DNA of 64,000 nt from Roseburia sp. AM59-24XD. GTDB taxonomy: Bacteria > Bacillota > Clostridia > Lachnospirales > Lachnospiraceae. Positions 1 through 64,000 of this stretch are shown one piece after another (the stretch's first letter is position 1; each line of letters starts with the position of its first letter). Position numbers and translations under genes: made by a program. The stretch is from NCBI RefSeq assembly GCF_003478445.1, contig NZ_QUET01000005.1:62001-126000 (forward strand), in the 5' to 3' direction. The notes below the pieces were generated by a model. That model had not been told where the DNA came from and did no database searches. It worked only from the letters and a program-made list of their open reading frames with translations.

Positions 1-90
1 ATGTATGCGATTTCCGGAACCGGTGAGGTATATGAAGCTCCGGATGTAAGCAATGGTAATACCGGAGTGGACAACATATTTAGAAAATAG
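1..90 (+). CDS. C-terminal end of an upstream gene (partial)
   Basis: A reading frame open from the first base ends at TAG (88-90) and gives 29 residues ending in DNIFRK. The start lies outside the window. It sits just before the prepilin genes on the same strand, so it is probably the preceding member of the pilus operon. The visible tail has no diagnostic motif, and I do not assign a function. Confidence 0.5.
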   Translation: MYAISGTGEVYEAPDVSNGNTGVDNIFRK

Positions 91-98
91 GACATAAG

Positions 99-136
99 TT
101 GCAACTGCCGGAATTTTCGGCAGTTGCAATTGTTGT
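99..136 (+). terminator. Perfect 12-bp hairpin between the upstream gene and the first prepilin gene
   Basis: TTGCAACTGCCG (99-110) pairs perfectly with CGGCAGTTGCAA (118-129) around a 7-nt loop, followed by TTGTTG. The following T tract is weak, so this may be a partial (attenuating) terminator or an mRNA-stabilising hairpin that sets different expression upstream and downstream within the pilus operon. Confidence 0.55.
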
Positions 137-157
137 ATAAAGATTTGAGGTGAGCCC

Positions 158-1441
158 ATGAAAGAGAGAAGGTGCAAAACCGCACAGTGCCTCAGGGATG
201 CACGCGGTTTTACTTTGGTTGAGCTGATCCTGACGATCGCAATTCTGGCTATCGTCACGATACCGATTTTGAGCTATTTTACAGATGCTGCAAAGCATAA
301 CGCAAGGAGCAGACAGAAGCAGAATGCAACCGTTCTGGCACAGGAGGTGCTTGAGAATTTCAAACATTCTGCCTACAATCTGGATGACCCGAATGTTGTA
401 TGTTCTGCGGATCCGAACTGGACAGTAGCTGCTCCACAGAGCAGTGACGGCAGCTATGCATTAACACAGAATAAGACAGTTGACAAAAATTCTTTTAAGG
501 TGACAGCGAAGATCACGCCGGTTGATAAGGTGAATGATGCGGCTGTATCAGCGGCACCGGCTTCATCAGCTGCGCCCGCGTCTGTATCAAAGGATTATGA
601 GAAATTTGTGATTGGTACGATGGACACAAGCAAGGATTTGATGTCATCCGATCATGGTCAGACATTGGTTGCGGCAAGCTTTGCATTTAATAACAAGTAT
701 ACGGCAGCCTGCGCAGCAAATGGTGTGACACCTGAGCCGGCAGGAACTCCGGATCCTGTGACAGGAGTTACACCGGCGAAGATTGATGCCAATTATTTTA
801 AAAATCGACTGAATTGTGAGATTATTGTATCAGCTAAGAAAGATACATCTAAACCGGGATATGACGTGATTTCGGTGAAGTATCGATATACTTATAATAA
901 AGGCGGAGAAGCATATCCGGAAGGAATTGACGCTAACACAGTTTATGAGGATGTCGTGGCTTCTTCATCCATTAAGGTTGATAAGCTGGAGAATATTTAT
1001 TTGTTCTATAATCCGTTAAATGTGAATGATAAGATCACGATGACGACAGATGATGATTATCAGCTGCAGAATAATGCAGGTGATCTGAATATGTTCATTA
1101 TTGCACAGAACAGTGTGCCGGCTTCCACCAGTGACAGTGATCTTCCGACAGGATATTCGAAGCGGCCGGGAAGCTATAAGCTTCCGATCAATGGTGCGGG
1201 TTCCGGATTTGAAAACAAGATTAAATGCGTTTATACCAATTTATCCCGGACGGCTGCTATGACAGAGCTGGATGAAACGTCGACGATTGGCGGAAAAGTA
1301 CAGACCGGTCCAGATGGCAATTACACTTTGGTACATTCTGAAAAGATCAATCGTGTGGCAGACATTACCGTGACGGTTGACAGCAAGGATGGATCTACAC
1401 AGAAGATTGTAGAAGTAACTGGTTCTAAGACGCAGGATTAG
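158..1441 (+). CDS. Prepilin-type N-terminal cleavage/methylation domain protein
   Basis: 427 residues. The N-terminus is a class III (type IV prepilin) signal: a basic leader of 17 residues ending in glycine, then FTLVELILTIAILAI with the conserved glutamate at mature position 5. A prepilin peptidase should cut after Gly17 and methylate the new N-terminus. The hydrophobic helix anchors the subunit in the membrane until assembly. The rest is polar with an Ala/Pro/Ser-rich stretch near residues 128-142, and resembles no specific pilin that I can name. Start ATG 158 follows TTGAGGTGA. It is the first of four consecutive pilin-like genes with short spacers, so it is most likely a minor or major pseudopilin of a Gram-positive type IV pilus. 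Confidence 0.85.
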   Translation: MKERRCKTAQCLRDARGFTLVELILTIAILAIVTIPILSYFTDAAKHNARSRQKQNATVLAQEVLENFKHSAYNLDDPNVVCSADPNWTVAAPQSSDGSYALTQNKTVDKNSFKVTAKITPVDKVNDAAVSAAPASSAAPASVSKDYEKFVIGTMDTSKDLMSSDHGQTLVAASFAFNNKYTAACAANGVTPEPAGTPDPVTGVTPAKIDANYFKNRLNCEIIVSAKKDTSKPGYDVISVKYRYTYNKGGEAYPEGIDANTVYEDVVASSSIKVDKLENIYLFYNPLNVNDKITMTTDDDYQLQNNAGDLNMFIIAQNSVPASTSDSDLPTGYSKRPGSYKLPINGAGSGFENKIKCVYTNLSRTAAMTELDETSTIGGKVQTGPDGNYTLVHSEKINRVADITVTVDSKDGSTQKIVEVTGSKTQD

Positions 1442-1455
1442 AGAGGAGTGAGATC

Positions 1456-3981
1456 ATGTTCAAACGATTTTTAAAAGATAAAAGCGGATCGTCGTTGGTT
1501 TTGGTAATGATCTGCATGTCATTTCTGATCTTGCTTGCAGGAGCAGTCATTACAACAACTGTTACCAATATTTATCTCAAGGCTTCCCAGAAGGTGACAC
1601 AGGAGAATTTCTATGAGACAGATTCTATACTCGACGCTGTGGCAGCGGGCATTCAGAATGAGTCCTCTGAGGCTTCCGCAAAGGCATATGAGAAAGCATT
1701 GGGAGAGTATAATGCCTCATTGACCGCTGCAGGCAGTGCAATGAGCGATAAATATGCAAAGGACTTTTTGAATCTGATGATTCAGTCTCTGACAGGCGGA
1801 GACACCTATGATGCAACAAAGACAAATTATAAATATCTGGATAGTGTTTTGCTTGGTTATCTGACCAAGGATCAGGCAAAATCGTATATCAAGCATGCAG
1901 ACGATGGTACCGGTGTGACGAAAGGTGACATGGTTTTGGATGGAGATGCTTTAGTGCTTAAGGATGTAAAGGTGATCAAAGCACATGACAAACAGAAGGA
2001 TTATGAGACGACATTGACAACTGACATTCGTATTGAAGTGCCAAAAATCAGTACTGATGCACACTCGGAGTATCTTGATTATGCAATTCTTGCAGATGAT
2101 CAGGTGATCGCAGATAACGGTACGATTTCGGCTCAGGTCGATGGAAATGTATATTCCGGTACGGTGAATCGTGTGGCAAATGCAACATCACCACAGCCGG
2201 CAAGCGTTAAGAATAATACACCGTTAGCCGGTATCGTTATTTCCGGTGGAGCATCACTCAAGATTAATGCGGAGCAGATCATCACACGAGGTGATGTGGA
2301 TGTATCCAATGGCAGCCGCTTTGAAGTTGGCAAGAGTCCATCCAGTGATAAGGCTGCACAGCTTTGGGCAGAGAATGTGATCACAAGTGGTAAGAACAGC
2401 AGTAATGAAGTGACGATTGATGCTTCCTCCTATATCGCGGACGATTTGGAGATCAATGGTGAGGGTGACCGGGTTACTCTGAAAGGAAAATACTACGGTT
2501 ACAATTACACGAATGACTACACAGCCGGAATAACAGGAAATAAGTTATCTACAACGGCTGCATACAGTAGTTCCATTTCAGTCAATGGTTATGATAACCA
2601 GTTGCTGATGAAGGATCTGAATGAGCTGGTGCTTGCAGGACGTACATTTATCTCCAAGAAGACGAATGTTGGCGAGACAGCACTTGCCAATCCGGATATT
2701 GAGCTGGGTGAATCTCTGGCGGTAAAGAGCAGCCAGTTGTCATACTTTGTAGCAGCAGTAAAGGACGGATCTACCGATGGATTTGTCAAGAGAGTACAGG
2801 ATCTTCCGGCAAACAATAGTGTTACGTTGGATGATGGTCAGGCGGTTCCAGGCTTTGGTAAATACTCTTTGGATGCGAAAGATGCCATTCCATGCTTTGT
2901 ATTTAATGCGAACAATGAGGAGTATCTGTTCGACTATGAAGCATATGAGAACCGTATCGGTATCCCGAAGAAGAATGGTGCAAAGCAGTTTGATATAAAG
3001 GCATTGATTACAAGCGGTGCTATCAGCAAGACGACACCGTTAAAGCTGTACAGCCGTTATGATCCGAACGTCAGTGCTAATACGATCAAGTATTTCTATC
3101 TGAACTTTGACGATTCCAAGGCTGCAAGTAATTTCTTTAATCTGTTTTATGAGAATAGTTCACAGCAGACGATTTATGATGTTGTGAATAAGACATATGT
3201 AGATACCGTGGGAATTCAGCTTCCTTCCTTTGGATCAAAGGCGGGATATCTGTTATCTTCCGGTAATATCATGTACAGCGATGAGAATGATAAGGATGCC
3301 AATGGAAAGGCAAAGATCAAGCTGAAGATTGATAATGGCGGTCAGATACCATCAAGCTCCTTTAAAACATTTGCGGAGCAGAACAGTAAGCTGTATATGT
3401 CTAAACAGCTTGCATTGGTGGACGATTACGATGATGCAACCAATAGCCCGAAATGGAGACTGTATGATGACAGCGATTCCAACCGGGGTGATGATACCTT
3501 GTTAAAGAGTGGTAGTGCCGATGGAACAAATCTGTTTGCAAAGCTTGTAGATGCAAGCCAGATCAAAACTACGCAGATTGGACGTTATTCGATTACCAAG
3601 GATGATGGTTCTAACGGCGTATGCGGATACATTGTTTCAAACGGTGATGTAAAGTGGCCGGAGGATTACACGGCTAAGGGATATAATCAGGACGATCCTT
3701 GTTTTATTCTTGCAAAGGGATCTGTAACGATCAACAGCAACAAGTTTAATGGTCTGATCATTGCAGGAGATGATGTGGAATTTGCAACAAACACAACAGT
3801 ATCTTCTGATTCAGAGTCCATTGAAAAAGTATTTGAGCAGGATAAGAATTCCGGTAGTCCGGCATTCTTTAATGCAATGAAAGAGTATTTCAGAAAGTCT
3901 GTAAGCTCTTCCATTGGAACGAAGGAAGATCAGGATAAGGTAAACAACGTTTCATTTGAGAACTGGAAGAAGAATGATTAA
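1456..3981 (+). CDS. PilX-like pilus assembly protein with large extracellular region
   Basis: 841 residues. It begins with a short basic stretch (KRFLKDKSGSSLVLVM) and one hydrophobic helix at about residues 13-36, the layout of PilX/type IV pilus minor pilins that lack a canonical prepilin FTLxE box. The long remainder has repeated small hydrophobic and glycine turns such as GAVKG-like strands, suggesting beta-rich extracellular structure. ATG 1456 follows GAGAGGAGTGAG and lies 14 bp after the preceding prepilin gene. The stop is directly followed by the next pilin gene. The probable role is a pilus-associated minor subunit or tip protein; substrate or ligand is unknown. Confidence 0.7.
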   Translation: MFKRFLKDKSGSSLVLVMICMSFLILLAGAVITTTVTNIYLKASQKVTQENFYETDSILDAVAAGIQNESSEASAKAYEKALGEYNASLTAAGSAMSDKYAKDFLNLMIQSLTGGDTYDATKTNYKYLDSVLLGYLTKDQAKSYIKHADDGTGVTKGDMVLDGDALVLKDVKVIKAHDKQKDYETTLTTDIRIEVPKISTDAHSEYLDYAILADDQVIADNGTISAQVDGNVYSGTVNRVANATSPQPASVKNNTPLAGIVISGGASLKINAEQIITRGDVDVSNGSRFEVGKSPSSDKAAQLWAENVITSGKNSSNEVTIDASSYIADDLEINGEGDRVTLKGKYYGYNYTNDYTAGITGNKLSTTAAYSSSISVNGYDNQLLMKDLNELVLAGRTFISKKTNVGETALANPDIELGESLAVKSSQLSYFVAAVKDGSTDGFVKRVQDLPANNSVTLDDGQAVPGFGKYSLDAKDAIPCFVFNANNEEYLFDYEAYENRIGIPKKNGAKQFDIKALITSGAISKTTPLKLYSRYDPNVSANTIKYFYLNFDDSKAASNFFNLFYENSSQQTIYDVVNKTYVDTVGIQLPSFGSKAGYLLSSGNIMYSDENDKDANGKAKIKLKIDNGGQIPSSSFKTFAEQNSKLYMSKQLALVDDYDDATNSPKWRLYDDSDSNRGDDTLLKSGSADGTNLFAKLVDASQIKTTQIGRYSITKDDGSNGVCGYIVSNGDVKWPEDYTAKGYNQDDPCFILAKGSVTINSNKFNGLIIAGDDVEFATNTTVSSDSESIEKVFEQDKNSGSPAFFNAMKEYFRKSVSSSIGTKEDQDKVNNVSFENWKKND

Positions 3982-3998
3982 TGCAGGAGGTGAAGGCA

Positions 3999-4616
3999 AT
4001 GGATATCAGAAAAGATAAGCGCGGTTTTTCTCTAATCGAGCTGATTATTACGATGGCGATCATGGCAGTCTTTGCCGGAGCGATCATCGGTGGAATGTCA
4101 TATATCAATGCCGGTAAGACCAAGAAGGCCGCTGCAAGATTGAATAATAAGATCTCCAGCATTCAGACGGCGACAATGACCAAGAAGGGTCAGACGTTCC
4201 TCTACATTTATCGGACTTCTGATGGGGTATACAGTACTGCGGTAAGTAGCACGATTGATACAAACAGTGATGGCAATCCGGATTATCCTAAGGGATTTAC
4301 ACAGAGATCGGAATTAGATCAGTGTTTATCAAGTGGAAAGATTTCCGGAGATAAGCTTTGCGACAGTACTGTGACCATTACCGGAAAGCAGGGAACCGGT
4401 GGTTCTAACTCCGTAACGCTGAGTGAAAGTAATTTCCTCAAGTTGGGTTATTCAAAGTCAACCGGAGCATTTAATTATAGTAATGATGGTTCACTGGATA
4501 CGAATGGTGAATTTACGGATGTACCATTTTACAGTATGATTGAGATGTCAGGCAAAGAGAAATTCTCAATCAAGCTGGTAAAAATAAGTGGTAAGCATTT
4601 TGTAAAGAAAGGTTAA
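3999..4616 (+). CDS. Prepilin-type protein (type II secretion/type IV pilus family)
   Basis: 205 residues from ATG 3999. An upstream in-frame ATG at 3981 overlaps the previous stop, but AGGAGG at 3985-3990 is correctly spaced for 3999, so that start is preferred. The leader MDIRKDKRG is followed by FSLIELIITMAIMAVFAGAI, a textbook class III signal with Glu5 and cleavage after Gly9. The C-terminal domain is short and polar. It belongs to the same operon as the neighbouring pilin-like genes. Confidence 0.88.
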   Translation: MDIRKDKRGFSLIELIITMAIMAVFAGAIIGGMSYINAGKTKKAAARLNNKISSIQTATMTKKGQTFLYIYRTSDGVYSTAVSSTIDTNSDGNPDYPKGFTQRSELDQCLSSGKISGDKLCDSTVTITGKQGTGGSNSVTLSESNFLKLGYSKSTGAFNYSNDGSLDTNGEFTDVPFYSMIEMSGKEKFSIKLVKISGKHFVKKG

Positions 4617-4622
4617 GGGGAG

Positions 4623-5213
4623 GTGATTGTTCTGAACTGGAAAGATAAGAGAGGTTTTACTCTCGTGGAATTAATTATTTCAATGGCGATTCTGGCAATT
4701 GTAGGAGGTGCAATCACTCTTATGATGCAGTCGGGAAGCAGAAGCTATTCGAATACGAAAGCGGAGCTTGATCTGCAGATGGAATCCCAGACATTGATGG
4801 CGCAGATGAGCACCATGATTATGGAATCAAATTGTGTCAAGTATGACAAAGACAACAATACACTGGCATTGTATCAGGTTGAGCTTAAGTCAACAGCTCT
4901 TCCGGCTGTATCAGGTACACCGGGAGCAACTCCGGTTTGTCAGCAGACAAAGACAGTAAAGGATCTGAAAGTGATTCAGTTCAAGGATGGAAAGCTCTAT
5001 CTGAACGAGCACAATGCAGATGTAGCTTTACCGGCAAGCGGTGGATCGGTAAGCTGTACAGAAGATGATCTGCTTTCTGATTATATCAGTGATTTTAAAG
5101 TAGGCATCGATGGAAACAAGGTCACGGTTTCGTTTGATATGAAATCCGGTAAAAAGACTTACAAAATTGACGAGACAACAAAGGTAAGGAATGGTATGGT
5201 AGTCTATCCGTAA
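4623..5213 (+). CDS. Prepilin-type protein, PulJ/PilW-like
   Basis: About 196 residues. The leader ends at Gly and is followed by FTLVELIISMAILAIVGGAI, again with Glu5. The start is unusual: GTG 4623 lies inside the ribosome binding site AGGGGAGGTGA (4616-4626), so translation may really begin at CTG 4632 or the ATT/GTT codons before it. All options keep the class III signal. The gene follows the previous pilin gene by 6 bp and precedes the giant operon protein, so it is probably a minor pseudopilin. Confidence 0.85.
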   Translation: MIVLNWKDKRGFTLVELIISMAILAIVGGAITLMMQSGSRSYSNTKAELDLQMESQTLMAQMSTMIMESNCVKYDKDNNTLALYQVELKSTALPAVSGTPGATPVCQQTKTVKDLKVIQFKDGKLYLNEHNADVALPASGGSVSCTEDDLLSDYISDFKVGIDGNKVTVSFDMKSGKKTYKIDETTKVRNGMVVYP

Positions 5214-5295
5214 TGGGTAGGCTGCCCTTGAACGTTATAGTGGAGTAAGGAGAGAACGGTTTGCAGTGCGAAACTGTGGAATGGAGGCTGTATCT

Positions 5296-8200
5296 ATGAA
5301 AAAATGGTTTAAAAACTTGACGAAAGGAAAACTGGCGATTGGCGTATTGGCCTTGTGTCTGCTGGTGTTTGGCGGATATTTTGGGTATCACAAATTTATT
5401 GTAAAAGCGGATAGTATGCCAAATAGAGCAGTTGTAAATACGCTGGAAGATTATCGCAAACTTTGCACCGGAAGTGAGAACGGTGAAGTAGATAAAACAC
5501 AAAATATTGCGGATGCAAATTCAAAAAATGCTTTTTTAATTTTGGAAATTGTGCCGTATTATGGTGATGCGGAGGTTGGCTATCTAATCGATGGCTGTGA
5601 GCCAATTGATCTCACGAATGTTGGAAAGTCTGTTTATGCAGCTGCCAAGGAAAGTACACGTTCTGTAGCAACAGCCGTTTTTAAGGATGAGTATGATAGA
5701 GATCGTAAGGATTATGACGATGGTTTGTATAAGGAAGATACTCGTTGGACCGTGGATGATGATTGGGTATTGACCTCCGGAAAAACAATCAAGACACATG
5801 GATATTATGAAAAAGTTGCAAATGGTGCTTCCGGTGACTTTGTCATTGATCATTATGAACAGGATACAACAGGAACCTTCTATACAAAAGATGCAGAGGG
5901 TAAGGATATTCCGGCGTATCGTCCGGTTTTTAGAAAGGCAAAAGATGGTGAGACAGGTCAGTTTAACTGGACAACACTTTATTATGCGTCAGCAGATACA
6001 TTTGTTATGTCACGGTCGCAGTTTGATACATATGCTCTGAGTGAAAATAAGTATGTGGCATCGGCAGATGAAGGGATTGATTATAACCCGGGAGAAAGAG
6101 AGTATACGACAAGAGAAGACAGCGATTTCTATAGTATTTCTTATACAAATGATAAGGGAGAAAAAGTTGCTTCAGAGGGTAATATCAGTAACTTGTGGGT
6201 TAACATTGAAGGAATGCAGGTGTTAAAAGGTCATGTGGTTAACACTAATGATTTTGTACGTACATCTTTGGATTTGGATGATGAATCAGAGACTGCGTGC
6301 AGAAATTTAAAAATTGCAGTTAAGACAATTGAACCTCAGGAATTAAAGAAACATCCGGAATGGATTGACTACGCGGATTTGTTATATATGCATCAGAAAA
6401 CATCAGTTGGTACCTTCCCGGATTTATGGTGTAATGCAAATTTGGATAAGTATCATCGAAATAAAGATGTACTTGGAGAGTCATATTATAAGGATAAGGA
6501 TCCGTTTATCATTGAAGCGGATGGAACGGTGAAATCCAAGAGTACAGATAAATCAATAAGAGAAGCGTTATTGAATTCTAATTTTATCTCTGATAACGAT
6601 TGGGGTTGGACAGTAGCGAAGAAATTATTCTTCAAGATCAATCAGTTGGAGACATATGATGGGAGCGGAAAGTATGGATTTGCTCCATTATTGACTTCAA
6701 ATGATATGATGAATGATTTGAAGGGACTTTCCGGGAACAGCAGATATAATGCTGATGATTTAAAGACAGTAACGAATCAGCATTTGGATTATACTACCAT
6801 GGAGGTCGGAATTCCTAAAACTCCTTGGACTCCAGGTGAAAATACTGGTAAATATACAGGTACAGGTACTAATTGTGGTATGTATAAATTCTTAATCATG
6901 AATTTTTTAATGAAACAGGAGAATTTTTACAATTACTTCTTCCAGACAGAAAGAGATGCTGGAGGAAAGGTCATTACAGAAAATGGTGATATATCCTACT
7001 GTAGTCCACAAAAAAGTGCTGATGCACAGGAATATTGGAATCCTGATGCATTTCTTCCTGTTGCGGAGGGCAATGATTATACAAATCTTACTGATGCGCA
7101 GAGAGAGCGGTATTCAATATATTATTCACAGGGATCATATCTGCAATTCCCTACACCGGGTCTTGCCGGTGCTACGTTCATTTATAACTCAGATACATCC
7201 TTGTCACAGGGATTTAATAATGCCAGAATTGATGAAACAGATTCAACCAAGGAGGCATTTGACTGGTTTGAGAAAGAGTATGGTGAGAGACCGGATAAGC
7301 TGACTCCGGCACAGATGGTTCATTATCTTCTGCAGTATAAGAGACATGGTAATGACGATGATGATGTAGGAACACGGGATAAGGACACTATGCATGTGCT
7401 TGAAATTGAGCCATGTGCAGATTACTTTATTACAGAAAAGTATCTTGTTGGAACATATCTTCCGGCATCACGTTTCAAAGGTAAGATTGAAGTAGACCAT
7501 ATGACTACCGCTGAGTTTAATGGATCAAAGCGTGATATCAATGGATATTATGACTTGATTTATATCGGGGATAATATTGGTAAATTTAATACGACAACTA
7601 CGCAGAATAATGGCGTTAACTATACCAATACCGCATATAATGACAGTAATTTGGATAAGTATGTATATCTGCATGTTGGTGATAAATCAGGAGATGTACG
7701 TTCTTCCGGTAATGATATTTCCAAACTGAAGAATGAACAGCTTCAAAAGTATGCAGAAGGTGGAAATGCGTTGGTGCTTGCTGACAGTTTGGCAACGTTT
7801 AAGTGGGACACAAACGATACAACAAAGATTTCGGATTCATACAAGAATAATTATTTGTCGATTGTTGATTCGACTTCACAAATGCATGCACTTCTGGAAA
7901 AATTAAAGAGTGCTAACAATGTAAATAAATTTAGAAAGAATAACATCTGTGCGCTTTCGAAGCTGAGTGTTAAGTTCCTGAGCGAGAATTGTCTGAATTA
8001 TATGAAAAATGGATTTTCGCTTCCTGTGAAAACTAAAACAGGATTAACCACTAAGAAGTATAAGGAATTAACCACTCGTTATAAAGATTATGTTGGTCTT
8101 TACAGTAAGATAACATCTACTCCGGATCGATATGTTTCGGACGATGGAATGGCAGATAGCAATGAAGTTAATCCGGCAAAGGCAAAACAGTTGGCGTTGA

Positions 8201-10752
8201 CCGATCCACAATTGAACTTCAGCTTTATCATTGGTGATCAGTCATCAGACTATGCAGTACGTATGTATATTGATCTGAATGGCGATGGTAATATTTCTGA
8301 TGACGAGTTGGTTCAGGATACATTTGCAAATAATTCAGGTTCTCCATATAAATTTGTTGGAGAGGATGCAAAGGATGCCGATGGAAATGTATTCAAAGAC
8401 AAGAGTGGCAATGCAATTCAGGTTCCAGTAGCGCAGAACTATATTTATGACTTTAGCAGCAATAAGAGACTATATCTGAACAAGACCAAAACATCGGGTG
8501 CTGTTTCTTGGAAATTTGTATTATATAATACAAAGACTAAAGAAAATTATCAGTCAGTAACGGGAACATCATTTTATAAGCGCTCTGATGGAAAGACAAC
8601 ATCAATCAAAGCATTACAGATTCTCGAAGATGATCAGATGAACAGTCAGGCAAATTTGGAGAATCAGCTTGCAGGAAGCGGATTGTTCAAGGATTGGGTT
8701 GATAAGTTGAATGATACCATTGGTTTGGATGAGAACTATAACGTAACAGTTAAGACAGTAAGTCTGACAGATTTCAATTCACAGCTTCAGGCAGGGACAA
8801 TCGGTGGTGCTAACGGAGAGGATTATAATTGTTATATAGTCAGCTGTTCTACTAAACTATTCGGCGATAATGCATATAAGGATGCAGCAGATTATGTATC
8901 CTCAAGGGCAAAAGCGGGTGCTTCTGTTGTAGTAACCGGTGAAACAATTGATGACAGTAATAAATCATCAGAAGTAAAAGATATCCTTAACATGAGCCGT
9001 TTTACAGATGATTTGAAGTTGTATGGCGATATCAAGGACACTGCGAAGAAACCAAAAGAGACAGACAAGGAATATGATAATAAAAATAAATTAGAATATA
9101 CCTATGCAAAGGTTATGAAGGAGGGATCCGGAAAATACAAAGTATATAATAACAAGCTTTGGAAAGATGTCGATTACAATAAGGTTGCTAAGGCGAAGAC
9201 GATTAGTAGAAACAATATAGGAAGCCTTACAACATACCCATATACTATTAGTAGTTCTGTTGATATTGCGTCATCAGCAGCTCAGGTGTACCAGTTGAAC
9301 ATGAATAATGAAGGATTGGTTGTCTGGTATTCGTTGGGACCGGATGGTGATGGCGATGATACAGAGTATGGTATTTCGCCGAGAGATGCATCGAATAACT
9401 ATTATTTGTATTCTGTTGAGAATATCACATATGATATGATAGATCTCGCAAATACAACAAGTGATCTGGAGATGAAGTTATTTATTAATACATTGCGAGG
9501 AAGTGATGTATCTCCAGCAGTAAGAGTAGATTCTGCTAAGACAGTGGATGCCAACTATAGAGATTTTGATGTTTCTGAAGTAACAGATGATTACTTCCCG
9601 AAGCAGGACTCTGATGCCATCAAGAAGTCGGAAGATGGTTCTGAGATGACTGTATTCAAGGGAGTAATTCAGCCGAATGGCAGTGATTACCGTGATTATA
9701 AGTCAAACTCTAAGATTGTAAAGGGAGACAGTCAGAGTCAGGGCAGTGGTGGTAAGATTGATGATGACACTACTATTACGCCTGCACCTGCTACACCGAC
9801 ACCTAAACCGAAGAGAGAGCCGGAAATATTAACACAAAAAGTGAATAGTTGGGATAATATTAAGTCTTATCGTTCCGAGAATGGCTCGCAGTTTAAGGGA
9901 TGGGATAATAGTAGTATATTAGTGATTGATTATATATCTAATGCTGCTGGTAACTCTTGGTATAATGACGGAGTTGGTTACATAAAGGACAAAAATGGAA
10001 CGACAGTGTTGACGTTACCGAATAAAACACAAGTATACAAGATCACTCTTGGTCAATTGAAAGAGAAATATGGCTTAGATAAAAACGATGATATTGGATA
10101 TTTTAATATCGAAGCTAGAGACGGATGGTGTATTAGTATCAATTTGATTGGTATTTTTGAGGATGAAGAGCAGTATAAGGACTATAAAAATGGTGGGTCC
10201 TCTGTAGATGAAGATACTTCTGGAACAGGTGAGTCTATTATTGATAAAGAGTCCCAGAAAGATATTTATGGAACTCACGATTCGTATGACTTGCTGGCAA
10301 CTCCGGCGCCGAAATATATTCCTGACACGGCTACACATCGTGTATCGTTTACACCATATACAAACGCAACGGATTGTGTTAACGTTAATTCGTTTAAGAT
10401 TTCTATGGTGACAGCAAGTGCATCAAACCTTGGAACTTCTAAGGAAAAGACAGTTAGCTATGTGGATGAGATTTATCAGAAGGTAACGACTGCGACCGGT
10501 AAGTATGTATGGAAGTTCACAGCCAATAAAGATCATACGTTTACGTTGAAAGAAGGTAATTTCCTGAAAGATAGAACGCAGTATTTCTTCTTTAGTGATG
10601 ACAACTATATTAATACGACAACAACGTATGACAATGATAATACAAGATGGGTACGTTTCGATATTTCGAACCGCAGAAAGTCAGCAATCAGTTATCTGCA
10701 TCTCTACTATGAAGGAAATGTAGATACAACATATGTATTTGATCTGGATTAA
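5296..10752 (+). CDS. Giant membrane-anchored protein of the pilus operon (DUF5057-like)
   Basis: 1,818 residues from ATG 5296, chosen because GGAGG at 5283-5287 is ideally spaced; ATG 5281 and the upstream start at 5266 are weaker. One N-terminal hydrophobic segment (about residues 11-29) makes it secreted or membrane-anchored. The body is rich in Asp, Asn, Tyr and Lys. A calcium-loop-like motif DLNGDGNISDDE lies near residue 993, and a Pro/Thr linker (TPAPATPTPKPK) near residue 1497 separates a C-terminal module that looks carbohydrate-binding-like. From memory it resembles DUF5057 proteins of Lachnospiraceae, but no search was possible. It ends the pilus operon just before a strong terminator, suggesting a pilus-linked surface adhesin or scaffold. 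Confidence 0.7.
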   Translation: MKKWFKNLTKGKLAIGVLALCLLVFGGYFGYHKFIVKADSMPNRAVVNTLEDYRKLCTGSENGEVDKTQNIADANSKNAFLILEIVPYYGDAEVGYLIDGCEPIDLTNVGKSVYAAAKESTRSVATAVFKDEYDRDRKDYDDGLYKEDTRWTVDDDWVLTSGKTIKTHGYYEKVANGASGDFVIDHYEQDTTGTFYTKDAEGKDIPAYRPVFRKAKDGETGQFNWTTLYYASADTFVMSRSQFDTYALSENKYVASADEGIDYNPGEREYTTREDSDFYSISYTNDKGEKVASEGNISNLWVNIEGMQVLKGHVVNTNDFVRTSLDLDDESETACRNLKIAVKTIEPQELKKHPEWIDYADLLYMHQKTSVGTFPDLWCNANLDKYHRNKDVLGESYYKDKDPFIIEADGTVKSKSTDKSIREALLNSNFISDNDWGWTVAKKLFFKINQLETYDGSGKYGFAPLLTSNDMMNDLKGLSGNSRYNADDLKTVTNQHLDYTTMEVGIPKTPWTPGENTGKYTGTGTNCGMYKFLIMNFLMKQENFYNYFFQTERDAGGKVITENGDISYCSPQKSADAQEYWNPDAFLPVAEGNDYTNLTDAQRERYSIYYSQGSYLQFPTPGLAGATFIYNSDTSLSQGFNNARIDETDSTKEAFDWFEKEYGERPDKLTPAQMVHYLLQYKRHGNDDDDVGTRDKDTMHVLEIEPCADYFITEKYLVGTYLPASRFKGKIEVDHMTTAEFNGSKRDINGYYDLIYIGDNIGKFNTTTTQNNGVNYTNTAYNDSNLDKYVYLHVGDKSGDVRSSGNDISKLKNEQLQKYAEGGNALVLADSLATFKWDTNDTTKISDSYKNNYLSIVDSTSQMHALLEKLKSANNVNKFRKNNICALSKLSVKFLSENCLNYMKNGFSLPVKTKTGLTTKKYKELTTRYKDYVGLYSKITSTPDRYVSDDGMADSNEVNPAKAKQLALTDPQLNFSFIIGDQSSDYAVRMYIDLNGDGNISDDELVQDTFANNSGSPYKFVGEDAKDADGNVFKDKSGNAIQVPVAQNYIYDFSSNKRLYLNKTKTSGAVSWKFVLYNTKTKENYQSVTGTSFYKRSDGKTTSIKALQILEDDQMNSQANLENQLAGSGLFKDWVDKLNDTIGLDENYNVTVKTVSLTDFNSQLQAGTIGGANGEDYNCYIVSCSTKLFGDNAYKDAADYVSSRAKAGASVVVTGETIDDSNKSSEVKDILNMSRFTDDLKLYGDIKDTAKKPKETDKEYDNKNKLEYTYAKVMKEGSGKYKVYNNKLWKDVDYNKVAKAKTISRNNIGSLTTYPYTISSSVDIASSAAQVYQLNMNNEGLVVWYSLGPDGDGDDTEYGISPRDASNNYYLYSVENITYDMIDLANTTSDLEMKLFINTLRGSDVSPAVRVDSAKTVDANYRDFDVSEVTDDYFPKQDSDAIKKSEDGSEMTVFKGVIQPNGSDYRDYKSNSKIVKGDSQSQGSGGKIDDDTTITPAPATPTPKPKREPEILTQKVNSWDNIKSYRSENGSQFKGWDNSSILVIDYISNAAGNSWYNDGVGYIKDKNGTTVLTLPNKTQVYKITLGQLKEKYGLDKNDDIGYFNIEARDGWCISINLIGIFEDEEQYKDYKNGGSSVDEDTSGTGESIIDKESQKDIYGTHDSYDLLATPAPKYIPDTATHRVSFTPYTNATDCVNVNSFKISMVTASASNLGTSKEKTVSYVDEIYQKVTTATGKYVWKFTANKDHTFTLKEGNFLKDRTQYFFFSDDNYINTTTTYDNDNTRWVRFDISNRRKSAISYLHLYYEGNVDTTYVFDLD

Positions 10753-10792
10753 TCAGATGATATAAGCGTGGTTTATGAACCACTGTAGAGAG

Positions 10793-10824
10793 GGCTCTGT
10801 GCAGCAATGCGCAGAGCCTTTTTA
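10793..10824 (+). terminator. Rho-independent terminator of the pilus operon
   Basis: GGCTCTGTGC (10793-10802) pairs with GCGCAGAGCC (10809-10818) around AGCAAT, followed at once by six T. It lies 41 bp after the stop of the giant protein gene. Confidence 0.92.
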
Positions 10825-10843
10825 ATATATAGGAAAATGCCCG

Positions 10844-11014
10844 TAACGTAGCGTTATTTCAACGAGAATTGCGAAGCAATTCTTGGAGGGCAAAACGCTG
10901 GTTTTGCCCTTTTGTGTGGTCGTCAGGTCGTTCGTCATTGACGTTTATTATAATGTAGAAAAATACTGCAAGGTTTTGGCTATTATGACGAAGCGTGCCG
11001 TGTGGCAAACGGCA
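10844..11014. repeat. Cluster of short hairpins in a 0.6-kb gene-free stretch
   Basis: The interval 10825-11365 holds no convincing gene: the short frames in it lack good ribosome binding sites and recognisable sequence. It contains a row of hairpins: TAACG-tag-CGTTA (10844-10856), AGAATTGC-gaa-GCAATTCT (10865-10883), GGGCAAAAC-gctg-GTTTTGCCC followed by TTTT (10888-10913), and TGCCGT/ACGGCA (10996-11014). The third looks like a terminator. The arrangement recalls the hairpins at 25433-25497. Confidence 0.55.
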
Positions 11015-11365
11015 TCAGTTTATCGAAAATTTATCAAATCCAGCAACTTGTCTAAAAAACAGTGCTATTTTCGTCAATATGGAGAAAAGGTATTTTTATC
11101 TCGACAGTGTTCGGCAACCGTGCTACAATCCGTACAAAGTATATATAAGCATAAGGATAGCCGGTGTTGATTTACGGAAGGCATAATGGTATGATTAAAA
11201 TGTACATAATTTATGGGGTGTTTCTATCAAGTGGAGTAATAATATAGTAGATAGAATTGGATCGGTCCGGCATGGTAACTGTGATAACAGATTGTCAAAA
11301 CAGGACTGTACCAGGGATATTTTCTCTGTTTTGGCTTACATTTTCAGAGAAAGTGAGAATTGTGT

Positions 11366-12271
11366 ATGAAAGCAAATGATGGTGTAAATTACAATCGAAA
11401 TTACAAAGACACATTGTTTCGGAAGCTATTTGGTGAGAACAGGGAGAATGCACTGAGTTTGTACAACGCAGTCAATGGAACACATTATACCAATGCGGAG
11501 GATTTGGAATTTACCACGTTGGATGATGTTGTCTATATGAAAATGAAGAATGATGTATCATTTATATTTGGAAATTATCTGAATCTTTATGAACATCAAA
11601 GTACATTGAACCCGAATATGCCATTGCGTGGGTTGTTGTATTTTGCAGATATGTATCGTCAGATTATACCTGCGAGTGAACGCATTTATGGTAGCAAATT
11701 GCAGGAGATTCCGGCACCAAAGTATATTGTATTTTATAATGGAACAGACCGGCTTGAGGGGGGGCGAAAAGTGTTGCATTTGTCTGATGCGTTTCGTCCC
11801 TTTGGTGTTAGTGAGGGGTTTGAATGGACAGCAACGGTGATAGATATTAATTATGGAGCTAATGCAGATATTATGGAGAACTGTAAGGTTCTTTCTGAGT
11901 ATGCTCAGTTTATTGCCAAGATCAGGGAGGAATGCGGCAGATTGGAGAAAGCAAAATCAAACAATCAGGATATTTTAAGGCAGGCGATTGATGCGGCAAC
12001 AGAGTATTGTATTCAGAATGATATCCTAAAGGATTTTTTAGAAAAAAATCGAAAGGAAGTGATGGATGTGTGTTTAACAGAATTTAATCAGGAACGTTAC
12101 AATCAGATTGTGCGTGAAGAGGGACGTGAAGAAGGTGAAGTGATAGGATACATCCATATGGGAGAGAAAATGGGGCTTACATCACAGGACATTATACGAT
12201 TTATCGTGGAGGAAACAGAGATTTCACAGGAGGAAGCCAAACGCCTATATGAGGAATATAAGGGGAAATAA
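11366..12271 (+). CDS. Rpn/YhgA-like PD-(D/E)XK nuclease family protein
   Basis: 301 residues from ATG 11366 (an in-frame TTG exists at 11360). The opening YKDTLFRKLFG, the LYEHQST strand and a PKYIVFYNGT strand match the recombination-promoting nuclease / putative transposase family common in many copies in Lachnospiraceae. The expected PD-(D/E)XK core would use the Asp in DVSFIFGNYLNLYEHQ and the Glu of YEHQ. The C-terminal tail has the EEGREEGEVIG acidic helix and a short helical EISQEEAKRLYEEY end typical of the group. The likely role is DNA cleavage promoting RecA-independent recombination, inferred from the family only. No clear promoter was seen upstream. Confidence 0.75.
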   Translation: MKANDGVNYNRNYKDTLFRKLFGENRENALSLYNAVNGTHYTNAEDLEFTTLDDVVYMKMKNDVSFIFGNYLNLYEHQSTLNPNMPLRGLLYFADMYRQIIPASERIYGSKLQEIPAPKYIVFYNGTDRLEGGRKVLHLSDAFRPFGVSEGFEWTATVIDINYGANADIMENCKVLSEYAQFIAKIREECGRLEKAKSNNQDILRQAIDAATEYCIQNDILKDFLEKNRKEVMDVCLTEFNQERYNQIVREEGREEGEVIGYIHMGEKMGLTSQDIIRFIVEETEISQEEAKRLYEEYKGK

Positions 12272-12341
12272 GATGTGTTGATGGAATAGGAATGAATAGG
12301 GTAGAATTCATTTTGAAATTTATTTTCTTTGGAGATTTGAC

Positions 12342-12370
12342 TTGCTAAGAATATGAAAAAAGAGTATAGT
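12342..12370 (+). promoter_or_regulatory. Probable sigma-A promoter of galE
   Basis: TTGCTA (12342-12347), a 17-bp spacer and TATAGT (12365-12370), about 47 bp before the galE start and just upstream of its ribosome binding site TAGGAGG. Confidence 0.6.
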
Positions 12371-12416
12371 GATTATATCTGTTAGATTCCAATGAAAAGA
12401 GTAGGAGGACATCGAT

Positions 12417-13430
12417 ATGAAGGTTTTAGTGACAGGAGGAGCTGGTTTTATTGCCAGTCATACGAACGTGGAGCTTTTAGAGGCTGGATTTGATGTGGTG
12501 GTCATTGATAATCTGGTGAATGCAAGCAAGGAGTCCATTCGTCGTGTGGAGAAGCTTACAGGGAAGAACGTGCCTTTTTATGAGGAAGATCTGATGCATG
12601 AACAGGCGGTTTATGACATTTTTGAGAAAGAGAACTTTGATGCGGTGATCCATTTCGCTGGTCTGAAGGCAGTGGGTGAGTCCTGCCAGAAGCCGTTGGA
12701 ATATTTTGATAATAATATTACAGGAACATTGAATCTCCTGAAGGCAATGAGAAAATATGGCGTTAAGAATCTGGTATTCAGTTCTTCCGCGACCGTATAT
12801 GGTTTGCCGAAGACCGTGCCGATCACAGAGGATTTCCCATTGTCAGTATCCAATCCATATGGACGTACGAAGCTGATGATCGAGGATATGCTTCGTGATA
12901 TTTATAAGGCGGATGACAGCTGGAATATTGCACTGCTTCGTTATTTCAATCCAATTGGAGCACATGAGAGCGGTGAGATCGGAGAGGATCCGAATGGCAT
13001 TCCGAACAATCTGCTTCCATATGTGGCAAAGGTTGCAGCAGGACAGTTAGAGTGTGTTCATGTATTTGGTAACGATTATAATACGCCGGACGGTACCGGT
13101 GTGCGTGATTATATCCACGTTGTTGATCTTGCTAAGGGGCATATTAAGGCGTTGGAGAAGCTGGAGCAGAATCCGGGTCTTGTTACATACAATCTTGGTA
13201 CCGGTGTTGGATACAGTGTACTGGATATCATTCATAACTTTGAGAAGGCATGCGGTAAGGAGCTTCCATATGTGATCGATCCGCGCAGACCCGGAGATAT
13301 TGATATCTGTTATGCAGACTGCACGAAGGCGAAGGAAGAGCTTGGCTGGGAGGCACAGTATGGCATCGATAAGATGTGTGAGGATGCCTGGAGATGGCAG
13401 AGCAAGAATCCAAACGGATATCGCAGTTAA
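12417..13430 (+). CDS. galE: UDP-glucose 4-epimerase
   Basis: 337 residues, normal for GalE, which interconverts UDP-galactose and UDP-glucose using bound NAD in the Leloir pathway and supplies UDP-galactose for surface polysaccharides. The nucleotide-binding loop is [10 protein letters not shown] at residues 7-16 (family usually GGAGYIGSH). SSSATVYG carries the active-site Ser/Thr, and NPYGRTK the catalytic Tyr and Lys. RYFNPIGAH and the C-terminal [11 protein letters not shown] are also characteristic. The ribosome binding site TAGGAGG precedes ATG 12417. It is a single gene with its own promoter, followed directly by the promoter of the tyrS leader. Confidence 0.97.
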
Positions 13431-13590
13431 TTTGACAACAGATATATTCCATGATATACTTGGATTTGTAAGTTTCGTGAGTTGATAACCATGAGAGATT
13501 TAGAATTGAATATTTCATGATTTGATGACCATGATATATTTGGAATTGAGTAGTTCAAGAGTTGATAACCGCGAGACACTTCAACACATA
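13431..13590 (+). repeat. Four degenerate 40-bp tandem units between promoter and T-box
   Basis: Units begin at 13431, 13471, 13511 and 13551 with an exact 40-bp period. Units 2 and 4 share GTTGATAACC at the same offset, and unit 3 has TTTGATGACC. Units 1 and 3 share ATGATATA-T-TTGGA at the same offset. The first unit contains the promoter; the others are transcribed into the leader ahead of T-box stem I. Confidence 0.75.
13432..13460 (+). promoter_or_regulatory. Strong sigma-A promoter of the tyrS T-box transcript
   Basis: Perfect TTGACA (13432-13437), 17-bp spacer, TATACT (13455-13460). It begins 1 bp after the galE stop codon and lies inside the first of four 40-bp tandem units. Confidence 0.88.
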
Positions 13591-13856
13591 TAAATGCGAG
13601 GAAGGGAAGAAGTAGTACCAGAGGAAACCTACAGAAAGCAGCCGGTTGATGAGAGGCGCAGGGGCATCCTGATATGAATACATCCTAGAGCAGCCGGCTG
13701 AAGGTTACAGTAGGTCCGGACGGTATTGCACTCCGTTATTGTGCAGGGATATAGAGGTATCCTGCAGAGCTTCTCATCGTGAGGTGAGGAGGAATAAAGG
13801 TGGTAACACGATTACATCGTCCTTTATCGGCATTTGCCGGTAAAGGACTTTTTTTG
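13591..13856 (+). promoter_or_regulatory. Tyrosine T-box riboswitch with intrinsic terminator
   Basis: A tRNA-sensing leader for tyrS. Stem I arms CCTAC/GTAGG and CAGCCGGTT/AGCCGGCTG enclose a specifier loop in which TGAA-TAC-ATCC presents the tyrosine codon TAC (13679-13681). The T-box proper, AAAGGTGGTAACACG, contains TGGT (13801-13804), which pairs with the uncharged tRNA acceptor end. The terminator GTCCTTTATCGGC (13819-13831) / GCCGGTAAAGGAC (13836-13848) is followed by seven T. Uncharged tRNA-Tyr should favour the antiterminator and allow tyrS expression. Confidence 0.93.
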
Positions 13857-13895
13857 TGCAAAAATGCATAGAATCAAAAAGAAAGGAAAAGAACA

Positions 13896-15122
13896 ATGAC
13901 AACTTACGACGAATTAGTAGCAAGGGGTTTGATCGCTCAGGTAACGGATGAGGAGGAGATCAAGGAATTAGTTAATGACGGAAAGGCTGTCTTTTATATT
14001 GGTTTTGACCCGACAGCAGACAGTCTTCATGTAGGTCACTTTATGGCACTCTGTCTGATGAAGCGTCTACAGATGGCTGGTAATAAGCCGATCGCATTGA
14101 TCGGTGGTGGTACTGCAATGATCGGTGATCCGAGTGGTCGTACCGATATGCGTCAGATGATGACAAAGGAGACGATCGCACACAATGTTGACTGCTTTAA
14201 GAAGCAGATGAGCCGTTTCATTGATTTCTCTGATGGAAAAGCACTTATGGTCAACAATGCAGACTGGCTTTTGGATCTGAATTATGTGGAGCTTCTTCGT
14301 GATGTAGGACCACATTTCTCTGTAAACCGTATGCTTACCGCAGAGTGTTACAAGCAGCGTATGGAGCGTGGTTTGAGCTTTTTGGAGTTTAACTACATGA
14401 TCATGCAGAGCTATGACTTTTACGCACTGTTCCGGAAATATGGCTGTAATATGCAGTTCGGCGGTGATGATCAGTGGAGTAACATGTTAGGTGGTACGGA
14501 GTTGATCCGTCGTAAGCTTGGTAAGGATGCGTATGCAATGACGATCAATCTTCTTTTGAACTCTGAGGGTAAGAAGATGGGTAAGACACAGTCCGGTGCG
14601 GTATGGCTGGATCCGAACAAGACGTCTCCGTTTGATTTCTACCAGTACTGGAGAAATGTGGCAGATGCAGATGTACTCAAGTGCCTGCGTATGCTGACAT
14701 TCCTGCCATTAGAGCAGATTGAAGAGATGGATCACTGGGAGGGAAGCCGTCTCAATGAGGCAAAAGAGATCCTAGCATTTGAGCTGACCAAGCTGGTTCA
14801 CGGTGAGGAAGAGGCACAGAGGGCACAGGAAGGCGCGAGAGCACTGTTTGCCGGTGGCGGAAATACTGCCAATATGCCTGAGGTTCAGCTTAGCGATGAG
14901 GATTTTGAAAATGGTGAGATCGGTATTCTCAGACTCCTTGTGAAGGCTGGTCTGGCGTCCTCCAACGGAGAAGCACGCAGAAATGTTGAGCAGGGCGGTG
15001 TCTCCGTGGATGGTGAGAAGATTACTGACGTGAAAGCACAGATCGCAAAGGACAGCATCGGTGAGGACGGAATTGTTCTCAAGCGTGGTAAGAAGAAATT
15101 TATGCGTATTGTGGTAAAATAA
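13896..15122 (+). CDS. tyrS: Tyrosyl-tRNA synthetase
   Basis: 408 residues, normal for bacterial TyrRS, which activates tyrosine and charges tRNA-Tyr in the cytoplasm. The class I signature is present as HVGH (in [11 protein letters not shown], about residue 48) and the second motif as KKMGKT (about residue 228). The middle anticodon-binding helices are followed by a C-terminal S4 RNA-binding domain (about residues 340-405, [18 protein letters not shown]). AAAGGAAAAG precedes ATG 13896. It is transcribed alone under T-box control, and convergent with the next gene. Confidence 0.98.
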
Positions 15123-15180
15123 TCATTTGAAATTGCACTTAAAAGTGTCAATAAAGAATTTAGAAGTTTTTAATCAATAA

Positions 15181-15296
15181 TGTCCATGAATTGGACAAAA
15201 ATATACCGGTTCCCCAAAGTTCGTGATGATTGGCAGGTATCCAGAGGTCTGGAAGCTTATCAATCAGCGGATGATTGGGAAACCGGTTTTGTTTTA
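15181..15296. terminator. Large nested hairpin region between convergent genes, probable two-way terminator
   Basis: A small hairpin TGTCCA-tgaat-TGGACA (15181-15197) precedes a long one: ACCGGTTCCCCAA (15205-15217) pairs with TTGGGAAACCGGT (15275-15287), with one mismatch, followed by TTTTGTTTT. On the opposite strand the same stem is followed by ATATTTTTG. Inside, CAATCA (15261-15266) can pair either with TGATTG at 15227-15232 or with TGATTG at 15272-15277, and CCAG-aggt-CTGG forms an inner hairpin. Termination for both convergent genes is the plain reading. Confidence 0.65.
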
Positions 15297-15303
15297 AAAA
15301 AAA

Positions 15304-15825
15304 TTAATCCATACATAAAAGAGAAAGGATCTGTGCATACACATCTTCGTTTTTCTCTTTGAAACGGCGGCAGACATCAACTGCCTCCTCTTCGCTGGTT
15401 ACATTCAGTGAAACTTCAAGAAGCTTGCTGCCACGTTCGTAAATGCAGCCGGTAGCAAGGTACTCGTTCGGACGGATCATCGTGTAATCGGTCTTGATGG
15501 AGGTTGTCTCCACGATCGCAAGACGGTTCTTCTCAAGATATTCATCAATCTGGCGGCAGGTATCCGTAGGAAGCTGATTACCAAAGAAACGAAGCGTCTC
15601 CTTGCCGATCTCCGCAATGGTGTAGTAGGATTTTTCGTGTGTCTGATCCACGAGGATCATGGCATCCTCCGTAAGCTCCGATAAGGTCTGCTGAATAGAC
15701 AGATAATCGGTATATCCCGTTTCCAAAATGAAATCAGAGAGAATAGCATTTGGCATAGGCTGGTCTGCCTGATTCAGAAAATATAGGATGATCAGCTTAT
15801 ATAGCTGCAGCGACTCTGGTGTCAT
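15304..15825 (-). CDS. DUF4364 family protein
   Basis: 173 residues from the ATG at 15825 (minus strand), preceded by a perfect AAAGGAGG. The N-terminal half (LQLYKLIILYFLNQADQPMP, then a serine/glutamate-rich helix and TEDAMILVD) resembles a winged-helix DNA-binding fold, and the C-terminal half is a small alpha/beta domain. I recognise it as DUF4364, common in Clostridia and thought to be a PadR/wHTH-like regulator; its target is unknown. It follows the radical SAM gene by 20 bp on the same strand and probably belongs to the malic enzyme - radical SAM - DUF4364 operon. Confidence 0.75.
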   Translation of the reverse strand: MTPESLQLYKLIILYFLNQADQPMPNAILSDFILETGYTDYLSIQQTLSELTEDAMILVDQTHEKSYYTIAEIGKETLRFFGNQLPTDTCRQIDEYLEKNRLAIVETTSIKTDYTMIRPNEYLATGCIYERGSKLLEVSLNVTSEEEAVDVCRRFKEKNEDVYAQILSLLCMD

Positions 15826-15845
15826 AATGGTACCTCCTTTGCGTT

Positions 15846-16898
15846 TTATATAAGGCATCCCTGATAGAGATGGGTTTGTTTCATCTGATGTGCGATGGTA
15901 TTTAAAATATCGCGCTTGTGCAGACTCCATGTCGGAGCCAGTAAAAGATCCTTTGGCCCGTCCCCTGTAATGCGGTGTACCACGATATCCGGTGAGAGAT
16001 GGGCAATACAATCAAGTAGGATAGCAATATATTCGTCTTTTGTCAATGGGGCAATGAGACCTTTTTGCCAGTCATCGGCAAGTGTTGTTCCTTGCAGGAT
16101 GTGAAGCAGTTGTAATTTGATACCGTTAATCCCAAGTGTGTTCAGGTAGCGGATCGTTTCCAGCATGTCCTCAGGTGTTTCTCCGGGAAGTCCGAGAATG
16201 ACATGGACGATCACCGGAATGCCGCATTCTTTAAGGCTTTGAACCGTCTCCTCAAAGCAGGAGAGCGGATAGCCTCTGCGGATCAGCTTTGCCGTGCGTT
16301 CATGCATTGTCTGCAGCCCCAGTTCGATCCAGACCGGCTTTTGCTGATGACACGTTGCAAGCAGTTCATGAGTCTCTGGTGTAAAGCAGTCCGGACGTGT
16401 GGCAATGGATACGCCGGCAACAAGAGGATGGGACAATGCTTCCTCGTAGAGAGGACGCAGATAGGAAATGGGAGCGTAGGTATTGCTGTAGGATTGAAAA
16501 TAAGCAATATAACGGTTTCCACAATATTTCCGGCTGTCTTTTAGCCGGCGGATCCCCTCATCAATCTGGCGAGTCACAATGCCTGCATGATATGTGAGAG
16601 CAGAGTAAACGGGCGCACCATGAATCGGAACAGGAGATAAGCAATCTCCGGTCATATTGCGTGGAACCGCAAAATCACCGGAACCTCCTTCACTGCAGAA
16701 GCTGCAGCCGAGCCTTCCTTTCGTGCCGTCCCGGTTGGGACAGGTCATACCGCCATCAATCGCGATCTTGTACAGCTTTTCTCCAAACTGCTGTTTTAAA
16801 TAACAGTCCAGAGAGTAGTAGGGCTTTCCGTTCCATTGTCTGCAATGCATTTCGTAAGCAGCTTCCTCAGGGGAATGACTTCGTCGGTGTCTGCCCAT
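15846..16898 (-). CDS. TIGR01212-type (YhcC-like) radical SAM protein
   Basis: 350 residues from the ATG at 16898, which begins one base after the restored stop of the malic enzyme gene; the frame stays open further upstream, but that part is malic enzyme coding sequence. DGGMTCPNRDGTKGRLGCSFC carries the three cysteines that hold the 4Fe-4S cluster (CPNRD...CSFC spacing of this subfamily). GDGPKDLLLAPTW near the C-terminus is also typical. The substrate is not known; the family is a B12-independent radical SAM group related to the elongator-like Elp3 fold. No separate promoter was seen, so it is probably cotranscribed with the malic enzyme gene. Confidence 0.85.
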   Translation of the reverse strand: MGRHRRSHSPEEAAYEMHCRQWNGKPYYSLDCYLKQQFGEKLYKIAIDGGMTCPNRDGTKGRLGCSFCSEGGSGDFAVPRNMTGDCLSPVPIHGAPVYSALTYHAGIVTRQIDEGIRRLKDSRKYCGNRYIAYFQSYSNTYAPISYLRPLYEEALSHPLVAGVSIATRPDCFTPETHELLATCHQQKPVWIELGLQTMHERTAKLIRRGYPLSCFEETVQSLKECGIPVIVHVILGLPGETPEDMLETIRYLNTLGINGIKLQLLHILQGTTLADDWQKGLIAPLTKDEYIAILLDCIAHLSPDIVVHRITGDGPKDLLLAPTWSLHKRDILNTIAHQMKQTHLYQGCLI

Positions 16899-16899
16899 C

Positions 16900-18050
16900 T
16901 TAGTGAATGTGATCCTTGATCGCCCGGGATACAACCTCGGCAACGCGTGGATCAAACGCTTCCGGAAGAATATTATCTTCGTTTAGATCTTCATCGGCAA
17001 CAAGTCCTGCAATGGCATAGGAAGCGGCAAGCTCATTTCCTCAGTGATCTGGCTGGCACGTCCCTCGAGAGCACCCTTGAAGATGCCCGGAAATGCAACA
17101 ACATTGTTGACCTGATTTGGAAAATCGGAGCGACCGGTACCAACGACACGCGCACCGGCTTTCTTTGCAACATCCGGCATGATCTCCGGTACAGGGTTCG
17201 CCATGGCAAACAGGATCGCGTCCCTGTTCATGGAAGCAACCATCTCCGGTGTGACGATATTTGGAGCGGATACACCAACGAAAATATCAGCACCCTTCAG
17301 AGCATCGGCAAGAGTACCTGTCTTGCCGGTCAGGTTGGTAACCTCCATCATGTCCTTCTGCATCCAGTTAAGATCGGCAGATTCTCTGGAAAGGATACCG
17401 GACTTATCACACATAACCACATCCGGGAAACCGAAACGAAGCAGCAGCTTGGTAATCGCAACTCCGGCAGATCCGGCACCGTTGACAACAACGTGGCAGT
17501 CCTCTTTCTTTTTATTGACAACCTTCAGTCCGTTCATGATACCGGCGAGAACAACGATTGCTGTACCGTGCTGGTCATCGTGAAAGACAGGAATATTTAA
17601 TGCTTTCTTGAGACGCTCCTCAATTTCGAAGCAGCGTGGTGCGGAGATATCCTCCAGATTGATGCCGCCGAAAGCAGGAGCAATATTGATCACGGTCTGG
17701 ACAATCTCATCCGTATCCTGGGTATCGAGGCAGATCGGAAATGCATTGACACCGCCAAACTCTTTAAAAAGGACAGCCTTTCCTTCCATAACAGGCATTG
17801 CAGCCTCCGGACCGATATTACCCAGTCCTAAAACAGCACTTCCGTCAGAAACGACGGCGACAGTGTTCGACTTGATGGTGTATGTATATGCCGCTTCCTT
17901 ATCCTCGGCAATGACTTTGCATGGTTCAGCAACGCCCGGAGTATATGCAAGTGCCAGATCCTCTCTGGATTTCACCTGACATTTCGGTGTTGTTGTGATT
18001 TTTCCGTTCCATTCTTTGTGAAGCGATAATGCTTTTTCTTTGAGATCCAT
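16900..18050 (-). CDS. NAD-dependent malic enzyme (one apparent frameshift)
   Basis: Oxidative decarboxylation of malate to pyruvate. Present are AYTPGVAEPCK near residue 36, GGVNAFPICLD, the metal site in HDDQHGTAI, and the Rossmann loop GAGSAG. The frame stops early at 16983 after QITEEMSLPLP. Reading one base over from about 17031-17036 restores the family ending (LAASYAIAGLVADEDL ... DPRVAEVVSRAIKDHIH) with a stop at 16900-16902, 1 bp from the next start. One A is missing where AAG-CTT is expected. Corrected length is about 383 residues, typical for the short bacterial enzyme. Either a sequencing error or a recent mutation; the intact tail favours the former. Confidence 0.88.
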
Positions 18051-18308
18051 AATTCAATCCAAACCTTTCTATAAACGTGTTCTTGGCGTAAGCCATATAA
18101 ATCAATCATATCATATTTTATATATGAAAACAAGAAAATCCGGTTGGGTATTTACAGATTGGGAATTTTTGTATATACTTAAGAAAATTGATCTGTCAGA
18201 CGGAATTCATTTGTTCTATTGTTGATTATTTCAGAGTTTATTTCGTTGAAGATTCATTAAATTTCAGAGGATATATAATTAAATAGTTATTCCAAATGGA
18301 GGTAATGC

Positions 18309-20153
18309 ATGGAAGAGTTAGAAAAAATGTCATTGGTGGAGTTACGTTTGTATGGCAGAAAGCTTGGCATGAAGAACGCAACGACATTTAAGAAAAAGGA
18401 ATTGATCGGAGAGATTCAAAAAATTCTGGCATCCGGGGAGGCACCGGAAGCAGAGAAAACTGCGAAAAGTTCTGCAAAAGGTTCAAGAGAGAAGAAATCA
18501 GATACGACCGAGGGGAAAAGAACAGCAAAGACAACGGCAAAGCCGGCAGGAAGAAGAACAGAGAGACGTCCGGCAAGAAAGAATGATTATGAGGACAGAG
18601 GTGCGGCAGGAAGCAGAGCACCAAGACCGGTTGTCCGTGGCGGATATACCTCGAATCTGCAGGAAATGCATACCGTCCGTGAGGACCGCAGATATGGATC
18701 CGGCAGAGATAACCGTTATAACCGCGACGAGAGAAGTAACGGACGTGAGGACCGCTATAGCCGTGATGAGAGGAATAACGGACGTGAGGACCGTTACAGC
18801 CGTGACGAGAGGAATAACGGACGTGAGGAGCGCTACAGCCGTGATGAGAGGAATAACGGACGTGAGGACCGCTACAGCCGTGATGAGAATGGAAATAATC
18901 AGGAAAACTACAGTACACATGACAGGAATGCGGCTCATGACGATTCACAGCATACCGGTCATGTAAATATGAGAGGCGATGCAGCAACGATGCCGTTTTC
19001 TGAGCTGGCACAGCTTGACAGTGGCGAGACAAAGACAGGTATTCTTGAAGTAATGCCGGAGGGATATGGTTTTGTGCGCTGCGACAATTATCTGCCGGGC
19101 GAGGCGGATGTTTATGTATCTCCTGCAATGATACGCCGTTTTGGCCTGCGCACCGGTGATATTCTTGTGGGTAATACAAGAATTAAGAATCAGAATGAGA
19201 AGTTCAGCGCACTGCTTTATGTGAATACGGTCAATGGCTTTAGTCTGGAGGAGACGGCGGCAAGAGCGAAGTTTGAAAATCTTACCCCGATCTTTCCGAA
19301 TGAGCGGATCCGCCTGGAGGTGCCGGGAGCCGGTAACAGTAATATTTCCATGAGAATGATGGATCTGATCTCGCCGATTGGAAAAGGACAGAGAGGAATG
19401 ATCGTATCCCAGCCGAAGACCGGTAAGACGACACTGTTAAAGCAGGTAGCAAAATCAGTCACACATAATCATCCGAATATGCATCTGATCGTTCTTCTGA
19501 TCGATGAGCGTCCGGAGGAGGTGACCGATATCAAGGAATCGATTCAGGGAGAGAATGTAGAAGTGATCTATTCGACCTTTGATGAGCTTCCGGAGAATCA
19601 TAAGCGTGTATCGGAAATGGTGATCGAGCGTGCAAAACGTCTGGTGGAGCACGGCGGTGATGTGATGATTCTTCTGGATTCCATTACACGTCTGGCGAGA
19701 GCGTATAACCTGACTGTTCAGCCAAGCGGTCGTACATTATCCGGTGGTCTTGATCCGGCAGCACTTTACATGCCGAAGCGTTTCTTTGGTGCGGCGCGTA
19801 ATATGCGCGAGGGCGGAAGTCTGACCGTGCTTGCAACAGCACTGGTGGATACCGGCAGTAAGATGGATGATGTTGTGTTTGAGGAGTTTAAGGGAACCGG
19901 TAACATGGAAATGGTTCTGGATCGAAGTCTTTCTGAAAAGCGCCTCTTCCCGGCGATCGATCTGCCGAGATCCAGCACGCGAAGAGACGATCTTTTGTTA
20001 GATCAGGAGGAGCTTGAGGCGAATTTCCTGATCCGTAAGGCGTTTGGCGGTTCCAAGTCTGAGGAGGCGGTGGAAAATATTATTTCCATGTTCCGCAAGA
20101 CAAAAGATAATAAGGAACTGATCCAGCTTGTCAAAAAAGTGAAAATTGTCTGA
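18309..20153 (+). CDS. rho: Transcription termination factor Rho with long basic insertion
   Basis: 614 residues, against about 420-430 for simple Rho. Residues 1-37 are the Rho N-terminal helical domain ([17 protein letters not shown]). Residues about 38-225 are a disordered, Arg/Lys/Asn/Asp-rich insertion with five copies of a 13-residue repeat. A cold-shock-like RNA-binding domain follows ([21 protein letters not shown]). The ATPase has Walker [12 protein letters not shown], Walker [17 protein letters not shown] and the Q/R-loop region [24 protein letters not shown] 18309 follows ATGGAGG. It is a single gene ahead of rpmE, the common rho-rpmE order. Confidence 0.97.
18702..18896 (+). repeat. 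Five 39-bp tandem repeats inside rho
   Basis: Five consecutive 39-bp units encode [26 protein letters not shown] (twice), [13 protein letters not shown] and [13 protein letters not shown]. The repeat keeps the frame and alternates acidic and basic residues. Such arrays change copy number easily by replication slippage. Confidence 0.9.
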
Positions 20154-20163
20154 GAAAAATGCT

Positions 20164-20191
20164 TGCATTTGAAATTATGCTATGATATACT
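20164..20191 (+). promoter_or_regulatory. Probable sigma-A promoter of rpmE
   Basis: TTGCAT (20164-20169), 16-bp spacer, TATACT (20186-20191), about 65 bp before the rpmE start codon. Confidence 0.65.
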
Positions 20192-20215
20192 GAGTAAGTT
20201 GTGTGTAAGTAATAG

Positions 20216-20235
20216 GTTATCCCTGTCAGGATAAC
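20216..20235 (+). promoter_or_regulatory. Hairpin in the rpmE leader, possible L31 autoregulatory element
   Basis: GTTATCC (20216-20222) pairs with GGATAAC (20229-20235), and the ribosome binding site AAAGGAGG starts within a few bases of the stem. L31 leader structures through which the protein represses its own synthesis are known in Firmicutes. This hairpin is in the right place, but I could not match it to a covariance model. Confidence 0.45.
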
Positions 20236-20255
20236 GAAAGGAGGTTACTAACATC

Positions 20256-20462
20256 ATGAGAGAAGGAATTCATCCTAATTATTATCAGGCAAAGGTTGTC
20301 TGCAACTGTGGAAATGAGTTTGTAACAGGTTCTACAAAGGAAGAGATCCATGTAGAAATCTGCTCTAAGTGCCATTCATTCTACACCGGACAGCAGAAGG
20401 CTGTTAAAGCTCGTGGTGCGATTGATAAGTTCAATCGTCGTTATGGCATTAACGCAAACTAG
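20256..20462 (+). CDS. rpmE: 50S ribosomal protein L31 (zinc-binding type)
   Basis: 68 residues. The zinc ligands are visible as CNC (residues 14 and 16) and CSKC (about residues 36-39), so this is the C+ form that stores zinc, rather than the zinc-free YtiA form. The sequence [20 protein letters not shown] and the FYTGQQK segment are diagnostic. It binds the central protuberance of the 50S subunit. It follows rho with its own promoter and leader hairpin and is followed by two hairpins. Confidence 0.97.
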
Positions 20463-20472
20463 CGGGATATCT

Positions 20473-20529
20473 GGCCGGTTTTCCGGTCTTTCAAATGGTC
20501 ACAGTACCTTTGTGGTATTGTGACCATTT
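20473..20529 (+). terminator. Two successive hairpins after rpmE
   Basis: First GGCCGG-tttt-CCGGTC followed by TTTC (20473-20491), then a fully paired 16-bp stem AAATGGTCACAGTACC (20493-20508) / GGTATTGTGACCATTT (20514-20529), with one G-T pair, around TTTGT. The second has no T tract. Confidence 0.65.
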
Positions 20530-20580
20530 GTGTTAAAAACAGTTTTCGTTGGAATGCATTATTGAGGAAGGATAATTACT

Positions 20581-22238
20581 ATGAAATCATCAGGAATTGG
20601 CGGGCAGGCAGTGCTCGAGGGCGTTATGATGCGCAACCACGACAAATACGCCGTGGCAGTCAGAAAGCCCGATGGAGAAATTTCTGTTAAAAACTGGGAC
20701 ACACGAAGTATCCGGGAACGCAATATTTTGCTGCGGCTTCCGATCATCAGAGGTGTTGTCGCATTTATAGAGTCGTTGGTGCTTGGAATTAAGACGCTGA
20801 CGTATTCCTCCGGCTTTCTGGAGGAGGAAGAGGAACGTTCCCTGCAGCAGGGAGAGACGCAGGTGTCAGACCGGAGAGAGGTTCTGGAGAATGTTCTGAT
20901 CGTGACATTGTCTATTTTGCTGGCAATCGGATTTTTTATGATCCTGCCGTTTGCCGTGTCGGAGCTGTTTCGTGGCAAGGTGCATTCGCAGACAATGCTC
21001 ACAGTGATCGAGGCTGCATTGAAGATGCTTCTGTTTCTCGGGTATGTGGTTGCAATATCATTTCTAAGTGATATTAAGCGTACCTTTATGTATCATGGCG
21101 CAGAACATAAGACGATCAACTGCGTGGAGAACGGACTTGATCTGACGGTTGAGAATGTACGGACACAGTCGAGATATCACAGACGATGCGGGACAAGTTT
21201 TCTGCTTGTGGTAATGATCGTCAGTATTATCTTTTTTATGTTTATAAGGATTGACAATCTGTGGCTTAGGATGCTGTATCGTATTCTGCTGATCCCGGTT
21301 GTAGCGGGTGTTTCCTTTGAATTCATCCAGTTTGTCGGTAATTCGGATAATCCGGTGGTTCTGTTTCTTGGAAAGCCGGGAATGTGGCTGCAGAAGCTGA
21401 CGACCAGGGAGCCGGATGACGGAATGATCGAGGTTGCAATCGCATCGGTAGAGGCAGTATTTGACTGGAGAGCCTATCAGGCAGGGATCCGGAAGGAATT
21501 AAGCAGACGCAAGCGTCATAAGAAGCATCGTGAGCGGGAAGAAAAGAAGGTCATTCCGGAAGATATTGTTCAGGATGCCGATTACGAGCAGTCCTTCGCC
21601 GCACCGGATCCGGAGACTTCCATGGAGCTGAGTGCAGAGGATGAGAAAGCCTTTGACAGACCGCAGGAAAGCAAGAAGGCAGAGAAAGCTTCCACAGCAA
21701 AGAAGTCGAGGCAGAAGAGGAAGCAAAGGAAGAGAAGACTTCAGCAACACAGAAGAAATCAAGGACAGAAAAGGCGGAGAAATCTTCCACAGCAAAGAAG
21801 CCGAAGGCAGAAGAGGAAACGAAGGACGAGAGGACTTCAGCGACAGAGAAGAAGACCGTGGCAAAAGAAGAGAAGGTCTTTGTAGTGTCTGAGAAAGAAA
21901 CCGAGGCAGCAGTCAGGGAAGAAAAGGCTGTCCGGAAAGAAAGCAGAAAATCTGACCGCAGACCGGCGAAAAAGAAAAATATTTTTGATAAGCTTCCACG
22001 TTCCAAGAAGCGCCGTGAACTGGAGGAGCGCGAAGCAAGATACCGCAACCGTGCGGCAGAGCGTATGCGCCAGATCAAGGAGCAGGAGGAAAGAGAGGCT
22101 GCTCATGAGCGGGCATATCAGGAGGCGAGAAAGCGGACGGCAGAACGAATTGCAGCAACGCAGGAGCTGCCAAAGCTGCAGCTTGATCAGGATAAGGACG
22201 AGCTGAAGAGTCTGGATCGTTTCTTCGATGATAAATAG
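20581..22238 (+). CDS. DUF1385 membrane protein with long charged tail (one apparent frameshift)
   Basis: The start GIGGQAVLEGVMMRN is the DUF1385 hallmark. Several membrane helices follow (around residues 45-67, 100-122, 136-156, 203-245), with the conserved YHGAEHKTINC and RCGTSFL motifs. Residues after about 300 form a Lys/Glu-rich tail. The uncorrected frame ends at 21885 in an Arg/Lys run of 60 residues unlike any natural tail. Losing one A near 21706-21711 explains this: in the other frame a Lys/Glu/Ala repeat (KAEKSSTAKKPKAEEE) continues to a stop at 22238, giving about 552 residues. The gene precedes prmC-prfA, as in many Clostridia; the function is unknown. Confidence 0.8.
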
Positions 22239-22268
22239 CAGCCGGCGTCTGACGGGGTTTGGAAAGGA

Positions 22269-23108
22269 ATGAGTGTTTGCGTGGTCTATAGAGAGCTTCT
22301 GGAAGAAGGAAAGCACATTCTGGCTCAGGCAGAAATTGTCGATGCGGAATGTGATGCATGGCTTTTGCTTGAGCATGTCAGTGGAATGAACCGGGCGCAG
22401 TTTTTTCTGCATCAGCAGGATACGGTGCCGGATGAATTGGAAGCGGATTATCGGGGAATGCTCCGAAAAAGAGCAGAGCATATTCCACTGCAGCATTTGA
22501 CGGGGACACAGGAGTTTATGGGACTTGAGTTTCAGGTGTCACCGGATGTGCTGATTCCGAGACAGGATACAGAGCTTCTGGTGGAGAAGCTGTTGCCGCA
22601 TATACAGGGGAAACGGGTACTCGATGTGTGTACCGGTTCCGGTTGTATTGCGATATCGTTAGCCGTGCTTGGAAAGCCGGAGCAGATGGACGCAGTGGAT
22701 CTTTCTGAGAAGGCACTTATCCAGGCCGGAAAGAATGCAAAGAGGCTTGGAGCGGACGTTTCGTTTTACCGGAGTGATATGCTGGATGAGATCAACGGCA
22801 GGTATGATGTGATCGTATCAAATCCGCCGTATATTGCATCTGATGTGGTAGATGAACTGATGCCGGAGGTGCAGGAGCATGAGCCACGCATGGCATTGGA
22901 CGGCGGTGCAGATGGACTTGATCTTTACCGCAGGCTGCTTGCACAGGCACCGGAACGGTTATTGTCCGGCGGACTTCTCGCCGTGGAGATCGGATATGAC
23001 CAGCGGGAGGCTGTGATGGAGTTATTCCGGGAGCAGGGATTTACGGATGTGTATTGTGACCGTGATCTGTGCGGCAATGACAGAGTAGTAATGGGAAGAT
23101 ATCAATAA
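22269..23108 (+). CDS. prmC: Peptide chain release factor N5-glutamine methyltransferase
   Basis: 279 residues. It transfers a methyl group from SAM to the Gln of the GGQ motif in release factors. An N-terminal helical domain (residues 1-80) contains LQHLTGTQEFMGLEF. SAM-binding motif I is VLDVCTGSGCIAISL (about residue 116) and the catalytic NPPY is at about residue 190. The start ATG 22269 follows GGAAAGGA. The gene lies 25 bp ahead of prfA, its substrate gene, a standard pairing that supports the specific call. Confidence 0.95.
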   Translation: MSVCVVYRELLEEGKHILAQAEIVDAECDAWLLLEHVSGMNRAQFFLHQQDTVPDELEADYRGMLRKRAEHIPLQHLTGTQEFMGLEFQVSPDVLIPRQDTELLVEKLLPHIQGKRVLDVCTGSGCIAISLAVLGKPEQMDAVDLSEKALIQAGKNAKRLGADVSFYRSDMLDEINGRYDVIVSNPPYIASDVVDELMPEVQEHEPRMALDGGADGLDLYRRLLAQAPERLLSGGLLAVEIGYDQREAVMELFREQGFTDVYCDRDLCGNDRVVMGRYQ

Positions 23109-23132
23109 ATTGGACTGATAAGGAGGAAAACA

Positions 23133-24209
23133 ATGTTTGATCGTTTAGAGGATTTGGCGCGGAGTCTGGAAGAAATTAATATGCAGCTTACGGATCCGGA
23201 TGTCATTAATGACCAGAATAAGTATCGTCAGCTCATGAAGGAGCAGAGCGAGCTGACCCCGATCGTGGAGAAGTATCAGGAATACCGTGCGGCAAAGGAC
23301 GGCATTGAGGAAAGTCTGCAGCTTCTTGAGGAAGAGAATGACGAGGAAATGCGTGAGCTTGCCAAGGAAGAGCTGTCAGAGTGCCGTGCAACGGTAGAAA
23401 AGTGCGAGCAGGAGCTTAAGATCCTGATGCTGCCAAAGGATCCGAATGATGATAAGAATGTTATCGTGGAGATCCGTGGCGGTGCCGGAGGAGATGAAGC
23501 AGCACTCTTTGCGGCAGATCTGTTCCGTATGTATTCGAAGTTTGCCGAGACGAATCACTGGAAGGTAGAAGTGATGAGTGCCAACGAAAACGGAATCGGT
23601 GGATTTAAAGAAATAGTATTTATGGTAAATGGTCTGGGAGCGTATTCCAAGCTGAAATATGAGAGTGGTGTACATCGTGTACAGCGTATTCCATCCACCG
23701 AGTCCGGCGGAAGAATCCATACCTCTACGGCAACCGTAGCGATCATGCCGGAGGTAGAAGAGGTTGACGTACAGGTTGATCCGAAAGATTGTAAGATCGA
23801 TGTATTTCGTGCATCCGGAAACGGTGGTCAGTGTGTCAATACGACAGACTCTGCGGTACGAATCACACATATTCCGACCGGAATTGTCGTTTCCTGTCAG
23901 GATGAGAAATCGCAGCTCAAGAATAAGGACAAGGCGATGAAGGTACTGCGTTCCAGAATTTATGATCTGGAGCGGGAGAAGGCGGAGAGCGAGCAGTCAG
24001 CAGAGCGCCGCAGCCAGGTTGGTACCGGTGATCGTTCCGAGAAGATCCGTACCTACAATTTCCCGCAGGGACGTGTGACCGATCACCGTATTAAGTTTAC
24101 AAGTCATCGTCTGAATGAGATCCTTGATGGAGATCTGACCGAGCTTCTTGATAATATCATTGCGGTGGATCAGGCGGCGAAGTTGGCGAAGATGAATGAA
24201 GAAGCATAA
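23133..24209 (+). CDS. prfA: Peptide chain release factor 1
   Basis: 358 residues, normal for RF1, which recognises UAA and UAG and triggers peptide release. GGQ is at residues 231-233 in [12 protein letters not shown]. The codon-recognition region reads [14 protein letters not shown], where RF1 has a P-x-T tripeptide, here PST; RF2 would have SPF, so RF1 is the better call. [19 protein letters not shown] near the C-terminus is characteristic. The ribosome binding site AAGGAGG is well placed. It is cotranscribed with prmC. Confidence 0.97.
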
Positions 24210-24278
24210 AATAATGCGTGTAAGCTCAGCATTTGACAAAAAACTAAACCGATTATTAAATACAGAGGAATCAAGATA

Positions 24279-24779
24279 ATGGAATTTTGGGATATATACG
24301 ATGAGAATAAACAGCGTACCGGACGCACGATGAAACGCAACGACTGGTGTCTGAAGGAGGGAGAGTACCATTTGTCTGTACTCGGAGTGATCAGGCGCCC
24401 GGACGGAAAGTTCCTGATCACAAAGCGTGCCATGGATAAGGAATGGGCACCGGGCTGGTGGGAAGTTCCGGGAGGCGGTGTACAGGCCGGAGAGGATTCT
24501 GCCGATGCTGTTGCCAGAGAAGTGTTAGAAGAAACCGGACTTGATGTGTCAAAGGCAGAGGGCGGTCTTTTGTTTTCCTATCGCCGAGAGAACATCAAGG
24601 AAGGCGATAATTACTTCGTGGATGTTTACCGGTTTACCATGGACTTTGAGGAGTCCGATGTCAAAGTTCAGCAGGAAGAAGTAAAGGGCTTTGAAATCGC
24701 AGATCCTGCGGAGATTGAAAAGTACGGAAAGGAAGGAATCTTCCTTCATTATGACAGTATCCGCAAGGCATTTGAATGA
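24279..24779 (+). CDS. Nudix hydrolase
   Basis: 166 residues. The Nudix box is complete: GGVQAGEDSADAVAREVLEE plus TGL (about residues 66-88), with the metal-binding REVLEE core. The N-terminus EFWDIYDENKQRTGRTMKR resembles the isopentenyl-diphosphate isomerase-like Nudix subgroup (YfcD-like), whose substrates are mostly unproven. It hydrolyses a nucleoside or isoprenoid diphosphate-type bond; the exact substrate cannot be read from sequence. It lies 69 bp after prfA and ends before a strong hairpin. Confidence 0.88.
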   Translation: MEFWDIYDENKQRTGRTMKRNDWCLKEGEYHLSVLGVIRRPDGKFLITKRAMDKEWAPGWWEVPGGGVQAGEDSADAVAREVLEETGLDVSKAEGGLLFSYRRENIKEGDNYFVDVYRFTMDFEESDVKVQQEEVKGFEIADPAEIEKYGKEGIFLHYDSIRKAFE

Positions 24780-24803
24780 CCACAATTAAGAATATTCAAT
24801 GAT

Positions 24804-24832
24804 ATTGGGGGCAAAATGATTTTGCCCCCAAT
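24804..24832. terminator. Strong hairpin after the Nudix gene
   Basis: ATTGGGGGCAAAA (24804-24816) pairs perfectly with TTTTGCCCCCAAT (24820-24832) around TGA. There is no T tract after it on the + strand, but the A-rich and T-rich arms resemble a two-way terminator. Confidence 0.65.
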
Positions 24833-24861
24833 TGATATTATAAAATGAAACAAAGAATAAT

Positions 24862-25404
24862 TTACGAAAACTTTCCATACCAACAACAGATGTGAGTGTG
24901 TCCATAATATTTTTTATGACATATATTTTCGAATATGATTTTTGCTTTGTAAATTTTTTAAAGCTCTGGGAGATTGTGTTTGGAAATTGTCTTGTCGCTC
25001 TACGGTTTTCAAAAAATCTAAATGCTTTGTTGTTTCGATGTTTGATGAACGCATCTTCCCGTACTCGCCTCAGGGTGGGATTCAGGTGTTTCAAAGGGCA
25101 CTTGCGCTCGCCACTACTTGAGCCTTGTTTTTTAAGGCGCTATGTAGTGCTGCGTAGCGCAGTGTAGCGGAAGCGTGCCCGCTGAAATAACTGAGCCCAC
25201 CCGAGAGGCTCAAGTCGTCCAGATGCGTATTCATCGAAACATTGCAAAGCAAAGATTTTTCAGAAAACCTAACGATCTGCGTCAATTTCCAAACACAATC
25301 TCCCAGAGTAGTTAAACGTCAGAAGCAAAAATCATAATGCAATTTCTCAGAATAAAAAAATATTATGGATATACACAAATTTGAAGTATGGAAAGTTTTC
25401 GTAA
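24862..25404. mobile_element. 543-bp non-coding element with perfect 19-bp terminal inverted repeats (MITE-like)
   Basis: The left end TTACGAAAACTTTCCATAC (24862-24880) is the exact reverse complement of the right end (25386-25404). Further inside, a 26-bp block starting CTCTGGGAGATTG (24964-24989) is perfectly inverted at 25283-25308. CCATAATATTTTTTAT (24902-24917) recurs inverted, with one extra base, at 25352-25368, and ACGCATCT, GGGTGGG and GGGCAC blocks also pair. The centre has GCCTT/AAGGC and CTGCG-tag-CGCAG hairpins. No credible gene lies inside: the short frames have no ribosome binding site, and the two arms translate into related peptides only because they are inverted copies. It could be a non-autonomous transposable element or a very long structured RNA. 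Confidence 0.72.
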
Positions 25405-25432
25405 TTTATGATGCTCATTATATCATATATCC

Positions 25433-25497
25433 GCGCACGTTTTCTGCGCATGACGGAGTTTCGAAGAAACTCCTAATATGAGTCCTTTAGGACTCAT
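25433..25497. repeat. Three consecutive hairpins abutting the EamA gene stop
   Basis: GCGCA/TGCGC (25433-25449), GGAGTTTC-gaa-GAAACTCC (25455-25473) and ATGAGTCC-ttta-GGACTCAT (25478-25497). The last overlaps the stop codon of the minus-strand transporter gene and may act as its terminator. The order and the GAA triloop of the middle hairpin match the group at 10844-10913, although the stem sequences differ. Confidence 0.6.
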
Positions 25498-26360
25498 TAT
25501 ATCATCATAAGTGTACCTAAGGTCAGCAGCCCCAAACCGGCTGCTGATTTTTTAGTGAGTTTTTCGCGGAAGACAATTCGTGAGAATGCGATCGTGACGA
25601 GAATACTCAGCTTGTCGATCGGAACGACGACGCTGGCAGGTCCTTCCCGGAGGGCATGGTAGTAGCAGAGCCAGGAAGCACCGGTGGCAAGTCCGGACAG
25701 ACAGATGAAAAACATCTCCTGACGGGAAATACCGCGAAGCTCCGATGCTTTTGACTTGGCAAATACCATGATCCACGCCATGAAAAGAACGACGGTAGTA
25801 CGGATCGCTGTTCCGAGATTGGAGTCGATACCGCTGATTCCGATCTTACCAAGGATGGCGGTCAGACTGGCGAAAACCGCAGACAATACCGCATAGATCA
25901 GCCAGCTTTTCTGTCCGGAGTCGGCATTGGCTGCGTCTGATTCCTTCTTTGTGATCATCAGAAATGTGCCGAGGGCGATCAGGATAACGGCTGCACCCTT
26001 TTTCAGACTCATTCCCTCATGGAAGAAGATCAGGGCGAGAAGAATTGTTAAGATCGTACTTGATTTGTCAATCGGAACGACTTTATTGATGTCGCCTTTC
26101 TGCAGGGCGTGAAAATAGCAGAGCCAGGAGCCGCCGGTGGCAAGCCCGGACAGGATCAGAAACAAAAGTGTCGATCTGGAAATCTGTCCAATGCCACGGT
26201 ATGCTCCGGTCAGAGACACCAGAAGCCAGGAAAATGAGAGGACAACGCAGGTGCGGATCGCCGTTGCTACGTCAGAATCTGTTTTGCGGATGCCACATTT
26301 GGCAAGTATGGAAGTGATGCCGGCAAAAAAGGAAGAGCCGACGGCATATAAAAGCCACAT
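25497..26360 (-). CDS. EamA (DMT) family transporter
   Basis: 287 residues from the ATG at 26360, chosen because GAGGG lies six bases before it; a start at 26387 has no such site. About ten membrane helices are arranged as two EamA repeats. The repeats are still alike: GLATGGSWLCYFHALQKG in the first and GLATGASWLCYYHALREG in the second, each followed by VVPIDK. Members export or import small metabolites such as amino acids or nucleosides, and the specificity is not evident. It is a single gene, divergent from the beta-galactosidase gene. Confidence 0.9.
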   Translation of the reverse strand: MWLLYAVGSSFFAGITSILAKCGIRKTDSDVATAIRTCVVLSFSWLLVSLTGAYRGIGQISRSTLLFLILSGLATGGSWLCYFHALQKGDINKVVPIDKSSTILTILLALIFFHEGMSLKKGAAVILIALGTFLMITKKESDAANADSGQKSWLIYAVLSAVFASLTAILGKIGISGIDSNLGTAIRTTVVLFMAWIMVFAKSKASELRGISRQEMFFICLSGLATGASWLCYYHALREGPASVVVPIDKLSILVTIAFSRIVFREKLTKKSAAGLGLLTLGTLMMI

Positions 26361-26576
26361 AAAATCCCTCTTTTCTGAATGTATCAATGTTGTTGATCTT
26401 AAAGTATATCATAAACTCATTCTGTTGTGTTCATGATAACCCTTTTGAAATGATAAAAAATGATTTTCTGTTATATCTGACAGAGAAAAAAATATGGCTG
26501 GAAACACGGAAGATAACAGTGCTTTCCACAATATGAACGAATTATAACAAAATGAACATACAATTTCTGTGAACCG

Positions 26577-26620
26577 TTGTATTTTAGAAACGGCAATGCT
26601 AAGATAATGATATCGCGATA
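26577..26620 (+). promoter_or_regulatory. Probable promoter and palindromic operator before the GH2 gene
   Basis: TTGTAT (26577-26582), 17-bp spacer, TAAGAT (26600-26605), then the perfect palindrome TATCGCGATA (26611-26620), where a repressor could block the start of transcription. The rest of 26361-26662 holds no gene. Confidence 0.5.
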
Positions 26621-26647
26621 CGGTTTACAAGAAAATGCAGCAAATAG

Positions 26648-30625
<3,978 letters not shown>

Positions 30626-30628
30626 AAG

Positions 30629-30721
30629 TCTATTTCTGAAAAATAGATAAAATAAAGACCGTCGCATCGAATGGGCGAAAAGTGACAGGAACCCTGTTTT
30701 CGGGATGAAACAGGAGGTCTG
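30629..30721. terminator. Hairpins after the GH2 gene
   Basis: TCTATTT/AAATAGA (30629-30647) immediately follows the stop codon. A second hairpin CCTGTTT/AAACAGG lies at 30693-30714 and may be closed by AGACC/GGTCT further out. The tract is folded but matches no riboswitch that I know, and it lies upstream of the next promoter. Confidence 0.4.
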
Positions 30722-30749
30722 TTATATGAAAAGTCTGTTTGTGCGGCGG

Positions 30750-30777
30750 TTGTTTTTTTGAAAATATATGGTAAGAT
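30750..30777 (+). promoter_or_regulatory. Probable promoter of the VanZ-MarR-MoxR region
   Basis: TTGTTT (30750-30755), 16-bp spacer, TAAGAT (30772-30777), about 50 bp before the VanZ start. Confidence 0.45.
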
Positions 30778-30825
30778 ACATAAGTAAAATAAAAGCAAGG
30801 GAAATGTGATAATGAGGGTGGATCG

Positions 30826-31818
30826 ATGAGTGTTTATCAGTGTATGTTGGCAGATATCAGTGATGTGGCGGCGTTTTTGCCAAAAGCCGTGCTGATTGGG
30901 ATCCTTGTGGGGATCGTGCTGCGGCTTTGCCATGTCAGAGGACGGCAGTGGACCGGCAGTGTATTGTTTGTGATCTATGTTGTGGTACTTCTGCAGACTG
31001 TGTTTTTTTGCCGGGAGCCGGGAAGCCGGTGGGGGACGGATATGCGGTTGTTTGGTACCTGGGGAACGACGATGCAGGATCATGCATGGGTGCTTGAAAA
31101 TGTCCTGTTGTTTATTCCGCTTGGACTGCTGCTTCCTTTATTGCTTCCAAAACGATGGCATCCGATCACGGTTCCGGCGGGACTTTTTGGCAGCATCTGT
31201 ATTGAGTTTGTGCAGCTTCGCACCGGAAGGGGTTTTTGTCAGCTTGACGATATTGTGATGAATACGCTGGGGGCATTGGCGGGATATCTTCTGTGGCTGG
31301 CAGGACGGGGGCTGCTTCGGGGCATTCTTCGGTTTTGCGACAGGCAGGGCAGGCGAAGAGGGCTGTTTGGCGTATTGGCTCTTTTGTGGATGCTTGTGAT
31401 ATTTTCCTTTTCCGCACAGCCGGCAGATGAGTCGACGCAGACGAGCCTGCGGGTTGGCAGGGCTGTCTGTGCGGTGATCGTGCCGGATTATGCGCAGATG
31501 ACGCAGGAGCAGCAAACTGCCTGGGCTGAGCGTATTGAGTTTCCGGTGCGAAAGGGTGCTCATATGACGGAATATGGAGTGCTTGCCATGTTGTGGCTTG
31601 GTGTGCTTGCCGGAGAAGAGATCACAAGGAAACGGGCAGTCATTGCCATTGCCCTGACGGCTCTTTACGCATCGACCGATGAGTTTCATCAGCTGTTTGT
31701 GCCGGGACGAAGCGGTCAGGTGCGGGATGTGCTTATCGATTCCTGTGGTGCTGCGATTGGCGTATTGATCGCATGGGGGCTGATAAGAATTTACAGTAAC
31801 AGAGAGAAACAACACTAA
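30826..31818 (+). CDS. VanZ family protein with two VanZ-like domains
   Basis: 330 residues, about double the usual VanZ length. The first unit (about residues 10-165) has the VanZ pattern ENVLLFIPLG, then CIEFVQLRTGRGFCQLDDIVMNTLG. The second unit (about 180-325) has FSFSAQPADES, VRKGAHMTEYGVLA and STDEFHQLFVPGRSGQVRDV. Each contributes three to four membrane helices. VanZ-type proteins alter sensitivity to teicoplanin and lipoglycopeptides by an unresolved membrane mechanism; most chromosomal members have no proven role. It heads a run of closely spaced genes. Confidence 0.85.
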   Translation: MSVYQCMLADISDVAAFLPKAVLIGILVGIVLRLCHVRGRQWTGSVLFVIYVVVLLQTVFFCREPGSRWGTDMRLFGTWGTTMQDHAWVLENVLLFIPLGLLLPLLLPKRWHPITVPAGLFGSICIEFVQLRTGRGFCQLDDIVMNTLGALAGYLLWLAGRGLLRGILRFCDRQGRRRGLFGVLALLWMLVIFSFSAQPADESTQTSLRVGRAVCAVIVPDYAQMTQEQQTAWAERIEFPVRKGAHMTEYGVLAMLWLGVLAGEEITRKRAVIAIALTALYASTDEFHQLFVPGRSGQVRDVLIDSCGAAIGVLIAWGLIRIYSNREKQH

Positions 31819-31834
31819 GAAGGGGGCGTTTCCA

Positions 31835-32026
31835 ATGGATCTGATGGTTGGAAGTGTAGATGCCAAAAGGCTGCGCAGAGATCTGATCAGACAGCTTCGC
31901 AGCATTTCGAATCAGAAGTCACCGAATGTGCGCAACAAAATATACACCGCAGAGATGGCAGATGAGCAGAGTCTTGTTGCCATGGCGAAAAAGGAAGGGC
32001 TGGAGATCCGAAGATATATCCGGTGA
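31835..32026 (+). CDS. Small basic protein of unknown function
   Basis: 63 residues, start ATG 31835 after AAGAAGGGGG. It is rich in Arg and Lys (RLRRDLIRQLR), predicted helical, with no motif that I recognise. It is placed 16 bp after the VanZ gene and 28 bp before the MarR gene, so it is likely cotranscribed. It is real on grounds of ribosome binding site and spacing, not on homology. Confidence 0.6.
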   Translation: MDLMVGSVDAKRLRRDLIRQLRSISNQKSPNVRNKIYTAEMADEQSLVAMAKKEGLEIRRYIR

Positions 32027-32054
32027 TAACAGATACAAAAGGAGTACGGTAGAG

Positions 32055-32498
32055 ATGGAATTAAAGGAACAGAATTTAGGGGAGGAGTTATATAATCTTC
32101 TGGCGGAACTGCTAAACAGCAAGATGAACCGGACGGTTATGGACAGTATTCGTGGAGAATACGGGGTTTTGCGCTATCTTTGTTATATTGAGGATCATGT
32201 GCATGCCGGTAAGCTGACCGAGCATCTTCGTGTTGTGCCGGGAAGAATGACCGACATTTTAAACAGTCTGGAAGCAAAGGGATTGATCACGCGGATCCGC
32301 GGGGAAGAGGACAGACGTCATGTAAATGTATGCATCACGGAGGAAGGAAAGAAGCAGGCGGTCCAGATGCGGCAGATGATCAGCCGGGAATATGAAGGGA
32401 TGTTCCGGATCCTGGGACAGAAGGATACGGAGGAGCTGATCCGGCTTCTGAAGATTGTTCTGTCCTATCCGGATGCAAAGGAGACAAAACGCGAGTGA
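32055..32498 (+). CDS. MarR family transcriptional regulator
   Basis: 147 residues from ATG 32055 (the frame is open further upstream, but a ribosome binding site, GGAGTACGG, lies just before this ATG). The winged helix covers about residues 40-105: GKLTEHLRVVPGRMTDILNSLEAKGLI is the recognition region, and RGEEDRRHVNVCITEEGK the wing with the conserved D-R. It should bind DNA as a dimer and respond to a small ligand. It overlaps the next gene by 4 bp, so it probably regulates its own operon. Confidence 0.9.
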   Translation: MELKEQNLGEELYNLLAELLNSKMNRTVMDSIRGEYGVLRYLCYIEDHVHAGKLTEHLRVVPGRMTDILNSLEAKGLITRIRGEEDRRHVNVCITEEGKKQAVQMRQMISREYEGMFRILGQKDTEELIRLLKIVLSYPDAKETKRE

Positions 32499-34821
32499 TA
32501 CGGGAAAATGACAAAAGACAGCTCGTCAGACAGGGAGAACTGTTGTTATATATTGAAAAGAACGAAGAGGGTGTCACGCTTCTCCGGTGCTATGGGGACA
32601 GCCCGGTTGTCACACTGCCGGATATGGTGGATGGTGCTGCGCTGACGCAGATCGGAGATTACTGCTTTGCGGACTCGGCGAGAGCGCAACGCTGTGATGA
32701 AGCTTCCGAAGGAACTTACAGGGAGCTTTACGGAGATTATCTGCAAGAGATCTTTCTGCCGGATACGGTCAGAAAGCTTGGAAGTCTGGCGTGTTATAAC
32801 TGCAAGCATCTGCATACACTCGGATTTGGAGCGGCACTGACAGAGGTGGGCAGCGATGCCTTTATGAACTGCCGCAGTCTTCAGGCGTTTCGGATATCGG
32901 CGGGGATGCAGCAGGAGACGGGGCTGAAGCAGCTGCTTGCCCAGAGAATGACCGATGTGGAGGTAACCTTTGTTGAGGGGAACAGTATTGTAGGAAAGCT
33001 GTTTTATCCGGAGTATGAGGAGGATCACGATGAGATTGGTCCGGCACATATCTTTGCGATGAGTATTCATGGCGAGGGATTTCGGGCAAGACAATGCTTT
33101 CAGAACGGAAGACTTTCGCTGGCTGCGTATGACGAGATCTTTGAGCAGGCGTGTGCTGAGGAAAGTGAAGAGACGCTGTGTCGTCTGGCGGCAGATCGTC
33201 TGGCGTATCCGGTAGTACTTTCCGGACAGGCGGGGGAGCGATACCGCAGATTTCTTGCCGGACAGCAGAGTACACTGGCAGAGCTTCTTGTTAAGCAGCA
33301 TGATATCACAGGGATCAGGGAGTTTGTACGTGGAGAGATCCTTACCGGAGACGGAATGATGACCGCTGCCCGCCTGGCGGCGGAGACAGAATGGGTGCAG
33401 GGAGCGGCAGAACTCCTTACATTGGAAAAGGAACAGGCAGAGCAAAAGAACGGGGAGGATCAATATGCCTCGAAGAATGGTGAGAATGTCACACCCTCAC
33501 ATATTATGACACAGACCGAGTGGGAAGAGATGATGGCACGCAAGGTGCTTGCTTACACGACCGATGCACTTCTGGTGGATTTTCGTTATATGGGAAGTGC
33601 GATTCAGATCCTGCAGGCGGTTCCGGACGGACAGATCACGACGCTGGCGGTGGACGGAGCAAAGCTTCATTACTCTGCAGAGCAGTTGATACGGGTCTTT
33701 AGGAGCAATGAGAAGTATCTGAACAGACTGTATCTGCATGCACTGTTACATTGCCTGTTCCAGCATCTGTGGATCGGCGGAACAAGAGATAGAATGCGCT
33801 GGCATATTGCCTGTGATATTGCGGTGGAATATGTGATCGATCAGCTTAAGCAGCCATCGGTGCACCGGATCATCGGATGGCTCCGGGAGAAGACGTACCG
33901 GGAGCTGTCGGAATACGGAGACGGGATATCGGCTGCGATTGTTTACCGATGGCTTGAAGAGAAGGATATGGAGCAGATCGCAGGTCTCAGGCAGGAATTT
34001 TTCACGGATGATCACCGTTACTGGCCAAAGCAGGAGCAGAGGCGTGCAGTGCCGTCTCCGGTGCAGAATAAATGGCAGCAGGCGGCAAGGAAGATCTCGC
34101 TGGAACAGAAGAGACAGGGAGACGATCCGCAGAAGGGACAGCGTCTGCTCACGCAGCAGATGAAGGAGGGACGGAGCAGGCGGTCTTACCGGGACTTTCT
34201 GAAGAAGTTTGCGGTCTATCAGGAGGAGCTTACGCTGGATCCGGATGAATTTGATCTGAATTTCTATACCTATGGACTGCGTCTTTACGGCAATCTGCCT
34301 CTGGTGGAACCGGTCGAGAGCAGTGAGGTATGTAAGATCCTTGATTTTGTGGTGGTGGTTGACACCAGCTATTCTACGAGCGGAGTGCTTGTGCAGGGAT
34401 TTTTGCAGGAAACCTTTCAGATCCTGACCGGGAAGGACAGCTTTTTTCGGAGGCCAGGATCTGGGTGCTGCAGTGCGATGAGACCGTGCAGAAGGAGGAT
34501 GTGATCTGTTCAAAGGAGGAGCTTGACCGGTTGTTTACGGATTTTGAGATCTACGGTGGTGGCGGTACGGACTTTCGACCGGCGTTTGAACGGGTACAGG
34601 AACTGATTGAACAGGGGGCGTTTGAACGGCTGTGCGGTTTGTTATATTTTACGGACGGCAAAGGCATTTATCCGACTGGGAAGCCACCTTATAAAACGGC
34701 ATTTTTGTTTCTGAATGATTACGAGGAAGAAAAGGTGCCGGTGTGGGCGATGCGCCTGAAGGTGGATGAAGGGCAGTGGCAGAGACATGCAGACAGAATG
34801 GAGAATAACGATGAACATTAA
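32495..34821 (+). CDS. LRR - DUF2201-like metallopeptidase - VWA protein (one apparent frameshift)
   Basis: GTG 32495 overlaps the MarR stop. Residues about 20-150 are BspA-type leucine-rich repeats (LPDTVRKLGSLACYNCKHL). Residues about 345-480 resemble DUF2201, with HALLHCLFQH and WHIACDIAVEYVI. A VWA-like domain starts at FVVVVDTSYSTSG with a MIDAS-type D-x-S-x-S. The frame breaks at 34442-34448, where six T stand for an expected seven: adding one T gives SEARIWVLQCDETVQ and continues through GGGGTDFRPAFERV to a stop at 34821. Corrected length is about 775 residues. The stop overlaps the start of the MoxR ATPase gene. VWA-MoxR pairs act as metal- or complex-assembly chaperones; the target here is unknown. 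Confidence 0.78.
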
Positions 34822-36300
34822 AGAAGCAAAAAATGAAATTAAACATACCGTACAGGCATATTTGAATAAGGATAATCTGGGGGATTATCGTATTCCGCCG
34901 CTTCGCCAGAGACCGATCCTTCTGATCGGACCGCCCGGAATCGGTAAAACGCAGATCATGGAGCAGATTGCCAGAGAGTGTAAGATCGCTCTGGTTTCCT
35001 ATAATATTACTCATCATACCAGACAGAGTGCGGTTGGACTGCCGTTTATCCGGGAAACCTCGTATGGAGGAGAGACATATTCCGTCACCGAATACACGAT
35101 GAGTGAGATCATTGCCAGTATATACCGCCGGATGGAGGAGACCGGGCTTGACGAGGGAATCCTTTTTGTCGATGAGATCAACTGTGTGTCTGAGACACTG
35201 GCGCCGACCATGCTGCAGTTTCTGCAAGGGAAAATGTTTGGTAATCAGAAGATCCCGGAAGGCTGGATCATTGTGGCAGCCGGAAACCCGCCTGAGTACA
35301 ACAAATCGGTCAGAGAGTTTGATATGGTAACCCTGGATCGTGTCCGCAGAATTGATGTGGAGGCTGATTACGGTGTCTGGAAGGAATACGCCAGAGAGCG
35401 TAAGCTGCATGGGGCTCTGTTAAGTTATCTTGAACTTCGTCCCAACAATTTCTATCGCGTGGAGGCGGATGTTGACGGCTTGCAGTATGTGACGGCGAGA
35501 GGCTGGGAGGATTTAAGCCAGCTTATTTATGCGTACGAAGAGCTTTCGATTCCGGTGACGGAGGAGGTCATTTATGAGTTCTTACATCACAGGGATGTTG
35601 CGGAGGATGTGGAGGCGTATCTGGCACTTTACCACAAATATCAGGATGATTACGGGATTCCGGAGATCCTTGCGGGAAATGTGCGGACAGAGGTTTATGC
35701 GAGACTGTTTCAGGCTGGCTTCGATGAGCGGCTCAGTGTGGTCGGTCTGCTTGCAGACGGACTGCGTGGTATCCTTGAGAAGGTCATCCTACAAAAGAAC
35801 AAAACCGATCAATGGTATGACTATCTGAGACAGTATCAGCATACGCTGAAAGAGGGAACGGATAAAACGCCTGCAGAGGATTACCGGCAGATGCTGGAGA
35901 CGATTGCGGAGGAGAATGCGCAGCTTGAAAAGACAGGCTTGCCGACAGGAAGGAGCTTAGCAGGAGAGAGATACTCAGGCAGCAGATGGCAGAAAATGCA
36001 CCGTCTGCGGTAGAACCCAGGGAAGCCTTTGCACAGGCAAAGCAGGGCTTTGATAACTGCAGGAGCATTCTTGCCGCACAGGAGCAGGCAGGAGAGCAGG
36101 CAATGGAAGCAGCATTTGATTTTATGGAAAATGCCTTTGGAAACGGACAGGAGATGATACTGTTCGTCACGGAATTGACGCTGATGTCCGAGGCAGTGCA
36201 GTTTCTGGCACAGCATCCGTGTGAACGTTATCTTCAGTATAATCAGGAGCTTTTGATCGGAACCAGAAGACGGGAACTTTTAGACGAATTAAATCAATAG
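34811..36300 (+). CDS. MoxR-type AAA ATPase (one apparent frameshift)
   Basis: ATG 34811 overlaps the end of the VWA gene by 11 bp. Walker A is GPPGIGKTQ (about residue 38) and Walker B is ILFVDEIN (about residue 117), followed by the sensor region IIVAAGNPPEYN. These mark the MoxR branch that works with VWA partners. The frame ends early at 36013 with an unnatural tail. A one-base loss near 35935-35946 (GG to G fits) explains it: the other frame continues as DRKELSRREILRQQMAENAP and through a helical domain to 36300, giving about 496 residues. The tail could also be a separate small gene, but no ribosome binding site supports that. Confidence 0.8.
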
Positions 36301-36316
36301 ATGTCCGGTCGTCTAC

Positions 36317-36345
36317 TGGACGAAACAGGAAAGATATGTTATACT
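36317..36345 (+). promoter_or_regulatory. Probable promoter of the deacetylase gene
   Basis: TGGACG (36317-36322), 17-bp spacer, TATACT (36340-36345), 47 bp before the start codon. Confidence 0.55.
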
Positions 36346-36391
36346 TTTGCAATATATGGGTCTTGTTTCCATAAGGAGAGAGGGGGACAAA

Positions 36392-37333
36392 ATGACACGA
36401 CAGGAGGAACGCATCCGTGCAAGACGGCGTCAGAGACGCAGACAGGCGAGAATGGTGCGCCGCGTTGTTTTTGGAGTATGTCTGTTTATCATCCTGATCC
36501 TGTGTATTTACGGACACCACAATCATAAGCGGGTACTGTCGCTGCAGAGTGAGATCGACCGGCTGGAACAGCAGCTTAAGAAAAGCAAGTCGGACAGCAA
36601 TGATCTGAAGAAGCAGTTGGATGAGCTGCAGAAGGAGCTGGAGCAGAAGCAGCAGGAGCTCGATAAGAAGGAGGCAGCCCTTTATGATGATCCGAACAAG
36701 CCAAATGTCTATATGACCTTTGATGATGGACCAAGCTCCAATACCGATACGATATTAGATACACTGGCGGCGAACAACATCCGTGCCACCTTTTTCTGTA
36801 TTGCGCAGAAGGGGGAGGCGAATGAGAAGCGGTATCAGAGGATCGTAAATGAAGGTCATACGATCGGTATGCATTCCTACACTCATGAGTATGGAACCGT
36901 TTATGCCAGTCTGGAATCCTTTGAGCAGGATGTGACGCAGATCAGTGATTATATTTTTCAGATGACAGGCGTCCGACCGAAATATTACCGTTTCCCGGGA
37001 GGAAGCAGTAATACGGTCAGCAAGGTGCCGATGAAGGAATGTATCCGGTATCTGAACCAGAGTGGTCTGACGTATTTTGACTGGAACGCACAGAATGATG
37101 ATGCAACCGGTAAGTCCTACACTGCATCGCAGCTGGTGGAGCATGCCATGAAGAATGTCAAAATGGCGGGGGACAATGTGGTGCTTTTAATGCATGATGA
37201 GCAGACAAAGACTGCAACAGCCGAGGCATTGCCGACGCTGATCAAGAGGCTGAAAAATGCCGGTTATGATATATTGCCGATCACGGATAAGACACCTTTG
37301 GTACAGCATGTGTCAAAAGACTCCGTGAGCTGA
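36392..37333 (+). CDS. Membrane-anchored polysaccharide deacetylase (peptidoglycan deacetylase-like)
   Basis: 313 residues from ATG 36392, which follows GAGAGGGGG. A very basic N-terminus and one membrane helix (about residues 21-39) lead to a coiled-coil stalk (about 50-100, repeated EL/QQ/KK heptads). The NodB domain follows: TFDDGPSSN carries the catalytic Asp and metal Asp, HSYTH the two metal histidines, and RFPGGSSN motif 3. It probably removes acetyl groups from N-acetylglucosamine in peptidoglycan and raises lysozyme resistance. It is a single gene, 32 bp before the bactofilin gene. Confidence 0.92.
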   Translation: MTRQEERIRARRRQRRRQARMVRRVVFGVCLFIILILCIYGHHNHKRVLSLQSEIDRLEQQLKKSKSDSNDLKKQLDELQKELEQKQQELDKKEAALYDDPNKPNVYMTFDDGPSSNTDTILDTLAANNIRATFFCIAQKGEANEKRYQRIVNEGHTIGMHSYTHEYGTVYASLESFEQDVTQISDYIFQMTGVRPKYYRFPGGSSNTVSKVPMKECIRYLNQSGLTYFDWNAQNDDATGKSYTASQLVEHAMKNVKMAGDNVVLLMHDEQTKTATAEALPTLIKRLKNAGYDILPITDKTPLVQHVSKDSVS

Positions 37334-37365
37334 CAGCCGGGATCAATCAATAAGGAGGACATAAC

Positions 37366-38151
37366 ATGAGTGAATTTGAAGATGCAAATGTAGATAAGGA
37401 TATACTCAGCCAGATCTTCGGTGACGATATTGCCGATGACAAGGACGATGAGAAGAAGGATGACAGTCTTTTCGCTGACAGCTCTGCCGGAGATAATGAA
37501 GACGAGGAGACGGCAGAAGCTGTTTCTGAGACAGAAGAGGAAGTATCAGCAGAGGATATCTTAAAGGATGCAACCGAGGAGGAAGAACCGGAGCCGGTTG
37601 AGGAAGAGCTTTCAGTTGAGGAGGTTCTGGAGACTGCCAGAGCGCAGAAGCCGGTTGAGGAGACAAAGGCACCGGTTAAGACTGCACAGATTGATGTTGA
37701 TGACGATGATGTGACGGTGATCACTAAGGGAACCACAATCAACGGTGGCATTTCTTCCGAGGGCTCTTTAGAGGTGATGGGTACGATCACAGGAGATGTT
37801 GACTGTCTTGGCAGAGTTGCCGTATATGGCACGATCTCCGGTAATGTATCGGCATCCGATGTGCTGGTTCAGACAAAACGTCTGGAGGGTAATATCAAGA
37901 GTGACGGCAATGTCGAGGTGGCAGAGGGAACGATCATTCTGGGTGATATCGAGGCAACCTCAGCAACCGTAGCCGGAGCTGTTAAGGGTAACATTGATGT
38001 GAATGGTCCTGTTATTGTGGATTCCACAGCAGTTGTACAGGGAAGCATCAAGGCGAAATCAATTCAGGTCAACACAGGAGCTGTTGTCGATGGATACTGT
38101 TCATTAAACTATGCAGGTGTAAATCTGGAAGAGTTTTTTGAAGATAAATAA
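37366..38151 (+). CDS. Bactofilin (polymer-forming cytoskeletal protein)
   Basis: 261 residues. Residues 1-110 are strongly acidic and probably disordered (Asp/Glu-rich). Residues about 120-255 form the bactofilin right-handed beta-helix with regular small turns: GGISSEGSLEVMGTITGDVD, then GAVKGNIDVNGPVIV. Bactofilins polymerise without nucleotides and position cell-wall or division enzymes. ATG 37366 follows AAGGAGG. The gene lies between a cell-wall deacetylase and pyrH, suggesting a link with wall remodelling and placement at the head of the pyrH-polC cluster. Confidence 0.9.
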   Translation: MSEFEDANVDKDILSQIFGDDIADDKDDEKKDDSLFADSSAGDNEDEETAEAVSETEEEVSAEDILKDATEEEEPEPVEEELSVEEVLETARAQKPVEETKAPVKTAQIDVDDDDVTVITKGTTINGGISSEGSLEVMGTITGDVDCLGRVAVYGTISGNVSASDVLVQTKRLEGNIKSDGNVEVAEGTIILGDIEATSATVAGAVKGNIDVNGPVIVDSTAVVQGSIKAKSIQVNTGAVVDGYCSLNYAGVNLEEFFEDK

Positions 38152-38173
38152 GATATGGGGATGGACAAAGATT

Positions 38174-38878
38174 ATGGCAAAGTATAAGAGAGTATTATTA
38201 AAATTAAGCGGTGAGGCACTTGCCGGTCCGAATAAGACAGGCTTTGATGAGGAAACCTGCCTTGGCATTGCGAGACAGGTGAAGCAGTTGGTCGATCAGG
38301 GGATCCAGATCGGTGTTGTAACCGGAGGAGGTAACTTCTGGAGAGGCCGTACCAGCAAGAATATTGACCGTACAAAGGCAGATCAGATCGGTACACTCGC
38401 TACAGTCATGAACTGTATTTATGTATCAGAGATCTTCCGCTCTGTCGGTATTAAGACAGCGGTTCTGACACCATTTGCGTGCAGCTCCTTTACAGAGCTT
38501 TTCTCAAAGGATCTTGCCGTTCGTTATATGGAGCAGGGGGTTGTAACCTTCTTCGCGGGAGGCACAGGACATCCGTACTTCTCCACAGATACGGCTCTTG
38601 TTCTCAGAGCAGTGGAGATGGAGGCAGACATCATTCTGTCCGGCAAGTCGATCGATGGTGTGTATGACTCTGATCCGGCAGTCAATCCGGATGCGAAGAA
38701 GTTTGACGAGATCGATATCAATGAGGTCATCAATCAACGCCTTGGCGTGATCGACCTGGCAGCAGCCGTATTGTGTATGGAGAATCATATGCCGATGATG
38801 ATCTTCGGACTCAATGAAGAAAATAGTATCGTAAATACCGTCCGGGGAACCACTCATGGAACCCTTGTGACAGCATAA
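38174..38878 (+). CDS. pyrH: UMP kinase
   Basis: 234 residues from ATG 38174 (MAKYKRVLLKLSGEAL is the family start; the frame is open further upstream but has no better start). Phosphorylates UMP to UDP in pyrimidine synthesis as a hexamer. GGGNFWRG and the DPAVNPDAKKFDEI segment are diagnostic of the amino-acid-kinase fold used by bacterial PyrH. It heads the conserved pyrH-frr-uppS-cdsA-dxr-rseP-ispG-polC series. Confidence 0.97.
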   Translation: MAKYKRVLLKLSGEALAGPNKTGFDEETCLGIARQVKQLVDQGIQIGVVTGGGNFWRGRTSKNIDRTKADQIGTLATVMNCIYVSEIFRSVGIKTAVLTPFACSSFTELFSKDLAVRYMEQGVVTFFAGGTGHPYFSTDTALVLRAVEMEADIILSGKSIDGVYDSDPAVNPDAKKFDEIDINEVINQRLGVIDLAAAVLCMENHMPMMIFGLNEENSIVNTVRGTTHGTLVTA

Positions 38879-38896
38879 TTATAATGGAGGATTACA

Positions 38897-39451
38897 ATGA
38901 GCGTGGAATTAAAACAGTATGAAGAGAAGATGAACAAGACACTCGACAGCCTTTCAGGAGAGTATACAACGATCCGTGCAGGACGTGCCAATCCGCATGT
39001 GTTGGACAAGATTACCGTTGATTATTACGGAACACAGTCCAATCTGCAGGCAGTCGCTAACATTTCCGTATCGGAGGCACGCACCCTGGTTATTCAGCCA
39101 TGGGAGGCAAGCCTGATCAAGGAGATCGAGAAAGCGATCCTTACCTCTGATCTTGGTCTGACACCGAACAACGATGGTAAGGCGATCCGTCTGACATTCC
39201 CGGAGCTTACCGAGGAACGCCGTAAGGATCTGGTAAAGGATGTCCGTAAGAAGGGTGAGAATGCCAAGGTTGCAATCCGCAACATCCGCCGTGATGCTAA
39301 CGACGCGATCAAGAAGGAACAGAAAGCCAATGAGATCTCTGAAGATGAGGAGAAGACATTGCAGGATGATATCCAGAAGATGACAGATACCTATATCAAG
39401 AAGGTTGACGGCATGGTAGAGGATAAATCAAAAGAGATCATGACAGTATAA
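38897..39451 (+). CDS. frr: Ribosome recycling factor
   Basis: 184 residues, the standard length. It splits the post-termination ribosome together with EF-G. TIRAGRANPHVLDKITVDYYG and IRNIRRDANDAIKKEQK are highly conserved RRF segments. AATGGAGG precedes ATG 38897, 18 bp after pyrH, the universal partner. Confidence 0.98.
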   Translation: MSVELKQYEEKMNKTLDSLSGEYTTIRAGRANPHVLDKITVDYYGTQSNLQAVANISVSEARTLVIQPWEASLIKEIEKAILTSDLGLTPNNDGKAIRLTFPELTEERRKDLVKDVRKKGENAKVAIRNIRRDANDAIKKEQKANEISEDEEKTLQDDIQKMTDTYIKKVDGMVEDKSKEIMTV

Positions 39452-39459
39452 GATACCGG

Positions 39460-39488
39460 CAGGGATAGGCATATGTCTGTCCCTGTGT
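39460..39488 (+). terminator. Hairpin between frr and uppS
   Basis: CAGGGATAG (39460-39468) pairs with CTGTCCCTG (39477-39485), with one wobble pair, then TGTTT. A weak terminator or a processing site that separates translation genes from lipid genes. Confidence 0.45.
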
Positions 39489-39523
39489 TTCCTTATATGG
39501 ACAGATTATGAAAGGAACAAATT

Positions 39524-40237
39524 ATGGGTGAGAATACAAAAGCAGTGCCGCGGCATGTCGCAATTATTCTGGATGGCAATGGAAGATGGGCGAAGAAGCG
39601 TATGCTTCCGCGCAATGCCGGACATGCAGCCGGCAGCAAGAACGTAGAGAAGATCTGTGAGGCAGCATGGAACATGGGAATTGAGTATGTTACGATGTAT
39701 GCCTTTTCAACGGAGAACTGGTCCAGACCACAGGAAGAAGTCGATGCGTTGATGAAGCTTCTTCACAGCTACTTAAAGGACTGTATTAAGACCAGCAAAA
39801 AGAACAACATGCAGGTACGCGTGATCGGCGATATCAGCCGCCTGGAGCCGGAGCTGCAGGATAAGATCCGAGAGCTGGAGGAGATTTCCGCACAGAATAC
39901 GGGACTTCATTTTCAGGTGGCTCTTAATTACGGCGGCAGAGATGAGATCCGCAGAGCTGTCCAAAAAATGGTACAGGATGCTGAGGATGGCAATTTGAAA
40001 GCTTCTGAAGTGACAGAGGATAAGATTGCGGATTATCTTGATACAAAGGATATTCCGGATCCGGATCTGATGATCCGCACCAGTGGGGAGCAGAGACTGT
40101 CCAATTATCTTTTGTGGCAGTTAGCTTACGCGGAGTTTTACTTTACAGACACACTCTGGCCGGACTTCAATAAGAAAGAGCTGGAGAAGGCAGTGGAATT
40201 TTATCAGACAAGAGACAGACGTTTTGGCGGCGTCTGA
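39524..40237 (+). CDS. uppS: Isoprenyl transferase (undecaprenyl diphosphate synthase)
   Basis: 237 residues. It condenses isopentenyl diphosphate onto farnesyl diphosphate to make the C55 carrier for cell-wall precursors. ILDGNGRWAKKR holds the catalytic Asp, and YAFSTENWSRP and the late TSGEQRLSNYLLWQLAYAE are cis-prenyltransferase hallmarks. ATG 39524 follows GAAAGGA. The neighbouring cdsA, dxr and ispG supply phospholipid and isoprenoid precursors. Confidence 0.97.
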   Translation: MGENTKAVPRHVAIILDGNGRWAKKRMLPRNAGHAAGSKNVEKICEAAWNMGIEYVTMYAFSTENWSRPQEEVDALMKLLHSYLKDCIKTSKKNNMQVRVIGDISRLEPELQDKIRELEEISAQNTGLHFQVALNYGGRDEIRRAVQKMVQDAEDGNLKASEVTEDKIADYLDTKDIPDPDLMIRTSGEQRLSNYLLWQLAYAEFYFTDTLWPDFNKKELEKAVEFYQTRDRRFGGV

Positions 40238-40257
40238 TCAAAGAATTGGAGATTACT

Positions 40258-41046
40258 ATGTTTTGGACAAGATTAGCAAGTGGAATTGTTCTTGTAGCAG
40301 TGACGATTGCATTGATGGTGAATGGCGGATGGCCATTATTCTGGGTAGTGACAGCGATTTCGCTGATCGGACTGTTTGAACTGTACCGTGTGGCAGATCT
40401 TCACAAGACACCACCGGCAGTGATCGGTTATATATCAAGCGTGGTTCTTGATATTCTCATATTAGACGGTTATTATGAATATTTAATATTATGGCTGATC
40501 CTGACGCTGATGGTTATGATGGCATGTTATGTGATCGCATATCCAAAGTATCATACGGATCAGATGACATTGTTGTTTTTCGGTCTGGTTTATGTGACGA
40601 TCATGATGTCGTTTATTTTCAAGGTGCGTTATTTGGAGGGAGGTATCCTTACGGTATGGCTGATCTTTGTGGCATCGTGGGGATCTGATACCTGTGCGTA
40701 CTGTGCAGGCAAGTTATTCGGAAAGCATAAGCTTCCGTCAAAGCTCAGTCCGAACAAGACGATCGAGGGATGTCTTGGAGGCATTATCGGTGCAGCGTTG
40801 ATCGGATTTTTGTTTGCGCTAGCGTTTTATCGTCAGGAGACCGAATACTGGTGGCAGTTTGCATTGATCGGTGGAGTGGGATCCGTGATCTCACAGATCG
40901 GAGATCTCACCGCATCTGCGATCAAGAGAAATTATAATATCAAGGATTATGGTAAGCTGATTCCGGGTCACGGTGGTATTCTGGATCGTTTTGACAGCAT
41001 TATCTTTACGGCACCGCTGGTATATCTGCTGGCAATTCTTTTATAG
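40258..41046 (+). CDS. cdsA: Phosphatidate cytidylyltransferase
   Basis: 262 residues from ATG 40258, with GGAG at the right distance; the TTG at 40246 lies before that site and is unlikely. Makes CDP-diacylglycerol from phosphatidate and CTP at the membrane. About seven to eight helices are seen. The signature near the C-terminus is complete: SAIKRNYNIKDYGKLIPGHG followed by GILDRFDS. SPNKTIEGCLGG is also typical. Confidence 0.96.
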   Translation: MFWTRLASGIVLVAVTIALMVNGGWPLFWVVTAISLIGLFELYRVADLHKTPPAVIGYISSVVLDILILDGYYEYLILWLILTLMVMMACYVIAYPKYHTDQMTLLFFGLVYVTIMMSFIFKVRYLEGGILTVWLIFVASWGSDTCAYCAGKLFGKHKLPSKLSPNKTIEGCLGGIIGAALIGFLFALAFYRQETEYWWQFALIGGVGSVISQIGDLTASAIKRNYNIKDYGKLIPGHGGILDRFDSIIFTAPLVYLLAILL

Positions 41047-41101
41047 TAACAGTGTGCCTGTGGCGAAAATCCTGCGGGCGGGGAAAGGAATGTAAATAGT
41101 T

Positions 41102-42241
41102 ATGAGACATTTGGCGATTCTTGGGTCTACCGGTTCGATCGGGACACAGACGCTTGAGGTTGTAGATAATAATGAAGATATGAAGGTAGTCTCTTTAGCT
41201 GCCGGAAGTAATATTGATCTGGTAGAGCAGCAGATCCGCAAGTATCATCCGGAGGTTGTATGCATCTATCAGGAGGATAAGGCAAGAGAGCTTGCGCGCA
41301 GAGTAACAGATGAAACTGTCTCTGTGCTTTATGGAATGGACGGACTGATCGCGTGTGCTACTGCAGCTTCGGCGGACGTGGTTGTTGCGGCTGTTGTCGG
41401 CATGATCGGAATCCGTCCGGTCATCGAGGCGATCCGCTGCGGCAAGGATATTGCGTTTGCCAATAAGGAGACGTTAGTGACGGCGGGTCATATCATTATG
41501 CCGATGATACGGAAGTATCAGGTGCTTCTGACACCGGTGGACAGTGAGCATGCAGCGATATTCCAGTGCCTGAACGGGGAACATCATGGTGAGATCGCAA
41601 AGATCCTGCTGACCGCCTCCGGTGGACCGTTCCGTGGCAGGAAGAAGGAGGAACTTGCCAGTGTGACGGTCGAGGATGCACTGAGACATCCGAACTGGAC
41701 TATGGGGAGAAAGATTACGATTGATTCCTCTACAATGGTCAATAAAGGACTTGAGGTTATGGAGGCACGCTGGCTGTTTGATGTGGATTATGACCATATA
41801 CAGGTAGTGATCCAGCCACAGAGTGTGATCCATTCGATGGTAGAGTTCGTGGATGGAGCTGTTATGGCACAGCTTGGCACGCCGGATATGAAGCTGCCGA
41901 TCCAGTATGCGTTGACATATCCGCAGAGAAGAAATCTGCCGGGAGAGCGTCTTGATTTTTCGAAGCTGACCGATATCACCTTTGAAAAACCGGATCCGGA
42001 TACATTTCGTGGTCTTTCGCTTGCTTATCAGGCGGGACGCGAGGGAGGCAGCATGCCGACTGTCTTTAACGCAGCCAATGAGAAGGCTGTGGCAATGTTT
42101 TTGAACCGTGAGATCGGATATCCGGACATTCCGCGGATCATCGAGGAGGCGATGATGGATCATCGTAAGATCGCAGATCCATCGCTGGAGGAGATCCTTG
42201 CGGTCGAAGCCGAAGTATATGCAAAAATAGAGAAGAGATAA
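41102..42241 (+). CDS. dxr: 1-deoxy-D-xylulose 5-phosphate reductoisomerase
   Basis: 379 residues. It converts DXP to 2-C-methylerythritol 4-phosphate with NADPH, the committed step of the MEP isoprenoid pathway. GSTGSIGTQTLEVV is the NADPH loop, PVDSEHAAIFQCL contains metal-binding Asp and Glu, and SGGPFRG and MNKGLE-type VNKGLEVMEARWLF lie in the active site. With ispG in the same operon it shows that this organism uses the MEP route. Confidence 0.98.
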   Translation: MRHLAILGSTGSIGTQTLEVVDNNEDMKVVSLAAGSNIDLVEQQIRKYHPEVVCIYQEDKARELARRVTDETVSVLYGMDGLIACATAASADVVVAAVVGMIGIRPVIEAIRCGKDIAFANKETLVTAGHIIMPMIRKYQVLLTPVDSEHAAIFQCLNGEHHGEIAKILLTASGGPFRGRKKEELASVTVEDALRHPNWTMGRKITIDSSTMVNKGLEVMEARWLFDVDYDHIQVVIQPQSVIHSMVEFVDGAVMAQLGTPDMKLPIQYALTYPQRRNLPGERLDFSKLTDITFEKPDPDTFRGLSLAYQAGREGGSMPTVFNAANEKAVAMFLNREIGYPDIPRIIEEAMMDHRKIADPSLEEILAVEAEVYAKIEKR

Positions 42242-42259
42242 GAAAGGCTGGTTGTTGGA

Positions 42260-43612
42260 ATGAATATAGTTGCGGCATTATTGATATTTACCGTTATCGT
42301 AGTGATCCATGAGTTTGGGCATTTTCTGCTGGCAAAGAAAAACGGAATTGAGGTTACCGAGTTTTCCGTGGGAATGGGACCGAGACTCATTACGTTGTGC
42401 AAGACGAATAACGGCATGGTGTGCAAGCTCTTTTGCAGTCAGAAGCTGTTTGAGGAGAGAGAGGACTGGCAGCATATTACGAAGTATTCCTGGAAGCTGT
42501 TTCCAATCGGTGGCTCCTGTGCCATGGTTGGTGAGGACATGGAGGATGATTCCGAGAACTCCTTTAACAGCAAGGGTGTCTGGGCGAGATTTTCCGTTAT
42601 CTTTGCGGGACCGTTCTTTAACTTTGTGCTGGCGTTTGTATTCTCGATCATTATCCTTGGCAATGCCGGAATCGATATGCCGGAGGTTGTGCAGGTTTCA
42701 GCAGGACAGCCGGGAGCTGCAGCCGGTATCAAGGAGGGCGATATGGTCAAGAGCATCGATGGACACAAGATCTCCATCGGGCGTGAGATCACCACATATC
42801 TGCAGCTTCATCCGTTAAGCGGTGATACCGTTGCGGTAAAGGTGGAGCGTGACGGTAAGGAGCAGACGATCAATATTGATCCGGATTATAAGACTTATCT
42901 TTTTGGCTTCGGCTATTCTTCCGATGAAAAGGTTAAACCGACGGTTTCCGATGTGACCGATAAGGGTGCCTTCCAGAAGGCAGGGATCAAGGCAAATGAT
43001 GTGATCCTGTCTGTCAACGGTACCAGGGTTTCCAACTGTGAAGAACTGACCAAGGCAATGGAAACTGCCAAGACCGGCAAAGAGGTTACCTTTGAGGTTG
43101 ACCGAAAGGGGAAGGAAATGACCTTCAAGGTGACACCAACGCCATATGAGGGCAAGACGCTTGGCTTTGTTGCCGGAAAAGACGAGATGAAGGGACCGGG
43201 AGCGGTTCTTAAATACAGTGTGATCGAGGTGAAATACTGGATCGAGACAACGGTTGCCAGCCTTGGTCAGCTGGTACGAGGTAAGGTATCCCGCAACGAC
43301 GTATCCGGTGTCGTAGGTATTGTCGATGCCGTGGGCGGCGTGATCGACCAGAGTGTGGAGTACGGTGTGAAGGCAGTTATCATTAATATGCTTTACATGT
43401 CAGTACTTTTAAGTGCCAACCTTGGTGTCATGAACCTGTTGCCATTGCCGGCATTAGATGGTGGAAGACTTGTATTTATTCTGATCGAGGCAGTGCGCGG
43501 CAAGCCGATAGACCGTGAGAAGGAAGGCTTCGTACATGTGATCGGTTTCTTCCTGCTGATGATACTGATGGTTCTGATCATGTTTAACGATATATGGAAG
43601 ATAATTCACTAA
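42260..43612 (+). CDS. rseP: RIP (site-2) metalloprotease RseP
   Basis: 450 residues. An intramembrane zinc protease: HEFGH in the first helix (residues about 15-19) and NLLPLPALDGGR in the last helices provide the zinc ligands. Two PDZ-like domains lie between, about residues 140-200 and 215-290 (VSAGQPGAAAGIKEGDMV and GAFQKAGIKANDVIL). It clips membrane regulators such as anti-sigma factors after a first cut outside. Longer than single-PDZ relatives. Usual position between dxr and ispG. Confidence 0.95.
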   Translation: MNIVAALLIFTVIVVIHEFGHFLLAKKNGIEVTEFSVGMGPRLITLCKTNNGMVCKLFCSQKLFEEREDWQHITKYSWKLFPIGGSCAMVGEDMEDDSENSFNSKGVWARFSVIFAGPFFNFVLAFVFSIIILGNAGIDMPEVVQVSAGQPGAAAGIKEGDMVKSIDGHKISIGREITTYLQLHPLSGDTVAVKVERDGKEQTINIDPDYKTYLFGFGYSSDEKVKPTVSDVTDKGAFQKAGIKANDVILSVNGTRVSNCEELTKAMETAKTGKEVTFEVDRKGKEMTFKVTPTPYEGKTLGFVAGKDEMKGPGAVLKYSVIEVKYWIETTVASLGQLVRGKVSRNDVSGVVGIVDAVGGVIDQSVEYGVKAVIINMLYMSVLLSANLGVMNLLPLPALDGGRLVFILIEAVRGKPIDREKEGFVHVIGFFLLMILMVLIMFNDIWKIIH

Positions 43613-43630
43613 TCAGGGAGGGTGTGTGAA

Positions 43631-44686
43631 ATGTACAGAGATCATACAAAAGTAGTTCATATTGGAGACTGTGCCATCGGAGGAGGAAATCCGGTGGCGA
43701 TCCAGTCCATGACCAATACTAAGACAGAGGATGTCGCAGCAACCGTAGCCCAGATTCATACCTTGGAGGATCTGGGCTGTGATATCATCCGGTGCGCCGT
43801 GCCGACGATGCAGGCGGCTGAAGCGCTGGAGCAGATCAAAAAGCAGATCCATATTCCGCTGGTTGCAGATATTCATTTTGATTACCGTCTGGCGATCGCA
43901 GCCATGGAGCACGGTGCTGATAAGATCCGCATCAATCCGGGCAATATCGGTGACAATGACCGGGTGCGCGCGGTTGTGGATGTGGCAAAGGAGCGTAACA
44001 TTCCAATTCGTGTCGGTGTCAACAGCGGTTCGCTGGAGAAGGAGTATATTGAGGAATACGGTGGTGTGACCGTGGAGGGCATTGTACGAAGTGCTCTTGG
44101 AAAGGTGAAGCTGATCGAGGATATGGGGTATGATAATCTGGTGATCAGCATTAAGTCATCGGATGTGCTGATGTGCATCAAGGCACATGAACTGATCGCG
44201 CAGAAGACGAATTATCCGCTGCATGTGGGGATTACAGAGTCCGGAACGGTCATGTCCGGCAATATCAAGTCGGCGATCGGACTGGGCAATATCCTGTATC
44301 AGGGAATCGGTGATACGATCCGCGTTTCCCTGACCGGAGATCCGAGTGAGGAGATCCGGTCTGCAAGACTGATCCTTCGCACGCTTGGACTCAGAAAGGG
44401 CGGCGTGACCGTGGTATCCTGCCCGACCTGCGGCAGAACACAGATCGATCTGATCGGACTTGCCGGAAAGGTAGAGGATATGGTGCGTGACATGGATCTG
44501 GATGTTAAGGTTGCCGTGATGGGATGTGTTGTCAACGGACCGGGAGAGGCAAGAGAAGCAGATATCGGTATTGCCGGAGGTAAGGGTGAAGGTCTTCTGA
44601 TCAAGAAGGGGGAGGTCATCAAAAAACTGCCGGAGGATCAGCTTCTGAATGCACTTCATGATGAGTTAATGAAAATGCAGAAGTAA
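43631..44686 (+). CDS. ispG: 4-hydroxy-3-methylbut-2-enyl diphosphate synthase
   Basis: 351 residues from ATG 43631, chosen because GGGAGG lies ten bases before it; GTG 43622 is too close to the site. A 4Fe-4S enzyme of the MEP pathway that reductively opens the cyclic diphosphate. Cluster cysteines are in SCPTCGRTQIDL and GCVVNGPGEAREADIG. A TIM-barrel domain (residues 1-240) precedes the cluster domain. It is a standard short bacterial form. Confidence 0.97.
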   Translation: MYRDHTKVVHIGDCAIGGGNPVAIQSMTNTKTEDVAATVAQIHTLEDLGCDIIRCAVPTMQAAEALEQIKKQIHIPLVADIHFDYRLAIAAMEHGADKIRINPGNIGDNDRVRAVVDVAKERNIPIRVGVNSGSLEKEYIEEYGGVTVEGIVRSALGKVKLIEDMGYDNLVISIKSSDVLMCIKAHELIAQKTNYPLHVGITESGTVMSGNIKSAIGLGNILYQGIGDTIRVSLTGDPSEEIRSARLILRTLGLRKGGVTVVSCPTCGRTQIDLIGLAGKVEDMVRDMDLDVKVAVMGCVVNGPGEAREADIGIAGGKGEGLLIKKGEVIKKLPEDQLLNALHDELMKMQK

Positions 44687-44707
44687 AGACGTATGAGGTG
44701 ATAAGGA

Positions 44708-47700
44708 ATGGAACAGACATTATTGGATACATTTGAAGGGCTCAAGATGACGGATCGTCAGAAGAACCTTTTTGCGGATGTGGTAGTGGACCGTGTCCGG
44801 CTGTTCCGTGGCAAGAAGATGATGTGTGTGGAGCTGAAAAGCAGCCACATCATTCCTTATCGGGAGATCCGCCTGATCCGTCACAATCTTGAAGCGGTGA
44901 TGGGACCGGTGGGCTTTGATGTAAAGGTGGACGATCATTATAATCTGTCAGAGCAGTATCGTCCGGAGGACTTCTGGAAGGAATATCAGGACAGTGTGCT
45001 GGATATTCTGAAGGAGGATAATATTCTTGATTTCAATATCCTGTATCGTGGTCAGATCCGGATGGAGGGATCTGTATTGTCGGTAAGCTGTGAGGATGAC
45101 TCTATGTACCGGGCAAGACAGGACAAGCTGATCCACAAGCTGCAGGATATTTTTGCCCGTAAAGCAGGCTTTGATATTGATGTGGTCGTAGAGTATACGG
45201 AGCCGCCATCTTTAGAGGCACCATCCAAAGAGTACGAATATGTGCGTCTGGAGAACCGTCCGGCATCGGCGAAAGCGCAGGCTTCAGGGAATGCACCGGA
45301 GCATAATGCAGAGGTTCCATGGGATGCTCCGGAGGGAAAGAAAGCTTCTGAAGCCGGAGCAAATCATGCGGATGAAGAGGCCGCTGCGGCTGCTGCGGCA
45401 GCAAGTGCGGCTATGCAGTCCGGCATGAACAGCGCACCAAAGGCACAGGCAGACAGTGGTGCCAAGAGCGGTGGAAAGAGCAGTAATGCAGGCGGTTACG
45501 GAAACGGTGGCTATGGCGGCAGATCCGGCGGCTGGAAAAAGAAAGGCTTTTCCAGAGGCAATATTGATGAAGAATGCTTCTATGGCCGTAACTGTGAAGG
45601 AGATCATGTACAGATCACGGATATCCAGGATGAGATGGATGAGGTCGTGATCGAGGGTATGATCACCGGTGTGGAGGAGAAGGAGCTTCGCAGCGGCAAG
45701 ATTCTTTTGATGTTTAATATCACTGACTTTACCGATACGATCTCGGTCAAGATCTTTATGCAGCCGGAGCAGTATGCGGAGATTGAGGACAGCGGCAAGA
45801 TTAAAAAGAACGAATTTGTTATTGTGAAGGGAATGCCGCTTCGCGATAAGTTCAGCCATGAGATCAGCATCGGCTCCGTGCGCGGTATCAAGCCGGGTCA
45901 TGATACGAGAGTATACCGTATGGATAATTATGAGGGCAGGAAGCGTGTAGAGCTTCATGCGCATACGCAGATGAGTGAGATGGATTCTGTTATGGACATT
46001 AAGGCATATGTCAAGACGGCACTCAAATGGGGACATAAGGCGATCGCGATCACCGATCACGGTGTGGTTCAGTCCTTCCCGGATGCAGATCATGCCTTAA
46101 AGCCGGATGATGATCTGAAGGTGATCTATGGTGTGGAGGCATATCTGGTCGATGACCTGATCGAGACAGTATCCAATGACAGAGGCAAAGCCTCAGTGAT
46201 CCTTTCGTTGTATTCGATCTGGAGACAACCGGTATCGGAGCCAAGAATAATGAGATTATCGAGATCGGTGCCGTGAAGGTTGTCGATCAGACGATCGTGG
46301 ACCGCTACAGCGTTTTTGTTGATCCGCAGCGACCGATTCCTTATAAGATCGAGCAGCTGACCGGCATCAATGACAGCATGGTCAAGGGAGCAAAACTGAT
46401 CACAGAGATTTTGCCGGAGTTTCTTGCATTTTGTGAGGGCTGTGTCATGGTGGCACACAATGCCTCCTTTGATATGGGATTTATTCATCAGAAGGCGAAG
46501 GATCAGGGGCTTCAGACGGACTTTACGGTTGTCGATACCGTTTCCATGTCAAGAGCACTGCTGCCGCACCTTGGCAAGCACACTCTTGATCATGTCGCAA
46601 AGGAGCTTGGTGTGTCACTGGAAAACCATCACAGGGCAGTCGAGGACGCGGAGGCAACGGCAGAGATATTCCTGCGCCTCTGCAAGCGTCTGGAGGAGAA
46701 GCAGATCACGACGCTGACTCAGTTAAATGAGTTTGGCAGACCGACCGAGGAGGTCATCCGTAAGCTGCCATCGTATCATGCGATCATTCTTGCCAAAAAT
46801 GAGATCGGCAGAGTGAACCTGTACCGTCTTGTGTCAGAGTCACATCTGAAGTATTTCAACCGGCGTCCAAAGCTTCCGAAGAGCCTGTATTTGAAGTATA
46901 AGGAAGGACTTATCATGGGCTCTGCCTGTGAGGCGGGAGAGCTGTACCGTGGTATTCTCGAGGGAAAGACCGACGAAGAGATCGACCGTCTGGTGCGCTT
47001 CTATGATTATCTGGAGATCCAGCCGCTTGGCAATGATGAGTTTATGCTGCGCGATAACGACAAATATCCACAGATCCAGGATGAGAATGATCTGATGGAG
47101 ATCAACCGCCGTATTGTTGCTCTGGGAGAGGAGTATCATAAGCCGGTTGTTGCAACCTGTGATGTCCATTTTCTGAATCCGGAGGATGAGGTATACCGCC
47201 GCATCATTATGGCAGGAAAGGGCTTTTCTGATGCGGATCAGCAGGCACCGCTCTTTTACCGCACAACGGAGGAGATGTTGTCTGAATTTCAGTATCTTGG
47301 CGCAGCAAAGGCAGAGGAGGTTGTGATCACTAACACAAATCTGATCGCAGACATGATCGATTATATTCATCCGTGCAGTCCGAGAAAATGTCCGCCGGAG
47401 ATCGAAAATTCCGATCAGGATCTGCGTGATATCTGTTACAATAAGGCACATTCCATGTATGGAGAGGATCTGCCGGAGATCGTAACAGAGCGTCTAGAAA
47501 GAGAGCTTAATTCCATTATCAGCAATGGATACGCCGTTATGTATATTATTGCGCAGAAGCTTGTGTGGAAGTCGGTGGAGGACGGATATCTGGTAGGTTC
47601 CCGAGGCTCCGTTGGATCCTCCTTTGTTGCGACCATGGCGGGAATCAGTGAGATCAACCCGCTGCCGGCACATTATTACTGCGGCAAATGTCATTATTAT

Positions 47701-49284
47701 GATTTTGATTCCGAGGAGGTGCGGGCATATGCCGGTTCTTCCGCCTGTGATATGCCGGATAAGAAATGTCCGGTCTGCGGGGAGATGCTGATCAAGGATG
47801 GACACGACATCCCGTTTGAGACCTTCCTTGGATTTAAAGGTAATAAGGAGCCGGATATCGATCTGAACTTCTCCAGTGAGTATCAGAGTAACGCACATGA
47901 TTATACCGAGGTTATTTTCGGTGCCGGTCAGACCTTCCGTGCCGGAACCGTCGGAACGATGGCGGAGAAGACTGCATTTGGCTATGTCAAGAAGTATTAC
48001 GAGGAGCACGGAGAGTCAAAGAGAACAGCGGAGATCGAGCGTATCGCCAGCGGCTGTGTCGGTGTCAGACGTTCGACCGGACAGCATCCGGGTGGAATCG
48101 TTGTTCTGCCGGTAGGCGAGGAAATTTACACCTTCACGCCGGTGCAGCATCCTGCCAATGATATGAAGACAAGAACCATCACGACCCATTTCGATTACCA
48201 TAAGATTGATTCGAACCTTTTGAAACTTGATATTCTGGGACATCAGGATCCGACAATGATCCGAATGCTGGAGGATCTGACCGATGTGGATGCGGCAGCG
48301 ATCCGTATGGATGATCAGGATGTGCTGTCACTGTTTGAGTCACCGCGGGCTCTCGGCATTACGCCGGAGGACATTGGAGGCTGTAAGCTGGGAAGTCTCG
48401 GACTTCCGGAGCTTGGCACCCATTTCGTAATGAACATGCTTGAGCAGACGAAGCCGAAGAGCTTCTCTGATCTGGTGCGTATTTCCGGTCTGTCGCATGG
48501 AACGAATGTATGGCAGGACAATGCGGAATATTTCATTTCGCAGGGCTATTGTACACTGTCTACGGCAATCTGTACCCGTGATGATATTATGACATATCTG
48601 ATCCGTATGGGTGTCGAGAATGAGCGTTCCTTCAAGATCATGGAGAGCGTGCGTAAGGGAAAGGGTCTCGACGACAGTATGATTGCCGATATGAAGGCGT
48701 GCGATGTGCCGGACTGGTATATTGAATCCTGTCAGCGTATTAAGTACATGTTCCCGAAGGCACATGCGGCTGCGTATATTATGATGGCGATGCGCGTGGC
48801 GTGGTTTAAGGTACACCGCCCGCTTGCCTATTATGCGGCATATTTCAGTATCCGCGCGACCGCCTTTAACTATGAGTTAATGTGCCTTGGCAAGGAGAGG
48901 CTGGAATACTACATGGCTGATTACAACAAACGGTCCGACAGCCTGACCGATAAAGAGAAGTCCACTTTGGAAGATATGAAGATCGTGCAGGAGATGTATG
49001 CAAGAGGTTTTCAGTTTGTCAAGATCGATCTCTATCAGTCAAAGGCAACCCGTTTTCAGATCATCGATAATAAGCTTATGCCGTCTTTCTCATCCATCGA
49101 CGGACTTGGCACCGTGGCGGCGGAGATGATCGAAGCAGAAGCGCAGAAAGGAAAATTCCTCTCCAGGGAGGACTTCAAAAACCGCTGTAAAGTCAGTGCA
49201 ACCACAGTCGACACCATGGCAGAGCTTGGTCTGCTTGGCGATATGCCACACACCAATCAGATGTCACTCCTCGACTTCATGTAG
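44708..49284 (+). CDS. polC: DNA polymerase III alpha subunit, PolC type (one apparent frameshift)
   Basis: The essential Gram-positive replicative polymerase. In order: N-terminal domain (1-170), an Ala/Gly/Ser/Lys-rich linker (about 185-285) that is longer than in Bacillus, an OB fold, a PHP domain starting VELHAHTQMSEMDS, the proofreading exonuclease with FDLETTG, a zinc site (CGKCHYYDF and CPVCG) and the polymerase core (GNKEPDIDLNFSSEY, TGQHPGGIVVLP). The frame breaks between 46190 and 46198: one lost base (AA to A fits) separates GKAS from DPFVVFDLETTG. Corrected length is about 1,525 residues. Because loss of PolC should be lethal, a sequence error is most likely. Confidence 0.93.
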
Positions 49285-49313
49285 TAAAGTGACTATGTAC
49301 GGGATAGATGAAC

Positions 49314-49363
49314 AAAGAGGGATGGACGCAAGCGTTTGCTTGTGTAACCATCCCTCTTTGTTT
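49314..49363. terminator. Two-way terminator after polC
   Basis: AAAGAGGGATGG (49314-49325) pairs with CCATCCCTCTTT (49348-49359). Inside, ACGCAAGC and GCTTGTGT extend the stem to about 20 pairs around GTTT. GTTT follows on the + strand. Confidence 0.8.
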
Positions 49364-49383
49364 AGATATCAGCCGTATAGGCT

Positions 49384-49475
49384 GGGGCTTCCAACAACCT
49401 CAGACGGAAGTCCGCGGGTTGTGCGGACGAAAGCCGCTGATTTTGCGGCGGTCTGTGGTTTGTTGGAAGTCCCCC
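49384..49475. ncRNA. Four-way-junction-like folded element between polC and ppk (candidate structured RNA)
   Basis: CTTCCAACAA (49388-49397) pairs with TTGTTGGAAG (49460-49469), extended outward by GGGG/CCCC and inward by CC-t-CAGAC (49398-49405) / GTCTG-t-GG (49451-49458). Inside are two perfect hairpins, GTCCGC/GCGGAC (49410-49428) and GCCGC/GCGGC (49433-49449). The whole, with the neighbouring terminator, is enclosed by ACTATGTACGGG (49292-49303) / CCCGTACATAGT (49473-49484). Nearly every base is paired. It contains no gene. It may be a structured RNA or a palindromic repeat forming a DNA cruciform; the family is unknown to me. Confidence 0.5.
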
Positions 49476-49497
49476 GTACATAGTGACGAATAAATTG

Positions 49498-51704
49498 TTA
49501 TTCTTCGCTTTCCGCCGTCATCGGTTCAAATGTGCGGCGGGCATTCTGTTCCTTCTTCCTCTGGCTTGCATTTTTCATGGCTTCCTGACGGAAATAATCC
49601 TGCGCACAGAGCTTTTTCTTGCCGCGCAGATCCTGCTTGCGGTAGGTGCCGTCCGGTTGCATGATATGTGCCTTCAACGTATCCTGAAGCTGGATAGTAA
49701 GGATATGGATCACCTCAGACTTCAGTGTCTCGTCCTCCACAGGGAACAAGATCTCCACACGCTTATCCAGATTTCGAGGCATCCAGTCGGCACTTCCCAT
49801 ATAGACCTCCTCATGTCCGTTATTATGGAAATAGAAGATACGGCTGTGCTCCAGAAAATCACCGACGATCGAGCGGACATGGATATTCTCGCTGACACCC
49901 GGGATTCCGGTCTTTAAACAGCAGATACCACGGACAACCAGATCAATCTGAACACCGGCGGCGGAAGCTCATAGAGAGAAGCGATGATCTTTGCATCACA
50001 CAGGGAGTTCATTTTCGCTTTGATAAATGCTTTCTTACCGGCTTTGGCAAACTCTGTCTCACGTTCGATCATCTCAGTGAAGCGGTCGCGCAGCCACAGC
50101 GGTGCAACGGCAAGCTTGTTCCAGACGGCAGGCTCAGAATAACCGGAGAGCATGTTAAAGACAGCCGTTGCATCCTCGCCGATCGCCTTGTTGCAGGTGA
50201 GAAGTCCCATATCGGTATAAAGTTTTGCGGTACTATCGTTATAGTTTCCGGTTCCGAGATGAACATAACGGCGGATACCGTCCTCCTCGCGTCGTACAAC
50301 CAGTGTGATCTTGCTGTGTGTCTTTAAGCCGACAAGACCATAGATAACATGGCAGCCTGCCTGCTCCAGCTTTCTCGCCCAGATAATATTATTTTCCTCA
50401 TCGAAACGTGCCTTCAACTCGACAAGAACCGTAACCTGCTTGCCGTTCTCGGCAGCTGCAGCAAGCGAAGCGATGATCGGAGAGTGGCTGCTGACACGGT
50501 ACAGTGTCTGTTTGATCGCCAGTACATCCGGATCCTTCGCAGCTTCCCGGACGAAATTGACTACCGGATCAAAGCTCTCATATGGGTGATGCAAAAGCAC
50601 ATCGTGATTGCGGATCTGAGTGAAAAGGTTCTCCTCACTGTTCAGCCATTTTGGCTGCTGTGGTGTGTATTTCGGTACTTTAAGCTCATCGTAGCCCTCC
50701 ATGCCGGAAAGCTTCATAAGGAAGGTAAGGTCGAGTGGCCCGTTGATATGGAAGATATCGTCTTCCTTAATATGGAGCTCCTTTTTGAGAACCTTTAACA
50801 GCTTTTTGTCCATGCCTTCCTCAACCTGCAGACGGATCGCCTCGCCCCACTGGCGGCGCTTGATCTGTTTCTCAATCTCCATTAAGAGATCGGCGGCCTC
50901 ATCCTCCTCGATCGTCAGATCGGCATTTCTCATGACACGGTATGGAAATGCGCATAATACCTCGTAATTCATAAAAAGGCGGTGGATATTGCGCTCAATG
51001 ATCTGTTCCAGCATGATATAAGTGCGGTCAAAGCCCTCCTCGGATGGAATCTCAACCACGCGTGGCAGACCGGAAGGAACCTGAACCGTCGCAAAATCCG
51101 TATCGGCAGTGCCGTCCTTTTTGGAGTTGTTGTGGGTGATGTAAAGCTCCCGGAAATGACCGTTTCCGGAGTGATCGCTATCTGTTGTTTTCATCTTGAG
51201 GATCGCACCGATATTTAAGGAACGGTTGCGGATCAGAGGGAAAGGTCTTGAAGAATCCACTGCCATCGGCGTCAGCACCGGATAAACCTCGGATTTAAAA
51301 TAATTATCCACGAATTTTGCCTGCTTATGGCTCAGATCCTCATGATGGGAGAGGATGGCAATGCCCTCTTTTTTGAGAGCTGGGATCAGGCTGTTATTGT
51401 AGGTACGGTACTGATCCCTCATAAATTCATGGGTAACCTTGCTGATCTCCTCTAACTGTTTGGAAGGAGTCATACCGGCAATGTCCTTTTTGTCGTACTC
51501 AGCGTGCACCATATCCTTTAGGGATGCCACACGCACCATATAAAATTCATCCAGATTGGATGCGGTAATACTCAGGAATTTCAATCGGTCCAGAAGAGGA
51601 ATCGTCTTATCCTGCGCCTCTCCCAGAATACGATAATCAAAGGAGAGCCAGCTTAATTCTCTATTGTAGAAATATTGTGGTTTTAAATAAATCGATTTAT
51701 TCAT
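49498..51704 (-). CDS. ppk1: Polyphosphate kinase 1 (one apparent frameshift)
   Basis: Makes inorganic polyphosphate from ATP. The N-terminal [15 protein letters not shown] and the two PLD-like domains are clear; [14 protein letters not shown] and [12 protein letters not shown] carry the catalytic histidines. The frame fails at 49966-49970: GAG-CTTCC stands where GAG-GCT-TCC is expected (one G lost). After correction the sequence runs [20 protein letters not shown] and on through [20 protein letters not shown] to a stop at 49498, about 735 residues. It overlaps ppx by 8 bp (ATGAATAA). Pairing of the polyphosphate-making and -degrading enzymes in one operon is common. Confidence 0.93.
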
Positions 51705-53319
51705 GGTTGCCTCCGTTCTTTGCTTTGGTGGAATCTGTATGCTTCGGTGTCATTGTCTTTTTCTGCTTGAGGATCGGCTGGATACCGAATACCTCCTCGA
51801 AAAAGTCGGAGTGATTCCGGAAAATTCCCTGTTCCAGTGTGATGTCATATAAGGTCGAGCCGGTGATCGTTAGTGTCTGGCGGCGAAGGGACGTCGTGAT
51901 CGCTGTAAACTTCTGCTTGTGGCTTCGATCCATGGCATCTGCAAGACGCAGGATCGCATTGAGCTTCGCAATACGCACATAATCCTCCTTATCAAAGCCA
52001 TCCTGCAGTTCGCTGTATTCCGGAAAATAATCCCGCAGATACCGGACAGCCGTAGCAACGATCATACGCTCCTTGTGGGAAATGCCGATCAGCTCGGTCG
52101 ACATAATGATCTTGTAGGAGTTTTCGCCGACCTCGTTCAGATTGATAAAGCTGCCGCAGTTGTGCAGGATGACAGCAATCTGCAGAAGCAGGCGGTCATG
52201 CTTTGTCATGTTCTGCTGGCGCTTGACCGCATCGAAAATCTTCAGTGCCGCATTTTCCACATATTCGCAGTGATTCCGGCTGTAATCATAGCGTGCTGCC
52301 GTGCTTCGTGCCGTATGAATGATATCCTCCAGAAAGCTATGTGCCGGAGAGATACGTTCCTTACGCTCCGCAAAGTCGGCAGCCATGCCTTCACAGAGAG
52401 TGATACCGGACAGCCACATCTGCTCCGCACCGGTCTCCTCAAAAATATTATGATAGATCATCGCTGTCGGAAGCAGGAGAGATGCCTGATCGACAGAGGT
52501 ATTTAATTCCTTTGCCAGATCCTCCGGGTGCTGGGACGAGATCGCCTCGTAAAATTCATCATATTCCTGACGGCTGACAGAATCCTTCTTCTTGCCCTTG
52601 CTGTCTGTCGGCTGCAGGTGTCCGAAATTATGGACAGTGAGATATTTCACAAAGGTTCTGAGCTGATTGCCGACCGCAATGATATTCTTGATCTTGTGAT
52701 CCTTCAGATACAGCTCGGAAAATGTATGAAGATCATTGGAAATATATTCGTACACCAGATTCTGATAGTTGTCGGTGTGCTTCTGCATATCCTGTAAAAA
52801 CTCCTGAATACGAAGAGAGCCAAGCAGTATATTCTGTGTGCAGATCAGATTATTCTTGTCGAAGAGGGAAAGCTGCATACTGCCGCCACCGACATCGACC
52901 AAAAGAGTACCCTTCTGGATCAGACGATGAAAGGAATTCTCCTTAAAGGCGATGGATTTGTAGCAAAGATAACGCTGCTCGGAGTTGCTTAGGATCTTGA
53001 TCCTAAAGCCCGTGCGCTGACGCACCTGATCCAGCACGATCAGATTGTTGTCTGCCTCGCGAAGGGCACTGGTGCTGGCGATCATGTAATCGGAGATGCC
53101 GTATTCTTTCATCTTCTCCTTAAAGCCGTTTAATATGGTACAAAGCTTATCAATGGAATGATAGCTGATATGTTTCGTTGAGTAGGTTTCATATCCAAGA
53201 CGGGCGGTATGATGGACATAGTCCAGTTCGCGGATCCCGAACTTTTTGGATACTTCATAGATACGCAGGGATGTCTCGTGGGAACCCACGTCGATCGCTG
53301 CAAAGGTAGTGACTGCCAT
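51697..53319 (-). CDS. ppx: Ppx/GppA family exopolyphosphatase
   Basis: 540 residues from the ATG at 53319, preceded by AAGGAGG; the frame is open further upstream but without a site. The ASKHA phosphatase fold shows AIDVGSHETSLRIYEV at the start, ASTSALREADN, and the phosphate-binding LLVDVGGGSMQLSLF. The C-terminal HD-like domain (about residues 330-500, with LQIAVILHNCGSFIN) matches the longer Ppx form. It cleaves terminal phosphates from polyphosphate or pppGpp. It is the first gene of the ppx-ppk operon. Confidence 0.92.
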   Translation of the reverse strand: MAVTTFAAIDVGSHETSLRIYEVSKKFGIRELDYVHHTARLGYETYSTKHISYHSIDKLCTILNGFKEKMKEYGISDYMIASTSALREADNNLIVLDQVRQRTGFRIKILSNSEQRYLCYKSIAFKENSFHRLIQKGTLLVDVGGGSMQLSLFDKNNLICTQNILLGSLRIQEFLQDMQKHTDNYQNLVYEYISNDLHTFSELYLKDHKIKNIIAVGNQLRTFVKYLTVHNFGHLQPTDSKGKKKDSVSRQEYDEFYEAISSQHPEDLAKELNTSVDQASLLLPTAMIYHNIFEETGAEQMWLSGITLCEGMAADFAERKERISPAHSFLEDIIHTARSTAARYDYSRNHCEYVENAALKIFDAVKRQQNMTKHDRLLLQIAVILHNCGSFINLNEVGENSYKIIMSTELIGISHKERMIVATAVRYLRDYFPEYSELQDGFDKEDYVRIAKLNAILRLADAMDRSHKQKFTAITTSLRRQTLTITGSTLYDITLEQGIFRNHSDFFEEVFGIQPILKQKKTMTPKHTDSTKAKNGGNHE

Positions 53320-53413
53320 ATCTGAAATCCTCCTTGCCGGTCGTAATGTAATAATGATGGAATTGTCCCTGAAAAGCAGATTCGGGGTAAAATGCCACCT
53401 GTTATTATTGTAC

Positions 53414-53433
53414 GTTATTTTCGGGAAAATAAC
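53414..53433. promoter_or_regulatory. Inverted repeat upstream of ppx
   Basis: GTTATTTT (53414-53421) and AAAATAAC (53426-53433) flank CGGG. On the minus strand, the -10-like TACAAT follows immediately, so the palindrome would cover the -35 region of the ppx-ppk promoter, a typical operator position. The regulator is unknown. Confidence 0.4.
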
Positions 53434-53568
53434 TAGCGTTTTTGGCGGATAATTCGACATTTTACAGTACCTTCAAAAGAATTTACCCAATGTTTACAAA
53501 AGGCTGGATTTTTTGAGGCAGAAATAGTATTATCTATAGATATACGATGGTGGAAAGGAAGTACAGAT

Positions 53569-54593
53569 ATGAAGACAGCAGATTTTGATTATGACCTCCC
53601 TCAGGAGCTGATCGCGCAGGATCCACTGGAGCAGAGAGATTCCTCCAGACTTCTGATCCTCGATAAGGAGACCGGGGAGAGGACACACAAGATCTTTCAT
53701 GATATTATCGATTATCTTCACGAGGGAGACTGCCTTGTGATCAACAATACTAAGGTCATCCCGGCTCGTCTGATCGGAGAGCGTGAGGGGACCGGCGGCA
53801 AGGTCGAGGTTCTGCTTTTGAAGCGCAGATCGGACAACGTCTGGGAGACACTGGTAAAGCCCGGTAAGAAGGCAAGACCGGGGATGCGTTTATCCTTCGG
53901 CGGCGGACTTTTGCACGCCGAGGTGCAGGAGGTTGTGGACGAGGGCAACCGTCTGATCCGGTTTGAGTATGAGGCATTTTTGAGGAAATCCTCGATCAGC
54001 TCGGACAGATGCCGCTGCCTCCGTATATCACGCATCAGCTCAAGGATAAGAACCGTTATCAGACGGTATATGCCAAGTACGAGGGATCGGCGGCTGCACC
54101 GACGGCAGGTCTTCATTTTACGGAGGAGCTGCTTGAGCAGATTCAGGCAAAGGGGGTTAAGATTGCCAGAGTCACGCTTCATGTCGGACTTGGAACCTTT
54201 CGACCGGTCAAGGTGGAGGATGTGACCGAACATCATATGCACACGGAGTTTTATCATGTGTCTGAGGAAGCGGCGGACATCATTAATGAGACGAAGAAGC
54301 AGGGTGGCAGAGTGATCTGTGTCGGCACGACAAGCTGCCGTACGATTGAGTCAGCTGCGGATGATCAGGGAATCGTGCATGCCACAGAGGGGGATACGGA
54401 TATTTTCATTTATCCGGGATATCAGTTTAAGGTATTGGACTGTCTGATCACGAACTTTCATCTGCCGGAGTCAACGCTTCTGATGCTGGTTTCCGCACTG
54501 GCAGGCAAGGAAAATATAATGGCAGCTTACAGGGAAGCCGTAGAGATGAGATATCGCTTCTTTTCCTTTGGAGATGCCATGTTCATAAAGTAA
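53569..54593 (+). CDS. queA: S-adenosylmethionine:tRNA ribosyltransferase-isomerase (one apparent frameshift)
   Basis: Transfers the ribosyl part of SAM to preQ1 in tRNA, forming epoxyqueuosine. [20 protein letters not shown] is the canonical start. The frame breaks at 53971-53976 (GAGG-CATT where GAG-GGC-ATT is expected, one G lost). After correction, [19 protein letters not shown] leads to [25 protein letters not shown] and [18 protein letters not shown], all diagnostic, ending at 54593 with a total of 341 residues, the exact family size. The ribosome binding site GGAAAGGAAG precedes ATG 53569. Confidence 0.94.
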
Positions 54594-55588
54594 TGATACA
54601 GAAAGGATATGGTGAGTATATGGACAAGCATTATGATGGCGAGCAGCCAAGACTGCGCAAAACATTGTTATTCATTTACAATCCCATGGCAGGTAAGGAG
54701 CAGATCAGGAATAAGCTGGCAGACATCATCCAGGTGTTCTGTGAGGCAGATTTCATTGTGACACTGATGGCAACAAACCGGCAGAATGATGCGAAAAACG
54801 CAGTGATTGAGTACGGCTCCCGATATGATTATGTTGTCTGTTCCGGGGGAGACGGCACAATGAATGAGGTGGCAAATGGCATGATGCGTCTTCATGAGAA
54901 GCCGATCTGCGGTTATATTCCGGCAGGCACGGTCAACGATTTTGCCTCCAGCTTAAGGATACCGAAGATTATGCGTCATGCGGCAGAGCTGGTGACACAG
55001 GGAAAGGTATTCCGCTGTGATCTGGGTTCCTTTAATGACAAGTTTTTCACTTATGTGGCAGGCTTTGGTGCATTTACCGAGGTGTCCTACACAACGCCGC
55101 AGGAATGGAAGAACATGCTTGGGAAAACCGCTTATTTCATAGAGGGACTGAAGCATCTGGCAGAGATCAAGCCGCATCATATGCGGATCACTTACGATGA
55201 CGGTGTGGTGGAGGGTGATTTTGTACTGGGACTTGTCAGTAATTCCGTGTCCGTGGCAGGATACAAGGCATATCAGAAGGAAGACATCAAGATGGATGAC
55301 GGTCTGTTTGAGGTGCTTTTCATCCGCGATCTAAAAAATGCACTGGAGCTGCAGGAGGTGCTCAATGCCCTTCTTACCAAGCATCTGGATGCGACAAAGA
55401 TGTTTCGATGCAGCAGCCGGCATCTTCACATTGTCAGTGATGATGAGGTACAGTGGACGCTTGACGGCGAGGATGGCGGAAGTTGGGATGAGGTAGATCT
55501 GTTCAATCACCAGCAGGTACTTCCGATTATCTGCGGAGATGAGGCACTGGAGGATATTTCTTCCCAGATGGGAGAGGAGCCGGTATAA
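54593..55588 (+). CDS. YegS/BmrU-type lipid kinase (diacylglycerol kinase catalytic domain)
   Basis: 331 residues from ATG 54593, which overlaps the queA stop; ATG 54620 is an alternative. The catalytic loop CSGGDGTMNEVANGM (about residue 82) and the preceding IYNPMAG phosphate loop, with IPAGTVNDFASSL, define the DAGK family. TLDGEDGG near the C-terminus is also conserved. It phosphorylates a membrane lipid such as diacylglycerol; the exact lipid is not certain. Cotranscribed with queA by overlap. Confidence 0.9.
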   Translation: MIQKGYGEYMDKHYDGEQPRLRKTLLFIYNPMAGKEQIRNKLADIIQVFCEADFIVTLMATNRQNDAKNAVIEYGSRYDYVVCSGGDGTMNEVANGMMRLHEKPICGYIPAGTVNDFASSLRIPKIMRHAAELVTQGKVFRCDLGSFNDKFFTYVAGFGAFTEVSYTTPQEWKNMLGKTAYFIEGLKHLAEIKPHHMRITYDDGVVEGDFVLGLVSNSVSVAGYKAYQKEDIKMDDGLFEVLFIRDLKNALELQEVLNALLTKHLDATKMFRCSSRHLHIVSDDEVQWTLDGEDGGSWDEVDLFNHQQVLPIICGDEALEDISSQMGEEPV

Positions 55589-55623
55589 CAGCGTGTAAAT
55601 TGGATATGAGATCGACATAAGAT

Positions 55624-55650
55624 AACCCGGAGGAAGCTCCGGGTTAATTT
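55624..55650. terminator. Two-way terminator between convergent genes
   Basis: AACCCGGAG (55624-55632) pairs perfectly with CTCCGGGTT (55637-55645) around GAAG, with AATTTAT following; it serves the lipid kinase gene and the convergent peptidoglycan-binding gene half. Confidence 0.8.
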
Positions 55651-55694
55651 ATACATTATGATATCAGGGATTGTAAAACATATATTGTATCCGG

Positions 55695-56465
55695 CTAGGA
55701 CAGCTCCGCAATCCGGGAGACACCGACATAGATATCGCTGATGCGGTACCAGGTCGGATAGTCGACAACACCGGTCTGTGGCAGATGAAAGACCTTCTGG
55801 AAGATTTTTACGGCATTGGCGGTATCCTCGCCGTAAACACCGTCCGCAGCGATCTTCGGGATCAGCGGATAGCCTTTGGAAATGGTGTTTAACTGATTCT
55901 GGAGCTGGCGCACCTTCTCACCGGTTGAGCCGATCGTCAGATCGTAGCCCGGCCATGAGGCAGGAATTCCGGAAATTTCCTCTGACGAATTGATAAAGAC
56001 TGAATCTCCATAGAAGCGCCGCAGGATCTCGATCGCCGAATAACCCTGATCTCCCAGTGTTTTGGATTCCCACTGGCGCATCCAGCGCGGACAGGAAACG
56101 CGTTTTCCGTCGCAATATTGCGTGAAAAGAGGTTGCGTAATATTTGGTCTCGATATATAATTGGAAAATATCGTATCAACTGCCTGAGAGATGCTTTCAA
56201 AGATATTGCGGCCGGGTATAAACTTCTGGTCGTAGGCGGTTGAGCTGGTGATCGTGAAATCGTATCCACGATTGCGGTACCATTCCGTATAAACACGGTT
56301 TAATGTTATGGACTGTATTGCCAGAATATTGGCAAGCAGCGTTTCTTCCGGCCAGGTGGCATAGATTTCGCTGGATGCAACATTTTTGATGTAATCCTTA
56401 TATTTTACATAATAGTTCTGCGCTCCGGAGTCGCTTGGCGGACCGTCATGCACGATTACATATTC
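55695..56465 (-). CDS. 3' half of an interrupted SpoIID-like/peptidoglycan-binding gene
   Basis: About 256 codons open from 56465. The nominal first start is GTG at 56453, without a ribosome binding site, and an in-frame TAA lies about 17 codons before it, so this is not a normal gene start. The sequence EYVIVHDGPPSDSG, YIKNVASSEIYATWPEETL and YDFTITSSTAYDQ is SpoIID-like. Residues from GSTGEKVRQLQNQLN to PTWYRI are a PG_binding_1 domain. The missing N-terminal part is found at 61821-62315 in the same orientation. The 5.35-kb element between them (56466-61824) has split one gene. Intact, it would be a wall-binding lytic or sporulation-related protein of about 421 residues. Confidence 0.85.
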   Translation of the reverse strand, partial: EYVIVHDGPPSDSGAQNYYVKYKDYIKNVASSEIYATWPEETLLANILAIQSITLNRVYTEWYRNRGYDFTITSSTAYDQKFIPGRNIFESISQAVDTIFSNYISRPNITQPLFTQYCDGKRVSCPRWMRQWESKTLGDQGYSAIEILRRFYGDSVFINSSEEISGIPASWPGYDLTIGSTGEKVRQLQNQLNTISKGYPLIPKIAADGVYGEDTANAVKIFQKVFHLPQTGVVDYPTWYRISDIYVGVSRIAELS

Positions 56466-56470
56466 GGGGG
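56466..56470 (+). other. Left attachment-site core (junction with 3' gene half)
   Basis: G-run next to ATGGAGTG on the element side and to ATATTC (host codons GAA-TAT on the minus strand) on the host side. With the right core it reconstructs the circle junction CACACCA-gaggggga-TGGAGTG, an imperfect dyad typical of serine recombinase sites. The exact crossover dinucleotide cannot be fixed within the run. Confidence 0.65.
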
Positions 56471-56500
56471 ATGGAGTGCGATAGAGAACGGGGGAATATT

Positions 56501-57775
56501 ATGAAGGAACAATTATCCCGCAGGGAATTAAAATGGTCGAGACTTGACAATACGGCAAATCTGTTTCCGGTGATCGCAACGGAACGGATGACCAATGTCT
56601 ATCGTCTATCTCTGACCTTGGAGGAGAAAGTTGATCCGGTGATTTTACAGCAGGCACTGGACAAGCTCCTGCCTTTGTTTGATCTGATGAATGTTCGGCT
56701 TCGAACCGGGGCATTCTGGTATTATTTTGAGACGAACCGCAAGCCGGCGCCGCGCGTGGAAAAGGAAACCGAGTATCCCTGCCGCAAGATGGAGCCGCAG
56801 TTAAATAACCAGTATCTGTTCCGTGTCAGCTACTATAAAAGACGTATCAATCTTGAGGTGTTTCATGTGCTGGCAGATGGCATGGGCGGCGTGACATTTT
56901 TGAAGGAATTAGCCTGTCAGTATCTGCGTCTGGCGCATCCGGAGCTTTGCAGTCAGGTTGGTGATCATTTGTCGGAGCAGACATCGCTTAACACGGAGGA
57001 CAGTTATCTGAAGAACTTCCGAAAGGGGCAGCCAAAGGGTTACAAGTCCAAGCCGGCATTTCATATGAAGGGTGAGAAGCTTAAGGACGGAGCGTTTGGG
57101 GTGATCCAGGGATATCTTCCTCTTGATCAGGTCAAAAGAGCAGCCCATGAGCGCAGTGTGAGTATCAACGAGTATCTCGCAGGCGTGTATGCCTACAGCA
57201 TCTACAGGGAATGCCTTCACGGCGCGGTGTCAGACAAGCCGCTGGTGCTGTGTGTTCCGGTAAATTTAAGACCATATTTTGAATCGATCACGACGAGAAA
57301 CTTTTTCGGAATGGTTAGTGCAGCCTTCGAGCCGGATCATGAGGACTATTCGAGAGATGAGATCGAGCATATAATTGTGGAGTCATTGCGGGCACAGATC
57401 AACAAGGAGAATCTGGAAAAGCTGTTTTCATATAATGTGTCCAATCAGAAGAATCTCATGTTGCGTGCCGTACCACTTATTCTGAAAAAAATCGTGATGC
57501 AGTGGGTTTATCAGGTCAGCGCCAGAGCAACGACAACGACACTGACCAATTTAGGCGTGCTGAAGGTGGGTGAGGAATACCAGCCGTATATCCGGCATTT
57601 CTCGGCAATCCTGTCCGTTTCGCAGGGCCAGAATACAAAGATGACGATCTGCTCTTACGGGGGAGAGATGGTAATTACCTTCAGTTCGATTCTAAAAGAC
57701 GTCTCTGTACAGAAACGGTTTTTCCGGACATTGGCAGAGGATGGCATACAGCCTGCAGTAGAGAGCAATCTGTAA
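56501..57775 (+). CDS. Condensation-superfamily (alcohol acetyltransferase-like) acyltransferase
   Basis: 424 residues from ATG 56501, preceded by CGGGGGAA. The first gene inside the element, only about 30 bp from its left end. VFHVLADGMGG holds the HxxxDG active-site motif of the CoA-dependent acyltransferase/condensation fold. LVLCVPVNLRPYFES and TRNFFGMVSAAF fit the alcohol acetyltransferase-like group. The N-terminal SRRELKWSRLDNTANLFPVI is typical of the Lachnospiraceae members. It probably acylates a lipid or sugar at the membrane; the substrate is unknown. It forms an operon with the two following genes. Confidence 0.75.
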   Translation: MKEQLSRRELKWSRLDNTANLFPVIATERMTNVYRLSLTLEEKVDPVILQQALDKLLPLFDLMNVRLRTGAFWYYFETNRKPAPRVEKETEYPCRKMEPQLNNQYLFRVSYYKRRINLEVFHVLADGMGGVTFLKELACQYLRLAHPELCSQVGDHLSEQTSLNTEDSYLKNFRKGQPKGYKSKPAFHMKGEKLKDGAFGVIQGYLPLDQVKRAAHERSVSINEYLAGVYAYSIYRECLHGAVSDKPLVLCVPVNLRPYFESITTRNFFGMVSAAFEPDHEDYSRDEIEHIIVESLRAQINKENLEKLFSYNVSNQKNLMLRAVPLILKKIVMQWVYQVSARATTTTLTNLGVLKVGEEYQPYIRHFSAILSVSQGQNTKMTICSYGGEMVITFSSILKDVSVQKRFFRTLAEDGIQPAVESNL

Positions 57776-57791
57776 GAAAAGAGGTGAGACT

Positions 57792-58475
57792 GTGAAGTGT
57801 TGTAAACGATGTGGCATTGAAGTTCTGGGAAATCGGGAGGTGTGCCCACTGTGTAACAGTGTTCTTCATCGGGAAGAGCCGAAGAACGGGGAGCGTGATA
57901 CAGAGGAGGACAGCTTTCCGGATATTGCGGCAAAGCACAGAGTGCGCCGTCAGATTTTCTGGATCGCCACATATATCTGTGTCATTTTGGAAGCATTGTT
58001 TTTGTTCCTGAACAGGCTTTTTTCACCGGGCGTGCGCTGGTCTTTGATCACCGGAGTGGCAGCCGCATATATTTTATCAAGTTTGTGGCAGATGTTAAGC
58101 CGCCGCAAGGGACATATTGTAAAGATTTATTTTCAGGCTGCTGCTGTATTTGTTCTGCTGGCGGGTATTGATTATTCTCTGGGCTTTCAGGGCTGGTCGA
58201 TCAGATACGGACTCCCCTGCGTGCTGCTTGCGCTTGCTGTGATCATTCTGGTCTGCATGATCGTGAATTTCGCCAACTGGCAGAATTATCTGACGATGCA
58301 GATATTTATGGTGCTTTTCAGTCTTGGATATCTGATCTATTCGGTTGTAGGCAGAGGCGGCAATCGGATCCTTTCGTGGATCGTGTTTGGAACGTATCTG
58401 ACACTGTGGGTGATGACGATGATCTTAGGCGGGCGGAAAGCGGAAAATGAGGTTCGCCGCAAATTTCATTTATAA
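57792..58475 (+). CDS. DUF6320 zinc-ribbon membrane protein
   Basis: 227 residues, GTG start at 57792 after AGAGGTGAG. The N-terminal zinc ribbon has two CxxC pairs (CKRC at residues 3-6 and CPLC about 16 residues later). About six membrane helices fill residues 55-215. From memory this is the DUF6320 family that often sits between an acyltransferase and an alpha/beta hydrolase, as here. It may anchor or regulate lipid-modifying partners, an inference from the neighbours alone. Confidence 0.75.
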   Translation: MKCCKRCGIEVLGNREVCPLCNSVLHREEPKNGERDTEEDSFPDIAAKHRVRRQIFWIATYICVILEALFLFLNRLFSPGVRWSLITGVAAAYILSSLWQMLSRRKGHIVKIYFQAAAVFVLLAGIDYSLGFQGWSIRYGLPCVLLALAVIILVCMIVNFANWQNYLTMQIFMVLFSLGYLIYSVVGRGGNRILSWIVFGTYLTLWVMTMILGGRKAENEVRRKFHL

Positions 58476-58490
58476 TACAAAGGAGGATGC

Positions 58491-59378
58491 ATGAGCGTAA
58501 AAGGAAAGATTGTCACTGATATGATTCGTTTCTTTACTTCCCAGAAAATGCTGGGACCAAAGATTCAGGACGGAACACTTCGCAAAAATCTGGTCGAGCC
58601 GCCATGGCACTGCCCGGACGAGTATCTGAATCTGCCTATTCATATGCGACAGTTTGAAATGGAGCTTCTCACGCCGAAGGCTGCCGACAATGGAGAGGTT
58701 GTGCTGCAGCTTCACGGCGGCGGTTATATTGCAAAGATCCGGAATGCGTACCGGGATTTCGCTGTCCGCTACAGTAAGATCGATCAGTACCGCGTGCTGT
58801 CGGTCGATTATCGCGTGGCACCACAGCATCCGTATCCGGCGGCATTTCAGGATGCCATCGAGGCATACCGCTGGCTTTTGTACTCAGGCTTTAGCGGGGA
58901 TCGCATCATTCTCGCCGGAGATTCGGCGGGTGGCGGACTCGTATTGGCACTTGCCATGTATCTGCGCGATCAGAGTATGCCGCTTCCCAAGAAGCTTGTG
59001 ATGATGTCGCCGTGGACAGATCTGACCGCATCGGGGCCTTCCTATCAGGAGAATTATGAGAATGATCCTCTTTTTGGCAATACAAGGGAGAGCATGATCT
59101 ACAACGGCGAATATGCCGGCACACAGGATCCGAAGCTTCCGTATATTTCTCCGTTGTTCGGAGATTTTCACAGGCTTCCGCCAATGCTGTTCCAGGTGGG
59201 AAGTCTGGAAATGCTTCTGAGCGATTCTGTCCTTGCGGCGCAGAAGGCGAAGGAGGCAGGCTGTGATGTGACACTGACTGTGTATCAGGACATGTTTCAT
59301 GTATTCCAGCTCAGCATGGATAAGCTGGCGGAGTCGAGAAAGGCATGGGATGAGGTGGCAGCATTTCTTGGTAAATGA
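58491..59378 (+). CDS. Alpha/beta hydrolase (HSL-type esterase)
   Basis: 295 residues. LQLHGGGYIAKI is the HGGG oxyanion-hole motif and GDSAGGG the nucleophile elbow with catalytic Ser. The late acid and His are in the SLEMLLSDS and FHVFQL segments, the usual hormone-sensitive-lipase layout. No signal peptide is present, so it is cytoplasmic or at the inner membrane face. AAAGGAGG precedes ATG 58491. Last gene of the cargo operon, ending before a strong terminator; it may remove the acyl groups added by the first gene. Confidence 0.9.
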   Translation: MSVKGKIVTDMIRFFTSQKMLGPKIQDGTLRKNLVEPPWHCPDEYLNLPIHMRQFEMELLTPKAADNGEVVLQLHGGGYIAKIRNAYRDFAVRYSKIDQYRVLSVDYRVAPQHPYPAAFQDAIEAYRWLLYSGFSGDRIILAGDSAGGGLVLALAMYLRDQSMPLPKKLVMMSPWTDLTASGPSYQENYENDPLFGNTRESMIYNGEYAGTQDPKLPYISPLFGDFHRLPPMLFQVGSLEMLLSDSVLAAQKAKEAGCDVTLTVYQDMFHVFQLSMDKLAESRKAWDEVAAFLGK

Positions 59379-59412
59379 TGACAGAAATATATAATATGAA
59401 ATTTCAATCAAT

Positions 59413-59446
59413 AGGTATGTCCTAATTTTGGGACATACCTTTTTTG
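59413..59446 (+). terminator. Terminator closing the cargo operon
   Basis: AGGTATGTCC (59413-59422) pairs perfectly with GGACATACCT (59431-59440), followed by five more T. It separates the cargo genes from the recombinase module. Confidence 0.93.
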
Positions 59447-59508
59447 TTCTACACCTGATCTTTGATGGATACAATATAATGATATTGGTAAAAGGATATC
59501 GGATTGGA

Positions 59509-59691
59509 ATGAAAGAAGAGAATCAATATGAGGATGCTGTCTTTGAGGGCAATTTCGAGGGATACGACGTCTATGTCTCTTATGACACAGACGGACTTGA
59601 TATGGAGGAAGCCTATGCGTTGTATCAGGAGGCATGCAATAGCATTTTGTATCGCAGTCTTGCACAGATGGCACAGGAGGGGAAAAAATGA
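59509..59691 (+). CDS. Small acidic protein coupled to the first recombinase (candidate directionality factor)
   Basis: 60 residues from ATG 59509; GGATATCGGATTGG lies upstream as a weak ribosome binding site, and a TATAAT-like box is at 59475-59480. It is acidic (YEDAVFEGNFEGYDVYVSYD), predicted helical in its second half, with no known domain. Its stop overlaps the ATG of the first recombinase (ATGA), so the two are translated together. Small proteins next to serine recombinases often control the direction of recombination; that role is inferred only from position. Confidence 0.65.
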   Translation: MKEENQYEDAVFEGNFEGYDVYVSYDTDGLDMEEAYALYQEACNSILYRSLAQMAQEGKK

Positions 59692-60755
59692 TCCGGTGCG
59701 CCTTATACCTGCGTCTGTCCAGAGAGGATGGCGAAGGAGAGAGTAACAGCATTCAGAGCCAGCGCATGCTGTTATTACAGTATATGAAAGAGCAGGAACA
59801 GATGGAATGTGTCGGTGAGTGGATCGATGACGGTATCAGCGGCAGCCACTACGAACGTCCCGGATTTCAGACAATGATGGGCGCTGCACAGAGAAGAGAA
59901 TTTGACTGTATCCTGTGCAAGGACTTGTCGCGTCTTGGAAGAGAATATATTCAGACAGGCTATTTGCTGCGGGAGATTCTGCCACGGCTGGGAATCCGCC
60001 TGATCGCCGTGGCAGATCATTATGACAGTTACGATGCCGGTTTTATGGAGGATTCCCTGCTGATGCCGGTCATGAGTCTGATGAATGATGCGTATTGCAG
60101 AGATATTTCCAGAAAGGTGCGGTGGCAGCAGCGAACAAAGCGGATGATGGGGGAGTATATCGGTGCATTTGCCTGCTATGGATATCAGAAAAGCAGCGTG
60201 GATGCGCATGTGCTCGTCATTGATCCGGAGGCGGCGAAAATTGTCCGCATCATTTATCTGCTGCGGCTTGGCGGCATGGCGGCAGAAAATATTGCCGGTG
60301 TCCTGAATATGGGACAGATCAAAAGCCCGTATGAATATAAAAAAATGCAGGGAAGTCATTATCATTCCGGGTTTGTTCCGGAAAACAACGGACGGCAGGA
60401 AAAACTCTGGACACCGCAGACCGTGCGCCGGATCCTTTCCAATTCCATGTATACAGGTGTAATGATTCAGGGAAAAGATCAGAAGCTCAGCTACAAGCTT
60501 CAAAAACGCGTTGCACTTCCGAAGGAGAAGTGGATCTGTGTAGATGGTGTGCTCCCGGCAATCATTCCGAAGTGGGTTTGCGAGCGGGTCAGAAAGCTTC
60601 AGACGAAACGGATCCGTTGTCAGAAAGGAAATGTGTTTTGTGTGCCGTTTGCCGGATATGGTCTGAATGCAAAGGAGCAGGAAACGGCACAGAAATGGCT
60701 GCAGCAAAAGATGACACAGCTTTCCTGTGGAATTGCCGATCATGAGCCATGGTGA
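59688..60755 (+). CDS. Serine recombinase, short form (first of two)
   Basis: 355 residues. The resolvase domain (about 1-140) has the catalytic serine in LRLSREDGEGESNSIQSQ and the conserved CKDLSRLGREYIQTGYLL. The recombinase domain (about 155-270) has YGYQKSS and WTPQTVRRILSNSMYTGVM. The zinc-ribbon and C-terminal coiled coil usual in 450-550-residue large serine recombinases are missing: the protein ends soon after the domain. No in-frame continuation is seen in other frames, so it is either a natural short form or a decayed tail. Translation is coupled to the 60-residue gene. Confidence 0.88.
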   Translation: MIRCALYLRLSREDGEGESNSIQSQRMLLLQYMKEQEQMECVGEWIDDGISGSHYERPGFQTMMGAAQRREFDCILCKDLSRLGREYIQTGYLLREILPRLGIRLIAVADHYDSYDAGFMEDSLLMPVMSLMNDAYCRDISRKVRWQQRTKRMMGEYIGAFACYGYQKSSVDAHVLVIDPEAAKIVRIIYLLRLGGMAAENIAGVLNMGQIKSPYEYKKMQGSHYHSGFVPENNGRQEKLWTPQTVRRILSNSMYTGVMIQGKDQKLSYKLQKRVALPKEKWICVDGVLPAIIPKWVCERVRKLQTKRIRCQKGNVFCVPFAGYGLNAKEQETAQKWLQQKMTQLSCGIADHEPW

Positions 60756-60828
60756 AACGGTTGTGGGTGGCTTTGTTTGTAGAGGAAATTCATGTGGTTC
60801 GGCAGGGGGGGAGGGCTGGAGAGGCAAG

Positions 60829-60974
60829 GAAAGTAAATGCAACCCAGCAGGTGGACATGAAAGAATAATAAGTGCAATCTGACAGATGGAACTAATCGGA
60901 AATGAAAGAATAATAAATGTGATCCGACAGACGGAACGGGCTGAGGATAGAATAACAAATAGATCCGGAGTGAT
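60829..60974 (+). repeat. Four degenerate direct repeats between the recombinase genes
   Basis: Units start at 60829, 60859, 60904 and 60946 (spacings 30, 45 and 42 bp). The two best share GAAAGAATAATAA followed by TG, ATC, GACAGA and GGAAC at the same positions. The first unit is shorter, the last lacks its end. They fill the 237-bp gap between the recombinases. They may bind the recombinases or an accessory protein. Confidence 0.65.
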
Positions 60975-60992
60975 AAGAAAGGTGGGGAGAGA

Positions 60993-61841
60993 ATGGAGTA
61001 TCTGGTTGGAATTTACGCCCGCTTGTCCGTAGAGCATGGCACTGCCAAGGACAACAGCATACAGAATCAGATCCGACTGGCGAAGCAATGGCTGGAAGAG
61101 CAGAACGCCAAGCTGGCTCAGAAAAAAATACGGTGCGAAAGCTTGAGTGAAAAACAAAAGGAAGAAGGAATTTGCGTAGCGGATCGTTGCAGACTTCAGG
61201 ATATTTATGTGGACAGCGGTTGCAGTGGAACCACATTTCGCCGCCCGCAGTTTCAGCGGATGCTTGAAGATGCACAGGAGGGGAAGATCAACTGTATTGT
61301 GTGTAAGGATGCTTCCCGGATTGGCAGAGATTATCTGCGAACCGGTGAATATCTTGAGAAAATTTTCCCGCTGATGGGAGTGCGCGTAGTCTGTGTCAGC
61401 GATGGATACGACAGTGGGCGCGAGATGCCGGGAAGCCTCGCCGGTAATCTGAAAAATCTTATGAACGAATGGTATGCAAAGGATATCGGAAGAAGGGTAC
61501 GTCTTGTCAAACAACAGCAGAGAGAGCGTGGATGCTATCTGGGGAGCAGAGCGCCCTATGGCTGGCAGATTATTTACTGCGATGGAAGAAGGGGGCTTGA
61601 AAAGGATCCGCCGGCGTATGAGGTGATCAAGCAGATGGCAGAAAGGCGGCAGCAGGGGATGAGTTATCGGCAGATCGCGGGGTGGCTGGAGCAAAACGGG
61701 GTCAATACACCGGAACATTACCGGAGGACCGGTGAGGTGTATCGGTTTGAGTATGGTGAGAAACAGCGACAGACCTGGGAGGCATCCGGGGTACGCCGTA
61801 TTCTTTTATCACACACCAGAGGGGATTACCACACGACTTAA
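60993..61841 (+). CDS. Serine recombinase, short form (second), running through the element end
   Basis: 282 residues, ATG 60993 after GGTGGGGAG. The resolvase domain carries the catalytic serine in YARLSVEHG and has an insertion of about 30 residues (around 38-70) before IYVDSGCSGTTFRRPQFQRM. CKDASRIGRDYLRTGEYLEKIF is conserved. The recombinase domain begins (APYGWQIIYC) but ends after GVRRILL. The last codons cross the attachment site at 61821-61824. In the excised circle the frame would instead read through the left end and stop after about ten further codons, so its C-terminus depends on whether the element is integrated. Confidence 0.85.
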   Translation: MEYLVGIYARLSVEHGTAKDNSIQNQIRLAKQWLEEQNAKLAQKKIRCESLSEKQKEEGICVADRCRLQDIYVDSGCSGTTFRRPQFQRMLEDAQEGKINCIVCKDASRIGRDYLRTGEYLEKIFPLMGVRVVCVSDGYDSGREMPGSLAGNLKNLMNEWYAKDIGRRVRLVKQQQRERGCYLGSRAPYGWQIIYCDGRRGLEKDPPAYEVIKQMAERRQQGMSYRQIAGWLEQNGVNTPEHYRRTGEVYRFEYGEKQRQTWEASGVRRILLSHTRGDYHTT

Positions 61842-62315
61842 TACGATCTCACCCGTTTCGCTGACATCCTTGACCTCACTCTCCGGAATCTTCGGCGGGT
61901 AATCGCCGTACAAGGTGTGTGGTGGAATTACATAAATCACGCTGTTATCATTCGGCGCCTCAAACTGCGGAATCAGGGAAATATTCTGCAGTGCCGTCTG
62001 CCCTGACAAGATTTCCGCTCCGGAGATCACTGTCGGTTCAAAGCCGGGAGCGGTAATCTTTAAGTTAAATACAGAATAAGGCTGTGCGGCTTCCGGCTCA
62101 AGGCTGTATTCGAGCGGCGGTGCCGGCAGATCAATGGTATCGGTCTGACCATTGGAATCCGTGGAAAGCTCATCAATCACATCCTCCGGTTCATTGCTGT
62201 CCGTAATCTGTACCGTGGCTCCCGACACGGCGCGCGAGCTGATCATCGAACTGACATTTACAAGCAGCCTTCCGGTATCCGGGAGGTCCTGCTGCATGGC
62301 ATATAATTTAGACAT
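61809..62315 (-). CDS. 5' half of the interrupted SpoIID-like/peptidoglycan-binding gene
   Basis: 168 residues as read, of which residues 1-165 (62315 to 61821) belong to the host gene and the last three come from the element. The start ATG at 62315 follows GGAGGAG. Residues about 14-112 form a carboxypeptidase-regulatory-like beta-sandwich (LLVNVSS, ATVQITD, LPAPPLEYSLE, ITAPGFEPTVISG). PPHTLYGDYPPKIPESEV and ETGEIVLSRVVIP follow, a segment which in intact relatives known to me runs directly into the xYVVVHDG of the SpoIID-like region, here found at 56465. No signal peptide is evident. The gene is preceded by a sigma-K-like promoter. Confidence 0.85.
   Translation of the reverse strand: MSKLYAMQQDLPDTGRLLVNVSSMISSRAVSGATVQITDSNEPEDVIDELSTDSNGQTDTIDLPAPPLEYSLEPEAAQPYSVFNLKITAPGFEPTVISGAEILSGQTALQNISLIPQFEAPNDNSVIYVIPPHTLYGDYPPKIPESEVKDVSETGEIVLSRVVIPSGV
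61821..61824 (+). other. Right attachment-site core (junction with 5' gene half)
   Basis: G-run between element sequence ACACACCAGA and host sequence ATTACCACACG. It lies within the last codons of the second recombinase gene. On the minus strand the host frame reads GTG-GTA-ATC-CCC up to this point. Confidence 0.65.
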
Positions 62316-62347
62316 ACTACTCCTCCATATAAAAAGAATCTACTCTT

Positions 62348-62374
62348 TATAGTATGGCGAAAAGAAAGAGAGGT
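62348..62374 (-). promoter_or_regulatory. Sigma-K-like promoter of the interrupted gene
   Basis: On the minus strand AC (62374-62373), 16 bp, then CATACTATA (62356-62348). This matches the Bacillus sigma-K consensus AC-N16-CATANNNTA exactly. Transcription would begin near 62340, about 25 bases before the ATG at 62315. The motif is short, so chance matches are possible, but the position is right. Confidence 0.5.
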
Positions 62375-62386
62375 GAATGAGGGATT

Positions 62387-62415
62387 TTGACATATCACGA
62401 AGTTCGGGTTAAAAT
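62387..62415 (+). promoter_or_regulatory. Sigma-A promoter of the dUTPase gene
   Basis: TTGACA (62387-62392), 17-bp spacer, TAAAAT (62410-62415), about 58 bp before ATG 62474. Confidence 0.8.
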
Positions 62416-62473
62416 AGCAGAAAAGAAAGCCTGTAATCATTTTGTAGGTTACGAGAAAGGAAAATTGATACCA

Positions 62474-62908
62474 ATGGAAACAATAAAGATTAAATATTTT
62501 ACAGACAAGATTGATAAACTGGAGTATATTGATGGAAAGTCCGACTGGATCGATCTGCGCGCATCGGAGGACGTGATACTGAAGGCGGGAGATTTTGCTC
62601 TGATCCCTCTGGGAGTGGCAATGGAGCTTCCGCAAGGATACGAGGCACATATCGTACCGCGCAGCAGCACATACAAGAACTTCGGAGTCATTCAGGCAAA
62701 TCACTGTGGCATTGTCGATGGCTCTTACTGCGGTGATAATGATATGTGGAGAATGCCGGTGATCGCTATGCGGGACACCGAGATTCATGTCAATGACAGG
62801 ATCTGTCAGTTCCGTATTATGAAAAATCAGCCTCAGATTCAATTTGACGAGGTGGACAAGCTGGCCGGAAAAGACAGAGGAGGCTTTGGAAGTACAGGAA
62901 AACAGTAA
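62474..62908 (+). CDS. dut: dUTP diphosphatase
   Basis: 144 residues from ATG 62474; the open frame upstream covers the promoter, so earlier starts are ruled out. Hydrolyses dUTP to dUMP and pyrophosphate. The trimeric dUTPase motifs are visible: WIDLRA (motif 1), PRSSTYKN (motif 2), [13 protein letters not shown] (motif 3), and [13 protein letters not shown] DRGGFGSTG (motif 5). It is a single gene, divergent from the interrupted gene. Confidence 0.93.
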
Positions 62909-62957
62909 TCCATAGCTTTCTAGGATGGCGGGGCGCAGTTGTTCCATAGGGGGGAGT

Positions 62958-63305
62958 TTATCCTTGCTCCGTTAGATAGCTTCGTGCTTCCGACTTGGAA
63001 ATCTGATAAATCTCGCGGAGCTTCGTGCAGATAAAGGAGTCGTCACAGCCCATGGAGCGAAGCGCAGCTATTGTTTTTGAAACTGACAGGGTCATTTGAA
63101 CTTGAGCCAGCTTAATCTGAGCCTGTTCAACTTCGATCTGAGCCATCTTGGCATTCATCTGAGCCTGCTTTGCCTCGGCTCGAGCCTGTTTGGCTTTGTG
63201 TTGCATTGCAGCTGCCTGAGAAAAGGCAATCTGCGCTCTCAGTATTGCCCTGTCCCGCTCCTGCATGCAATGGTGTTCTTCGGGATCGTATTCGTAAAGA
63301 TTCAC
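62958..63305 (-). CDS. Small coiled-coil protein resembling the tail of Rpn-type nucleases
   Basis: 115 residues from GTG at 63305, set by GAGGTGAT just before it; the longer upstream frame has no ribosome binding site. Residues about 20-75 repeat the pattern AQ/AK with many Ala, Gln, Lys and Glu (KQARAEAKQAQMNAKMAQIE), a long coiled coil. The C-terminal CTKLREIYQISKSEARSYL resembles the C-terminal helix of Rpn/transposase-like proteins. It may be an orphan tail or a separate small regulator. Confidence 0.6.
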   Translation of the reverse strand: MNLYEYDPEEHHCMQERDRAILRAQIAFSQAAAMQHKAKQARAEAKQAQMNAKMAQIEVEQAQIKLAQVQMTLSVSKTIAALRSMGCDDSFICTKLREIYQISKSEARSYLTEQG

Positions 63306-63338
63306 AGCAATCACCTCACTTTGTCTGAATTGAAAGCG

Positions 63339-63347
63339 ATTATAGCA
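63339..63347 (-). promoter_or_regulatory. Extended -10 promoter for the coiled-coil gene
   Basis: On the minus strand TGCTATAAT, a perfect extended -10 box, about 33 bp before the GTG start. The -35 region is weak. Confidence 0.5.
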
Positions 63348-63398
63348 TGTGAAATCATAAAAATCCATTGTATAAATCAACAAAATGACAATAAAATA

Positions 63399-63548
63399 AT
63401 GGCAGATATGCCGGGCAATAAAAGCAGTTCGTTCAATATGCGTGAAAAATATATGGACGAATTTGTTGAAACGTTACAGGTATCCGATGAAAAATATGGC
63501 ATTTTGACGGATAATGAGGCACATCCCATACAGCAGCTATGCAGGTAG
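63399..63548 (+). CDS. Possible short protein (49 residues)
   Basis: ATG 63399 to TAG 63548. The peptide (NMREKYMDEFVETLQVSDEK) looks like real protein sequence, but no ribosome binding site precedes it and TTGTAT...TAAAAT lies directly before the start. It may be a gene remnant. The rest of 63306-63820 holds only hairpins and the LoaP leader. Confidence 0.3.
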   Translation: MADMPGNKSSSFNMREKYMDEFVETLQVSDEKYGILTDNEAHPIQQLCR

Positions 63549-63639
63549 ATTGGCATATTGCCAGTGCCGCGCAAAGTGTTGCAAGCCCCTTATGAGTGAG
63601 AGGGGGGAGCTGAAGTGGGCTTGCCCGCTTGATTTTAAA

Positions 63640-63677
63640 AGAAGAGAGTTTCGTGGGAGAGACTCTTTCTTTTTTTG
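63640..63677 (+). terminator. Terminator before the LoaP gene
   Basis: AAGAGAGT and ACTCTTT-type arms around TTCGTGGGAG, followed by TTTCTTTTTTT. A further hairpin AAGTGGGC/GCCCGCTT precedes it at 63614-63631. Transcripts from the left would end here unless antiterminated. Confidence 0.65.
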
Positions 63678-63764
63678 TGCACATTGTTCAATTATGTGCT
63701 ATTCGGCAGAAAAAGTGTTGCAAATTCCAGTTAAGTATGTTATCGTTTTAGTGTTTAATAAGTA

Positions 63765-63784
63765 GACATAATACATATTATGTC
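63765..63784. promoter_or_regulatory. Perfect inverted repeat upstream of the LoaP gene
   Basis: GACATAAT (63765-63772) and ATTATGTC (63777-63784) flank ACAT, 36 bp before the LoaP start. It includes a CATAAT -10-like box. Possible operator or recombination site. Confidence 0.45.
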
Positions 63785-63820
63785 GTACTATTGTAAAATA
63801 GGGAGGAAGGAGACCGGATT

Positions 63821-64000
63821 ATGTGGTATGTCATTCATACAATGTCCGGAACCGAGCAGAAGTGCGTGCAGCAATGCAGACAGTATATTGATCCGGCGGA
63901 CTATGTCGAGATGTTCGTGCCTCAGTATATTACGAAGAAGCACTTCAAGCAGGAGTGGCATGATGTAGAAAGGACCTTATTTCCAGGATACATATTTGTA
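63821..64000 (+). CDS. LoaP/NusG-like antitermination factor (5' part)
   Basis: 60 residues visible, cut by the window end. The NGN domain is recognisable: MWYVIHTMSGTEQKCVQQC, VEMFVPQYITKK and ERTLFPGYIFV. These match specialised NusG paralogues (LoaP group in Firmicutes) more than housekeeping NusG, because of the MWYVIHTxSGxE start and the isolated position without secE. GGGAGGAAGGAG precedes ATG 63821. LoaP proteins let polymerase read through terminators in long exopolysaccharide or secondary-metabolite operons, so a capsule-type cluster probably follows. Confidence 0.8.
   Translation, partial: MWYVIHTMSGTEQKCVQQCRQYIDPADYVEMFVPQYITKKHFKQEWHDVERTLFPGYIFV

Follow-up and report, generated by a model that had tools for sequence, protein, structure and literature searches.

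The window, that is, the whole 64,000-nucleotide stretch of DNA analysed, carries a sleC gene that is split by a 5,355-bp element at 56466-61820, with both halves of the gene on the minus strand. The features of the locus are as follows, in order of position.

55695..56469, minus strand: sleC 3' half, from the shared core through the SpoIID-like and PG_binding_1 parts to the stop
56466..56469, no strand: left-end in-register core, GGGG on the plus strand and CCCC in host sense
56470..56483, no strand: left arm (14 nt) of an attP-like inverted repeat
56501..57775, plus strand: cargo, acyltransferase-like protein, 424 aa, weak PapA_C and WS/DGAT matches
57792..58475, plus strand: cargo, DUF6320 protein, 227 aa (Pfam)
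58491..59378, plus strand: cargo, alpha/beta hydrolase of hormone-sensitive-lipase type, 295 aa, profile matches
59428..59691, plus strand: small ORF before rec1, 87 aa (60 aa if the start is at 59509), recognised in four of five site-A loci
59688..60755, plus strand: rec1, serine recombinase, 355 aa, Resolvase and Recombinase domains, no zinc-ribbon match
60993..61841, plus strand: rec2, short serine recombinase, 282 aa, Resolvase and partial Recombinase domains
61807..61820, no strand: right arm (14 nt) of the attP-like inverted repeat
61821..61824, no strand: right-end in-register core, GGGG on the plus strand
61821..62315, minus strand: sleC 5' half, 165 codons to VVIP, homology to PDB 9h68
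62348..62374, minus strand: sigma-K-like promoter, AC-N16-CATACTATA, in front of sleC (motif match)

The element length of 5,355 bp follows from the in-register shared core of 4 bp. In the split form, the 5' half reads to VVIP and then through three element codons (SGV) into a stop; rejoined at the CCCC core, the halves give an open frame of 421 aa (...SRVVIP|EYVIVHDG...). The sequence-only reading had proposed two halves of one gene in correct order and orientation, joinable in frame at the C-run into about 421 residues and separated by 5.35 kb with serine recombinases. The coordinates on the minus strand and the uninterrupted 421-aa frame confirm this, as do the Resolvase and Recombinase domains that Pfam places in both recombinase ORFs. 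Chance or an assembly error is ruled out, since five loci share this junction and VVIP[SA][GA]V is the reading in 28 of 29 short proteins; the remaining one, P0256, ends at another insertion site, site B.

Homology identifies the host gene as a sleC orthologue, with predicted activity as a spore cortex-lytic enzyme. It matches the profile of PDB 9h68 over residues 9-419 (E=1.5e-165), the intact relative P0121 alone gives E=6e-130, and the SleC-type similarity is full-length, with SpoIID-like and peptidoglycan-binding parts. Pfam finds PG_binding_1 (2.2e-14) and SpoIID (1.6e-05) in the 3' half and a CarboxypepD_reg match under cut-off in the 5' half. The earlier label "SpoIID-like/peptidoglycan-binding" thus holds for the domains but not as the full identity of the gene. 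The AlphaFold2 model of P0121 has a mean pLDDT of 57, with the central part below 50. The closest intact proteins, P0121-P0123 (421-423 aa, 92-93% identity), read VVIPEYVIVHDG across the junction. E follows VV(I/V/L)P in 114 of the 120 homologues listed, and in the search of the family genomes nearly all of the matches listed cross the junction without a stop. Intact homologues therefore bridge the halves at exactly the point on which the earlier proposal depended.

A sleC homologue at E<=1e-50 is present in 253 of the 397 Lachnospiraceae genomes sampled, and at least 29 of these 253 yielded both halves of a split gene. The gene is split at three sites in the family (A, B and C), with differing cores and serine recombinases. 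At site A, the site in the window, sits a compact cassette of non-phage type in which both serine recombinases are truncated; it lies at the same codon and in the same gene order in five loci (the window, L136, L137, L001 and L002). All six element genes are recognised in the first four loci and five of six in L002; the small ORF is the gene unrecognised in one of the five loci. The CCCC core is present in all five, and the inverted-repeat ends are conserved. The 14-nt arms agree at 10 of 14 positions in the window element and at 49 of 70 summed over the five loci, against a mean of 17.2 and a maximum of 29 in 2,000 random draws. The site B core, ACGGAGTGGTA, stands on both sides in two of three loci, and the site C core, TGACC, is exact in five of nine. 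Note that L149 (5' side) and L156 were left out of the core register, the L156 core appearing longer by eye. A serine recombinase was found in all nine site B and C elements analysed with Pfam, and the smallest sleC elements measure 2.4-2.6 kb. No second sleC homologue (E<=1e-8) was found in 22 of 27 split genomes, except for a 49-residue fragment in G328; a further homologue, mostly more distant, is present in the other five and in G001.

The Ser and Arg positions that are presumably catalytic do not vary in the alignments of rec1 and of rec2. Zn_ribbon_recom gave no Pfam match in either protein, though it is present in seven of nine site B/C recombinases (two of these under cut-off), so that rec1 and rec2 could be decaying. 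Between the window locus and G295, dN was 0.31 for rec1 and 0.32 for rec2, against 0.017 for the sleC 3' half, and the three cargo proteins, like the host halves, diverge more slowly than either recombinase; the mixed element-ORF alignment was usable for recombinase identities only. The final codons of rec2 (RGDYHTT) lie in the att core and in sleC DNA. Relatives of rec2 are mostly full-length recombinases of at least 500 aa among the matches listed, and 77 of the best 80 loci have no sleC half. The small ORF, which gave no family match in Pfam, NCBIfam or PHROGs, is by position a candidate directionality factor. None of the six element proteins matched phage structural or replication genes, PHROGs giving integrase, invertase and esterase only. 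Rfam returned nothing at gathering score in 53-64 kb of the window, and sigma-like boxes seen by eye before the small ORF and rec1 in some loci were not common to all five.

The promoter in front of sleC was called with what we take to be the sigma-K consensus. The full motif was found in 24 of 47 regions upstream of homologues (in 200 rounds of shuffling, mean 0.385 and maximum 2), and the box is present at all six distinct site-A loci holding a 5' half. In the 397 genomes, sleC and spoIVA were both present in 248 and both absent in 136, with 13 discordant (5 and 8). The orthology to sleC, the co-occurrence with SpoIVA, the sigma-K box and the ordered halves together mark an interrupted mother-cell sporulation gene. 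Mother-cell expression of sleC is taken from the C. difficile literature, in which germination requires the gene; in the available parts of two reports, C. difficile sleC is a member of the sigma-K regulon (PMC3789822; PMC5025042). Note that sleC may not be the sole cortex enzyme here, because a Hydrolase_2 protein of SleB/CwlJ type is also encoded in 15 of 16 split genomes tested.

A rival reading is that the insertion inactivated sleC where it was no longer needed, with slow decay since. In 28 split rows no stop interrupts the host sequence, and the 3' half differs from that of G295 with dN 0.017 and dS 1.27, supporting the earlier view that the gene is kept on both sides; decay of the halves in related strains was not seen in the split loci examined. 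Loss of sleC may happen, because G214 carries a contiguous but frameshifted homologue, for which sequencing error is a possible alternative. SpoIVA is present in each of the 29 genomes, out of the 397 sampled, in which both halves were found, whereas its match in G214 is weak and doubled. A dead sleC is therefore scarcely credible.

The halves might also work as two separate proteins. Site A may lie near the SleC propeptide boundary, and SleC is matured by propeptide cleavage, so split subunits might suffice without excision. An in-frame GTG near the start of the 3' half also favours this reading, and activation through propeptide cleavage is described in the available part of PMC3567191. However, the 3' half begins inside antisense cargo sequence, neither a CATANNNTA box nor, close by, a ribosome site of the AGGAG/GGAGG type was found before it, and the junction codons are mutually in frame in all five site-A loci. 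Furthermore, site B falls within the SpoIID match, which covers about residues 185-262, and site C separates this match from the peptidoglycan-binding part. We regard two working subunits as very unlikely.

Two lineages show split and exactly rejoined sleC, scarless and with 98-99% identity of the 5' half. Over this half, P0241 (split) and P0121 (joined) are identical at 162 of 165 positions, and P0243 (split) and P0123 (joined) at 165 of 167. These pairs fit excision and also fit strains lacking the element. One degenerate pattern for the circle junction had no matches in viral contigs. An ordinary mobile island with sleC as its attB and low, unregulated excision, independent of the timing of sporulation, would make cells with whole sleC a minority that lost the island. 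Joined alleles near the window's type are indeed rare and precise, site B and C elements vary in cargo and in size (2.4 to 24 kb), and the tree intermixes split with intact genes, with at least 17 changes. A separate genus-level comparison for G113 covers one genome only. However, the site-A gene set and end sequence are kept over large divergence, no mobility gene apart from the recombinases was recognised in the element of the window, and a sporulation gene is targeted at three sites by different recombinases, as by known developmental elements. We thus consider a mobile island unlikely.

The locus has a site-specific recombinase, a short core that restores the frame, intact halves and a near-identical rejoined allele, as skin-type elements do. 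In line with the comparison to skin drawn in the sequence-only reading, we judge it very likely to be an intervening element of the skin type, whose removal in the mother cell would restore sleC. The anatomy, the gene identity, the conserved halves, cores and ends, the recurrence at three sites and the rejoined alleles were observed directly, and we infer excision by rec1 and rec2, its mother-cell timing and the dependence of germination on it. Given the recombinase-bearing element, its ends suited to precise removal and the different elements that relatives carry at two further sites, the parts of sleC are probably joined only during spore formation. In vegetative cells and the spore line, sleC would stay split and silent and the element would be passed on as part of the chromosome. 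During sporulation, rec1 and rec2, probably helped by a directionality factor, would recombine the two CCCC cores in the mother cell, yielding a 5.36-kb circle and an uninterrupted sleC behind the sigma-K promoter, so that SleC would be made and loaded into the spore.

A broader proposal, which we hold only tentatively and think rather doubtful, is that germination competence in many gut Lachnospiraceae is under recurrent, convergent DNA-excision control. The site-A cassette would then be an old, mostly vertical, fixed developmental switch with a two-part truncated serine recombinase that takes its C-terminal tail from sleC, so that the tail would change on excision, and mother cells that fail to excise would produce SleC-less spores, giving bet-hedging or superdormancy.

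In the available literature, developmental gene splitting in spore formers is described for sigK, spsM, spoVFB, spoVR, gerE and yabG, mostly by phage-like elements. In the sample of one gut family analysed here, more than one tenth of the genomes with sleC carry it split, at three sites and with different recombinases. If the excision reading is true, sleC would be a hotspot for excision-controlled genes, and DNA excision in the mother cell may govern the capacity of commensal gut spores to germinate. Annotation may label split genomes sleC-deficient, probably wrongly, and the small sleC elements offer compact recombinase systems for testing.

The best NCBIfam relatives of rec1 and rec2 are the cassette chromosome recombinases CcrA/CcrB and XisF of the heterocyst fdxN element, all far below curated cut-offs; these models span 442-558 positions, against 355 aa for rec1 and 282 aa for rec2. 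As far as the available text describes it, excision of skin as a circle leaves an intact sigK and uses a large serine recombinase, with inverted-repeat half-sites in conserved motifs (PMC5025042). The sleC element resembles skin of B. subtilis and C. difficile in splitting a mother-cell sporulation gene and in its serine recombinase and inverted-repeat ends. However, skin resembles a prophage, has a single large serine recombinase and has been shown to excise, whereas the sleC element has no recognised phage genes, carries two truncated recombinases and is presumed to excise. SPbeta in spsM, vfbin in spoVFB and vrin in spoVR, also excised from sporulation genes in the part of the report available (PMC4191935), differ in being phage or phage-like and in other genes. 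The gin element in gerE of B. cereus ATCC10987 is described in the accessible text as non-phage, with several serine recombinases, a 9-bp core and sporulation-specific excision (PMC5595907). The sleC element shares the first two traits, but gin is 28.6 kb long with three recombinases (GirC, 58 kDa) and GirX (42 aa), whereas the sleC element is 5.36 kb long, with other cargo and in another gene. Finally, yin interrupts yabG of C. botulinum V73, a sigma-K-controlled gene whose product processes pre-pro-SleC according to the text available (PMC10747680), which places an intervening element in the same germination pathway as sleC; yin is prophage-like and described there as unique, whereas sleC elements are widespread, occupy three sites and include some very small ones.

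The sequence-only reading had placed two halves of one gene on either side of an intervening element in the window and held that they rejoin in frame. Both positions were confirmed by ORF lists and the sequence, and the joined frame of this gene, sleC, encodes 421 aa without a stop. The features are as follows.

53569-54593, plus strand: gene near sleC, presumably queA-like, read as 218 aa and 194 aa in two frames that overlap
55695-56465, minus strand: 3' half of sleC
56466-61820: intervening element
59410-59443: inverted repeat with a T-run after it, separating the cargo genes from the small ORF/rec1/rec2 group
60818-60937, between rec1 and rec2: a 40-nt unit present three times in imperfect form, the outer copies being 65% and 85% identical to the middle one
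61821-62315, minus strand: 5' half of sleC

Five plus-strand genes and one small ORF lie between the halves, which share the core CCCC in register, and the unit expected on excision is 5,355 bp. The G+C content of the element (49%) is similar to that of the host parts (49% and 52%). The 3' end of rec2 lies within sleC, with the final rec2 codons antisense to the junction. Both short serine recombinases, rec1 and rec2, keep the Ser and Arg positions that we take to be catalytic, and the zinc-ribbon part is absent from both. Given the inverted repeat and T-run, transcription of the recombinases may be separate from that of the cargo. The queA-like copy, read in two overlapping frames, looks frameshifted, which may be a sequencing error.

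The same gene order, namely acyltransferase, DUF6320, hydrolase, small ORF, rec1 and rec2, was found in the window and in loci L136 (genome G295), L137 (G406) and L001 (G001), where the sleC halves, split near residue 165 (site A), are 5.1-5.3 kb apart. The small ORF was not recognised in the L002 (G002) element, and the G407 contig stops within the first cargo gene, as judged by eye. The CCCC core was present in 5/5 site-A loci. Furthermore, in the five site-A loci the 14-nt element arms beside the core are inverted repeats of each other (49/70 positions agree; mean 17.2 and maximum 29 in 2,000 random draws), and no such repeat was found in the host-side arms, where just 1-2 of 14 positions agree. 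Between L136 and the window, protein identity was 97% for the sleC 3' half, 87% for the 5' half, 77-86% for the three cargo proteins, 64% for rec1, 61% for rec2 and 45% for the small ORF. The DAGK neighbour of the window sleC also occurs in L136, L137, L138 and L001, and the dUTPase neighbour in L136, L137 and L001; the L002 stretches examined showed neither neighbour.

A profile of 25 intact homologues matched one solved structure, 9h68 ('Spore cortex-lytic enzyme pre-pro-form'), over residues 9-419, almost the whole length (E=1.5e-165), and P0121, a joined homologue, matched it by itself at E=6e-130. C. difficile CD0551, sleC, bears the same name and is in the sigma-K regulon (PMC3789822); sleC is also among the sigma-K targets in PMC5025042, pro-SleC is activated by cleavage (PMC3567191), and the gene is essential for germination according to other work cited in PMC3789822. 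In 397 family genomes (G001 and G010-G405, the same in both searches as far as listed), a sleC homologue (E<=1e-50) was found in 253 and SpoIVA (E<=1e-20) in 256; 248 had both, 5 the homologue only, 8 SpoIVA only and 136 neither. The motif AC-N15-17-CATANNNTA, which we take to be the sigma-K consensus, occurs within 120 nt upstream of 24/47 homologues (one duplicate, L010, left out); 200 rounds of dinucleotide shuffling gave 0.385 such cases on average and never more than 2. It is present in the six distinct site-A loci with a 5' half (window, L136, L137, L139, L001 and L002) and absent from 23/47 upstream regions, many site-C loci among them.

Splitting of sleC was not confined to site A. We re-listed 44 of the 253 homologue genomes, picked for weak, partial or extra matches, and added G001 and G295. 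Both halves were found in 29 genomes, 3 split at site A, 7 at site B (near residue 226) and 19 at site C (near residue 294; ragged edge in G141), leaving out G051, G152, G172, G213 and G237, which have one half only at a site boundary. All 29 have SpoIVA, and in 16 the halves share a contig, separated by 2.4 to 24 kb. Beyond the 397-genome sample, G002, G406 and G407 (3' half alone seen) are split at A and G408 at C. The site B cut falls inside the SpoIID match, and the site C cut between it and the PG-binding part. L144 and L145 have the site B core ACGGAGTGGTA at both junctions, and L149 at one; the site C core TGACC is exact in 5/9 loci, mismatched in three and, as judged by eye, perhaps longer in L156. 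Each of the nine site B/C elements searched with Pfam carries a serine recombinase (285-587 aa), and that of L144 at site B is 65% identical to that of L145, 38% to that of L149 and about 20% to the site C ones. No second sleC homologue (E<=1e-8) was found in 22/27 re-listed split genomes, save a 49-residue fragment in G328; G033, G173, G234, G324 and G358 keep one. G003 (L141, L142, L143) has a site-A 5' half and two separate pieces ending near site B, which suggests two split sleC paralogues; the pieces are on different contigs. G262 and G408 (L153, L178, L180) represent different species within a single genus; both are split at site C, with unequal gaps of about 2.6 and 4.5 kb.

A rapidly built tree covered 61 host proteins, with 28 split and 33 intact rows and SH-aLRT as the sole support measure. 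At least 17 changes among the four states are needed on it, and a single 19-row clade (support 99) contains all seven site-A rows together with 12 intact ones. The earlier view that the host gene is preserved held, with no stop in the host parts of 28/28 split rows, although drawing these rows from BLAST matches favours clean sequence. Some re-listed matches contain stops; at the inspected junctions these lay just past the junction, and others are in G068, G152 and G219, for instance. For the 3' half, window versus G295, dN was 0.017 and dS 1.27; dN/dS ratios were unused for many other pairs because dS was saturated. G214 (L146, about 1480-2735) has a contiguous frameshifted sleC homologue, possibly an example of real decay, and a weak, doubled SpoIVA match.

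We also compared split and joined proteins. Of 29 short proteins from the protein search, 28 have the site-A split form, VVIP[SA][GA]V; the remaining one, P0256, has its end at the site B core (TEW). Over the 5' half, split P0241 (52 members) and joined P0121 share 162/165 residues, and split P0243 (5 members) and joined P0123 share 165/167; split and joined forms therefore both exist at near identity, twice. The joined form has no scar; its origin may be excision within the sample, or strains that lack the element. Each of the joined proteins P0121-P0123 is represented by a single sequence, versus 328 in the cluster of the window's rec2.

The source contigs of 26 rec2 proteins and 21 split halves gave eleven exact size coincidences. 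Among the tails of the 47 best rec2-family proteins, 14 are HTRGDYH-type, a further two (P0009 and P0012) resemble these, 15 are HQRG-type and 16 end otherwise; the HTRGDYH and HQRG types are alternative readings of one att DNA. In a genome-contig scan with the rec2 alignment, 3 of the best 80 of 597 loci had a sleC half beside the rec2-like gene (both halves in L001 and L002), and 77 had none. A rec2-like match (E<=1e-55) was found in 118/397 family genomes, and among the matches listed most are full-length recombinases (at least 500 aa), indicating that the short forms adjoining sleC make up a minor branch within a widespread family.

Among the papers listed in a search that covered few subscription papers or preprints, none was on an intervening element in sleC or on one from Lachnospiraceae, and the sleC passages of PMC5025042 and PMC10747680 report none in sleC. 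If the element behaves like skin, gin and yin, core-to-core recombination would take place in the mother cell and make sleC whole for transcription by sigma-K, and the spore chromosome would retain the element. The small ORF is a candidate directionality factor; in gin, excision involves GirC, one of three recombinases, with the 42-aa GirX (PMC5595907).
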